The notes beneath the pieces were generated by a model, which was not told the DNA's origin, searched no databases, and worked only from the letters and a program-made list of their open reading frames with translations. A stretch of 64,000 nucleotides of DNA from Antedon bifida (lineage: Eukaryota > Echinodermata > Crinoidea > Comatulida > Antedonidae): positions 21,762,001-21,826,000 of the forward strand of contig OY727097.1 of NCBI GenBank assembly GCA_963402885.1. Reading direction: 5' to 3'. The translations under genes were made by a program, and so were the position numbers. Shown here piece by piece: positions 1 to 64,000 of the stretch; within the stretch, counting starts at the first letter, position 1; each line of letters starts with the position of its first letter.

Positions 1-599
1 TACATGTGTGTGTTTATATTTTAAATGATGAATAAAGAGTATTTGAGTTGTCCTTTTTTTTTCACCCGGTCTCACAAACAAAATGAACACAGGTACCAAC
101 TTCAGGTTCAATTTGAATTTGAGGTTTACCAGATTGATATTCTAATATTATCACTTTTAATATAATTTTTAATCACTAAATTTAAATACAATATTGATAC
201 CATAAAACGAAAAATAATACAGAAGATTATTTAATTTATTTCTAGGCTTCAAACTCTTTGAATGTAAATTGAAAAAGGCAAAAAAAAACAAAAAAAGTAA
301 TTCAAAAATGAAGAAAGTAAATGTTATTGGATTGAATTTAAATAAAAATTAATCCTTAATATTAATAGGAAGTTTAGCTGATATATTTATAATGATTATA
401 TTGTGTCATTGAGTTTTGTTTAAAGGTATGGTAGAATACATCTAAGACAAGTAGCAATCCAGTAAATCTTGTCATTAAGCTAATAGAAACTTTTAATTGA
501 AGTCGTTTAATGTCTTTTAAAACCACTACAAATGATATTACTACAACGACCTCTTTAGCTCCATGTAAAGAACTGCTTTATTATAATAAAGAACATTAA

Positions 600-1060
600 A
601 TTGATTGCAGACTAGTAAACACAAGAAACTATTAGCTGCGTAATCGGTTGCAATGATAGTAAAAAAATGCGAGAAATCTATGCAAGAGTTTTCGTAAGCC
701 TTGACCCTGCAGCGTAAGCGAATACTGGAGGAATGAAGAGTATATGGAGTAGCGTTAAGGCTTAAATATTCTCAATCATGAGTTTTTCATCCAAGGCTAA
801 GCACCGTTCACGCCACTTGGTACCGACCACAAATCACTCTTACAAAATCCAATCCACTTCCTCGCATGAAATTCAAAAATCTTTTGAAAGCATTGACAAG
901 TGAAAAGCAATCGGATTCGTAAATAATTTTCATTTACTTTAAAGATTACTGCTATGGTAAGCGTTATTGAATAGAAAGTTTTGTGGACAAGTTCTCTCTC
1001 GTCTTTATCTTCTTATCCACATAATCTAATACTTTTCTTCGTTATAAGGACATTGAATGA
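600..1060. promoter_or_regulatory. Candidate non-coding conserved block
   Basis: Complex sequence in AT-rich surroundings (GCTGCGTAATCGGTTGCAAT, AGCCTTGACCCTGCAGCGTA, AAGCACCGTTCACGCCACTT). Numerous stops in all frames. Possibly regulatory; low confidence. Confidence 0.2.
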
Positions 1061-3744
1061 TTGTATATGAATTTTTTATGTCCATTAAATCTCAATCTTT
1101 TTCAAAGTAGATCCCACTAATTTTGGTTGAAGTAAAGAATTGACATACTCTTAATGTTTTGTAGCAAACTGAATTAATAGACTGCTCAATAGATCATCTC
1201 TTGCGTTCAGTATGTCTCTTCAACTATTTTTTGTTTATCCTTTCAAATCGGAATGCTTTAGTTGAAGAAACCAATAAAGAGCCTGTGGAAGATCATGTGA
1301 CTAGCTTTATGACCAAGTCAAAATCCAGTCTGATGGTAATAAAATAATAAAGTATTATTACAATTTCAAAAAATGAAAATATCTAATCCAATATAAGTAA
1401 GTATTAAGGCATGTTTTTAAAAGATATATTGGGCCTCTACAAATGACAAATAATAATTGAATATAATTAACAAATAAATGTTCTTTATGTTATGAGCATT
1501 GTACCACAAGGTTTTCACTCATTATGTGTAGTTTAGCAGCAAATATGCAAGTATGATATTGATTTTATGTACCTTATGATTTTATTTCTGTTTTAATGTT
1601 TCGTTCCTAAAAAGTAAGCCTAATTAGTTGATTATGCAAATATTTTATATTATATTATATTTGTTTAATTTTATTTTTATATAACTTTCATTTTTGAATA
1701 AATGAATCTGTGTTCTAGAGTATTTTACTTTTTTGGGATATCCTTTTAACTTGAGTCTTACAGTTGTTTTATATGTTTATGTTGTATGTATCTGTGTGAC
1801 TCTGGTTAATAAAGTAAATCAATCAATCAATAGAAAGTAGCCATAAGTGTGAAGAAAACCCTTTTCATATGATTCCTTTGATCACCTAGAGTATGGGGCT
1901 AATATATTCAACATACTGTACTGGTGAGGACTAGAGCTAGATCTGATTCAAACTGCATTTTATTCCTTGTTAATATAGTTAACAATTGGATTACTGACTT
2001 ATTAACGTATTGATAACATCAAACTCAATGAGAACAGGCCTAGAGGTATTGTAGTGGACAGTTAGTCTGTAATACCTAATAATCAAAGTAAACAACTTCT
2101 TATTACTTTAGTGTGAGCAGATATTGTCTCAAAAACAACACAGAATTCAAACTTTATCTGTATTCATTTTTTAAAATCAAATTAACTAAAATCAAATCAA
2201 CTAAAATTAAATCATGTAGGTCATATATGTATGTCAGCTATATGATGAACAGTGAATGCTACTGTAAAGCTGTTGGTACACGCACTAGAAACAGCTCTGT
2301 TATGCATGCTTACAGAATCATATCTGATACAGTGCTTGTGTGATTACCTATCTTATACTGTGTCGGTTACTCCGATATAATTTTGATGTACCTCTGATAA
2401 CATTAGGTTTCATATGTACATCTTATGTAACTTTAACTTCCAATTAACCTCAGACAATTCCCACTTTCACCTGGGTTGTATTGAATGTTTAACCAGTATT
2501 TTTTTTTTTTTTTTGAACACAAAACAAGCTAAGCATACAAAAGGGTGTGCATTAGCTTGAATTATTGTAAGCAACTCAGAAAGAGGATAGAAATCTACTT
2601 TCTTAAATCACTAGACATAAAGGTTCTTATATTATTTTTTATATCATATCTTTATTCCCTAACATTTGGTTAAGACATAGCCAATACATAGATAAAACAG
2701 AGGTGCTATCTGTAACAAAATCAAACATGCATAGAAGATAAAAAAGATATAAAATATTTTGTCAAAAACATGCAGACTGAAAAAGTAAACTAAAAAAAAA
2801 AATGTTTCATCGTTAACAAAAATCTGTATGTATGGTTTTGAGTGTTTTAGTCATTAAACAATTCTATATAATAAAAAAACTGAAAAAAGTTTATAGATTA
2901 CTGTTACAGACAGTAAGATAATCAACCTTACATTATAGCAACATTAAAGTGTTTAAAAAGTTTTTAAAAAATTGAAAACCCTCTATCATATATTTTCAGG
3001 AGGTTGTTTACATCCATTATCTCTCATCCTAATTAAAATAACAGAGCCCATAATAATACAATGATAGCATACAATAGATGTGTGTACCACTAAAGGGAAA
3101 GGCGGGAAAGGTGTGTGAACAACCACATTTTGTTTTCATAGAAAAAACAATTAAAATGCATGTTTGCTTCCTTTTCAAATTAGATTGCAATAACATACCG
3201 GAAAAAAGATATAATAAAACAATGCCATGATTCATGACGCTGAAAGATAAACTTTTAATTTCAAAATTAATTCAAAACATGTATAGATATTACAACTCTT
3301 TTGACTAGAAATACCAAAGTTAATTTGATACATGTGTAAATCAAGTATGTTAAACAATTTTAAAATAAAAATTGAAAAAATTCATCTGGTTTGAATCACA
3401 AATGAATATATACATTTCTTGTTAAAAATATGAATGGTAATAATACGTTTTTTCTTAAGGTCAGTGTGAAGGAACAACAAAACATCTAAATTCATATTTT
3501 TCCCGAAGATTTGATAAAAGAAATATATAATACATTAAAAAATTGACAAAAAAAAACATTTAATCAGTGACCATAGCTTCTGAACTCTACATCCCAAATG
3601 TTCAAACTGAAAAGTATTAATTGTTTTTTTTGGTACATTGATATCTATAGATCAGGCATTCTCAACAGATTTCTAGTGTGGACCTGTTTTATTTTACAAA
3701 TTACAGTTGAACACCAAAACTATCCCCTGGATAAGGATATAAGA
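1061..3744. other. AT-rich intergenic DNA
   Basis: Apart from the retroposon tail at 1741-1832 and homopolymer runs (T16 near 2500), only stop-rich AT sequence is visible. The 76-codon frame at 2113 has no domain features. No gene is supported. Confidence 0.6.
1741..1832 (+). repeat. Probable retroposon 3' tail with (AATC)n
   Basis: TGTATCTGTGTGACTCTGGT followed by TAATAAAG and a run AATCAATCAATCAAT (1818-1832) looks like the 3' end of a non-LTR retroposon terminating in a short tandem tail. The 5' part was not recognised. Confidence 0.45.
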
Positions 3745-3900
3745 TGTATGGTCCTCCAAAAACATAACAAATGAAGATCAATAAAAAAAAATATTTTGAA
3801 TAGACCATTTCGAAGATTTAATAAAGTTATTGAATCACTTCTGTAGAAAAAAAAAGAGAATTCTTTTTAAAATTGTGATATTTTGCTTCTGACAAATTCC
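3745..3900 (+). repeat. Dispersed AT-rich repeat, copy 1 (TTCTGTAGAAA family)
   Basis: Shares an ordered set of blocks with 16044-16360: AAGATGTAT, TCCAAAAACATAA, AAATGAAGATNAATAAA, TTTGAATANNCCATTT, ATAAAGTT and TTCYGTAGAAA. A third related copy is at 34050-34290. Class unknown; probably an old interspersed element. Confidence 0.6.
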
Positions 3901-4959
3901 CTTTTAATATTTTAATATTTATTTCAGTACATCAATGGGTAGTTTAAAGTTTCTATTTAAAAAAATAAATATAGATATTATATATATATTATACAGTAAA
4001 GATGAAATGAAATGAAAGGTTTTAAAAAATATATATATCTTAAACAAATTTTTGGATATTCACATAACATATATTTAATTTATTAATTATTATAAATTCA
4101 AATATACACAATACTGTATTACTATTTTTTGTAGTACACTTTATTGACTGCAGATGGAATGTATGTTTATACAAATAATCTATATATAAATTTACGTAAG
4201 GGTAAAATTTGGTAAATCGCGCGTTTTTCTAAAATATTTACCTGATGGTATATACAGTTGGTTCGTACTTTCGGAATGATTTTAACCACCTGATGTAACC
4301 CTGTTTACTAATTAGTGTTAGATAATTAGGTATTGACAAACAATTTAGGTTCAACGATTTGCCCCAAATAGGGGTGTTTTCCGATCGTGGTATACACTTT
4401 CTAATGGATGTCCATCTTGAAAAATACCCGCACACAATACTACGAGGATGCTTTGCATTTACCTATATCCTTCTACATTAATTGTTTTTAATATCTGAAA
4501 ACCAGTTGAACTGCTCGAGTACAGCATCAAAATGTTGAATTTTCTTTAAAAAATACTATTTTGATAGATTTAATATACGTTTATACAAAATGTATTGATT
4601 TGCAATGAACATGAACATTCCAACCTCTCAGTCTCCCTATAATTATTTGGTAAATTTATGGGCCCCTGGAGGATAAACTTAAAACCTTTAGATATAGTAT
4701 TGCAATACTTTGACAATCTATATATAAATTATGGTTAATTCTGACATAGGCGAGCACAATGCAAAAACTTCTGTACAAATCTCCACCTTGGATACCTACC
4801 TTATCTATCTCAGATGTACCGCGAAACGTAGATTTGATAACATTAGTTTTCACATCGACGCTATTGTTCCACTTTTGTCTTTTACAACGACAAAATTTAG
4901 CGTTACCTATCGAAATTTGTGGATATCACAGGGTTATTTTCACACACTCGCGCTGTTGT

Positions 4960-5005
4960 TCAACTGGCTTCCGGGTGCGTCACTTCCGGCAAAATGGCCG
5001 TTGGT
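4960..5005 (+). promoter_or_regulatory. ETS/YY1 motif cluster (housekeeping-promoter-like)
   Basis: GC-rich island with two ETS sites (CTTCCGGG at 4968-4975, ACTTCCGG at 4982-4989) and a YY1-type AAAATGGCCG (4991-5000) in the order typical of TATA-less housekeeping promoters. The ATG in the YY1 site opens only nine codons (to TAA), and no donor or exon is seen. It is an orphan or decayed promoter, or a coincidence. Confidence 0.35.
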
Positions 5006-5039
5006 GGCGCCATTCAATATTAAATAAAAAAATATTTTA

Positions 5040-5330
5040 GTGGTTCAACGTATCGTGAACTACTGAAATTAATTTGTTTTAGATATTCAACTAATCAATT
5101 ATATTGATTAAAGGCATTTACTTTACGTGAACTACAATTTGTTTTAGTAATTTAACTTTTATTGAAGGCCTTTACTTTTATGTGAACTACAATGTGATTT
5201 TAGTGATTCAACTGAATCGTGAACTACAATTTATTTGTTTTAGATATTCAAATATCAATTATAAAGGCCTTTACTTTACGTGAAATACAATTTGTTTTAG
5301 AAATTTTACTAATTATTTATGCTATTTATT
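5040..5330. repeat. Diverged tandem duplication of about 150-165 bp
   Basis: Two related copies: ATCGTGAACTAC at 5053 matches AATCGTGAACTAC at about 5216, and AAGGCATTTACTTTACGTGA (5111) matches AAGGCCTTTACTTTACGTGA (5263). TTGTTTTAGATATTCAA also recurs. It lies next to the ETS/YY1-rich block at 4960-5005. Confidence 0.7.
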
Positions 5331-8099
5331 AATCATTTTATCAAATTTAGGTGCGATTCAATGTTACTACTATAGGAGGCAAGGCCTACCAGGGAAACAC
5401 CTTTACTGTTTATCGATTATTTATGTTGCTTGCTCTATTTATAATTATAAATGGTGTCTACTACGACCGAAATATAAGTAGGCTACGAAAGTTGTTATTT
5501 GATCATTTTGTTCCAAAATTAACAAGATGCTGTTGTCATGATATATTGTGATACAATTATTGTTAAAGCCCCGCTCACTGTCACCCACGTTGATAAACTA
5601 TGCTTTTGGTCTCTTGGTACGGTCACGTTAGAGACTGTTTCAGTGATTAATGACCCCTATTAACGGTTTCCTCCTGTGTGTAACGTTCAGATAATATATA
5701 TAATAATATAATATACGTATACTGTTCTTTACAATTATATTATTTGCATTAATACCAATTGTTGTAATACGAATTGTTGAAAGTTTTTACATCATTACAG
5801 GGAGAATTAATGTACATTTTGTTTACAAATAAATAACTCTATTGAGTAACTTTTCCTCTTTACGTTCCTAACCACCGATTGCTGTCAAGTGTCCATACAT
5901 CATTACTGACAGGGGACGTAATCAATCATAATTGGTATACATTTCGCATCTTACCAAACTTATTTTTAGTACAGGTTCAAATCTCACACACACAAGACCG
6001 AATATAATAATTAGCCTATATTGTTCTCTATTCGTACATTTTTTAAACTCTAATTTGTTATACAGTATTACCCTGGAAGCGATATTTTTGGCGTACCTAA
6101 TTTATGGACCACCATGAAAAATCACAAAATAAATATACATTACTCATCAGTCATATGCATAGGTGTCACACGGGCTTCAATTTTCAGAGGCGTTGGTCAT
6201 GTTTTCGAGGACCATTCGGGTACACCCACTAGAGGGTGCGCGAGCGAAGCGAGCGAACCCTCTAGTACTGTAAATACATATTAACAACTTTTGCTCGCCA
6301 TTTGAATTGCAAATTTCTTACTGCGAGTGTGGTTACTCTTAGATATATAAAAACATATACAAATAAACTTTATTACATTGAGTGTGGGTAGGCCCAACTG
6401 TTAGATTATAAACACATAATGAAAGTTATTACAAATTGGGTTTGTTTAAATGAGTCCAAATAAAAAATTAGGTGCTAATTTACGGTTGAGTACATAAATC
6501 ATTGTCTATTTATTTGTTTCTGTAAACGACAATGTATTATAGTCCTGCTGTACGTACATTTGAAATCGCCAGTTTTTTTACGCTGAAATTACTGTGTATT
6601 CGAGAACCATCTGTGGGTTCGCTCGTGTACCAACTAGTAAATAACAATTTATACTGTACTTTAACACTTTTTCTTATTATAATAATAATAATAAACACCC
6701 CAGGGCTTTTATTTGAATAAATACAATATATTTTAATGTTTGGAAAGCCGTGAAATGTATACCTGTTAATAACATCAAAGAAAAATTAATCATCTTATCT
6801 CTAAGATGCAATACAATTTCCAATTAATAGATTTCTTTTGAAATTGATAATTCAGAGAAGTTTGCGCGCGAGTGGTAACAATTACTAAGACGATTTGTTT
6901 ATCAATAATCATAGAGGTACACTTCATCTCTGCCTAATTTCATTATTGATTTCCAAAGCTGCGATAATATTATTCTTCAACGCCTTCCAAATAGGATCTT
7001 GTTCTCGATTGAATGCATGACCCTGACCTTACGAGAACTGTATTGTGTTTGATGAAGTGAATATGAAGATGATACCAAAAGAAGCAAGTGTCATCATTGC
7101 AAAGTTTTGATAAAAATTAGTTATTATAGATGTCTATATTGCTTCATATTAATTATGATTATTATTAATAGTTAGTTTTGCCTTTGATTGATGTCAAAGT
7201 TAATAAAAGGTTATCAAATTTGTCACAAAAGACTGGTTACAATTTTTATTTTAAATGACTATGTGTACTGTCTATAAAATTGAGACTAATTTTAAGTACG
7301 ACTGACTGACCATACCATAGTTTTAATAAAAGAAGGTACCACATAAATTGCTAAAACTTTCTATTTTTTCTTATTTTAAATAACTGAATAAGTAAACAGA
7401 GAGAGGAAGAAAGACAGATAGAGAATAGATTCGAAAATAATTAAATTTGAATTGACTGTATAATTGAAACAAAAAATGACTTGTAGGACAGGGGTGATGC
7501 AAATAAACTGTAGCATTGTCAATTTCTTAAAATGTCAATTTTGTGAAAGCATTCATGATGTAATTATGTCCATCACATACAGCAATATTAACTGTATAAT
7601 TTTGAGGAAATGTGTTTTACAATATTTATTATTTCTTCAATGACTTTATTCGTTTCAACTGAATAAAGATACTTAGTAATTTTTCAAATCACAAACTTTG
7701 ATGACAAATCAATTAAATTATACCTGCCTTCGGAATTAGATGTCAATTATATTCAAGCTGGGTCTTAATATTTCTTTTCTGCTTCGATGATCTTATAAAC
7801 ACACTGTGATTTTCGCCACATAGATTCATTTGTCTTTTGTTTGGCGTACCGCATGGCAAAGTGTTACCAAGATGCTTAAGTTAATAATCTTGTTTTCTGT
7901 AGAAAAATCAATGCCTTTGTCAAAGGTGGTAATTGTAAAGATGAGTACAATGGTAGATTACTTAATGCTTTATTAAGTAAATAGAAATTGAATGCGTTAG
8001 TATAAAGCAATACAATAGAGTGTGCTGCATAAGTTGAATTGTGTGTGCTCAATTAAGCAATTTCTTTTGATATATTAAGAAAGGGATTAATTATTCATT
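5331..8099. other. Intergenic DNA
   Basis: Holds the hairpin at 6228 and otherwise unique AT-rich sequence. 7060-7240 is motif-rich (CCTTTGATTGATGTCAAAG) and might be regulatory. Short frames near 5351, 5932 and 6532 look random. Confidence 0.6.
6228..6268. repeat. GC-rich hairpin (ACTAGAGGG...CCCTCTAGT)
   Basis: ACTAGAGGGT and ACCCTCTAGT flank GCGCGAGCGAAGCGAGCGA, giving a stable stem of 10 bp plus a CG-rich loop in otherwise AT-rich sequence. A related CGCTCG/GGGTTCG word lies at about 6614-6625. Probably the terminus of a decayed transposon. Confidence 0.5.
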
Positions 8100-8106
8100 A
8101 TCCAAC

Positions 8107-8135
8107 CATGGACCTATCTAATTTATAGGTCCATG
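8107..8135. mobile_element. Mini-palindrome element 1 with 7-bp target duplication
   Basis: A 29-bp palindromic unit, CATGGACCTAT + 7 nt + ATAGGTCCATG, flanked by perfect direct repeats ATCCAAC at 8100-8106 and 8136-8142. See the other copies at 19244, 59748, 60137, 61261 and 61894. Confidence 0.7.
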
Positions 8136-8622
8136 ATCCAACTATTAATCATATACTGTATTACTTGACAAAAGTTAATTTTAATTCTCTCTTCTATTCA
8201 TATCATCAATTTATTTCTTTTTCATTATAAACTTTTTTTGTTTCCATTTTTAATCTATTTAATATTTGATATTACAATCAATAATATTACATAAATACAT
8301 TTCCTTCTTAATATAATTCAAACTAAACATAATTTTCTATTTACATTTTCAAATCAATTTTATTTTTATATTGTTTTACTATTGTAATCATAGATATTCA
8401 CAATCCTATGTAATAGTTTGTTTACATGATGGGATGTTTTTATTTAAATAGTTTTGTTTTAATAACTGGTGTCAATTAGCAAACAGTGTCAATTAGCAAA
8501 TATCATAACAAAATTGCATGGAGAAATCATATAATTCTGTGTTAACCTGGTTAAAGAAAATTTACATTCTGTATTAATTACAGTTGAACCCCTTTTAAAT
8601 TGATACTCTTTGGCCTTAAAGT

Positions 8623-8754
8623 GGCCCATAGGGGTGTTCCATAAGGGCTGTTTTGGGCCCATAGGGGTGTTCCATAAGGGCTGTTTTGGGCCCATAGGGG
8701 TGTTCCATAAGGGCTGTTTTGGGCCCATAGGGGTGTTCCATAAGGGCTGTTTTG
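8623..8754. repeat. 33-bp tandem repeat, 4 copies
   Basis: Four near-identical units beginning GGCCCATAGGGGTGTTCCAT and continuing AAGGGCTGTTTTG, at 8623, 8656, 8689 and 8722. It is markedly GC-rich in AT-rich DNA. The multiple-of-three unit keeps frames open on both strands; no gene is implied. Confidence 0.95.
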
Positions 8755-11700
8755 TTGAAACATATCTTATTTACTACTTCACAAAGAAAGTGTTCACTTA
8801 GAAGGGTTCTTTTGTATATTATGTGTTGTTTTTTAAATTCATGTATTGATCATCAAATGGGAATTTATAAAAGTATAATTTATGTATAAAATTTCTAGTT
8901 TGTATTAATTAGAAATACTTGATTTGATTTTTATGTACTTTTCATTACAAGCGCTGAACTCACAATATGGATATATATGTCACAGACGAACACCTGTATT
9001 TTAGTTATTATGAAAAATAGCCATAACATATAAAGGAAAAAAAGAAAGATTTAATTGATGGTTAAAACTATCAATATACTGTTAACAATATTTACAACAT
9101 ATAATTGTTTAAATGTCTAATAAAATGTGTTACCAAAGAAAAGGTATTATTACCCATTTTGTTAAATATGATCATTTAAAACACCTTTAATTAATTTATG
9201 ACACTAATTAGACCAATAATCTATTACATCAACCGTTTATTCTCAAAATAAACAGTCATATTTTTATGCCCCGAAGTTCTGACGCAAATCTACAATTGAT
9301 TTTGATTACTCAATGTCATTGAAAAGAACGTTTATGTTAGTAATTCACAATTGTTTCCTTTTTAATACCACACACTTAGCACCTTTCATCGGAGAAGGGA
9401 TGAAATTATATCGGTTAAAATGCAATCATTTGTTTAGCAGTTGTCATCAAGCCAGTACTGACAAGGGCAATACCATAAATAACCTACAGCAAATTTTAAA
9501 CCTTATAAAGAATAAAGATACGGAAATTATTAATTCTTTTTATGATTGATCTTCGTTGATCTACAAGGAAGCTGTAAAGTATCGAGGAAGCTGCGAAAAT
9601 AACTTGTGTATTCATTAGTTTCCTGAATTGATTATGAAGTTCGTAATTAAGTGAGCTAACCTCTTCAACTTTTCTCGTTTTATTTTCTAAATGTCTTAAA
9701 TAGGTGAAAGCATTTATTAAACAATGATGCATAATTTTGTTAAAATTGCATGTTTTGTATGCCGGGGGCATTTTATGCGATTCGCAATCGAACTAAAACA
9801 TCTGTACGTGCCGCTGGACTGGTTTACTCATAATAGGAGCAATGCAGAATAAAAACATTTTAAAATGAAATAAATCTTGGGGCAAGAAAATTATTGTAAT
9901 TATAGAGAACTAAAGGAATCACACTCTACTTGTCATAGACTTGTCAATCTCACAAAATCTATTTCTAGCTCATGTAAATGAAAAAAAAATCAAGGTAAGG
10001 ATTCTTCTTGCATCATATATCAAAATGAAAGTCCGAGCAGATACTCTTTTTTGTTATTTAATATGATAATTAATAAAATAATAATTCTTTGTTTCTATTT
10101 ATTTGTGGAGAGTGCCTCTCAACTGTTATTTTTGTTATAACATTTAGAAATCCTGCCTCATTGATTTATATTTGTTCTGTCTGTTTGTTTATTAGTGTTT
10201 TATATATGGTGAAATAAATGATATGATAATGCAAATAAAATAGTATAACTCACAACGTTCCTTTTCATAATCTATGGCTAGACACAATGAAAGCAACTTG
10301 ACCAATGATAAGTGACAGTTCGATTAATTCATTGTTTGCGATTGGTCGAATCACTTACTATGTTACTTACCAACTTAATATGAATAAAGTGAAAATGGAT
10401 TTTCCGCTTTTGGTATGTCTTAAAAGCGCCTGGCATACTATAACATGTTGTTTTATAGAGCTTTTCTTTTAAATGGAAACAGTTCTTATATTTTACTATT
10501 TCGGTACTTTCAGTTAACTCTTCATAACAGTGTCCTGTTTCAGTTGTATCGGCTGCTTCTCACAAGCTTTGCTTCTTTTAAATTTTGCCCCTCTAAAACC
10601 AAATTATTGTAACTTATTATTAAATAAACTTTGAAGAAAAATATAACCATGTTACTTTTGCTTTAATAGTGTCCTCTATAGTTTGGTGTATTTTTGTTAG
10701 CATCCTTTCTTTTTCGGCTATGCTTTCATAAATTCCGATATTTAAATTTTCCAATGGGACCCATTTTGCAATGTTTTTCCTCCTGTAGGAATTTTATGTT
10801 GAAAAATGATCATAGCTAATTTTGCATTGATCTGAATGAAGGAGTATGGAATACAGAACATTCAAATACTGTATTACAAAGGAAGCAAATAAAACACTTT
10901 TGTTAGTAAAGAGAAAATATTTCCAATTTTCCAAAACATTCAATGTTCTAAGTAGAACTGACAAGAGATAATTTACAGTAATGAGGACAATAATACACAA
11001 TTAACTGAACAATATAAATTCATTGAATCTGATAAGACTTGTTACAAAAGAAACATCTTTACTGGATTAAAGGCATTGTATCTTTGTCACAATTCGGTCA
11101 AATTAACAGTTTATCTTCGCAATCAATAAATGCTTCTATTCTGCTTTTGTATTTCTATGGTTGTTCTCAAGGCCTACAGGCAGTTTGTATTCTTATTCAG
11201 TTAAATGTACCCGATACCACACCTATTACATTGGCTTTCTTTGTTGTACAAACTAACACATAATGGATTTATTATGTAGTAATTGTGAGCATCTTAATTG
11301 ATTCAATAAAATTGATAAACTTCATTTTTTAAATAATACTAATTCTCTTTTTTAAATGATAATATAAACCATTATATTTCACAACATACTTTAATTACTG
11401 TTAAATACATATTATATTATATTGTTTCATTTGTTCTATCAAATAAAAAATATATAATTTACCTACTGTAAAAATGTATAAGAAAATTGTAAAAATGACA
11501 GTATATATGCAATATTGTATATAGCCCTGTTCAAACTTGTACACATTTTGGTCCCTGCATTGAATGTGGCAATATGGGAATCATGTATATCAACTTTCAG
11601 AAAGTTGCGAGATGTGCTGGAAAATGTGCATGAAAAAAATGTGTGCCCGCATTCAACATTTTTGAATAATTTGTGCACTGCATTAATAATGGAACAGTAC

Positions 11701-12299
11701 AGACTAATATGTGCAAATGTCAAGCAGAGTATGTGTTTTATGTGTTTACACCCACTATTGAGTATAATATAATAACAAAATAATATAATAAAAATGATAA
11801 ACATTTCCAAATATCATTATTTTAATGATCATTCAGTCAATTTCATCTAATCATTTTGGTTGTAAAAAACCTTATGCAAAATGTCTAATAAAATCATTTG
11901 AAAGCAGATTCAGTATTATTATTATTACAACGAAAATACCATTTTGATATTAAAGAATAAATTTTGACACTAGCATTGAGCAGTTCATCTTTCCTATCCA
12001 TTGTTGAGTCAAGATGAACTAAAAGCATTGTCATAAAGAATACAGATAAAACAAATTACTACACTAATTCCAGAATTCTATATAATACCTCACTTCAAAA
12101 TATTAACACCACTCCATCGTATTACGACACATCATCGAAAAAATAAAGCGTACTCCTAAGTGCTTAGACATCAAATTCTACCTCTTGGAAATTGTTACTA
12201 AGCGCCGGCAAAGATTTAAGCTGTGACAAATATGCTTTGATTTAAATTAATTGACAATCTTAACTCTCTTGCAATCTTGAAAGTGGTTAAATCTCAGAA
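8755..12299. other. AT-rich intergenic DNA
   Basis: No recognisable gene. Overlapping open frames on both strands at 11463-11810 are low-complexity and AT-driven. 10135-10215 has a GTGAAATAAATGATATGATA-type stretch that may be a retroposon end. Confidence 0.6.
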
Positions 12300-12730
12300 T
12301 AAATGAAAGTAACGTCTTAGCTTTTTATACAGATGAGGGACTTCCTTTTTAGATGATTCAATTGATATACGGTAAGGAAGAAGCTTGACTTTAATATGAC
12401 TACAATAAGAAGTCATTTAAACAGTTATAACCACCCCAGAATTTCACCAAAAGTTTCAATACAAGCATAAAAACATATATGTACAGTAAGTAACTTCTTA
12501 GCTTTATTATCAGTTATAACCACATCAAAGTTTCACCACAAGTTCCACTGACAATATACACAAATACATAATGGACATAAATTCTTAACAATAGATACAC
12601 CAAATTTAAAAAAGAAAAATATAAATGAATATAACTTCTTAGCTTAATTAACATTCGAGTAACTTACTTTCAATTAAAATAGCTTGACTTTTTTAACGTT
12701 AATGTAACCACACACCAAAAAAATTTTTTT
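12300..12730. repeat. Diverged tandem/dispersed repeat (TAACTTCTTAGCTT motif)
   Basis: The phrases GTAACTTCTTAGCTT, TTATAACCACNNC and TTTCACCANAAGTT recur two to four times across this stretch (for example near 12313, 12489 and 12633) at irregular 90-180 bp spacing. An old decayed tandem array or nested repeat; no coding potential. Confidence 0.6.
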
Positions 12731-13861
12731 TTTAAATAACTTAAATCTATTATATTTTACATTCTAATATTGAAAACAAAGAAAACAATAGACGTCCTTC
12801 ACAATATAAATGTATTAGAATTAAATTGATTCTTAGAAATTAATCAAAGATATCGACTATATTATCTCCTTTGACTGTCCGAGATTTAGATAAAATCTGC
12901 TGTGTTATTTAAAGAGTGAATTTCATTCATTATATCAGATTGTTGGTAGGCTTAAAGGATTTATGGGTAGTTATTAGCTGCTTTTTTCTCAAATATATGT
13001 TAAGCCAAGTGCTTTAAAACATTTTCTTAAATTAATTTGTACAAAGAATATTGAATATGGCAGAGCTGATGTAAGCTAGCATTACATTATGAAAAGATGT
13101 AGAATCATTTTAGTTTTAATATATAAATTGCAATATCAATTCAAAATATAATATACTCATTTGTTACATCCCAGATGTGACAGATGATATCAAAAGCTGA
13201 TCATATGAATTTATACATAAAACATTACATTTAAACATTATTTACCTAAACATTATACTTAAAATTTGTTACAAGTTACATGATTCATTCATTGGTCTAA
13301 TTGGTTGAATTTCACTTTCGTCAACAACCCTTAACATTTATTAAAATGTATTACAATTTGAATATATAAATCATTACACATTTATCTATAAAATAAGCAA
13401 ATAAAAATACCCGCAGTCACAATGCAACAGCAAGAAAGACATCAAGTTAAAAAACAAATATTAATATTATTATATTAATGTAGAGTAAAGAAAAAATACA
13501 ATGGACATAATTAATTGCAAACACAGTGACAAAACTTAGAAGAAAAACTAAAATGAATCTACAAAATAAAATGTACACCACAATACAAAAAATCTACTGT
13601 ATTAATTACTGCACTCAACGTAAACATTGGTTCATGCACACTACACTGTACTAGTAATATACTAGCACTGTTCTTTCTTAATTATGTTAATCAATCAGAT
13701 TAACTTCTTCATCAATTTTCAAAAGGAAACAACTTATTTGTATTTAGGAAGAAGATAAATATAGGTATTCAATATTGTGAACAGTGGTCTCTTCATTAGA
13801 ATTGAATTTAGTCTTCAAAAATGCAAATTCATGCACAAATTTTTCATCCATCACAAATTTA

Positions 13862-14365
13862 TCTCTAATATGAGGGATCTCTAATTTGATGGATCTGTAA
13901 TTTAAGTGATCTCTAGTTTGAACGAGATCTCTAACATGAGGGATCTTTAACTTAAAGGGATCTCTAATGGGTTCTCTAATTTGAGGAATCTCTAATTTGA
14001 GGGATCTCTAATTTAAAGGGATCTCTAATTTGAGGAATTTCTAATTTGAAGGATCTCTAATTTGAAGGATCTCTAATTTGAGGGATCTCTAATTTGAGGG
14101 ATCTCTAATTTGAGGGATCTCTAATTTGAAGGGATCTTTAATTTAAAGTGATCTCTAATTTAAAGTGATCTCTAATTTGAGGGATCTTTAATTTAAAGTG
14201 ATCTCAAATTTAAAGGGATCTCTAATTTGTGGGATCTCTAATTTGAGGGATCTCTAATATGAAGGGATCTTTAATTTAAAGTGATCTCAAATTTAAAGGG
14301 ATCTCTAATTTGAGGGATCTCTAATTTGAAGGGATCTTTAATTTGAAGGATCTCAAATTGGAGGG
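13862..14365. repeat. 17-19-bp satellite-like array (GGATCTCTAATTTGAGG)
   Basis: About 28 head-to-tail copies of GGATCTCTAATTTGAGG with variants (GGGATCTTTAATTTAAAGT, GGATCTCAAATTTAAAG). Almost every unit contains GATC. Groups of variants repeat as blocks (for example 14181 and 14264, 83 bp apart), indicating multi-unit amplification. It is non-coding. Confidence 0.95.
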
Positions 14366-15554
14366 AAGACCTGTATCAATTATATTATTGCTAGTTGATT
14401 TTGCTATATTCAATACAAATTATAATCAAATAAAACAATATTTTATTATATTGCTATTATAGAACATTAAATTCTTTACCATAAGACACATTCCTTCAAT
14501 AAATTCAAGCATGAAGTCTGTCAATACCAATTGCTTAGCGTATTATTTCACATGTCACAAAAACACTTTATTACAGAATCGATAACGAGAAATGAATTCA
14601 TATAGATCTAAATACTTATACACATTGTCTTAATCTTTATCTTCACAAAGTAAGCCAAATGCTCTATCTATTGACGGCTAACACGCAATAATGTAGCCGG
14701 TGTGTCTCAGGAGAGACCACGCTTTATGAGCCATGAAAGTAGAGTTAAATTAAACATGTTTGAATCCATAAATTTTCAGATTTGGATAATAAGCGATCAA
14801 TTGTGAACACCGTAGATACTGATCAGATATCCGGCGGTCTACAATTATATGCTTCTTAAGGTGTTTGATAAATTGTTTAAGGTAATTGATTGATCCCAGT
14901 GTCTTTTTATGATAAATGTGATTGAAAAAAATTGAAATTGGATACAAAAATATGACAAGCTGTCAATTCATAGGAAATATCGATATTTGAACCTGTTTAC
15001 AATGGTTTAAAAAAAACCCCAAAGAAACCATCTTAAAAGCACAGTGCTTTGGATTCATTAACACAAATTCTAGAGTAGAAATTGGAATCTATTAACTGAA
15101 AATCACACATAATAAAATCACTATAGAGAAAACATTTAAGAATCATAGTATTATTATTGTTTATTAAATGTAAGTTGCATTTATTACAAATAAAATATAT
15201 GCCAATGTGCAGTCATTTTACATATGGTCTCAACATATTAATTAAAGAATTGTAGGTTCAAAAGTGGAACTCTAATTCATATTTTTTAATAAGGGGATAT
15301 GAATACACATATATTAAAGAACTAGAATATAAACTAAGCAACAGCAAGTGAGGCTATTATGGCTACTGTATCTGTTAAGATAAATATATAAAAATTGAAA
15401 ATATTATAAAGAACCATATAAATCAGATAATCACTGTTAAAAAAAAAATTTAGAGTAAATATACTACCAATAATACTCAATAATACTTCAAATTGATTTT
15501 AATTCTTTTAAACATAGTATTAAGACATATTTTACTACTTGAATGTAAACACAA
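14366..15554. other. AT-rich intergenic DNA
   Basis: No repeat or gene recognised. A short CpG-containing patch at 14660-14720 (ACGGCTAACACGCAATAATG) is unexplained. Confidence 0.6.
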
Positions 15555-15981
15555 CAGGCACAGAACATTAATTCTAAACTGCCTGGTGATATACTGACAT
15601 TTAATTAATTCATGTTGTTTATTTTGTTATTTTATTTATTCAACTTCTCACTAACACTGTTAGTGAAGGATTGGGACCAACAGGTGTTAAACACCTCTAA
15701 AAACGGTCCAGTCCCAATTGCACAGTGGCTGTGTGTGACAGTGGCTGTGTTTGTGTGGACTAGTACACCGGGGTAACCCCCTACTCGTCTCAAAAGATTT
15801 ACTAGGTTCTTTAAAGTGCACATGAGCTATGTGTACACTGGACCTACGGTTTATATTCCTTATCCGAGACTCGTTCTACCACCAGAACCATGGAGCGAGT
15901 GAGCCTCAAACCCTTGCCGATGTTATGGCTACGTAATTACGGTTCCACTGTCTTAACCGCTCGGCCACTCACTCACTAGGC
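15555..15981 (-). mobile_element. tRNA-derived SINE (Leu/Ser-like head) with hairpin 3' tail
   Basis: Read on the minus strand it begins GAGTGAGTGGCCGAGCGG, whose TGGCCGAGCGG is a perfect RNA polymerase III A box. A B-box-like GGGTTTGAGGCTC follows about 60 bp on. The head keeps acceptor-like complementarity (GAGTGAG with CTCACTC). After a body rich in CACAGCCACTGT it passes through GAATAAATAAAATAAC and ends in a tail whose plus-strand form is CAGGCACAG...TTCTAAACTGCCTGG (15555-15592). That tail recurs at 35588 and 36001 behind a different tRNA-like head, so it probably reflects the shared LINE partner. The exact ends and target duplication were not resolved. Confidence 0.8.
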
Positions 15982-16043
15982 ATTATTTAACTTTTTATAA
16001 AATGCAAAAAATCCAACAATTTTTTTGTACATGTATTCATATC

Positions 16044-16360
16044 TTTTAAAGATGTATTTTCTCCCAAAAACCCATAAAAAATGAAGATGAATAAAATCAG
16101 ACTTTGAATATGCCATTTTGCAGTTTTGATAAAGTTTTGACTTCCGTAGAAAGAAAACACGATCAAAAATAGTGATTTCACTTATAAAAAGACAAAATAA
16201 AAATTTAACTTAACTTTAAATTTAACCTAAAACCCTCATTGTCGATTTCACTATGTTTAGCTTTAAATTACAGTTTTTTAGGTAAATAACTTTTTTTTTG
16301 GTCAAAGTGAATAACTATATTATGTGACATTAAAATGGCATATTTAACAAACAAATGTTC
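16044..16360 (+). repeat. Dispersed AT-rich repeat, copy 2 (TTCTGTAGAAA family)
   Basis: Longest copy of the family. Its first half matches 3745-3900. Its second half (TTTCACTTATAAAAAGACAAAATAAA without the central AG, AACCTAAAACCC, TTTAGGTAAATAACT, GGTCAAAGTGAATAACT) matches 34110-34260. Confidence 0.6.
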
Positions 16361-18397
16361 AAAAATTGTTTTTACATAGGGACAATATCGAGATTATAGA
16401 GATTATTTATACGCATATCTTAATTTTGTATTGTATAGCAGCAAACAAAAACGAAAAACATTTCCAGGTCTGACTAAAATTTATTTTTATGATCAATATT
16501 TATAATACTTTATTAATTAAATAATATTTATTTAGTAATAAAAAGGTAAGATAGATGTTTACTTTTGTGATAATTATAAAATGTGGGCGTAAGAAATTGT
16601 CATTGTAAAGATTATTAATTGAATCAAACAGTTGGTACTTTATGATAACACAAGTGCACAGTGCCAACAGATGGCTATTTCTAGAATAATAGCAATTATT
16701 ATTAAAAGCAATTTTATAGTAGAATATATTCACTAACAAATACCATAATATTCATTAATCTACCATTTGAAGAAAATCTTTTTAAAAATAGTTTAGTTTA
16801 TAGATTAATCAAGCCAAAATCTACAGACTGTATAAAGCATTACAATATAACACCCAGGCATACTCCTCCTCTTCGACATCATGATTGCCACTCCAAGCTA
16901 AAATTTGTTCAGACTAAAGAGTTGTTGTGTTCATTAGAACAATAATAGTAACTTGTATTTACTATTTGTAATTAATATGTAATTATCCTTACAGATTGTA
17001 TAGAATATAAAAAAATTCACAATAATTATATAAACAGTTCAGAATTTCAAGGGAATTTCAACACAGAAACTGTCTCTAGTTAATAAATGATAAAATAAAC
17101 CTCTGTGATTATCATATCTAATTCCTATTTCTTTAAGTACCAAACAATGAGTGAACCCCGTCAGGATGTAAAAAACTCTTGCAGGGATTTAGAGGCTATC
17201 CATGGTACCATACAAATGATTTTTTTGTTTATTCTAATATGTGTTTGTTTTTCATGTATTGTATTGAAATAAATCAAATTAAATCAAAAAGGTTTTTAGC
17301 TACTTTTAGCTATTTTTATACCTTTTTTTAAATTGAAAGAATCATTCAATTTTCCATCAAAAATAGCCTGATCCATGTGTATTAAGTCTTCCGATATGTG
17401 GGTAAACAGCAAAGGAATGTTTACATTATCATTCGCATTAAATCCTTTTTTATTTGGCCTAAATTTGTTCTAATTTAAACTTTATTTATAAAAGAAATGA
17501 AGCATTCATTATAAATCAATCGGATTGATAGAACAAGGAAAGGACTATAACCTTCCATACGGCAGATTGTATCTGTAAAACTAAAATAAAAAAGAAAAAG
17601 TTTATTCTAAAATCAATAATCAGTGCATTGTATAGAAACGAGTTCAATACATTTATAGCGGATTTTAATATAAAAGAAACAGATGGTAAATAATAAAACA
17701 GATACATGTTTGATTTTTAGATAATAATAATTTTCAATAGGGGTGATTGTGATGGTAATATTTTAGCGAACAAGAAATCATAGCAGGTTTAGACATTGTG
17801 AATTTTTGTATTAAAAAAACTATCGATCTATTCACATGAATAGAATTTTTGGTTTACACAACCTGGTGTATATATTATGGTCTTTTTTACTTCAAAACCA
17901 ATATGCACTAGAAAATCTGGCATCATAGGCAAAGTGATAATTAACAGTTATCATCAAACTTCAATTATGAGAAATCAATAAGGGAGGTACTTATCAAGGT
18001 TTTATTTGATTTTTGTCCACAAAAGTATCATGCAATTAAAGAGTTTAAAAAATGAAAAATGTTGTTATTATCATGGAAATGAAACAAAAGATCATTACAA
18101 ATGTATTCAACAACAACATTTTTAGATCAGTGGCAACACACTTAATAGTGGTGGAGTCAAACTTAAACACAACAATTATAACATTACAAAGAAAAAAAAT
18201 CATTTTACACTTAGTGGTGCAGTAAATAAAAAACTTTTAAACTTAAACAACACGAAAATAAAATAAGACCAAACATCTTACACTTTAACAGTGATAGAAC
18301 ATACAATATATAATGCAGATAGACTCAATAATTATTGGTTAACTTCAATAAGACATGAAAAATAATTACAAAAAATTTCATCTGGTTTCAAATGGAT
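16361..18397. other. AT-rich intergenic DNA
   Basis: Contains the possible retroposon tail near 17.2 kb and otherwise stop-rich AT sequence. No gene supported. Confidence 0.6.
17215..17290 (+). repeat. Possible retroposon 3' tail (AATCAAATTAAATC)
   Basis: TTGTTTTTCATGTATTGTAT followed by TGAAATAAATCAAATTAAATCA resembles LINE 3' ends with a simple tail, analogous to the (AATC)n tail at 1818. Weak evidence. Confidence 0.25.
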
Positions 18398-18548
18398 ATT
18401 TAAAAATAAATGTTAACTTTTTTGTTAAACCAGTTTCCAAGTACTTACTTGCTACGTTTCGGCTATTTTCAGTAGCCTTGGTCACGCAAATGACGTTGAC
18501 ATGATTTTTCGTCTGGTTTAACAAAAAAGTTAACATTTATTTTTAAAT
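18398..18548. mobile_element. 151-bp hairpin MITE with 36-bp perfect inverted ends
   Basis: ATTTAAAAATAAATGTTAAC + TTTTTTGTTAAACCAG (18398-18433) is exactly complementary to 18513-18548. The 79-bp interior (TGCTACGTTTCGGCTATTTT...TTTTTCGT) shows no reading frame. No clear target duplication was seen. A young copy, judging from arm identity. Confidence 0.75.
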
Positions 18549-19243
18549 GAAAAATAATGAAAACAAAATGCAAATTACCTATTTTTAAATCAGGTTTATT
18601 TTTTTTGCAGATTACTTTTTAAAGTCTTAAAAGTACAATACAAGCAATGCAAAACATTTATACTAAGATCCATGTCAATATCCTCCTAAAATCATTGACA
18701 TTAGCATTTATAAACATTTCCCATGTTGCAGACTCCTAAAAAATGTCAAGACCATATTTTAGTTTTACTAAATTCTGTCTCTGACAATTAAATGCAAAAA
18801 TGTAGTATTATTTTTCTATCTCACCACATAATATTATTATTGTTTTTATAGATTTGTTGGAGTTGATTGCAAAGTACAGGAGTACTTGGATTTCAGTACT
18901 TTTACTTGTTACTTGTACTTTTGGAAGTCAGCTACACTGGACAAAAAATGCAAAACTATTAAAAATTCATCAATGATTTTATTTCTGCTCACTAACACCA
19001 AAATAAACTGGTTTTACTAAATTTAGAAATAATACCTTAGCATTGATATAATCACAATCAAATGTATTTCTTTTCAGAAAAAGAAATACGTATACTGCCC
19101 TCTATCAGAAATTACTTTTCAAAATGTTGGCCTACAGTTATTGGCATTTTATGAACAATCACAGAGAAATTATGTCTCTATGGAACAATGAATTTATTAC
19201 TATTACAGGCCTAATGAATAATACATGATTGTGAGTGTATAAG

Positions 19244-19267
19244 CATGGAGCTATAAATAGCTCCATG
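19244..19267. mobile_element. Mini-palindrome element 2 with 7-bp target duplication
   Basis: A 24-bp unit, CATGGAGCTAT-AA-ATAGCTCCATG, a perfect palindrome apart from the 2-nt centre, flanked by GTATAAG at 19237-19243 and 19268-19274. Its centre, CTATAAATAG, is also a consensus TATA box. Confidence 0.7.
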
Positions 19268-19274
19268 GTATAAG

Positions 19275-21713
19275 CATAGAGATATTATAGTGATATAAGC
19301 AATAATACAAGAAAATATTAATTTTAGGCTATTATCTATTACTATCTATCCAAACCAATCATTATCTTCAATTAAATATTGTTCTCTAAGCATATATTTT
19401 TAAAGATGTCTTCAATTTTAATTTTTGTTTAGCCTTATCTTTATCATCAAGGTTTTAATGGAGATGGAACCAGATAAGCCCATAAATGTTTGATAATTTA
19501 GTTATAACATTCCAATAGGCTGAGACTGTTTTTTACAATTAGTAGTGAAGATATACAATTTTTTCTCTTCCTACAATCGTATGCTAACTTTTTAAAGCAA
19601 TTGCTTGTAACAGTGTAACATGTGACATCATTACAATTTTCCTTAAAAAATGAACAAATTATGATATTGTACAGAGTATTAGTAGATACAACTTATTCTG
19701 ACACCAAATTCTCAAAGGCTTTTTAAAACTAGAAGTCTACATACATACAGAGTGGGTCCATATTATAGTTATGTCGAGTCACTGCACTACACTGGGAAAA
19801 AGAAAGATACTATAGCTAAGTTTTCATTGATAGAATTAAAGAACAAAATACAAAAAATTATTGGTTGAACCATTCTGAGTGAAATATTGTGATAAAATTG
19901 TTTTGATGGATAGCATATCTATATATCGAAGACAATCAACTACTGATAGCTCCAACAAATTCCTTTATAAAGTATTCTTTTGTCGACTTACTAGTTAAAT
20001 CTTAACAATCCCATCACTTATTGACGAAAACCGGCCAGATTTATAATATAATAACAAAATATTACAGTCAAATAAAAATACATTATCTCCAAAAGTGAAC
20101 AATACATTCACACACAAATAGTAATATAAGAGAATGAATTGGCAGGTTCAGATGCAAAGGGTTGAACAAAAGTTGCGTGTTACATGCTTGAGTGATGATA
20201 AAGGCACTAAGTGAAAAGTCTGTTGAACAAAATGTCCTAAAAGGGACTTAATTCAGGGAACACTGGTTTTCAATAGAGTTGTTTACAAGTTTAGTTAAAA
20301 ACCTAGTTACAATTAGCTGGGAAGGAACAGTTATAAAGGCATGGTGTGTGTAAAGCTGTATTTAAACAAAGGTGGTACTATCATATCCAATTCTTCTATT
20401 AAGACATTAGCAGAAGAATGAATAGAAAAGTTTTGAATCAAAATAGTTTAAAACATGCTCTGATTGTTATCTTTATACTTGTTTGACACGCTATTATTAC
20501 AGTACTTTGAACTTTTCAACATTTATTTGATTTTATTATTTAAAAAAAAACTATTAAAATATAATTAAATATTAAAAATAAAAGACAAAGAAAAGATGCA
20601 GTTAGAGGGGTAATGTTACTCATCGCAGGCAAATCTTAAAAACTGAACCGGTTTCAAGTAGTAGGCGAAGATGGCATAGACCTGAAAAGGTTAGCATCCC
20701 AGTATGAATCTATTAGCTAGCCTAAGGTAATAACTATTGATTATACAAAACATTTATAAAATAAGCCTACTGCCACTGTGGTCAGACATTTTAATGGAAG
20801 TCAAGTTTATATAATCCTACAGTACCAATGTGTTTAGGCTACTCTAACGGCCCATTCAAGCTTAGCTATTTACCCGGGTAAGTTGGTTTCATGGGATGGC
20901 CACCAACTTAACAGGGTATTTGAATCTATGCTCTTTTAAAATTAAAGCGTTTCTGCCTCATTATACATTGGAACAGGCCTTCTGATGTTTCACCAACTAT
21001 TATAAGAACCTATTTGCACAAACTTAACTTGTTGCAATTGTTCTCTTCATTTATAAAACAGCTGATTATTGTTAATACACGATTATGTTTTACAAATTAT
21101 GTGTTTATTCAATTTTATGGTGTCTGCACTAATATACTAAAAACAATAACAAAACACCATCGTCCGATGCCTATTTTACATACATTTCTTAAATTTTCAG
21201 TTAGATATACTGTACTTAATACGTTTTGAAAGTGGTCTTGGTTACAGGTGCTGTTAAATTAAATATTCATGGTTATTATAGATTGAACAATTATTTTCCA
21301 TTTAGCACATAATAATAATAATAATGCTTTAAGCATAATATGCTTAGATAAACTACTGTAATACATCTTTTGGGCCCAGTTCTTTGTTGCTCCTGTGTGT
21401 TGTAAGTGGCAGGTCAGAATACAAGATAGTAAAATTACTATTTTTCATCTTTTAAATGAGATGTTTAGCTGTCGGTTCCATGCCCAACATTGTAAAAAAA
21501 TACAGCAAGGGAGATTGCACGATCCACCGCTGAACAGAGAGTTCCTCCCACTTTATGAGAGAACGAGAAAGAGATTATTCAATTTAAGTCGACATTCATT
21601 TAGCAAAAGAAATATGAATATATTTTACAAGTCAATAATTAATTATCTTCAAATAATCAAATCAAATTTGAACTACCAAACACCAAGACGTTTGAATTAT
21701 CTAAAAAGAAGTT
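19275..21713. other. AT-rich intergenic DNA
   Basis: No recognised feature apart from a slightly GC-richer patch at 20840-20930 (TTACCCGGGTAAGTTGGTTT). The basic 118-codon frame at 21395-21751 overlaps the candidate exon at 21714 in another frame and has no domain signature. Confidence 0.55.
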
Positions 21714-21853
21714 ATGGTACGCGCAGGAAGGATGGATCCTCTTGCATGTAGGTCTACTTCACGCATTCAGTCTAAAGTGGATGGATTAGATACGCGAGTT
21801 TATGACGTTTTTAACGATAACAGCAAGGAGTTGCCGTATCAACTGTGGTGGAT
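21714..21853 (+). CDS. Candidate first coding exon of an unrecognised gene
   Basis: An ATG at 21714 in good context (G at -3, G at +4), with a second in-frame ATG at 21732 (A at -3, G at +4), opens a frame reading MVRAGRMDPLACRSTSRIQS and on through ...NDNSKELPYQLWW. The frame reaches a strong splice-donor consensus, GAT|GTGAGT, at 21854; without splicing it would stop at 21855. An in-frame stop at 21702 fixes the 5' limit. The segment is locally CpG-rich (ACGCATTC, ATACGCGAG, ATGACGTTTTTAACG) and less AT-rich than its surroundings, as expected of a 5' exon, and it is non-repetitive. I do not recognise the protein and found no convincing second exon downstream. It could instead be a non-coding promoter region or a decayed gene. 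Confidence 0.25.
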
Positions 21854-21859
21854 GTGAGT

Positions 21860-23345
21860 GTGTCGATGTAGGCCTAAATAAACTTTTTTTTTATTTCAAT
21901 ACTTTCGTCCAGATGTCTGCCGGTGTCACATTCTTCAAAAATGGCATATGACGCTCTATAAATAGTGAAGAAATTACACCATAAACACAAGAGAAGAGCC
22001 GGAAATGCGATTAACGGTCATCTAGAGAAAAAAAAATAATACTCCCGTTCTAGGGTATGGTTCCACTAAACAACGATCCAGTCTGCCATCAAACCTGTAC
22101 TGGTTATGTCCCCGTTGGTGTGCAACAAAAAATACATAATATCGATCGAAATCACACTAAATCACTATTGGTTTTCATACTACTATTCTTCAATATTTTT
22201 TTTTTTTTCAAGCTTCATTTGTATATGAGGAAAAAGTTATTTTTATTTGATTTGTTCTGTATTTCTTTTTGTATTTGCCTTATTTTCCCCTGAATTTAGT
22301 CCATTGATTGCCTGGGGCGCAAGCAACTTGTTTAATTGGCCCTGTAATGATACTCTAGAAAATATGATAAGACAATCAATAAACAACTCATTTCATGTGA
22401 TAACTGTAATTACACTTCCATTAATTAAGACTCATCTTTTCAAATAAATCATATGTATTCAGCTGTCAATTAAATTGATGAACCTTAATTGAAATATAGC
22501 AATGGCAAATGCCATTTTATTAGTTTATGCTTGGTAGGTTATGAAATTGACAAACTCTGCTATGTGAAGTTTATAAATTGATAGATACTTCATAAAAAGG
22601 ACAATTATGTAAGATTCATAATAACCCATATGAAGCAACCAATCAGGATTAACTTTGATTTATAACTTTAAAAATGCAAGAAAAAAGGCTCTAAAAGACA
22701 AACACATAAGTCATACTGATGGATTAATTGGTCAATCTATCAATCACTAGTTTTCAATGGATTATGAATCAAAAACAATTATTAAGTTAAAAAAGTAAAG
22801 TACTATGATTTCAGGGTTTAGTATTTGAAAATCATTTCTACTGAGTTCAATGGTATTTGATGGGGTATTGGAGTCGGAATTTATTTAAAGGATGTGTTTA
22901 TTCAAAGGTTGTTTTTTTTATGATGGAAAAGGGATTTGTACACAAATTAAGTTTGGTTAACATTTAGATAACTGTTATTGTAGGATCATGCAGAAAAAGA
23001 TTGACATTCTAACACTGATAATAAAGTTTAAAATTTTACATTCGTGACTTCAAATAACTTTTGATAAATAAGTTAAATATTGTACAGATTTATATTTTGG
23101 CAAAGAAAATATGATTGCAAAAATCATGTACTAAAGTCAGGTTTTTGGTAGATTATGTGTTCCAAAAAGGAAAAACAAATAATTAAGAATGTCTTAACAT
23201 TTTGGTTGTTAGGCTACAACCATCTTCTTGTCATAACCGAAACATCAAGACAATCTCAAATTTACTTTTTGAAATACATGGTTTACTGCAAACTGACTTT
23301 ACTAGATTATTTGCATTAATAAAAAACATTTTAAAATACAATTTC
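21860..23345. other. Intergenic or possible intronic DNA
   Basis: If the exon at 21714-21853 is real, this is its intron. A 78-codon frame at 22057 begins with a complex stretch (VPLNNDPVCHQTCTGYVPV) but degrades into poly-F/L encoded by T-runs. No confident exon. Confidence 0.5.
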
Positions 23346-23803
23346 CTTAAAATATAATAATACCACTTGTATGAAACACAACAGGTTGTTCCATCGATTG
23401 AAGGAAAAGACATTAAATATTTTGAATGTTAAAGAATTTGGCAGATCTCCCTTTGCAAGAGAATTAAAGGAAGCAATTGTGTTTAAAACACTATTAAACA
23501 GCAATTTATTTTATAGATTCTTTTACATAAAACACATATGTTTTGGGAACATTAATACAGTGTAATATTAAATAAAATGTTATAAAATATAATAATACCA
23601 CTTGTATGAAACACAACAGGTTGTTCCATCGATTGAAGGAAAAGACATTAAATATTTTGAATGTTAAAGAAATTGGCAGATCTCCCTTTGCAAGAGAATT
23701 AAAGGAAGCAAGTGTTTAAAACACTATTAAACAGCAATTTATTTTATATAAAACACATATGTTTTGGGAACATTAATACAGTATAATATTAAATAAAATG
23801 TTA
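23346..23803. repeat. Tandem duplication of a 235-bp segment
   Basis: Two adjacent copies offset by 235 bp (TACCACTTGTATGAAACACA at 23361 and 23596) and nearly identical. The second copy has lost a few bases (GAAGCAATTGTGTT becomes GAAGCAAGTGTT, and a TAGATTCTTTTACA block is missing). The left copy carries a 64-codon open frame that the deletions shift in the right copy, so coding is unlikely. It appears a recent duplication; the repeat at 23812 follows directly. Confidence 0.9.
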
Positions 23804-23811
23804 ATTTTATA

Positions 23812-23953
23812 TAACCCGTACCACCAGTACGTCTGGTAAGGTTTCAACCTGACCACTTTTTTACAAAAGCCTTTGACAACCCTGTGACTAACAGAGATTG
23901 TTCCCTTTTCTTGCAAAAACCGCACCATTTATTTCTTGTGGCTACAATAAATT
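23812..23953 (+). repeat. Dispersed repeat, copy 1 (GGTTTCAAC...AGCCTTTGACAACCCT family)
   Basis: Alignable by eye with 47672-47806: shared blocks include GGTTTCAAC, CTTTTTT, AAGCCTTTGACAACCCT, TTTTCTTGC, ACCGCACCA-TTTATTTCTT and TAGCTAC/TGGCTAC. An interspersed repeat of unknown class; neither terminal inverted repeats nor a tail are evident. Confidence 0.7.
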
Positions 23954-24369
23954 AAAAATATTTCTAATATGCTATTTTGTAGTGAAATCTTTAATTTTGT
24001 TAATAAGTTTATAAAATGGCCAATTTAACATTTCATTTTATCCATCTTTATCCTGTTTGGGGGGATTTAAGTAAAGTAGTTCCTACATTAATATAGGAAT
24101 TATGCACGTGCTATGTTAAATAATAATTTTGCACAAATTGTCAGAAAATAAATGATGTTATTTTTGTATTCAAGTAGTTATATATATTATTATATTGTTA
24201 TATACAAGTATTTGTAGAATGAAACAAAAAAACAATTTAAAAATAAAAGAAGAAAAGAGAAACACATTTAAGTAAAGAAAGCGAATGAGTTTAAGAACCA
24301 ATTATGTCACTTACAATGTAAAATTAGTTGAATTAATCACATTGCGATTACATCTAACAAACTTCAAGC

Positions 24370-24780
24370 ATAATGGTTTCCTTTCTATGACCTCATTATA
24401 AAAACAAAATAGGAATTGTTGATGTGGTTTGTCCATTAAAGCATTTGTTTTCTCAATGTAAATGGTATTCACATTGAATAATAATCATGTAAGTACTCTG
24501 AAAATAGCAATGACGGACATTCAAACTGTGAAACTGCAGAGGTGGCCAAATCCAACGACAGGAAGTCATATCAAAGTATATTCACATCTCTTTATCAAAG
24601 GTAGTCTCAGACAAAAGGTGGACAATTGCCGTTGCTTTTGTTAGTTCTACAACAATTTCCTCTCTTAATTATATTGTAGAAGCAGCTTGAGGCACACAAG
24701 GCTTTAAGATTTCTCACTTAAGGCGTGTAGTCTCGAGCGTTCTAGCTGTAATCTACTGCTGTGATTTCACTGATAGTTGC
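24370..24780. promoter_or_regulatory. Candidate conserved non-coding element
   Basis: About 400 bp of non-repetitive sequence less AT-rich than its flanks, with SOX/TCF-like words: GGAATTGTTGAT, CTTTATCAAAGG (palindromic TCF-like), GGACAATTGCC, GCTTTTGTTAG and ACAACAATTTCC. There is no credible exon. It lies in the gene desert upstream of SoxB2. Low-confidence inference from composition. Confidence 0.25.
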
Positions 24781-26089
24781 TATAATTATAAAGCACTAAT
24801 TTAGCTTTTGGAAAGAGACAGGTTACATAAGAATTTCAAAAAAACATACATATGATGTACATGTTTATTACCTTGAATCATATACTAATATTGCAGGCAT
24901 ACACTATACTGATGCATTCATTTATTCTTTTTTTCAGGTGCATCAGTAACCTAAATGGTTTCTAAGATCAAAAACTCACAGCTATGGTGGTGTCTTGGTC
25001 ATCTTTTAACATGGGCTGCAGTTTTGTTTTGATTCTATTTTTTCCAAATTCCTGCACAATAATTTTTATTGAAGTTTCTTGTACAGCAAATAATAAATCA
25101 AACCTTATACAAGACAATTTTATATATTGTGATTGCTAATATTATATACATTTATTCAATAGAGTAACAGATTGGTTTAGGTTATAAATGTATTTAAACT
25201 CTATGCTTGAAGGAAATGTTGGATGAATGTTTAGTCATAATATATCAAGATGAATACATAAATCTTATATCAATCCTGCATTGTATATCATTTGTAATGT
25301 TTATTTAATTGTGAAAATTTTAAATTACATAACTTATTTGAAATGGTATTTCTGAAATAAAATGATTGAATGAAAATATTTTATTTACTTAAATTCCCCT
25401 TAAATATCTATTTACAACTGAATTACGTATAGTATTTCTGACATTATTCTCTAATAATAGAATAATCTTTTAAAATGAGTAATAAAAGAATAAGTAAAGT
25501 ACATGAACAAAATAAATTTAGCAGTGTTTTCTCACGTTGATTTATGGTTTTATTGGTTCTCTATTGATTGAATCACGTTATTCTTCAACTTCTATTCAAA
25601 TCAATCTTATGAATGTCATAACACCCTAACACTATTAATATCGGCATTCTTCGTATTATTCTCTTAAACTAAAGTTTCTTTTTAAAAGGTTCAACGAAAC
25701 ACCAAAGCTGAAAAACATGTTGTGGACGAATGCCCAGAAACAATGTAGGAAGAGTCAACTAAGTCGGACATGTATTGTTCACCATTTATCCTCAAGGCAT
25801 TCTCTTTAAATCCCTGTATACCCACAGGTGTGTTAATACGTTTCTCGCACGCAACATGTACTCATCTATTGTCTGTCGATTGCTTGAATAACTACCAACG
25901 GTTTAAACACCCTTATCATCTTTGTTTTCGCCGTCTACTCTATTGTGTAATTTTGATTTGAAAAACTTCCTCCTCGAAAGCTATCCAAACTTCTATTGTA
26001 TTCAAACAGTACACTACTATAGACTGTTCAAATATTACACAAAACCCCTCTATATTTTAGAAGTTTACTGAATGGAGTGAAAAGTTTAT
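24781..26089. other. AT-rich intergenic DNA
   Basis: Stop-rich sequence without recognised repeats. The frame at 25770-25961 shows no family resemblance. Confidence 0.6.
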
Positions 26090-26215
26090 AAATCACCGCC
26101 AACTATACGATCATTGTGAAGTCAAAACTGGATTAATACAATCATTCACAATGCTGCTGTACTATGATGACCACCTGGTTGCTAAGCAACCTTACATAAA
26201 TAGAAGTGAAACAAT
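26090..26215 (+). promoter_or_regulatory. Candidate regulatory element with perfect RFX X-box
   Basis: GTTGCTAAGCAAC (26178-26190) is a perfect palindromic RFX X-box. It abuts a CACCTG E-box (26172-26177) and is followed by a TATA-like ACATAAATAG. SOX-like CATTGTG and TTCACAATG words lie just upstream. Function (enhancer or ciliary-type promoter) is inferred; no gene start follows. Confidence 0.35.
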
Positions 26216-26510
26216 ACAGTATATATTTTTTTAAAGAAATAAAGTTGTTATCCTGTCATTTAAAAATAACAAATATGTAATCTTTTGGATCAAAATTACT
26301 TTTTCTCTTCTCGATATTTTAAAACATATTATAAGGTAATACAATTTACACTTATAAGACATAGTTTTTTTGTAAACAGTGTAAATTTCAAAAGAATATA
26401 ATTTAATTTACTTAATTTTAAAATTATGCATTTAAATTATCTCTTAATCTCAACTTTTAAACTAGAGATTATAGTGAATGCTGTCTTTTTTTAAAATCAA
26501 TTATACTGTG

Positions 26511-26680
26511 GTGTAATAGGTGCAACCGACATTATCACTTTAGTGTAATGGATGCAACCGATGTGATTGAATGATGTAGTGTAATTGGTGCAACCAATGT
26601 GATCACTGTAGTGTAATTGGTGCAACCAATGTGATCACTGTAGTGTAATTGGTGCAACCAATGTGATCACTGTAGTGTTA
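26511..26680. repeat. 32-bp tandem repeat with an internal palindrome, about 5 copies
   Basis: Units of the form AGTGTAATTGGTGCAACCAA + TGTGATCACTGT. The right three copies are identical and the left two diverged. Each unit contains the dyad ATTGGT-GCA-ACCAAT, which is also a pair of inverted CCAAT boxes, plus TGATCA. Confidence 0.92.
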
Positions 26681-28570
26681 CGGTGTGGTCTCTGTTACAG
26701 TGTTCCTACCCAAGGGGATGGCCTCGATGAGTTGATTGTGTAAAAAGGGTATAAGAAAGTACAACCCTTAAAAATGAAATGAATAGTCACTTTCTTTATC
26801 AAACAGGATTTCCAGTGAAGTATGAAAAAAAAACACGAGACTTTGAATTATTTTAAACAGGAAATGAAAAACAAAACATTCATCTGTTATTAAGTTTGAG
26901 TAAAATAGCAAAACAAATAGCAGGAAAGCTAGCCCTTCTGGGAATATAATTAAACAGCAATGATCTAACGCCAATGGGTGTACTTTGAAAATGAACACAT
27001 TGTACTATATAATCCAACACACAGCAGTAGATAATACACAAAAGTGAAGTCAAATACTTAAAACTTCTGGAAAAGCTTCAGAAAGATGATGTTAAATTAA
27101 TCAACAAATCATTGCTTTACAGGGAGTATTAACTACCAGTCCAAGTGAACTTTGTGCCACATGAAATTGATATTCTGCAGCCAGTTGAATACACAAGTGC
27201 ATGATCTTAAACTGAAAAAAAAAACAACAAATGCTTTTAAAGAATAGTTTGGGTTTAATGGTTAATGAATTAAAGCCTGAGAGCACTGTGAAAGACAAGT
27301 AACAAAATGAAAATGGAAGTCCCAAAACAATGTATGGGGATACACCCTCGTCGCTAACCAGGGTTCAAATGAACTTTGGTTAGCACCAATTGATTATCAG
27401 CCTCCTGAGGATTCAGTGTCTCATATTCTAGTAAACAGGCAATTTATAACTAAAAACCAATGACTAATTTTTCACCAAATGTTTTCCTTTTATAGTCAAA
27501 TAGATTCCTTAAAATTTATTTCTGCCAATCACTAATTACCCTATGTTGTTTGTTGACTATGGGAAGGGAGAGGGAATGTCCTGTACATGGCGTTTCTTGA
27601 ACCCTAACTTGAAAATTCTAACATTATAACCATTCAATCAATTTTAGAAACATTTCTCCAATCCTAAGTGTTAAATTTTCTTCAATCATAACCTTTTTTC
27701 TGCTAGAAAGTGTAAGGTAAATTAATAATTAGTAATCCTTCAACATAAGAAAAGAAAAAAAACAACAAAACAGTGAAATCCTCTTTCTGTCAACTAACTA
27801 TAAAATGCAAATAAGGTATAGGCCTACAGTAATTCAATAACTGTTGAACACGATGCGATTGCAACTCTCCTCTCCACCATTTCCTAAAAAGTGTATTTTC
27901 AAGAAGTCATCAATTTTCTAAAATTGGGGGCTACTACATTCTTTTAGACTTTATCAATAATTCAAAAGGAGAATTATTATAGTATATATATTTAGTCTAT
28001 TATTATTAACGAATAAAAATAATACTTGCAGGAGTAGACTTTAGGAGAGAGTTCTAGTGAAAATAAAGTGTCCTGTAAACGAAAATATACCTTAATTTTC
28101 TTGAGTATAATTAAAAATGGCTATTGTGGCTATTAAGCAAATGTTGGTAACAATAATACAATTGTATACTACAATACAATTGAGTTGTGATATTAACCAT
28201 TTATCCTTTTGTATTTAGTGAGTGAGACCCTGTAGGTATATACCACTCATACTCACTTGTTCAGATGTTGAAAGTAAAGTATCACTTAGCAACATACTCA
28301 ATGTCACAATAACTTGTTGTTTAACTGAATGCAATCTCTCAAAGCAATTGAATAAGAGAAAGAATGAGCCTGAAGTGCAATGACAAATGTAACCTGTAGG
28401 CTACTGAAGACAGAAGATATAAAAAAATAAAAGACCTACCAGAATGTCATAATTGGCATGAAATAGGTCATGTATTTAGAACATTAGTATTTCGAGATTA
28501 GGTGAAACTTTATTAATAATTAATTATTTTAAAGAATGCTTATTTAAGCTTCAGAAGAGGATCTCTTTAT
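26681..28570. other. AT-rich intergenic DNA
   Basis: Between the 32-bp and 36-bp minisatellites. Contains the small inverted repeat at 27353. Nothing else recognised. Confidence 0.6.
27353..27384. repeat. Short inverted repeat (GCTAACCAGGGTTCA...)
   Basis: GCTAACCAGGGTTCA pairs with AACTTTGGTTAGC across a 4-nt centre with one or two mismatches. The origin is unclear; it may be a fragment of a mobile element. Confidence 0.4.
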
Positions 28571-29723
28571 GCCTTGCTCCCAATGGTTCAATCCTAACCA
28601 GTGGCTGCCTTGCTCCCAATGGTTCAATCATGATCAGTGGCTGCCTTGCTCCCAATGTTCCAATCATGACCAGTGGCTGCCTTGCTCCCAATGATTCAAT
28701 CATGACCAGTGACTGCCTTGTTCCCAATGGTTCAATCATGACCAGTGGCTGCCTTGCTCCCAATGGTTCAATCATGACCAGTGGCTGCCTTGTTCCCAAT
28801 GGTTCAATCATGACCAGTGGCTGCATTGCTCTCAATGGTTCAATCATGACCAGTGGCTGCCTTGTTCCCAATGGTTCAATTATGACCAGTGGCTGCCTAG
28901 CTCCCAATGGTTCAATCCTAACCAGTGGCTGTCTTGCTCCCAATGGTTCAATCCTAACCAGTGGCTGTCTTGCTCCCAATGGTTCAATCATGACCAGTGG
29001 CTGCCTAGCTCCCAATGGTTCAATCCTAACCAGTGGCTGTCTTGCTCCCAATGGTTCAATCATGACCAGTGTCTACCTAGCTCCCAATGGTTCAATCCTA
29101 ACCAGTGGCTGCCTAGCTCCCAATGGTTCAATCCTAACCAGTGGCTGTCTTGCTCCCAATGGTTCAATCCTAACCAGTGGCTGTCTTGCTCCCAATGGTT
29201 CAATCATGACCAGTGGCTGCCTAGCTCCCAATGGTTCAATCCTAACCAGTGGCTGTCTTGCTCCCAATGGTTCAATCCTAACCAGTGGTTGTCTTGCTCC
29301 CAATGGTTCAATCATGACCAGTGTCTGCCTAGCTCCCAATGGTTCAATCCTAACCAGTGGCTGTCTTGCTCCCAATGGTTCAATCCTAACCAGTGGCTGT
29401 CTTGCTCCCAATGGTTCAATCATGACCAGTGGCTGCCTAGCTCCCAATGGTTCAATCCTAACCAGTGGCTGTCTTGCTCCCAATGGTTCAATCATGATCA
29501 GTGTTTGCCTTGCTCCCAATGGTTCAATCATAACCAGTGGCTGTCTTGCTCCCAATGGTTCAATCATGATCAGTGTCTGCCTTGCTCCAAATCGTTCGAT
29601 CATCACCAGTGGCTGTCTTGCTCCCAATGGTACAATCATGACCAGTGGCTGTCTTGCTCCCAATGGTACAATCATGACCAGTGGCTGTCTTGCTCCCAAT
29701 GGTACAATCATGACCAGTGGCTG
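28571..29723. repeat. 36-bp minisatellite, 32 copies, with 108-bp trimeric higher-order repeat
   Basis: Exactly 32 head-to-tail copies of a 36-bp unit (GCCTTGCTCCCAATGGTTCA + ATCATGACCAGTGGCT). Because 36 is a multiple of three and the unit lacks stops, several frames on both strands stay open for hundreds of codons; this is a by-product, not a gene. In the middle, the CCTAG variant recurs at 28896, 29004, 29112, 29220, 29328 and 29436, exactly 108 bp apart, with one extra at 29076. This shows amplification of three-monomer blocks. The last three monomers share a GGTACA variant (about 29629-29705). Confidence 0.97.
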
Positions 29724-31179
29724 GGTTATAACTCATAGCATTAAGACTTCTTATAAGCACATGGTGTATCAGCACATGATGTATAGTTATTATTGAGTAG
29801 TATATAGAATTACCATAACATAATCAATTAAATGTGCTTAGAAATCTGTGTATTAAAATGATTATTTAAATCATATTTTTTAATTGCCTGGCAAATTTGT
29901 TAAATATTTGCTTCCTATTAAAAAGGCAGATTCAATTTCATTAAACCATTTATTTGTTTTCTGAAACCAAAAGATAAAATTTCCTTCATACAATTTAACT
30001 ACTTCCTCTGAGCATAAACAAGCTTCATTCATTTTGTATTATTTATTAGTTTAACTGCATTCTGAAGTATGATTTGTTAAGTATTAATATATAAATATCT
30101 AAAGCTGGGATCAAGTGAGATAAATATAACACAATAGCTAGGAGATATATATGAACTTTCAAAAGTTGGAAGAGTCATTAAATAGTTTTTGATCATTTGT
30201 TATCTATGCTTGCTCCAGCCTGATTGAGTCATCTTCACCACCTGTCATGAAAATAATAGTAACCACAACAATAAGAAGACAATACAGTTTAAAAGAAACC
30301 ACTGAAAAAAAGAACAACTAAAGATTAAATTCTATTATTCTAGATACCTCTGCATGGGAAATCTGGGATTTAGAATTCAATGGTAATAATCTTTCTATAG
30401 AAATTTGATGAAACCTTGAAGAATAAAGAAGACCTAATAGATTCTTTTCCATTAGCAGGCAAAACGATTATAATTTTAAAGGGATTATAAGGCTGCTAAA
30501 TAATACAAATTTGACAATTTAATTTATATAGTTGATATATGGTTGGCTAAATGATATTAGTGGTGTCTACATTAACATTTGTTTAGAGATAAAGAAAAAA
30601 AATTAATTAAAACCTTCCATTATTATTATATTATATATTTTTATAATATAAAGTGTTTAAAGTTTCATCTCACAGACTATAGTACAGTACCACCACTATT
30701 TAATCAAGGGGACACTCTGGGTGAATGGAAGTTTCTGCCAAAGAACATATTTTGGACTTCTGCTATAGTGCTATTCTGTATTCTCAGATGATAATATCAT
30801 CAAAGCAGCTTTGCATCAGGGAGTTAACATTAAGTTGTGATAAAAATTGTAATTAAAATGTTTTTTTCATGCACAGAAACTATAAAAAAAAATGGTATAA
30901 GCAAAAATCCACTGACAGTAGTAATATGAATACTTACTTTATCTGATCCTTTACATACAGGAAAACAAGTTTACTACAAGTAGTGAAAAAAGTGTGTTAA
31001 AACAAGTAAAAACAAAACTGATCAAGAATGAAGAGTTAAAAGGATACAATGTTAAAATGAAAAGTATCGGTAAATAAATGGTGCATTGTAATCAAATTGA
31101 TTCAATAAAAGGCCATAATAGCATTTAGTATCTTGTTTCATCTTGCAATAAAACATGTAAAACACATTGATTTTTCCCA
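29724..31179. other. AT-rich intergenic DNA
   Basis: No recognised gene or repeat; scattered A- and T-runs only. Confidence 0.6.
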
Positions 31180-31460
31180 TTTTCTCATTTTAATCATCGA
31201 CCATCGTCTGTATTACGTATGAGAAGCAATGCGAGTGAGAATTTATAATCCACGAAACAGAGAAACTCAACGGGGCAGGCATTCAAACACGAACTTCAAA
31301 TCCCGCATGAATCTAAAGGTGTCAGAAGTGAGTAGTATTTAATCCGATTCAATTCATAAAACGTGAGGTATTTTCAAGTGACAATGTAAAAACAAATGGC
31401 AATGTAATCTGATTAGTGGATGTAATGACTCCCACCAGGTTTAACTGAAGGGGGTGCAGT
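31180..31460. promoter_or_regulatory. Candidate conserved non-coding element
   Basis: Complex, CpG-containing sequence between AT-rich simple regions (ATCATCGACCATCGTCTGTA, AATCCACGAAACAGAGAAAC, TAATCTGATTAGTGGATGTA with an ATTAG homeodomain core). No reading frame of note. Conservation is not testable here. Confidence 0.25.
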
Positions 31461-32929
31461 AAATAACAGCTAATTATAATAACAAATATTCAAAAACTTG
31501 TTGATATTATTAAATTAACAACTTTTATGTGTTTCAACTCTTTGGAGGGATCAAATCAAATTGTCACCAAACAAGAAAAATAAAGTTGAATATGAAGACT
31601 TAGTGTTAGTTTTATTAACCAATTTATAATTAGGTTTATAAAAAAATTGGCCTTAAAAACGAAATATCTCTATGCTATAAATTTTGCTTTTATCAAATAA
31701 ATAATTTTTTACTACAATTTTGTTCTGTCAAAGAGAACTATTATGTAATATTATTTGTTCAAGTGGACAATATCTTAAAAGACAAGAAATGTTATTTAGA
31801 GTGTCATAAAGGTCCCATAACTATTTAAGACTGAACTAGCTACAATATATACTATATACTAGACTGTACATTCAAACAAAAATAATTCTTCAAATAATTG
31901 TATTGTACTTTTCAGTTTATAACTGCAAATTAATCAAATTATTTTAAGGATAAAAATACATAAAGTACTAGTAATAAATTAAATATATAAAACATTCATA
32001 AATGTTTCTTTCCCAGCTTGGCACTTCATATTTAAATAAACAGAATTTACATTTTATGTCACACTAGCAAAGACATGTTGAAACAATTTCCATTTACGCT
32101 AATGATTGATTAAACTAGAAAGAAGAAAAGATTTATATATTAATAATTAATTTTAGGGTAAATACTTGTATTTGTAAATTATTAAAGTGTAATAATTTAA
32201 TTTTAATCTACAATTAACTTTGAATATAAATTAAAGTATTTAGTAAGGAAGTTTAAATGAAATACAATATATCTGCAAGAAAAGAATTAATTGTTATGTT
32301 AAATATATTATAAAAAATATATTTAATTTGAATATTAAAAAGCTACACTCAGACATTTTATTTATTTAAAGCTATATTTTAATTGAAAAGCACCAGTGAC
32401 ATTTTTGAAATGTGCAGTATATAAAAGTTAATATAAATCTAATATTGTTATTTATTCACCTCCATAAAGGCAAAAAATACAATATATTTTATTGCCACTT
32501 TTGGTACAATACAAACTACAAAAATGAATAAATAGATACAAATATGTTTAAAATACAGAAATATAAATTAACAATTTTACCAAAAAATCACTAAAATAAC
32601 AACCACGATTCATAATAAATTTCTAGGAAAATGTTTTACTCCCTTCACTTTCAATTCTTAGAATTTGCATTATTTTCGAATTCCTTAAATCTTACTTCAT
32701 TTCTTAATCAAAAAAATTAATTTTATCTTAACCTTGAATGGTGTTGTTCACCTTTTGTTTCCATGCCAATAAAATTACAATTCATTTTCAAGAAACCCCA
32801 AAGGGGCACTTAAAAAACTTAAAAACAATTATCTTAAATTGAATTTACATCTTTGTTAATAAATTGCTTAAAACAATTGGTAGAAATAGTTAGATTTGGC
32901 AAATATACTTATTAATTTGTTAATCATTA
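31461..32929. other. Very AT-rich intergenic DNA
   Basis: One of the most AT-biased stretches of the window, with no frame of note. It separates two enhancer-like blocks. Confidence 0.6.
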
Positions 32930-33340
32930 TTTAGTACGGAGGGAATGATTTATTTCGATTACATGATTGGCTAGTTCTCTAATTAATTAATTTGTCTGTG
33001 CATATTTGATAAAGGCATTAAAGGCCCAGATGGAGGGCTGACAGTGACCTTAAGCTAGCCTAGTAATTCTTCAAGTCTTGCGCCTAGGGTGAAGATGAAA
33101 TCATGTTGTTGCCGTGGCGCTGTCATGCTGGGAGTCAAGCCCACGAGTCAAGGGAAAACGGATATCATACCATGCAAGTTAAACGCCACCACAACAACGT
33201 GCTTTGTCATCAGTTTTTCACGGCAAATCTACCCCTACCAGCATTCTGGCTTTGAATTGTATTATTTGAGCCAAATTCCATTTCCTCTCTCGCCACAATA
33301 ATGATGGTTAAATCAGTTTGTATTAATCAGTGGTAATATC
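32930..33340. promoter_or_regulatory. Best candidate enhancer-like block upstream of SoxB2
   Basis: A 400-bp island of high complexity in AT-rich desert. In order: AATTAATTAATT (homeodomain-type), TTTGATAAAGG (TCF-like), a CAGATG E-box (33027-33032), TGACAGTGACCTT (nuclear-receptor half-site), then a CpG-bearing stretch, and CCACAATAATGATGG (SOX-type ACAATA). A 70-codon frame from 33089 has no family resemblance, and I regard it as incidental. Deep-conserved SoxB2/Sox21 non-coding elements are reported in animals, but I cannot verify identity here. Confidence 0.35.
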
Positions 33341-33479
33341 CAACTGTGCATTTCTCTTTCAGTATGATATTAACATATTGTATGTTTACCGGTTTGTTGT
33401 CTTCAAAGTATGATTGTGTTTACATGCAGTTTAGTAATAAATTAGAAATTAATACTAGTATTGTGCTTATATTGTATTC

Positions 33480-33640
33480 TGTCGACGATCCGGACGGTAA
33501 TCAAAGAGGACAGTAATTAACAGTTGATGGTTATTTCGAGACACAAGCGATGGTCAGCCCACTTCTGACATTATCAGCATACCCTGTACACGCATACTTG
33601 GTGGGCGTGTTTGAATAGGTTCTGCGTCAGCCAGGCTAAA
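33480..33640. promoter_or_regulatory. Second enhancer-like block
   Basis: GTCGACGATCCGGACGGTAA, GGACAGTAATTAACAGTTGA and a GGGCGTGTTTG (KLF-like CACCC complement near 33602) form a further complex block 150 bp beyond the one at 32930-33340. Inference from composition only. Confidence 0.25.
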
Positions 33641-34049
33641 TTTTAGTTCAGCAAAGTACAAAAGGATTCACTAAAACATCCAATTAAAACCTGAAAAATG
33701 GCTTACTTATTTTTTTTGTTATGAATTTATGAATCAAAGTGAATTCATAGCCTACACATACAATAATATACACAAGATAGGTTTTAATTAAATTAATAAA
33801 ACAACTAAAAATTAAAAACTTCGGCCTACCATGTGCGTCAGCTTTTTCATCGGACCAAACGTAAAATAATATACGTTTATATTTATATACATAAACGCAT
33901 ACTTCATTATTATAATAATAATAATGAAGTATTATCATCCCCTTTCATCTACCCGCCCAGATACGAAAGCTCGCTATTATTGGTAATATAACTTTTGAGT
34001 GTGCTACTTAGCACTTTCACCTGTTTACAGTTCCAAAAAAAAAAAAAAA

Positions 34050-34290
34050 CTACCAAAAAAGATGAAAAACATTACTCACTTCTGTAGAAAAAAAATGAAA
34101 ACCATTATTATTTCACTTATAAAAACACAAAATAAACGGGTTAACCAAAAACCCCATGTCTGACATACAATTTGACTCTTTTTTCCTTGAAATTAAAGAT
34201 TTTTCAGGTAAGTAACTGATTTTCGATCAAATTTTGGTCAACATGAATAACTAAAATGGAATATTCAACAAAATAATTTTTTAAAGGGGA
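34050..34290 (+). repeat. Dispersed AT-rich repeat, copy 3 (TTCTGTAGAAA family)
   Basis: Contains CACTTCTGTAGAAAAAAAA, TTTCACTTATAAAAACACAA, TTTTTCAGGTAAGTAACTGA and TTTTGGTCAACATGAATAAC in the same order as the copy at 16044-16360. It ends shortly before the foldback element at 34390. Confidence 0.6.
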
Positions 34291-34389
34291 TAATAAATCC
34301 TTATCATTAGAAAAAAATTTAATGTGATCCTCATTCTGACTGGAATAAACAAAACTTTTCAGCACTTTGAATAAAACAACATACATGTA

Positions 34390-35422
34390 CGGTGGCCTAT
34401 AAGTGTCACGGCAACTTTCAAAAAATATCACGGCAATTTTTTCAAAAAAAGCCACGGCAATTTGAAAAAAGCCACGGCAATTTGAAAAAAGCCACGGCAA
34501 TTTGAAAAAAGCCACGGCAAATTAAAAATAAAACATCACGGCAAATTAAAAATAAAACATTGCGGCAATTTAACAAAAATACCAGGGCAACTTAAAAATG
34601 AAACACCACGGCAAATTAGTATTGAAACACCTCGGCAAATTACTAATGAAACACCACGGCAAATTACAGAATGCCACGGCGGAAGTGAGTTACCACGGCG
34701 GAAGTGAAACCTTTGGAATCTTCGATTTTTTCTGAGGTAAGTAATTATTTGTGCATTGATGTAAATATTATTATATTAATTTATTATATTTAACTGCAGC
34801 AGTTTACGTGTTTATTGCACTCTTCTTGAACTTTCTAGGCCGGGCTAGACCATAGGCCTTATTACAAGGTAGGCCTAGGCCCTATAACATTCTACAATGT
34901 TTTAATATATTTACAGTAATCTGTTTTTTATATAAAAAGTTGTTTTTACAGTAGACCTAGCTACTACTGTAGGCCTAAGGCCTAGGGCTAGTAGTAGGCA
35001 TAGCTAGGCCTAGTGCAATAAACACGTAAATGCTGCAGTTAAATATAATAAATTAATATAATAATATTTACTTCAATGCACAAATAATTACTTACCTCAG
35101 AAAAAATCGAAGATTCCAAAGGTTTCACTTCCGCCGTGGTAACTCACTTCCGCCGTGGCATTCTGTAATTTGCCGTGGTGTTTCATTACTAATTTGCCGT
35201 GGTGTTTCAATACTAATTTGCCGTGGTGTTTCATTTTTAAGTTGCCGTGGTATTTTTGTTAAATTGCCGCGATGTTTTATTTTTAATTTGCCGTGATGTT
35301 TTATTTTTAATTTGCCGTGGCTTTTTTCAAATTGCCGTGGCTTTTTTCAAATTGCCGTGGCTTTTTTTGAAAGTTGCCGTGATATTTTTTGAAAGTTGCC
35401 GTGACACTTATAGGCCACCGTA
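34390..35422. mobile_element. 1.03-kb foldback element with tandem-repeat arms and 6-bp target duplication
   Basis: Left arm 34390-34820 and right arm 35013-35422 are near-perfect inverted complements (about 410-430 bp), starting TACGGTGGCCTATAAGTGTC and ending with its complement. Both sides are flanked by TACATG (34384-34389 and 35423-35428). Within each arm a CACGGCAA-type core recurs every 19-28 bp (GCCACGGCAATTTGAAAAAA and relatives). The left arm carries one 20-bp unit more than the right. The 192-bp centre is rich in TAGGCCTA words and has no open frame. The architecture is that of foldback elements; the superfamily is unassigned. Confidence 0.88.
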
Positions 35423-35587
35423 TACATGATATATGACACACAACGGAGTGAATAGTGCATGGTTCTAATAAATAAGTTAGAATATCAGCTTCTGTATTTT
35501 ATCATTGAGAGTGCATACAATTTTTCGTGGTGCATGTTATATTTGCAATAATAATCAACAATAAATATATATATATATATATAAATA

Positions 35588-35805
35588 CCAGGCACAGAAC
35601 AAATTCTAAACCGCCTGGTGATATACTGAAAATGTATTAATTTGAAACGATAAAGATGAGGAAATCTGTGAGAGGAGATTCAAAACCGGAACCTTTTGCT
35701 TGATATGTCCTAACCATTAGACCACTGAGGCTTTCATAGTATTGTTCAAACCCGATTAAATAACGACTCTGTAACACTCTTGACTTAGTTGTATGTACGC
35801 GCACC
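35588..35805 (-). mobile_element. tRNA-derived SINE (Glu-like head), copy 1
   Basis: On the minus strand TGGTCTAATGGTTAGGAC is a Glu-tRNA-like A-box region and CCGGTTTTGAATCTCC a B-box-like region about 30 bp later. The body runs CTCACAGATTTCCTCATC, then the tail is TTCAGTATATCACCAGGCGG followed by TTTAGAA...TTCTGTGCCTGG. It lies 200 bp from a sister copy at 36001 in the same orientation. An (AT)n run borders its 3' end (35567-35582). Confidence 0.82.
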
Positions 35806-36000
35806 AGAGATAAAATTGTATATATTATATGGAATACACTAGCCCAAAAGCTCTGCACATTTTTTGGCTGTTATACTTTATTGTTTGATTTAGTTTTTTG
35901 ATTATTTTATTTGTATATCCATTGAGATCCAGTGACTGATACCCACTGCATTGTCATTTTTTCCGTAATTTGCCTATGGATTTATATATGTCTAACTTAT

Positions 36001-36205
36001 CAGGCAGAGAACATTAATTCTAAACCGCCGGTGATATACTGAAATTTAATTAATTTGAAACGATAGAGATGAGGAAATCTGTGAGAATGAGAAAAAGTTG
36101 CCTCAACCGAGATTCAACCTGAAAATGTCCTAGCCATTAGACCATGGTATTTTTCAAATGTGATTGGATAGCAACTCTCTACGTGGTATGGTGGAACAGC
36201 ACTAG
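36001..36205 (-). mobile_element. tRNA-derived SINE (Glu-like head), copy 2
   Basis: Same family and orientation as the copy at 35588-35805. It shares the tail (CAGGCAGAGAACATTAATTC on the plus strand), the ATTAATTTGAAACGATAGAG body block, ATGAGGAAATCTGTGAGA, and the GTCCTAGCCATTAGACCA A-box complement. The B-box region is less conserved. It is more diverged than copy 1. Confidence 0.8.
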
Positions 36206-37653
36206 AAAATTGATATATATTACATTTTTCAACCTTGTTGTAAGAGTAGTTCAGTCCCTGTATAGTTACACATCCACTTCAATTTTTACTTTGTTGAATA
36301 GTGGATAAGTGATATTTTATAGATTCAAACAGGATAGATGTATGTTCTTTTGCTGGCTTCAGCCCAAATATGTTTTAGACATTCTTTGTATATGTTAATA
36401 ATGTCAATAGGCCTAGATACTGTATTTTGACATACAGTAGGTGTGTACACTGGTTTGTGATGTGTCTATAAATAACAGGTATGTTAGAATTAATTCAATA
36501 GAATACTGAAGAACTTGTTTGAACATGACTATATTGAGTCGCTTTGTCCAACAATTGAAAAGAATAAACAAGCAGTAATATGACAACAAAATGAGTATAT
36601 AGATCAAACAAAAAGCTTTTCTAATGGCTATTTACCTGATTATAAATAATCTTCAACTCTTTGATCAACAATGCAGTTGATGATAACAATATCTCATGTC
36701 TCCAATAAAAACCCACCACTCAAGGGACTTGTAAATGATTCTGATGTAATTTCAATATAGACCTTGTTGAGGTTAATATTATAAGCATCTTCAAATAAGG
36801 ATAATATTTAAGAATCTTCATAAGGCGAAAACAGTTTAGATTTCTGTGTGATGCAAGCTCCATAGACAATATTTAGCCATCATCTCCCTTCCCCTTGGAA
36901 GTCATGTCAAACAATATTTATGTGTAGGCCTAATGTGTGTGTTTCATTGTTTGGAGTTGCCTATGTATTTACTAATTATAAAGTATTATTTTTTTTAAAT
37001 AACAATTTTGGCTAAAATTTTAAAATTAACGGTAACTGTGTAGACGTGGTATTGCCTCACATCACATCTTTCAATCTTTATCTATACAAAATTACAAATA
37101 GTTACACAATTCAATTTTATCTCAGATAGAGCAGTATAATCCATTCCGGACAATAAGAAGAATACTAGCAGGGGTCAACGATAACAATACCTTGGTCAAT
37201 AATTGTATACGATATCTTGTAAAATAAATACTGTGATATCTATTAGTAAGTGTAAGCAGACTGGAGCATGTGACCATCATTCTCATTGTGGTGTTTCACA
37301 AACTTTACGCCGTAACGCTATGGTACGATCATTTTATTATCAAGTATTGGCTAATAACACAATTTCATAATGCAAAAGTAGGGGCCTGCGCATTTATGGG
37401 AAATTTAGGACTTTGCCAACAAGGCAAATGTCTCTTGTCAATTCTCCACTTGGTACCCACTTTATGGGGCCTATAAGACCCATAGAAATAAGTGAAATTG
37501 TGAAAACTATCATTTCTTTATGGCTGAACTGTAAAACAAAACGTAATTCAACAGTTACATGTAGTTTTTTTTAAATAGGTAACTCTCGTCACTAGAATTT
37601 AAAATTCTCAATATTTGTAATTGTAAATGGTAATCAAAAGTGCTTGTATTCTC
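36206..37653. other. Intergenic DNA
   Basis: No gene recognised. 37270-37480 is somewhat less AT-rich with a 68-codon open frame of unknown significance (HKLYAVTLWYDHFIIKYWL region). Confidence 0.55.
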
Positions 37654-37744
37654 GCCATTTGATTGGTTAATTACGCATCATGTGTCATTCATTAGTGCAG
37701 AATAATGAATGACAAGTGATGTGTAATTAACTAATCAAATTGGA
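37654..37744. mobile_element. 91-bp long-arm hairpin, probable MITE relic
   Basis: Left arm CCATTTGATTGGTTAATTAC...TGTCATTCATTA and right arm TAATGAATGACA...GTAATTAACTAATCAAATTGG pair over about 41 bp with four or five mismatches around an 8-nt loop (GTGCAGAA). It could be a small inverted-repeat transposon or a precursor-like hairpin. No flanking target duplication was resolved. Confidence 0.55.
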
Positions 37745-39723
37745 TGATAATTCAAGATGGATTAATTGTCAGTAGGTGTGTCATAAAACAAATAATAAAT
37801 GTTCTAAGTTCGTTGAATAAAAAATAGGCATCCTACATCAATCAGATGTAACCAATAAAATAATCTGTAAAAAGATATTGACATTGAGATACAATAACAG
37901 TGATTTACAAATGTGTAATAACCAACATGATCTGTAATCAAATAAATAAATAAAGAGGAATATTTTAGATTATTATTCTATTAAAATATTAGTTTACTAT
38001 TGGTTTTGTTGAATTCAATTATAACAATTGTTCAGGAATAAATCAAAACAAAGAGAAATTCTAATTTAAAATTCTGTGTATTAAAGTGAAATCACTTTAT
38101 ACTGGTATTTATATATTGATGGTGATATTTATGCAATCAATTGATACAATTTAGTCATGAATATTAGTTTATATTCATAATGAAGGTCATTCGCTGACGG
38201 TATAAATCTGGGGCATACCTGAGTGAAAAAACTAAGCATAATGCAGGCTTTGTGGCTATCAAACATTTTTAATACAATTCTTCTGGAGAAATTAATATTC
38301 CTGTAGGCCGCAATTTATTTGCTAAATTTTGTTTTATTAATAAGACCAGCAGTTTCTTGAAACAGCGAAACCCATATCGTCAAAAGTACACTTTTATGTT
38401 AATCTCAAGTACTTCGATGCTTTGAGTATAAAGCACTATATAAGATTGTCATACAAGTACAAAATAGGCCTAGTGATGAGTAACACCTTTGTTAAGAAGT
38501 TCTAAACAGCGCTAAACATTTAATAATTGATTTTAACATTTTACTGATTTTAGTTTAAAAGTTTATTCAAGGTCAATCAGAAAGAAATTGCCCCAGCTAC
38601 ATCCAGTAGTCATTTTTCAAGTATCAACAATTTTAAAAAATAACTTTAGTAGGCTAGATATAATATATTCATCAATTTGATGTATTTTTGTCATCACAGA
38701 ACTTGCCCAAATCAATCTTTATTAATGAAACTTAATCAAACCAACAAAAATGAATTAAAATAATAGTAAACAAAAACTTGAGAAATATTTTGTTTACATT
38801 TTCAGGGTATAATATCACCTGATTCTTATATCTAATTCTTTTTTACATTGCAGATAACTTGGTTTATCAATCCTACATTGTGTGGGTGCTTGAAATGTCA
38901 ATTGCCATTTATTTGGTGCAATCTACATTATTTATCATCTTAATTGTGCTGCTCATTGTTCGCAATTTGGTCAGGTAATAGTACATAGGTACGGTATCTG
39001 TTGACATTATATGATAAGATACATGATGGAAGCGGAGCAACAAAAGGCTATTTGACATTACATATTGTTCCAGACTGCGTTATCTTCACATTTTGATACT
39101 GGTGTTAGGTCCTAAAAGAAAAGCTTTTCAAAGGGTCAAGGGGTTGTTGATTGTAGGTTCAATGTTGCTGATAACGGGTAATACAGATTGCGTTTTTCTA
39201 AAATACATAATTGACCCTATATACATATGGATTAGTAGGGCAATATGTATATAAGGGCAGCATTTCATTTCATCCAGATATTGTGATACAAACATTTTTA
39301 TAATTGATTGAATTTGTGTGTATTTTTTTAACGTAAAGAGTACAAATTAATAGTCTATATCGTGCCTGCTTTACCTGGATAAACCGGCAATAGCCCTCTC
39401 TCTCCAAAGACAGGATACAATTATGAAAAAAAGAAAATATGTTGAGCACCCTATCGTTTAATGGTATTGTCATCGTCATCCCCCCTAATAGCATCATCAT
39501 TTCTAATTTTTTAGTTTGAGTCTTTTATTTATAATTTTGTCTACAATATATATTAGTGTGTATATTTCTGCTTACAAATAACTAGTTTAAATGTAGTTGA
39601 ATTGTTTGTTATAAGGCCTATATAACTGCTGTATTTTGTTTCCCCCTTTTAAACAGCAAACAGAAACGATAAAGTGTACTAAACCTACTACAAATCTCAT
39701 TATAGGGAGTGGAGTAAACAACA
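37745..39723. other. Intergenic DNA
   Basis: Mostly AT-rich. 38150-38300 (CATGAATATTAGTTTATATT, AAGGTCATTCGCTGACGG, GGCTTTGTGGCTATCAAAC) is more complex and could be regulatory. Confidence 0.55.
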
Positions 39724-39785
39724 GTCATGTGATTGAACCCCGGACCTTGGGATTGGAAGGCAAGCGTGTTAATCAGCACCAGTGC
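39724..39785 (-). mobile_element. tRNA-Gly(TCC)-like SINE head or tRNA pseudogene
   Basis: On the minus strand CTTGCCTTCCAATCCCAAGG resembles a Gly-tRNA anticodon arm (anticodon TCC), followed by a T-arm-like CCGGGGTTCAATCAC. The A-box region (CTGGTGCTGATTAACACG) is degenerate and the acceptor stem is not paired, so this is a SINE remnant or pseudogene rather than a functional tRNA. The 3' part may continue leftward to about 39640. Confidence 0.55.
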
Positions 39786-41839
39786 TTTTAATTTAATCTA
39801 GAACTGTTATGTTTATTTGAGTGCTACATGTTACCGGTTATTTTAAATTTGTCTTGTTTCTTCCTCTAGTAAAACAGGCCCAAGAGCAAGGATAGAATTG
39901 ACTTGCAGTGTAAATTGTAATACATGTTTGAAGTTTTCTTCATCCACATCAGATGTACTGTTATCCTTTGGTGCCAAAAGAGTGTAAAGGCAAGTGTTAA
40001 TTGTGGTTTTTTTTTATTATCTATGAACAAAGAAATATTGATAACATTATTTTGTTCAAATAGATATTTCACATGATAAATATTCCTTTTGGGTTTTGTG
40101 ATATTTTTCTCACGGTTTAGACGATTTTTAGACAAAGTAAAGAGATTTACAAAAGAGTATATACAATATGAAGTTAGGTTACATAAAAGCAATAATATTG
40201 ATAGGCATTGTTGCTTATCAATCAATATGCCTAATAGTCATAAACTATAATTTAGACATTTATAACCAGATTAAAAAAAACCAAAATGTATGTGAATTTA
40301 TCTCGGTGTAAAAACACTAAAATACAAAAAGCAGCAAAGGCTAAAAGAATTACATTCATAGACAAAATTATGTACAACATAGGAAAAAGTAACAATGATG
40401 TACCATAGAAAACCAACCTGTAATCTATACCTGCAAAATCAACGGATCTTTAAATGAGCCTTAAACATTTGCTTGAAAGTGGCTGATTAATTAAATAAAG
40501 ATGTAATGTCTATTATGTTAAATGTGGAGAATATTTTCATCAACTCATCATAATTTTTACAGATTATACCAAAGTTCCTGTCAATTGGTCACCCTGGTAA
40601 AACATGACAAATGAATAATATAATATTCTGACTGTTCAATAAAAAATATTGCTAAAAACTTTGACTTGATGTAAATGAATAAAGATTAAAATAATGATAG
40701 TAAAAGCATCAATACAACTAGATGAATGCTTTGCATTTAAGCATTATTAATTTTAATTTTTCTGGACAACTAATATTACATTCACACTGAAAATAAACAA
40801 CAAATTAAGTTTAGCGCAATCACATTCATCGAATGTAATTCAATGTCAAATGTCAGACAGATATTTAAGCAGTTTTCTTCTCATCACTGTTGGAAATCAG
40901 GTTAGGTAGAGTTCAGGTGTTCTAACCTTATTTGCCTTCCAGGCATATTTTCCATCACGATAAAATAATTTACATCATATTGTTAACTGCTTAGATTAAG
41001 ATTTTTCACTTTCAGAAGTAATTTTATCCATGTTTTAACAGTAGCCCAATAACCTAGATATTAATGGGTAAATTCTTGTATAAAATAGTACATGGTCACA
41101 TGATCTGATCACATGACTAACAATGCATTTATTACTAAATCATTCGCATATATAGATTTCCGGCCGTCAATGGGATGGAACGTCCAGCTGAGTTAGATGG
41201 CCATCTGGTTATATACAGAATTGGGTTAAATAAATAACCTAGATTCTCAAATACTTGGATAGCTTTTCAACAGTAAGACAAAAACGTGAAAGATAAAAGG
41301 AAGAAAAAACAAGGGTGCATCAAAGTAGATAATTTATAAAGGTGGAAGTTCAAAAGAAGAATGTGTCCAGAGCAGAGGGGGGTAACTGGCAGGGTTAATT
41401 CATCAATAGCTTGTGAATAGCGCAGAAACTAGGGCAGGGGAGCGAACAGCATGGAGAATCTTTGCAATACGAAGTAAACAGCTGTGATCTGTGATCTCAT
41501 TCGTCGAGTGTTTCTTCATTTCTAATTGACTGGCTGTTTCAAAAAACTTTAGATCATTCAGCACATAGCGTGTGTTTAGATATCTTTGTAACTAAATGAA
41601 GCTAAACAAAATAAAACTATTGGTACAAATATGAACACATTTTCAAAAAGATTGTTGGATGGGTGGCCTACTTAAAAAGTGACATGCAACATAGGTGAGG
41701 TGGCTACTGTAATTATAGCTATATTTATCTATTTATTGTTGAATCAGATGTGTATTAATATTTAAATCAAGTAACAAAAATAAATACTAAATGCTTTGAT
41801 TTTATCTGAAAGCTTGAACTTTAATTTACTTAACAATTA
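39786..41839. other. Intergenic DNA
   Basis: No gene recognised. The 119-codon minus frame at 39866-40225 is AT-rich, lacks domain features and is judged random. Confidence 0.6.
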
Positions 41840-43713
41840 CCTTGCAATTATATAGGTATAACTATCTGCTTGGACATTACCCAAGGATAACTATATCCCC
41901 TGGACTTTACCCAGTATAACTATCCCCTAGTAAATTATCCCAGGATTACTATCCCCTTAGGAAATTACCCAAAGATAACTATCCCCTAGAACATTACCGA
42001 AGGATTACTAGGCATATCCTCTTAGGACATTACCCAATGTTAACTATCCCCCAGGACACTACCCAAGGTTAACTATCTCCTTAGGATATTACCCAGGATA
42101 ACTATCTCCTTAGGATATTACCCAGGATAACTATCCTCTAGGACATTACCCAGGATAACTATCCCCTAGGACATTATCCCAGGATTACTATCCACTTAGG
42201 AAATTATCCAAGGATAACTATCCCCTAGAACATTACCCCATGATTACCAGTCATATCCCCTTAGGACATTACCCAAGGATAACTATTCCCTAGGACATTA
42301 TCCCCTATCCCAGGATAACTATCGCTAGGAAATTTACCTTGCAATTACCCCAGGTATACCTATCTCCTTAGGACATTACCCAGGATAACTATCCCCTAGG
42401 ACATTACCCAGGATAACTATCCCCTAGGACATTATCCAAGGATTACTATCCACTTAGGAAATTACCCAAGGATAACTATCCCCTAGAACATTACCTCAGG
42501 ATTACCAGTCATATCCCCTTAGGACATTACCCAAGGATAACTATCCCCTAAGATATTATCCCCTATCCCTAGGACATTTACCTTGCAATTACCCCAGGTA
42601 TACCTATCCCCCAGGACATTACCCAAGGTTAACTATCCCCCAGGACATTACACAAGGTTAACTATCTCCTTAGGACATTACCCAGGATAACTATCCCCTA
42701 GGACATTACCCAGGATAACTATCCCCTAGGACATTACCCAGGATAACTATCTCCTAGGACATTATCCCAGGATTACTATCTACTTAGGAAATTACCAAAG
42801 GTTAACTATCCCCTAGAACATTACCCTAGGATTACTAGGCATATCCCCTTAGGACATTACCCAAGGATAACTATCCCCTAGGACATTATCCCCTATCCCA
42901 GGATAACTATCGCTAGGATATTTACCTTGCAATTACCCCAGGCATAACTATCCCCTTAGGACATTACCCAAGGATAACTATCACTTAGGACATTATCCCC
43001 TATCCCAGGATAACTATCGCTAGGACATTTACCTTGCAATTACCCCAGGTATAACTATCCCCTTAGGACATTACCCAAGGATAACTATCCCCTAGGACAT
43101 TATTCCCTATCCCAGGATAACTATCGCTAGGACATACCTTGCAATTACCCCAGGTATAACTATCCCCTTAGGACATTACTCAAGGATAACTATCCCCTAG
43201 GACATTATCCCCTATCTCAAGATAACTATCGCTAGGACATTTACCTTGCAATTACCCAGGTATATCTATCCCCTTAGGACATTACCCAAGGTTAACTATC
43301 CCCCAGGACATTACCCAAGGTTAACTATCCCCCAGGACATTACCCAAGGTTAACTATATCCTTAGGACATTACCCAGGATAACTATCATTTACCTTGCAA
43401 TTACCCCAGGTATAACTATCCCCTTAGCACATTACCCAAGGATAACTATCCCCTAGGACATTATCCCCTATCCCAAGATAACTATCGCTAGGACATTTAC
43501 CTTGCAATTACCCCAGGCATAACTATCCTCTTAGGACATTACCCAGGTATAACTACCCCCTAGGACAATACCCAAGGTTAACTATCCCCTAGGACATTAC
43601 CCAAGGTTAACTATCCCATAGGACATTACCCAAGGTTAACTATCCCCTATCCCATCATTCTACAATTACCACAGGATAACTATTCCTTGGGACAATTACC
43701 CAAGTATTATTAT
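41840..43713. repeat. Large minisatellite, about 29-31-bp unit, with 107-bp higher-order repeat
   Basis: About 1.87 kb of head-to-tail units of the form AGGACATTACCCAGGATAAC + TATCCCCT (29-31 bp), roughly 60 copies with variants. A second level of order is visible: the marker TTACCTTGCAATTACCCC recurs near 42922, 43029, 43134, 43241, 43390 and 43497, mostly 105-107 bp apart, so three or four monomers were amplified together. No coding role is apparent. The LINE at 43714-44398 interrupts its right edge. Confidence 0.93.
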
Positions 43714-44398
43714 TATTATTTATTTATTTATTATTTGTATAGCGCACATTTATACAATTTAATTATAATCAGCGGCACTTCACATCAATTAGTATCATAA
43801 CATTGTTTGAAATATAGTGCCTTTAAATGTTTTTTAAACTGATTATAGTCGTCTAAGTGTTTAATGTGACTTGGTAAACTGTTATCAAATTTTTGGGTCC
43901 TGCTACGGCAAACGAACGGTCAGCAAATGTCTTTCATTTAGTTCGTGGGATTGCCAGGTTAACATTGCTGGTGCTTGAACGTGTACTGCGAGAAACATTC
44001 CGCACAGTAAGAATATCTCTCAGGTAACCTGGAACCTTTAAGAAAATGCCATACAAGACACGCTATTTTGAATTGACTGAGACAGAGTTGCACTGTCATA
44101 CCGACCTTTCCTGACAATTATTTCCGCAGCTTGGTGCAGTAACCTCTTCATTGGAGCAAGGGTATTAGCAGGTAGACCATAATACAATGCATTGGCGTAA
44201 TCAATATGTGACAGCACGAGCGATTTAACTAGTTGTTGTGTTGGCAAAGGCCTTGGAGAGAAATTTGAGGATTTGACGAATATAGTATAAATTAACGGCT
44301 ATCGTTCTGCATTTATCGCGTATGTGGTTCTTGAAAGATAGCTTGTCATCGATATTAACACCAAGGTATTTTACAGATGAACCATGTGGTATTGCTAT
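43714..44398 (-). mobile_element. 5'-truncated, frameshifted CR1/L2-type LINE
   Basis: On the minus strand this encodes the C-terminal end of a non-LTR retrotransposon ORF2. SSVKYLGVNIDDKLSF followed by KNHI comes from about 44385 downward, then LSHIDYANALYYGLP, then an FADRSFAVAGPK block: the conserved succession after the reverse-transcriptase core in CR1/L2-like elements. The frame is broken near 44240, again between about 44060 and 44100, and by an in-frame stop near 43945, so it is inactive. The 3' UTR carries a GCGCTATACAAATAATAAAT-type sequence and ends in (ATT)n at 43714-43735, as usual for this clade. The 5' truncation point (about 44398) abuts minisatellite sequence again, so it inserted into the array at 41.8-43.7 kb. 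Confidence 0.9.
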
Positions 44399-44480
44399 CC
44401 CCAAGACAATTACCCAGGATAACAACTGTACCTGGACAACAGCCTCAGAACAATTACTCCCACTAACAAAAACTACCCAA
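44396..44480. repeat. Right-hand remnant of the 41.8-43.7 kb minisatellite
   Basis: ATCCCCAAGACAATTACCCA followed by GGATAAC resumes the minisatellite theme directly beyond the LINE, then decays (CTGGACAACAGCC, CAATTACTCCC). It shows that the array pre-dates the LINE insertion. Confidence 0.75.
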
Positions 44481-44539
44481 CTAACTGTCCAAGGATAGTT
44501 GTTCTGTGTCGTAGCCAGCATGAGGGAGACTAGTTTCAA

Positions 44540-45719
44540 TTTTCAACGCCCACCCCAGCACAGATCGTCATAATTTATATTAATAATTATATTTACTTTG
44601 CTTCGTCTGTTTTTAACCTCTTGCTACAGCCTTGTTGTTATTGTCTGGTTTTGTTCCTGGGAGTTATTGTCTTAGGGGGTTAACTGTTCATAGGAAACTG
44701 TCCAGCTAGTTGTCTTGATATAACATCTACATGACATAGGCCTACTATGTAAATGTTTGAAAACCTGGATAGAAAATATTGGGATAGGCGATAATTAAGA
44801 ATGAATATTGGAAGACAAAATATTACTAACTTTCCACAATAAAAAGTTTAAATGAAATGAAAAATGATAAGGTAAACTGATAATATAATACTATCAAATC
44901 AATATTTTCCTGTACCATGTATTTGTGATATCATTTATTAAACTTACTATGTAAACCTCTTTGTTATTAATATCATAACTCTAACATAAATAAGATAAGT
45001 AATAAGAGATAAAACATACCTACAGTACTCTTTTATAGCCAATTGTCGAACCACTGTATTATGATTGAAATATGTAAAATAAATTAATTTAACTTGAGTT
45101 GCATGGATTAAACGATATTAGATATAACATAAATAAAACAATAAATTAAAGTAACATCTACTGTATCTAACTTATTACCTAAGTTGGCCTAAAAAACTAT
45201 AAATCTGTACTTTTGTAATTCCAGTATTTTGTTATTGCTAAACTTTCTATTATAGTGCATCTTATCTTCTTCTAATAGGGACAATTGTTAACAATATTTG
45301 ATCATTTATGCCTAATTAATATAAATGTACTTGTCAATCTTTTTATCTTTAGTAATACAACAATCATTTCACAAATTAGAAATGCTTATCTTTCTATTAT
45401 GGTCATAGTAATCTTGCGACACTGGCTTATTTATCTATGGCAATGGCCATTATTATCTCAAAATACTTGTTATTTTTATCTTTGGCAATTCCGGCCGTTA
45501 GTTCAGTCTGACCACTTCTAACTTACACTGAACAAAGGTTGTTTAATGAAATCATCACGAGGTATAAAAACAGATTTGTGTTGCATTTATCTTAACACAC
45601 CTGAGTGTATCCTTGGCATTGATTGGTTAATTTTGTACAAAGAGAGTGCAATGTCGTTATATGCTAGTACTACAATTTCGTTTGTACGTTCATTTTACAT
45701 AGTGAGCAACCACATGACA
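44540..45719. other. AT-rich intergenic DNA
   Basis: Between the LINE/minisatellite complex and the first TTAA element. Two 78-codon frames at 45285 and 45546 have no recognisable features; the second runs into the transposon terminus, which argues against a gene. Confidence 0.6.
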
Positions 45720-46352
45720 TTAAAGACACCTTCCCTACACTTTGTGATGTTTTGTAAAAATAATACATATATATTACTTTAAAAACATTAAACCAGGTCA
45801 TTCCTTGTCTTAAATGTACGTTTTATGGTAAATTATGATAAAAAGTGAGAAACAATGCACTACCTAAGTAGCTCGCGGTGATCGACCTCTCGTGGACGGT
45901 CTTAGGCCTAGCCTAGCTAGGCTTAGTTTTGTAGGCCTAGCTGGTAAACATCGGTAACGTACGAACATCGTACGCTAGCTATATACCTAGCCTGACGTTG
46001 TATAGTTGCTGCATTAATTGTCTTTCTATTTTTGCCAGACTCCGTTGATACAAATTGGGGAAAACCCGGTATTTTCGCTGAAAAGTTAGGAGTCTTCCAT
46101 TTGTTTTGGCCTCACGATCGATCGAAAAGTGGGTGAATTACAGAAGAAAAACAGAAATATCAATCCGCGCGCAATGCATTTTGGGATTTATAGCGGGCCG
46201 CTATAATTATTAGAATCGACTTATTTTTCACATTTTTAACCATTTAAAGACGAAAAAAGTTATCGCAATAGGACCATATAGTATTATTTTTACATAAAAT
46301 ATAGTTTGTGATCTTAAAATAGATCTAAAAAACGTAGGGAAGGTGTCTTTAA
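45720..46352 (+). mobile_element. TTAA-type non-autonomous DNA transposon, copy 1
   Basis: Bounded by TTAA and terminal inverted repeats AGACACCTTCCCTAC ... GTAGGGAAGGTGTCT. TTAA target duplications are characteristic of piggyBac and Kolobok superfamilies. The 0.63-kb interior has no transposase. It contains a palindrome TTATAGCGG-G-CCGCTATAA (46188-46206) beside CCGCGCGCAATGCATTTTGGGA (46165-46186), whose complement resembles a ZNF143/Staf site. A second, inverted copy lies at 48798-49336 with the interior alignable throughout. Confidence 0.85.
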
Positions 46353-46778
46353 ACTAGACTGTTGTTGATTGATCATGTTCAATGAACCTGTATTGTGCGC
46401 CGTCTATAATTGTTCCGTGTCCAAAATTGAGCACTCACTGCCTTTTCAAATTGTTTAAATCTCGTTAAAAGTACAAATGTTTCATATTCGTGCGATGGAA
46501 CAAATAATTTCATTCAGTGAAAGATGATAATTTGTTCTATTTTCACCAGCTTTACATCATGAAAATATATTAATCTTTAAGTTAACTGGATAAAATTATT
46601 TCTACCATTGTACTCATAACATTCATTATTTGTATTAGCTCTCTAGATGTATAAATGTTATCAGGTGTTGTTGAAAAAAGATGTCAAATAACCGTTACTG
46701 CGTACACACAGTGATAACCGTTTAAGATGGCATTTCAACAATCAATTGGGTGTATTTCATTTTTATTAGCTTATTTGA

Positions 46779-47000
46779 ATTAATAGTTCCATCTTTCCTG
46801 AAAATGGAGATAATTCAGAAACACTATTTAATCGATTTTTATTCGCAGAAGAAACTGTACCTGGCCTTTTATTAATGAGGGCAGGGGAAGTGCATTATGA
46901 TTATTGTCAACAATTGATGTTGATAAACTTTCATCTTGAATCCCAAGAAGTTAATCGTATGCACAAAAACTCAGCAGCATTGGTTGTGAGGCAACTCAAC
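46779..47000 (+). promoter_or_regulatory. Enhancer-like block with inverted SOX site pair (or unrecognised exon)
   Basis: Non-repetitive, with ATTGT-CA-ACAAT (46903-46914), an inverted pair of SOX core sites, next to TTATTAATGA (homeodomain-type) and GATGTTGATAAAC. Unusually, one plus frame is open for 74 codons between stops (46776 and 47001), containing EETVPGLLLMRAGEVHYDY; I do not recognise it and see no good splice sites. It may be regulatory DNA or a terminal exon. Confidence 0.3.
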
Positions 47001-47671
47001 TAGGTCTAGAAAAAGTTAGGCCTACATTTTTAGATTAGCATTACGAAAGAGAATATTAATAAAAATAAAAATTAATCTATTTACCATGGCTTATGGTAAA
47101 CCATCATTTTTTTTTAGCATAGCAGCAATCGGTCAATTGACTTTTATGGTTCCTTGAAAGTCACCAGATGATTTTGCCCTATAAACAACGGAAACAAATA
47201 AATAGGAAAGATATGATTTAATTATACTATTATCAATCTAAATTGGGTGTTTGTATTTTAATCATTCTTATCATGTGTATTGTGTAGGCGTTGAATAAAC
47301 GCATCTGTGAAATTTGTTTACATTCTGTGTATAATAATAATTATATGAATTTAAAAAGATCTATACAATTTTTGTAAGTGTGTTCTATACTAATTGATTA
47401 TTTCACCAGATAAAACAGTATGGCTCTATAACCCAAGTTTAATTAAAAGTAATATTAATGTTGCCACCAATTTTATTGCTCTACATTAAGTAAAGTCAGC
47501 CAACAGAATGTTCCCTAAAACAGCTTCAGAAAAAAAGTGAATATGCAAGTTTGGGCAAAACCCTTGTCCAGCAACCCACCACCACCCCTATTTAAATTAC
47601 AGGACAATTATTAAGATATAAACTCAAAAAACCATATGAAGTAAAACTAAATTAAAATTATTTGTAATTAG

Positions 47672-47806
47672 AGGTCCGTAGCCACCACGGTTGGAGAGGT
47701 TTCAACATAACTTTTTTCAGAAGCCTTTGACAACCCTATGGCCCACAGACATTTTTCCATTTTCTTGCGATCACCGCACCACTTTATTTCTTATAGCTAC
47801 GACTTT
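47672..47806 (+). repeat. Dispersed repeat, copy 2 (GGTTTCAAC...AGCCTTTGACAACCCT family)
   Basis: Second copy of the family at 23812-23953, in the same orientation and about 75-80% similar by eye. It begins near CCGTAGCCACCACGG and ends near TTTCTTATAGCTACGAC. Confidence 0.7.
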
Positions 47807-48797
47807 GACATCCTGGACATCAAAAACCTGACACCACTCAAACATCTCTTCAGATTCTGCTTCAGATTTATCTTTAGTCTTGTTTCCAATTCTTCAAAAT
47901 ACAGTTGTTATTAACTATGTGAATAAAATATCGGTTATTTGATTGACAGCCACTGACCTTGAGTCAAACACCGAGTAACGGGAATTTGACTGCCAAATTA
48001 CAAATTCTGTTGACAACCACCCAAAAAACGGTTTGGCGCTATGCAGTAGAAACGGAGCTTTTATTAATTATTTGATTTTCATAAACATGCAGTTAACATA
48101 CAAATATGAGCTGGATAGTAAAGAAATTAACATATAAGAAAATTATTAGGAAAACAATTTAAAAAGGCCTATTTGTATTTCTCGTGCAAAATAAAGTTTA
48201 GGCATGTCAACTGACTTCCTCCTGATCACTACATAAACCAAACCTTGCCATTGAATATAAGTATTGAAAGTAACAGATTAATTGTTAATTAGTAAACAAA
48301 TGTTCTCCATCTATCTGATCTGTGTGACTTTAAACTTGTTAACTTTGAGAGCGAATGACCTTGAGGTGACCTTCAAGCTTAAGTGTCCAGTAGATGGTCA
48401 ACTTTACTGTGTATGATTATTAAATATGAGTTAATTTCAAGGCAATCCCTCTAGGTTCTTTATACAGCTTAAAAACCTAATCTTTATCCCCATAGACAGA
48501 TAATTGACCATTCATAACATACTTCTGGACAGAAGCTATGAATGTGTCAAGAACCTTTGTTTTTCACATCTAGTTTTTATTTGTGTTGAGCCAAAAAACA
48601 TAGCAAACTGTATTTATTTAATAAATATTGCAAATAAATTTTTCTATAACTTTTAGAAAATGCACAACCTACAATTCACACAGAATTTGTCATAGAACAT
48701 AAAATGATAAATATTCTTCGCAAAAATAATATGAAAAAACTGCAAAATTAATAACTTCTATCTTGACAGGACAATGGCACCTTTAAATTATTTTTAA
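47807..48797. other. AT-rich intergenic DNA
   Basis: No feature supported. 48340-48420 (GAATGACCTTGAGGTGACCT) contains two nuclear-receptor-like TGACCT half-sites in direct orientation. Confidence 0.6.
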
Positions 48798-49336
48798 TTA
48801 AAGTCCCATTCCCTACGTTTTTGAGATCTAATTTAAGGTATAATAATAAGCAATAACTTTTTTCGGTTAAAAATGTGAAAAATAAGTTGATTCTAATCAA
48901 TTTAGCGGCCCGCTATAAATTCCAACATGCATTGCACGCGGATTGATGTTTTAGTTTTTCTTCTGTGAAGGCCAAAATAAATGAAAGAATTGTAACTTTT
49001 CAGAGAAAATACTGGGTTTCCCCCAATCTGTATTACGGATTCTGGCAAAAACAGAAAGACAATTAATGCAGCAACTAGACAACGTCAGGCTAGGCCTATA
49101 GCTAGCGTACAATGTGCGTATGTTACTGTTGTTTACCAGTTAGGCCTACAAAACTAAGCCTAGCTAGGCTAGGTCTAAAGACCGTACACGAGAGAACATT
49201 CACCGCAAACTACTAGGTAGTGCATTGTTTCTTTCTTTTTATCATAAATTACCATAAAATGTACATCTAAGACAAGGAATGACCTGGTTTAATGTTTTTA
49301 AAGTAATATATTACTTACAATTGTAGGGAATGGGTC
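48798..49336 (-). mobile_element. TTAA-type non-autonomous DNA transposon, copy 2 (inverted)
   Basis: Opposite orientation to the copy at 45720. Ends are TTAA-AGTCCCATTCCCTAC and GTAGGGAATGGGTCT; the right TTAA has decayed to TTGC. The interior matches copy 1 (ACTAAGCCTAGCTAGGCTAG, GACAATTAATGCAGCAACTA, GACCTGGTTTAATG, AGCGGCCCGCTATAAA) at roughly 80-85% by eye, with about 95 bp less sequence. The two copies could pair over 500 bp. Confidence 0.82.
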
Positions 49337-52300
49337 TTGCACATTAATAATAAGTGACATTAATTTTTGTTTTTTTGCTGGATTTAAGGGGACTTTTGTG
49401 CAATGGTCTTTTGTTCAAACAAATAAATATTAATAATTAACTAGACATAACATAGAGGTAATTCATAATATAACAATTAAAGAAAATTCTTTAATTAAAA
49501 ATGAATAGATAAAATAAAGCTAATTAAATTAAAGAATGTTGATGATAAGGGTTGATTTAGTTTCAAGTACGACATGTGTAATTACCATTTCAAGTACACA
49601 GCAACTTATGAAAGCGGATTCATAAATTTGATATAAATACAAGCTGTTTTGTTGAAATAATATGACTAAGTACACAAAGACCTATAGAACAATAGCTGGT
49701 GTAATTCATAATATAGAATCGAGTACTATTGATTCTGTTATTAATATAAAAATAATTCAATATCAGGGATATTAAAAATTCTTGTGTAACAGGGATACGA
49801 AGGAATGATGGTAGCAGTGAGAAGCACAACAATGTTCAGCCACTAACGTTTCACCTGGTTTAATTTGAATCCTCAACAAAAGTGCAATGGAGGAAGATTT
49901 TCTAAACAATAGAAATGAGTTTCAAACAATCTTTAACTTTAATGCGTTTTTATTTGAAAGAATAATTTCATTTCAACCTTGTGAGATTGTGTTGTGTGGT
50001 CATAAAGTAAGTTAATAGTAGAGTTTGTTTGTTCTGTCTTTATGCTATGAGCGAACGATACAATGCGACAGACAATAATTATCAGTAGGCCGGCAGGTGT
50101 CATGCTATTGTGAATACCTATCAATTGCTTTTCATCTTCAACAATAAAGAAAAGATGATTAAATGATAATAAGCTGGTAAATTTCTAAAGAAACTAGATT
50201 CAAAAACAGACAAGAGACAATTGCAAAATAAATACACACAGTCATGATTTTTTGATTAATGCGAAGCAAGCTTTACCAGTTGCCAGCATCTGCCTGTGCA
50301 CCCACGCTCACGCTCCTTATTGTTGATAAACCAAGTTCATCACTAGTCCACAATACTCAAAAGATAAAATCTGCATCTGACCGAGTGATTCCGGTCTCAT
50401 CCTCGAAAAAAAGAACAAAATACAGACGAATAGATCTTGAAGCTCCTACGTCGTATCTGGAGATCAACTCTTAAGCGCGATAACAAAACATGAATGCGCA
50501 ATACAGGTGATGAGCCAAGACGGATGAAGAAAAGATTATCTACCCCATAATTATCCTACATAAATCTCAACTTGGATTTAATGTTTTTTTTACAAAATGC
50601 AAGCATATACTAAAGAGAGCATTCAATATTCTATTGTGTTATATACTTCCATTCAATATTAAATAGATATCATGAAAATATTACTTGCCTGATAGGGTGT
50701 ACTAGTTAATAATGTGTAATAAATTGCCATAAATCAAACAAGAAAACCAAAATATTGACAGTACCTAATATTCACAATGATAAATCACTTAAAATGTCTA
50801 ATCCCATGCTTCACTTTAGATAAATATTTTCTAATATCCAGAGTATTTAATAGCAATGCAAAAGTTTAAATCAATATACAAAGTTAATCATACTACGGTT
50901 AGCAAGATGTTACTACGTTTGTTTAAATTAGAATTGTTTATTAATACATTTTGTTATATAACTTTTACTTTTATAAGGAACTTCAAATTCTGATGCTAAA
51001 AAATGAACAAATACAGTAACTTATTCTCAAACTCATCATGTAATATATTTTAAAATGTTGGATTTAACAGGACTATGGGTTATTTTTTTTCCTGAATATT
51101 ACAAATGGCTAAAATACCATATTTATTAAAGCCTCTAGACTATTTTGCCAAACTCAATTGTAAACACAAAATACCATGTTATGATAAACATACATGCCTA
51201 TTGCAAGAACTGTATATTTACATGAATTATACTTATTACTTTCCAACACAATTGTTTTAAAAATAAATGTTAACCTTATTCAATAATTTAAAAATCATAA
51301 GCATAACTTATATTTAAAACGTAGGTTTGAGTTCAACCAAGACAAATGAAAAAAACTTGTAAACACAACGGCCAAAAAGTTGTATTGATCTTGTGTTTCA
51401 CCATACCTTATTACTGTTGACTTTATACTGCATACCCAAGTACTTCAACTGTGTTGTGATTGGCTGGAACATCCATAGTTACTGAATATATGTACATGCT
51501 GAAAAAACAGGGAAAAAAGTAATGAAAAACATTAAATTTAATACTGTACGTAGTAAGGAAATGTAGGTTTTGGCTCCTACAGTAGCGCCTTCAATGGTAG
51601 CTCCCTTACACAACATAATTAGGGCTTTCAAATCATATAATGAAAAAGAGAGTACATATTTTGCATAGATGACTCCAAATGTGAAAACATTACTTATTAG
51701 AGGTAAAAATGGTATATCAAAATATATTAATTTGCTGCATTAAATGAAGCACTTTAAAAAGTTCTAATGTAACTTGAATTGAGAATAAAAAGGTTTTCAT
51801 GGGTATTTAAACAGAAAATTGTTGACTTAAAATTGCATAAATCAGAATCTACATTTGTTTTGATTGTGTATCCACTGTATTGCTTGGTGTGTATTACTTG
51901 ATATGCTAACAATAAAGTATAAATTATCAATACAGATATCTCTATGTCCAGATTTAATTAAAAAGTCATTCCATTATACTCAAGGATTTAAATACAAGAT
52001 TCAAAATAGGGCAGACCTTATTTAAATTTTAATTTCCTATCATATATCTACTGTTATTGATGCAATCCATTCAATAAACACAGTAAGCAACTACAAGGTA
52101 TTGTTCCTATACATAGTCTAAAAACTCATTTGTGCTGCTATTGTCTGCAATGAATAGGCCCTATTATTTCTGCCAGCAGATGTGTAAGTAAAGTGTTCTT
52201 GATAACAATGGAAGTCTATAGAAAGCTAAGTGGCACTGAAAAGACTTGTAGGCCATGTTGACAGAGCTCTTTTTGTAGTGTATTGATTGAATTTAGCCAA

Positions 52301-53365
52301 GGTTTATGTTGACTTCTTCTTGTGGCCTACATAGTTTATGTTCACTAGGTATACTAGCATACAAGCCAATGATCCATCTACCCCTATCGAATCACCTTTA
52401 TTATATTACATTTATTATCTAGCCTACATGGTCTCATGTTTAAAAACTGTGTATTACATTTTTTTCGAATAAAATAATACGTCGATTAAACATGGCTTTT
52501 AAATACAACAAAATTGACATTCTTTGTGAAAAACTAAAAATTATTCAAACCTAGACTTGTAACAAGTCTCTAGTTCTTTTATGCCGTACCAAGTATAAGT
52601 TTTGATTTTTTTTTCAAACTAAGTGATTTCAGCTCCACTATAGTTATGACACGTCATTTGTGCCAAAAAGTTTCGATCGATCACAATCTGGGACCTAGAT
52701 TAGCTAGGGAACAATTTACTGGCTAGCTAAATGATTAATAAGGTAATTTATAGAGTGCACACATAGTATAAAATTTTTTTGGTTATCCAATCTAATCTAA
52801 ATTATGATTCTTATCCATTAATGTCACATGAATGTCAATATATTCTAAATATGTTATTGTTGAATTTTGTATATTGTATCTGTTCTGAGGGTCCCAAATG
52901 ACTGCAATTGGTGGATAGATAACCTTCATTAAATATGGTTTAAATAAAAAAAAAAAAAAATTTGTTTATTGATGAGGGAAGGGTTAGACTCAATGCAGGG
53001 TCTACGGAGGGCTAGGTTCTGGTGATTCTTTCTAGTTTATTTTACTTACATATTTTATGAAAGATTTTGTTGTGAAAAGTAGGCCTTTATTTATTTTCTC
53101 CCATACACATGTATTCTGTACTTACCAATCGCACTTAAGTGAGATATTTTCCTGAAGTACAAAATAGATCACTTAATTCAATAAATATTCAAGTATTTCC
53201 CTTAAATTATATTCATTTAGATAGGAGATTTTAAGGGCAAGTGTTTCCCTTAGACTAAGTGTCAATGGTGAAAAGGCCACTGGATGAGCTAGCCCGAGAC
53301 TTGGGTATCAATTTGATCTATTTGCCCATCCACAATCTATAAAAATAATTGTAATTGGTGTTGAG
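49337..53365. other. AT-rich intergenic DNA
   Basis: Apart from the poly(A) retroposon end at 52860-52961, no gene or repeat is recognised. A frame at 50259-50474 (71 codons) is serine/proline-rich and of less biased composition than its neighbours, but no family is apparent. Confidence 0.55.
52860..52961 (+). repeat. Probable retroposon 3' end with poly(A)
   Basis: GTATCTGTTCTGAGGGTCCC, a purine-rich spacer, TTAAATATGGTTTAAATAAA and then 14 further A residues: a polyadenylation signal fused to a poly(A) tract, as left by retrotransposition. No coding part is recognised upstream. Confidence 0.4.
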
Positions 53366-53367
53366 TA

Positions 53368-53561
53368 ATTGGTCAGATGTTTTGCCCTACTCTAACATAA
53401 TTTGTACTTATACAGCTTGGTGATCTAGAAGTATGAAACCCCAGACTAGTGATCTGGAGGTTGTGGGTTCGAGTCCCACTCAGGAATTACGAATATTATT
53501 CTCAATTTATACTTAGTATAAAGTACAAATTACATCAGAGTAGGACAAGCATCTGACCAAT
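53368..53561. mobile_element. TA-flanked inverted-repeat element (MITE) containing a tRNA-like sequence
   Basis: Terminal inverted repeats of about 45 bp, ATTGGTCAGATGTTTTGCCC at the left and its near-complement ...AGGACAAGCATCTGACCAAT at the right, are flanked by TA on both sides (53366-53367 and 53562-53563). This is a Tc1/mariner-type target duplication. The arms differ at only a few positions. The roughly 100-bp loop contains the tRNA-like sequence annotated separately. Confidence 0.75.
53414..53490 (+). tRNA. tRNA-Thr(AGT)-like sequence, probably pseudogene
   Basis: CCAGA-CTAGTGA-TCTGG forms a perfect 5-bp anticodon stem with a 7-nt loop (anticodon AGT, Thr). GTGGG-TTCGAGT-CCCAC forms a perfect T arm with a consensus B box. 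The upstream D-arm region (TGGTGATCTAGAAG) is irregular and the acceptor halves do not pair, so charging and function are doubtful. It sits inside the loop of a TA-flanked inverted repeat, so it probably moved with that element or is the head of a SINE captured by it. Confidence 0.55.
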
Positions 53562-53563
53562 TA

Positions 53564-54699
53564 TAAAAATATTTTAATACAGAATAATGAATAATGACAA
53601 TATGTGTGCATTTGATTAATTAGATTTTTTTTTTTTCAAATATTTTTCGCACGTTATTGTAATTCAATGTATATAAAAGTATTTTGAAATATGGTTTGCA
53701 ATGAATAGAATACTAAACACCGCAACAAAGGAATTTTACTCCAAAAATGTATTGTAATGCAACCAACCATATTGAATGAATAAATCATATTTCAGTGATT
53801 TAAGACAATAACAGTGGAAACAAATATATATATAATTATTTTATTGCTTAATTATATACAATATACATATTGGATCATTTTCAGATTTTGAAATGACAGA
53901 AGAAACCATATGTTTGTAAGCTTCATTCATATGAGTGCATACACTTTTTTTTAATAAAGATATCTAGTAAATTTTGTTTGCAGACTCTAATTAAATTTCC
54001 TTTTTGTATTCTTGTTTTGTTTGTAAAAATGTGGAAAGGTTAATGAGCTCAAGTAATAATCAGGCCTAGAACATGGATGGAGATACGAGTGGTAACGGTA
54101 AGCAGAAAACCGCATAGCTTGTCCCACGTAGAATCTGTATCTATCCTCAGCGGAAACCGCCCGTCCACTCCGCGCTTTGTGTAAATGGTCATAAGGAATA
54201 ACATAGATTCTATATTTTTAATACCGTTACCGATCGTCTGTGTAAGCTGGCTTTCATTATTATTTTTTTCCCAGCCAGGCTGTCAAAAATGGCAGTGAAG
54301 GTATAGACTAAGTGTGCACTTTCAGACCATCATGAGGTTATCATGCTTCAGACCTAGCCTAAACCAACAATCAGTTGGTGCAGGGCTATCAAAGTAATAA
54401 CATGTAAGTGAACTAGAATGATTGGACAATATGGGCGATTTGTCAATACTTACATGTGATACCAAAACTTTACCACGTGTTTTTACTAAGTTCAACTTTA
54501 CGAAGACCTTAAAATATACATTTTCAAATTGTGAAACATTCGCGGATTTTGGTTTGACTATCTACCATCTTTGTTTGTTTTAATTAGCCTAGATGTATCG
54601 GCCAATCAATGAGCTTATTTTCAACAGGTTGAGCTAATGGCAAATTTTACAAAGGTGTCAGTCAATTAAGCCTACACAATACATAGTCATTACTTAGGT
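53564..54699. other. Distal upstream region of SoxB2
   Basis: AT-rich to about 54050, then more complex with CpGs (ATGGAGATACGAGTGGTAAC, GGAAACCGCCCGTCCACTCC). Likely includes proximal regulatory DNA; no coding sequence. Confidence 0.55.
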
Positions 54700-54900
54700 C
54701 ACTTTAACCAATTAACTATACGTTTACTGCTGGTAGGCGGAGTTTATTTTCTGTTGTTGGTAACGCGACCATTGATTGGTTAAACACGACCTTGAATACT
54801 TGAACATTGGCGGGCCACCCCCTGATTTCCATAATATATACATTCCTATCTCAGTTGTACTCTTTGAACTTTACCGATTTCAGTCAGTAAACCAAGGGAC
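54700..54900 (+). promoter_or_regulatory. Likely SoxB2 core and proximal promoter
   Basis: Immediately upstream of SoxB2 the sequence is less AT-rich and motif-dense: a GGCGGAG run near 54737, ACCATTGATTGGTT (54770-54783; a SOX-like ATTGAT next to an inverted CCAAT box), a GGCGGGCC block near 54809, and an ATAATATATA TATA-like element at 54831-54840. Initiator-like TCAGTT (54851-54856) and TTCAGTCAG (54880-54888) lie just after it. The TSS is therefore probably about 54850-54890, giving a 5' UTR of roughly 130-165 nt. TTTCAG at 54878-54883 could instead be a splice acceptor of an upstream non-coding exon. Inferred from motifs and position only. Confidence 0.55.
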
Positions 54901-55015
54901 AAGGCTGTGAGAGGGTGTGCAGTGCAGGGCTCGTAAAGTAACAGAGAATAAAATATACTTGTAAACCAGAACTTAAACATTTATTTGGACAAATTGCTTG
55001 TTTAACTGTATTAAT

Positions 55016-55756
55016 ATGGATATGACAACTAAACCAATGGATCATGTTAAACGACCGATGAACGCGTTCATGGTTTGGTCCAGAGGACAACGGCGTAAAA
55101 TGGCACAGGAAAACCCTAAAATGCATAATTCTGAAATTAGTAAACGACTTGGAGCCGATTGGAAATTACTTACCGAGGAACAAAAGCGACCATTTATTGA
55201 CGAAGCTAAACGACTTAGAGCCCTGCACATGAAAGAGCATCCTGATTATAAATACAGACCAAGACGGAAGCCTAAATCTTTATTGAAAAAAGACAGGTAT
55301 GCGTTTCCGATTCCGTGTCTACCAACTTCTAATGCATTAGCCGTTACCACTAGTGCAGCCGATATATTTACGTCCTCCGAGAAAGCCAGAGCCTTTCTGC
55401 CGAGTTCTCCCCATGCTTACTCTATGTTAGAAGCAAGTGCCAAATTGGAGGCTGCCCACCATGCATACCGGGCGACGGAACTAAGCAGTTTAGGATACCC
55501 GCCATCAGCTATGTACCCATCATTACATAGTGCGTTCGGAAAGTTACCACCCTCGCCCGTTGGTCATCCAGCCGCAATTTCCCCTACACATCAACAGTAC
55601 TTGTTTCCATACCCTGGAAGTTGGCCTTCTCACCACCACCATCAAGATGTACAACGTCCTGTAGCGTACGTACTAGTCAAGCCAGATATTGAACCATATC
55701 CAACACATGCATCTATAAGGCCAGCCCTACCTTTGTCCAGAGCAACGGCAATATAA
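55016..55756 (+). CDS. SoxB2: SoxB2-class HMG-box transcription factor (Sox14/Sox21-like)
   Basis: An intact 246-codon single-exon frame. Residues 9-92 are an HMG box opening with [20 protein letters not shown] and closing with [20 protein letters not shown]. The RPMNAFMVW block (13-21) marks the SoxB group, and the box is followed directly by the basic RPRRKPK tail. SoxB2 (Sox14/Sox21) rather than SoxB1 is indicated by EKARAFLP (122-129) with AYSMLE just after it, and by the C-terminal PVAYVL...IEPYP block (215-229), which corresponds to the P-x-AYIL...DPY region of vertebrate Sox14/21. A four-histidine run (206-209) precedes it. I start at the ATG of 55016 (A at -3, G at +4); the frame continues upstream to 54998 but without another ATG. 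The length matches Sox14 (about 240 residues). SoxB2 proteins bind ACAAT-type DNA in the minor groove, are nuclear, and usually act as repressors in neural differentiation. That role is family knowledge; the identity is seen in the sequence. Confidence 0.97.
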
Positions 55757-58140
55757 CATTGTTTTATTTCTCGCAAAGTGCAAAATAGACTTTATGACGA
55801 TTCAACATGTTCAACTGGACACTTTACAGAAGGTGCATTGAATGTTGAAGACTTTATTACTATTCTTGTAAATAACGGTGATCTTGTCAAGATTGTACAG
55901 AGTAATTAACTATATATATAATGTTCAAAGAAATCTCTGAAATTAACAAAAGTTGTGGTTGGAAATACAACTTTTATTAGTTTTTCATAGTTTATTATTA
56001 AGAAAGTTTTGTAAATTAGTACTGTATTGTATAAGAGTTAAAAACTTTCTTCTTGCTGTTTAAATGTTTGTTATTACCCCACCTGCTTTCCTCTCAGGTT
56101 AGTTCGTGAAGTATACTATACTTCGTATAGAGTCTGAAGCTTTTCTCAAACGATAGAAAGTAATTTTGTTATGGGTGCTAAATTAACTGAATATCCAACT
56201 GTATATTATAGGTGATTTTGAAACAAAAACATTCCTTATGTTGTCTAAATAATTAGTAATTCAATATGCCTGCATAACGGCTCTGCTGTTTTTTACTTAT
56301 TTAGTGACAATACGGTATACAAAAAGCTGAACTAATTTTGACTTGTATTACTATAGTTATTATAACTTTTGTAGGCCCACAATGCTAATATATTTACTTG
56401 GATAATAATTACGCCACTCCTTTTCATCGAAACCACATTTTTGTTCCGACGGTTCCTAGCATGACTCCAAACAAACATATAACCACCATATTTGAGGCGA
56501 ATGAACTTCAGTCTGCCTAGCTAAAATAGCCAAAAGCTAAAACTAGAAATAAATGAAAGTGCTTTTTGCAATGTCGAGAAACATGTTTTTGTTGAAATTC
56601 TCACTTGATTTTTCTAAAGTCGCACGCACAAACAGTTTGATATTCAGAACGCTTTATATTGTTACTTTAGATTTGACATGTTGATAACTCAATTCTATTT
56701 TCATAAATATTTGTTTATTACATAATATTTCGTTACTACAATATTAAGTTAATGGTCTCCTTTCACATATCTTAGACAACATTCCATATTAATTATTATT
56801 GCTAATTAATAAGTTATGTATGATTTTCTATTTTCGTTGACAATCTTTTGAATTATGTTTATAATTTTTTCAAAAGAGCGTTTTGTATCAACAATTATTA
56901 TTATTGTTGTATCAAAGCTTAGAATTATTTACAGTATTTTATGTTTGTTTTGTTACTGTTGAAACAATGGATCTTTATCAAGCATTTGTTTGTATCATAT
57001 AGATTAATTTATATCGACAATCTCGGAAGATAATTATTTTCTTTGAGCCTAAAATTATCCCTCGATTGAATTAGAAATTTAGCATATTTAAAATTTATTT
57101 TATAAGCGTTTGCAACATGGGTTTTAATTGACGCAATTTGACGATTCACATTCAATTTTTTTTGTGGATGATACATATTTTTTGTGAAACATCACATTCC
57201 GAAGACTCATTAAAAGTTAAGAAAAAGTTCCTTATGGTAGAATTATGACGATTTGTGACTCATTTGACTAATAGATAGTATTGTAATTGTAGCCACAAAT
57301 AACGAATGAGTTGTACATACCACTCAAAATCACTTAGATTTATTGAAATACGGATGCTGCAATGAAATTAAACAAAAGCAATATTCTAATTGATCCGTTA
57401 CCATAGCTTTGACCGGCTTCAAATTGAAGCTTAACGTATTCTATAGATTACACTTTACAGTTGAATATGCTTTAAGTGACAGGTATTGTCGTGATTGTCT
57501 GTTTTAAAGACTCTCACAAACAACAAACTTATCTTCAAGTTGTTTCGTTAAGGTTGTTTTTACACGGTTTGTGTCAAATCCGACACGCGATTAAGATGGG
57601 ATATTATATACGAACACTACTGAAAATTGCTTAGAAATCAGTTTCATCTATACGAATGTGAATCGAAGTAACATTTGTTATCTAAAATGAATAATAGTAT
57701 TCAGTGATGTATTGTATTAGTGTATGATTATAAGAGATTTTGATAAATCATTTTTAAAACTATACTTCATATATTGTAGGCAATGTATAATCATTATTTC
57801 GTTCAATTATCCATCCATTTCATTTTTAGAAATATTGTTAATGTTTATATAGTTCCTACAACATAGCACAAAATCTATATTCATAGAAAATAAAATCGTT
57901 CCTTTGAAACAACAACTGTGCTTATGTCCCATGAATAATATAACTATTATATTGAATGTTTATATACAGTACACAGATTTGGAAAATCTGCAACTTATGT
58001 ATCTGGAATATAATTGTAGACCTACTGGTTTACGCCAACATACAATGTTCTGTTATTATTTGAGAGGTGATGTTTATATAGGCCTACTACGGTGTATTTT
58101 TGCAAGTGAAGAATAAAAAGTAATGTAAACGAATTGCAAT
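55757..58140 (+). other. Probable long 3' UTR of SoxB2
   Basis: About 2.4 kb of AT-rich sequence after the SoxB2 stop, without the tandem repeats or palindromic insertions found elsewhere and without a credible reading frame. An AATAAA lies at 57889-57894. A second at 58112-58117 is followed about 30 nt later by a GT-rich stretch (58145-58156), the better cleavage-site configuration. The extent is inferred; SoxB genes often have long 3' UTRs. A shorter transcript ending near 57.9 kb is also possible. Confidence 0.5.
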
Positions 58141-58156
58141 TATTAGTTGTGTGTCT
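58112..58156 (+). terminator. Candidate polyadenylation site of SoxB2
   Basis: Canonical AATAAA at 58112-58117 with a downstream TTGTGTGTCTTT-type GU-rich element starting about 30 nt later. This would place cleavage near 58130-58140. No transcript evidence is available, so this is inference from signal spacing. Confidence 0.45.
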
Positions 58157-59740
58157 TTATTGACTTTATAACTTATCGAATGCAATACTGTATCTTGAAT
58201 TTCTCAAAACAACCACGGATTCAGAAGAGTAAACAAACTTATACTGTCGTAACTGTTCATCAAAATCACATTTTATTTATTTTCTATTACAGTACATCCA
58301 ATATCTACATCATATAACATGTACCCCAGTTTAAATGTCAGAAAATAACCTGTACAGTTTACAAGAAAATTTGTATTTGTATATAACCATGCATGACATC
58401 GTCGTTAAAAAATAAATCTATATCGTTAAGGGAAAATTATTTTCTGATATAAATAGAAAATTACAATTGCGCTAATTTTGGTATGGGATTACTATGTCAA
58501 CGTCGTTTTTATTTTTAAGGTTAAACAGCTGAATACATCGTGAAACTGCGAGTGCAAACTGTTATAAGAAACAAGAACTTGAGTAAGTGTAGATCCCGAG
58601 TTCGTTCTCCATGGTTTATAAGACTGATTCCTTATTAGGGAATTTTAAACAGATTCGACATTGTATGAAGCAATGAATGATTGGTTTGTATTCCGTAAAC
58701 TTGAAAGCATTGTTACTATTGTTATAAGCTTAACAAATACAATACACACTTAACTGAAGTATAAAACGTAAGAACAACAACATAATAACATGTATGGTAT
58801 TACGTGGCAAAAGAGAAATTGTTCCACTAAAAAACAAACCCTTATTAATTAATGCCATGCAATAGTTCTTTTCAGGCAGATTCCGTGGTAAACCGCAAAC
58901 ATTTTTTATTCAATTGTTGTACTTGGCAGCCAAATCGTCAAACAATACAATTAATACAAATCTAGTATAATGTTCGTTCCATACAAATTACAAACTGTTG
59001 ATTTAGGGTTGAAATGAGAGAGCTAACAATTCAATCTCATCTAAATCACAAAGAAGAATAAAACAGTCAAAAAGCCTTGCCTTGAATCAAGGTAAACATT
59101 GTCAGACAATGCCTATCAAAGGACGTGTTGTCAGAGTATACCATCTCTATTATTTTCTATTGTTATTCCGTTTAATATGAACACAGCCGGAGAAGGTCTA
59201 ATATTGTTATTTAGTGATTGAGATGGTATTATGGACAATGAACCTGTATGCAATTCGGTAGTTTTGTGAGCAATATTAATAATAATTGACAACTCTACAC
59301 TGTACATTTGTCCATTAATATTCACTATACTATTATAAATAATATTTATTATTGAAATGAAAACGACTTATTAGTTATAAATAACTAAGGCAAGTAGGAA
59401 TATTATATTATAATAATAAATTAATAATGTAGGCCTAAATATTATAAAAAATGTTCTATCTTTATCAATTAAATTATAACGTACTTTTCGTAATTGTTAT
59501 TATTTTAATACGAGCAATGAATGCAATAGAGTGATGATTGAGGAATATTATGTTAGATAAACCGGGATATATTTGTGCCAACATTCTTATTGTACTTACT
59601 GTATATGGACAACCAATGTAATGACGGTGGTGTATGCCTACATTGATTGTATCTTCATAAACGTATTTTAAAGCATCCTTTAAAAATAACATTGTCTTAT
59701 TATAAGCACAATAATTAAATTATGTTGACAATACGTATTA
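58157..59740. other. Intergenic DNA downstream of SoxB2
   Basis: AT-rich with no recognised gene; ends at the first of the four clustered mini-palindromes. Confidence 0.6.
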
Positions 59741-59747
59741 GTACAAG

Positions 59748-59774
59748 CATGGACCTATAATGTATAGGTTCATG
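59748..59774. mobile_element. Mini-palindrome element 3 with 7-bp target duplication
   Basis: A 27-bp unit, CATGGACCTATA + ATG + TATAGGTTCATG (one mismatch between arms), flanked by GTACAAG at 59741-59747 and 59775-59781. Confidence 0.7.
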
Positions 59775-60136
59775 GTACAAGCATGGGGTTGTCGCTAAAA
59801 TTGGGAGAACTATGTACAATGCTGTTACATCTCCATCTGGATAGCGAACATGGAAGAGGCGTATCCTCGGCCGCCAGCCCTCCCCCTTCTCCTAAATACA
59901 ATAACAAAAAACACACCCTTCCGCCCCCACCCAATAACCTTACACTCATATATATTGAATACTAAATATATATTGAATAGTAAAATATTTATGAATTAAT
60001 TATTAATTAATATTATATTATTTTTATTTTTATTTTTATTTGTGTCTTTGATGTATAACGTAATTGAATTTGATAACTTGAGTGAAGAACCGTGAAGCAG
60101 GATGAATAAAGCATTACGGAAACCTCCATGATAAAC

Positions 60137-60164
60137 CAACGGACCTATGATTTATAGACCCATG
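60137..60164. mobile_element. Mini-palindrome element 4, degraded copy
   Basis: CAACGGACCTATGATTTATA + GACCCATG is recognisable as the same family but has mismatched arms. The flanks GATAAAC (60130-60136) and ATTAAAT (60165-60171) agree at only 4 of 7 positions, so it appears to be an older copy or a chance resemblance. Confidence 0.4.
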
Positions 60165-60171
60165 ATTAAAT

Positions 60172-61253
60172 TTAAATAAACTACAGAAAACAACAAAATG
60201 AACAAACAGATGTTATATTAACAATGATAACAATATATAATAAATGTTTATCACAATAACAATGGTTAAAAGGCGAACAACCGGGAAATGTCTTTAATTA
60301 ATGATAAGATAACAAGAACAATCAATAATGGACCCATGGACCGACAAAGTGGTTAATTTTGTTTCAGGATAATTTTGTATTCAAATACACCCTGTTGTAG
60401 AATGTCTCACTGTCCCTACTCTCTAATACGGATTTTTCAGACCGTTTCAGCTATATGTCTAAAATCTACACTTATTTAATATCGGATCATCTAAACTTTC
60501 CGTCAAAATACACATAGTTGTTTTAAGGTTCTGTCCTTACTAACATCGTCATTAATGTATTATAACATCCACACCAATAATGTATGAGATTGAAAGGTTG
60601 AATAATGACGAACCGCGATCTCGTTATTTTTTTTTATTGTGATTTGTTTAAATACTATAGGAGGATTGTAGAAATGTATACAAAAGTGTAGCTACACTGG
60701 TTTATAGATACACATACTGTAATGCAAAATGCGGGACATGTACCGTTATGCTGTGTAGGCCTACTATAATAATAATGTATAATACTCCCGCTTATTTTAA
60801 GTTGGGTTTGACACTGTTTACTTGGGCCCAATGGATGTGCGATCATTGTACTTCACAAATCGTGTTTGAAAATCGCACATTTCGTGACCAGACTTTAGGC
60901 GTGTGTTGCTCAGGCCATGTACTGTTCCATTCTCTTGCTGTAAATGTGAAATATGAACATAAACGAGTGAAAAACACGGTAATTATAACTAACGAATGCA
61001 TTGCTATCACACTTCAGTAACACGATCTACAAATTAGTAAAGTCTGTATCTATGTTTATGTCACTCTTGTTCTCAAAATGTTTTGTTGTATCGTTATATA
61101 CGATGTATTTCTAGAGTGATCTACATCAAATATTTCATGTTGTTTATTACAAAGACTGTCCAACAAGGGGTGTGGGTTTATTTTAGTCACTAGTCCATGA
61201 AGCTCGTCAACAACATAATAAATAATCAAAGAATGGACATACAATATAAGAAC
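60172..61253. other. Intergenic DNA
   Basis: 60790-61020 is complex with a 90-codon frame from 60748 (TWAQWMCDHCTSQIVFENRT), CpG sites and several TTCACAAAT/CGTG words. It has no recognised family; a non-coding element is as likely. Confidence 0.5.
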
Positions 61254-61260
61254 GTTAAAC

Positions 61261-61287
61261 CATGGACCTATAAATTATAGGTCCATG
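61261..61287. mobile_element. Mini-palindrome element 5 with 7-bp target duplication
   Basis: A 27-bp unit, CATGGACCTATA + AAT + TATAGGTCCATG with perfect arms, flanked by GTTAAAC at 61254-61260 and 61288-61294. Best-preserved copy of the CATGGACC subtype. Confidence 0.72.
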
Positions 61288-61569
61288 GTTAAACAACTAT
61301 AATTAGTTGTGGACCAACCATTGCTGAAGAGAAATTAAGTCAGACTTCGATTAGCCCATAGGCCCATATTTATTAATTTTGAACATCCTCCGTGCTTACA
61401 TCTCATCTTATCTAATCCTATCTTTGGGTAGCTGAGAGGAAGAGGGGATGGAGTCGGGTGGAGTAGAAGAAGGAATGTTTACATGCCACGGAATAGGTGC
61501 GTATTTGTATTATTTCAAAACAAGAAGGGGTGCGTAAAAGGAGTAATTCCGAGCGGATAAATTACCGTT

Positions 61570-61640
61570 AAAAACGAAAAGAAGAAGAAGAAGAAGAAAA
61601 AAAACCAAAACACACATAGGCCTACACACACACACACACT
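61570..61640. repeat. Microsatellite cluster (GAA)n and (CA)n
   Basis: GAAGAAGAAGAAGAAGAA-type run (61579-61598) followed by ACACACACACACAC (61625-61638). Confidence 0.85.
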
Positions 61641-61893
61641 GTATAACAAACAAACAATAAGTTAAGGTGTGGTATAAGAAATGTAATTCGGAAAAAAGAA
61701 ATTACTTTACTATATTTATGTAATTATTAAATGTGCTTCCAGTAGAATGGTTAGAACAAGTCAAAATAGATACATTGATCAGGAAACTGAATGTTCTACG
61801 TTTTTTAGTAGTTTTTTAATTAGTATAAAAAAACATTTATAACCATAAATAAAAAAAAATGTAATTGTAAGATTAGTTAAAAGTTACTATAAC

Positions 61894-61923
61894 CATGAAG
61901 CTATAAAATGTCATAGCTCCATG
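61894..61923. mobile_element. Mini-palindrome element 6 with 7-bp target duplication
   Basis: A 30-bp unit, CATGAAGCTATAAAATG followed by TCATAGCTCCATG, of the AGCTATA subtype with a longer centre, flanked by CTATAAC at 61887-61893 and 61924-61930. Confidence 0.68.
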
Positions 61924-62739
61924 CTATAACACAAATAAAGTGAGTAAGTAGGGTAATACGAAACCATGAAATAGATACATCTATAATAGGCCTAATTAAA
62001 AAAAACAAAAGTTACAACAAACCGAAAGTTAGGCATATAGTTTATATTTTAGAAACGTTTATGGACTCGACCATTAATATTAGAATTACCTAACGGTGAA
62101 TGACCCTAACACCATATTTTTATTTTCTGGAGATATGATATATAAATAATATTAATATATAATAAATCTCGCTTTTAGTATATTTTCCTTATTTTAGTCA
62201 CTGTCTCGCTCTTACGTTTATTTTCATCTAAATTGACTCGAAAGGATTATCGTAAACCCTTGGTAAGAACAAGTGATATATTGAGAGTTCTGTAAAATCC
62301 AAAACAATAAGAAAATTAAAACAAAACATTTGTTTATTAAGACCACTGTATTTGCTTAAGATTTGAAAAAAATACACACACCTTCATTCTTCTAATCTTA
62401 AGAATCGATGCGTCGAGTTCACTGAAGTTCAGTTGATTTTGAAGAATAGTTTATTACAGAAAAAAGTTAATTGTTAACGATCTGCAGTTACCTCATGTAG
62501 AAAGACTTAACATTCCAAAAAGCTATTCATTACTAAATATTATATTATGGAATATATCCATGAATGAAGCCAAACAAGCGATATTGCCGGTTTGAAAGTT
62601 GCAACTCTTGTTTCGAGTTTTATTTTCCTTTTTATTCAGAATCAAGCGAACGGAAAATAATGACCGTTACATTGTTCTACACAAAAACACAACTATTTTC
62701 ACACGTTAAATTGCACGGTTGATAATGTACTTTTCTATT

Positions 62740-63120
62740 TAGTTAATTACTGACTGCTAAGCTCTTTTTCTATCTGGGCTTTGCAGCGGAAACAGCTCAA
62801 AGAAAAGCAAAAGAAAAGCACTAAAGTTGTTGTTAAAACGAACAAATATATCGCCCATTCATCAACAAGTAGTCCGGATAGTGTATTGAAAAGGCTTGTT
62901 AGAAGCCATTGAAGCAAGTGAAGGGGTTTTGTCAACTTGTATGCGAAGAATAATTCGCAATTTTTAAACCAACAATAGTGATCCTTTATTTAGATGAAAG
63001 AGTCTGATTTCATTAGGGATTCGGACAATACCTCTTTATCCAAACACCAAGGGGCTTTAACAAACAATCATTGCTTCCCACTATAGTTTTCGAAAAACGA
63101 TGTGAAAATCAGACCAAGAA
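62740..63120. promoter_or_regulatory. Candidate non-coding block downstream of SoxB2
   Basis: Complex, non-repetitive sequence 4.6 kb beyond the SoxB2 end (CTGGGCTTTGCAGCGGAAAC, AGCTCAAAGAAAAGC, AAGGGGCTTTAACAAACAAT, CATTGCTTCCC) with SOX/FOX-like AACAAT and AAACAA words. Low confidence. Confidence 0.2.
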
Positions 63121-64000
63121 AAAAACAAATGCGATTGTCCTCATCATTAACATGTTTATAATTGTTATAATACACACAAAATAAAAAATACATAGGCCTA
63201 GCCTATATCCATCACTGATCGATCCACACGTCTTGGAGAACATTATGCATGGGTTTCTTTCGTGTCTGTCATTCAAATTGAATAAATATATTTTATAAAC
63301 CGAATTTTAAAACAGAACCACCATTAACATTGAAATCAGACTAACTATGAAATAGTAGCCATCGTCAGATCATGGATATTTAAATACTTCAATATGCTCT
63401 TAAAGAGCACTCGTCAACATGCTGTCGAAACCAAGATATGCACTGTATTAATTATGACACTAACATGCTGAGCCATTTCTTTTTACTCCAAGATTTCACT
63501 ATCGTTAATTATTATTCAGTATTATTAGGGTATTGAAAGAGCATCTTATAAGGTTATTATACTTAACCAACATCAAAACTAAGAATTTATATATATATAT
63601 TTAATTTTGTAACTCCTACAATTATATACATTGTTGTACAGGAGAGTATTTTTATAATTATTACTCAACATTTCGGTGTTAGCGAACATTGTTATTCTAT
63701 ATGAAACAAAAGTGTAACCTGCCTGATCTATAACACAGAATCCTCTTTATCTTCAAATGGGAATTAGGCTACATTGGCTTCTGGCTTTTCATTATATGAT
63801 TCGTGAGGTTTAAAATGCGTTCGTTGGGTTTATTTGTTTACTAAGGTAAAAAGAATAATAATAATTAAAAAAGGAATAAATTGTGCTTTATTATACAATC
63901 ATTTTAAAGTTTAGTTCGATAAATTTTTAAATTGTAAGGATAAACATACAATGTCTAGGTCTATATATTTGACACTCAATTGTTTAAATTAAAGATAGGC
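63121..64000. other. AT-rich intergenic DNA to window end
   Basis: No gene or known repeat; a short (AT)n run near 63588-63600 only. Confidence 0.6.

Follow-up and report, generated by a model that had tools for sequence, protein, structure and literature searches.

In Drosophila, the P-element excision junctions described in PMC2895639 open with the duplicated target and an arm that starts CATGATGAAATAAC and is at most 17 nt long; a join over an AT or TA overlap, or with inserted bases, leads to the inverse arm, after which the duplicated target returns. According to PMC7776569, a 17-nt stagger has been shown biochemically for the Drosophila P element only, its transposase binds internal 10-bp sites near each end, and P elements hop locally. 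Galileo, a member of the P superfamily in Drosophila, is described as generating 7-bp duplications with the consensus GTAGTAC (PMC2775673). In rice, natural excision of DNA transposons has been studied genome-wide under the term "excision footprints" (PMC4423477), as it is here; that study compared two plant species, whereas here excision is deduced within one animal genome from transposon ends and duplications. Among the open-licence papers listed, we found no report of P-element scars in crinoids. Here we describe short palindromes in the feather star Antedon bifida, which we interpret, with a probability of roughly 93%, as excision footprints of P-superfamily transposons.

Five palindromes of 24-30 bp, each with CATG at both termini, were present where the original prediction had placed them in the window, that is, the whole 64,000-nucleotide stretch analysed here (G000:C10:21762001-21826000; all features are given without a strand). 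Footprint 1 (8100..8142) comprises a 29-bp palindrome (8107-8135) between two copies of ATCCAAC, footprint 3 (59741..59781) a 27-bp palindrome (59748-59774) between copies of GTACAAG, and footprint 4 (61254..61294) a 27-bp palindrome (61261-61287) between copies of GTTAAAC. Footprints 2 and 5 belong to an AGCTATA subtype, the former (19237..19274) with a 24-bp palindrome (19244-19267) between copies of GTATAAG and the latter (61887..61930) with a 30-bp palindrome (61894-61923) between copies of CTATAAC. The heptamers thus differ from one palindrome to the next and are exact in all five cases, as had been claimed, and in 5/5 the duplication flanks the joined terminal pieces on both sides. The arms are shared, also as claimed, but they are not perfect: TATC interrupts the left arm at 8107, GGTTC the right arm at 59748 and GAAGC the left arm at 61894. 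Such structures exceed what chance produces. The surrounding 264 kb, shuffled once under a second-order Markov model, yielded 2 palindromes whose flanks repeated at 6/7 or better, neither of them like those of the window, while the unshuffled 264 kb yielded 20, including all five window palindromes, several of the others lying within tandem repeats.

Three of the footprints and a probable fourth lie inside 2.2 kb. The latter, CAACGGACCTATGATTTATAGACCCATG at 60137..60164, is probably a decayed sixth copy, identified by a match to the end motif, with flanks that agree at 4/7 when read by eye. A further decayed copy, with 6/7 flanks, lies 4.6 kb past the window end (in L056). This clustering would fit the local hopping of P elements. 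A possible old footprint of another P family occupies 19153..19189, where CACAGAGAAATTATGTCTCTATG (19160-19182) stands between two copies of GAACAAT and its arms differ from CATGGAGAAATA, described below, by 2-3 mismatches. The window also contains an inverted-repeat element of about 1 kb (34388-35422), in which 20-24-bp units are arrayed along the arms and one pair of 340-bp arms is 98% complementary. An open frame at 54977-55756 encodes a Sox14-like protein 99% identical to an Antedon mediterranea protein, which places the window in that species or a near relative.

The flanking repeats were examined genome-wide by searching the 315.6-Mb assembly with the pattern CATGGACCTATA-N(1-12)-TATAGGTCCATG, which requires perfect 12-bp arms. 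This pattern matched 64 sites and its reversed control 0; a single palindrome match in a viral contig (L001) is a hairpin without flanking repeats and was set aside as unrelated. Forty of the 64 copies were fetched with 100 bp per side, and the expected number of duplications was obtained by pairing the left flank of each copy with the right flanks of all others. An exact 7-bp duplication was found in 22 of the 40 copies (0.05 expected), and flanks agreeing at 6/7 or better in 32 (1.05 expected), bearing out the earlier view of the heptamers as target-site duplications. Exact matches of 5, 6 or 8-12 bp were found in 0/40 and of 4 bp in 2/40 (0.10 expected), leaving 7 bp alone as the duplication length among the fetched copies. 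Two copies, L017 and L044, also reach 7/7 when their whole inserts of 42 bp and 54 bp are read, which brings the exact total to 24/40 and reduces the copies below 6/7 from 8/40 to 6/40; we take these as probable products of decay or flank deletion. The 40 copies are not completely independent, because the flanks of L014 and L015 are nearly identical, and these two are probably one duplicated site.

The heptamers share a target pattern, as originally proposed. Symmetrised over the 22 exact copies (44 strand readings), it reads GTnnnAC: 37/44 readings have T at position 2, as many have A at position 6, and 24/44 each have G at position 1 and C at position 7. Both the 7-bp length and this pattern resemble Galileo, whose consensus GTAGTAC is close to GTnnnAC (PMC2775673). 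The right-hand duplication is often trailed by CAT or CATGG, for example in L011, L040 and L041 and at window position 59782, possibly because the same target was hit by more than one insertion.

Within the 40 fetched copies, each arm comprises at least 12 nt of CATGGACCTATAAATTAG... or of the variant CATGGACCTATACATT..., joined to its own inverse over an overlap of 1-4 nt, without overlap, or with up to 6 added bases, and 22 different centres occur. With the 12-nt minimum set by the search pattern and templates 19 nt long, the arms track the transposon end for 12-19 nt or more. In 19/40 copies the junction is a plain join between identical 18-nt tails, and the other 21 require the variant end (...TATACATT) or inserted bases. 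Microhomology of at least 2 nt is present in 12 of the 19 plain joins, compared with 24.5% expected under a uniform null. The most frequent junction, found in 6/40 copies, is that of footprint 4, a 3-nt-microhomology join; the 4-nt join (28 bp), which has the most microhomology visible to the search, was found in 4/40, a count equalled by one variant-end form. The reverse complement of footprint 1 reads as 18 nt of the transposon end (CATGGACCTATAAATTAG) followed by 11 nt of the opposite end, and this 29-bp junction recurs at other targets, in L083 (CTCCTAC, 7/7) and L089 (6/7).

The 18-nt end searched alone gave 202 matches in the genome. Twenty of the listed matches were fetched, all outside the 40 copies above, so that palindromes with perfect arms are under-represented among them. 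In 9/20 a matching far end was identified together with a 7/7 duplication; these are a 443-bp element (L082:1018-1460, minus strand) and eight palindromes of 25-46 bp. Three further palindromes have 6/7 duplications (L087, L089 and L093), the 30-bp palindrome L085 has 5/7 flanks, L084 and L086 reach 6/7 solely at a far end 120-122 bp distant, and L074 reaches 5/7 with a poor far end; no flanking duplication was found at L075, L081, L091 and L092. L084, L085 and L086 belong to a single dispersed repeat, and L091 resembles a duplicate of the L083 site that has been damaged. The end of L082 is identical to that of the window subfamily, and among the matches listed the footprint arms match at most 20 nt of its start (about 22 with a gap), none entering its body.

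L082 is the longer element found with the same end: no transposase-coding element with the exact CATGGACCTATAAATTAG end was found. Membership of the window subfamily in the P superfamily would therefore rest on its ends, its duplications and this one short relative. At the P transposase loci L068-L071, the CATGGASCTATA end was not seen on both sides and the element ends were not located. A search for long elements with 7-bp duplications in the 264 kb around the window gave 4 weak candidates (3 mismatches), none convincing, and 2 in the reversed control.

A complete P-type element is present elsewhere in the genome. The genome has 58 matches to PF21787, the P-transposase catalytic domain; 15 of them share a score of 89.9 bits and have open frames 638-642 aa long. 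Two of these 15 equal-scoring copies (L066 and L072) were read end to end; they are about 6.45 kb long, with a mutual identity of 99.9%, and recent P-element activity is suggested because the two are nearly identical. The element has a perfect 34-bp terminal repeat, CATGGAGAAATAAGTTAGGAAGGAGTAACATCGA, and both ends read CATGGAGAAATAAGTTAGG..., starting CATGGA. Terminal inverted repeats of the P superfamily begin with CA (CANRG motif), and those of the 6.45-kb element do so. Both copies read are flanked by 7-bp duplications, CCAAAAC and ATTATAC, within the 7-8 bp of the superfamily. In one copy, PF21787 (86.5 bits), PF21788 (46.0) and PF21789 (37.9) match separate open frames, and these domain matches predict the architecture of P transposases, in which a GTP-binding insertion separates the RNase H-like halves. 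The first frame (L066:1509-3347) has no THAP match and has at its start a weak zf-AD match of 23.8 bits (cut-off 28); a 264-aa open frame inside the element (L072:2-793, minus strand), without a Pfam match at E 1, is a possible second gene. No match to the 6.45-kb element was found in the 264 kb around the window at E 0.001.

Like the zebrafish Pdre2/THAP9 elements as described in PMC10983969, this is a P-superfamily element of a deuterostome, and the 13-bp repeats reported there also start with CAT. It differs from the elements of that description in their 8-bp duplication and other end sequence, and in their THAP domain, where the weak zf-AD match stands alone in the first frame here. The perfect 34-bp repeat also sets it apart from Galileo, for which relatively long foldback-like terminal repeats are described (PMC3688188).

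If the palindromes are scars of P-type excision, the 6.45-kb element should have palindromes of its own that stop inside its terminal repeat. Searching with CATGGAGAAATA-N(0-30)-TATTTCTCCATG identified 151 such sister palindromes in the genome, by arm pattern alone, and 0 in the reversed control. In the 50 of 151 copies listed, from which all arm and junction figures are taken, the arms keep 12-21 nt of the 34-nt terminal repeat and none is longer, the lower limit of 12 nt being set by the search pattern, which allowed centres of up to 30 nt. There is thus a set depth in the terminal repeat beyond which no listed arm extends. Joining two 21-nt tails allows 84 products, one of which has 3-nt microhomology, and this sole 3-nt join is the most frequent sister product (15/50 listed; 4% expected under uniform joining), followed by a product with 2-nt microhomology (7/50 listed). 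Inserted bases are present at 12/50 listed junctions. Three identical 36-bp palindromes within 126 kb on C9 may be local copies. Microhomology and insertions, the marks of end joining, are found in both subfamilies, and the microhomology signal is weaker in that of the window than in the sister family.

We therefore propose the following origin for the window palindromes. An element with the terminal inverted repeat CATGGA(C/G)CTATAAATTAG would insert into a GTnnnAC-like target and duplicate 7 bp; the duplication is observed, and the identity of the inserting element is what we infer. On excision, the transposase would cut one strand where element and target meet and the second strand some 17-21 nt into the terminal repeat, a depth to which the retained arm lengths point, and both chromosome ends would keep a single-stranded tail of transposon sequence. 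Host end joining would then connect these near-identical tails, placed as inverted repeats, by way of short microhomology or small insertions, which fits the junction statistics. The product would consist of the target duplication, a terminal piece, the junction, the inverted terminal piece and the target duplication, and would read as a palindrome of about 24-54 bp between 7-bp repeats.

The palindromes resemble the Drosophila melanogaster P footprints of PMC2895639 in their terminal CATG, in the duplication on both sides and in having an arm from each end, and likewise in their joins over 2-3 nt of microhomology and their short, partly templated insertions. They differ from the footprints in that account in the duplication (8 bp there, 7 bp here) and in the arms (at most 17 nt there, up to about 20-21 nt here), and in being natural feather-star sites, whereas those were laboratory excisions.

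The original prediction had offered two readings, a mobile nano-scale palindrome and the residue of a larger element excised or collapsed by hairpin processing. Under the former, the 24-36-bp palindrome itself would be cut and pasted as a nano-MITE by a transposase acting in trans, each time with new 7-bp duplications, and the identical CATGGACCTATAATTTATAGGTCCATG beside CTTTGAT (L019), GGTAAAC (L033) and GTCTGGG (L040) could be read in this way. The centres nevertheless differ, with 22 junction forms in 40 copies, so that the single internal sequence shared by the copies of a MITE is missing, and the top junctions of the sister family are those richest in microhomology (50 listed of 151). Such a palindrome would also leave no room for the internal 10-bp sites that Drosophila P transposase is described as binding (PMC7776569), and a full-length P element with palindromes of its own ends is present. 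We consider this reading, for which we found no support, very improbable. An excised larger element, in contrast, is what the evidence favours, in the form of a P-superfamily excision footprint. Hairpin processing becomes unnecessary, as a cut with a long stagger within the terminal repeat, followed by end joining, accounts for the anatomy. Equally poor are the prospects of internal collapse, in which elements with long terminal inverted repeats or foldback structure would shrink through slippage between their arms, with no transposase cut involved: such shrinkage is also expected to leave duplicated targets and palindromic ends, but it predicts a broad range of retained lengths, whereas the arms are confined to at most 21 nt of the 34-bp repeat in 50/50 listed copies with centres of up to 30 nt allowed, and the bases inserted at 12/50 listed junctions resemble the end joining described in PMC2895639.

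A further alternative is footprints of another cut-and-paste superfamily, such as hAT, Mutator or Merlin, all of which make target duplications. The duplications of hAT elements are 8 bp and those of Mutator about 9, however, and here 7 bp alone stands out; neither is known to leave behind terminal stretches longer than a few bases. At C10:21670945, 21697257 and 21867414, elements with CAGAGCCATATAT ends (350 and 818 bp) or CAGTGGCGTATCC ends (1165 bp) carry exact 8-bp duplications. These neighbours of the window, which we take to be hAT-like, thus differ from the palindromes in duplication length, and an origin from another superfamily is most unlikely. The palindromes could also fold or bind proteins, and might be functional RNA hairpins or protein-binding sites flanked by repeats that arose by chance. 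Against this stand the flanking repeats in 22/40 copies with 0.05 expected, the lack of any Rfam match reaching the gathering score in the window, and the look-alike in the viral contig, which has no flanking repeat; the probability of this explanation is close to nil. P-superfamily excision thus remains the preferred reading of the window palindromes.

Several P families may have left scars in the Antedon genome, because other palindrome families also show 7-bp duplications. At G000:C10:21713251, 48.7 kb before the window, CAAGGAGTTGTAAAATAATTTGTACAACTCCCTG is a 34-bp palindrome with the exact 7-bp duplication TTTATAC, and looks like the footprint of a third P-type family. A 53-bp palindrome starting CATAGAGATATTAT (L086:989-1041) has the exact 7-bp duplication CTTTATG, and a 41-bp palindrome starting CATGGAACTATA (L090:197-237) has GTGTTAT. 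Directly after the 19244 footprint in the window, CATAGAGATATTATAGTG (19275-19299) was read by eye between GTATAAG and ATATAAG, and may be an 18-nt remnant, from one end only, of the CATAGAGATATTAT family.

Taken together, this is a known kind of structure in a new place, useful as a record of how breaks are repaired in nature. Annotation could mistake short palindromes bracketed by target duplications for a novel class of tiny mobile elements, and here they are scar-like. Each scar would preserve how one broken chromosome was repaired, and because the cut ends are known and different targets represent separate repairs, the scars would form a readable record of end joining in the echinoderm germline. 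More tentatively, at somewhat less than even odds, feather stars may harbour a distinct branch of the P superfamily that targets 7-bp GTnnnAC sites, cuts with a stagger of some 20-21 nt, more than the 17 nt of Drosophila, and possibly has a zf-AD-like DNA-binding head in place of THAP, and whose scars far outnumber its surviving elements; in one family, 151 exact-arm palindromes compare with 15 loci sharing one transposase-domain score. With such an excess of scars, the genome would serve as a natural archive in which hundreds of germline double-strand-break repairs, each with known starting ends, are preserved. Such scars could give stagger estimates for transposases that nobody has purified, and could be used to compare the choice of repair pathway across lineages and to date transposon activity where no element survives.
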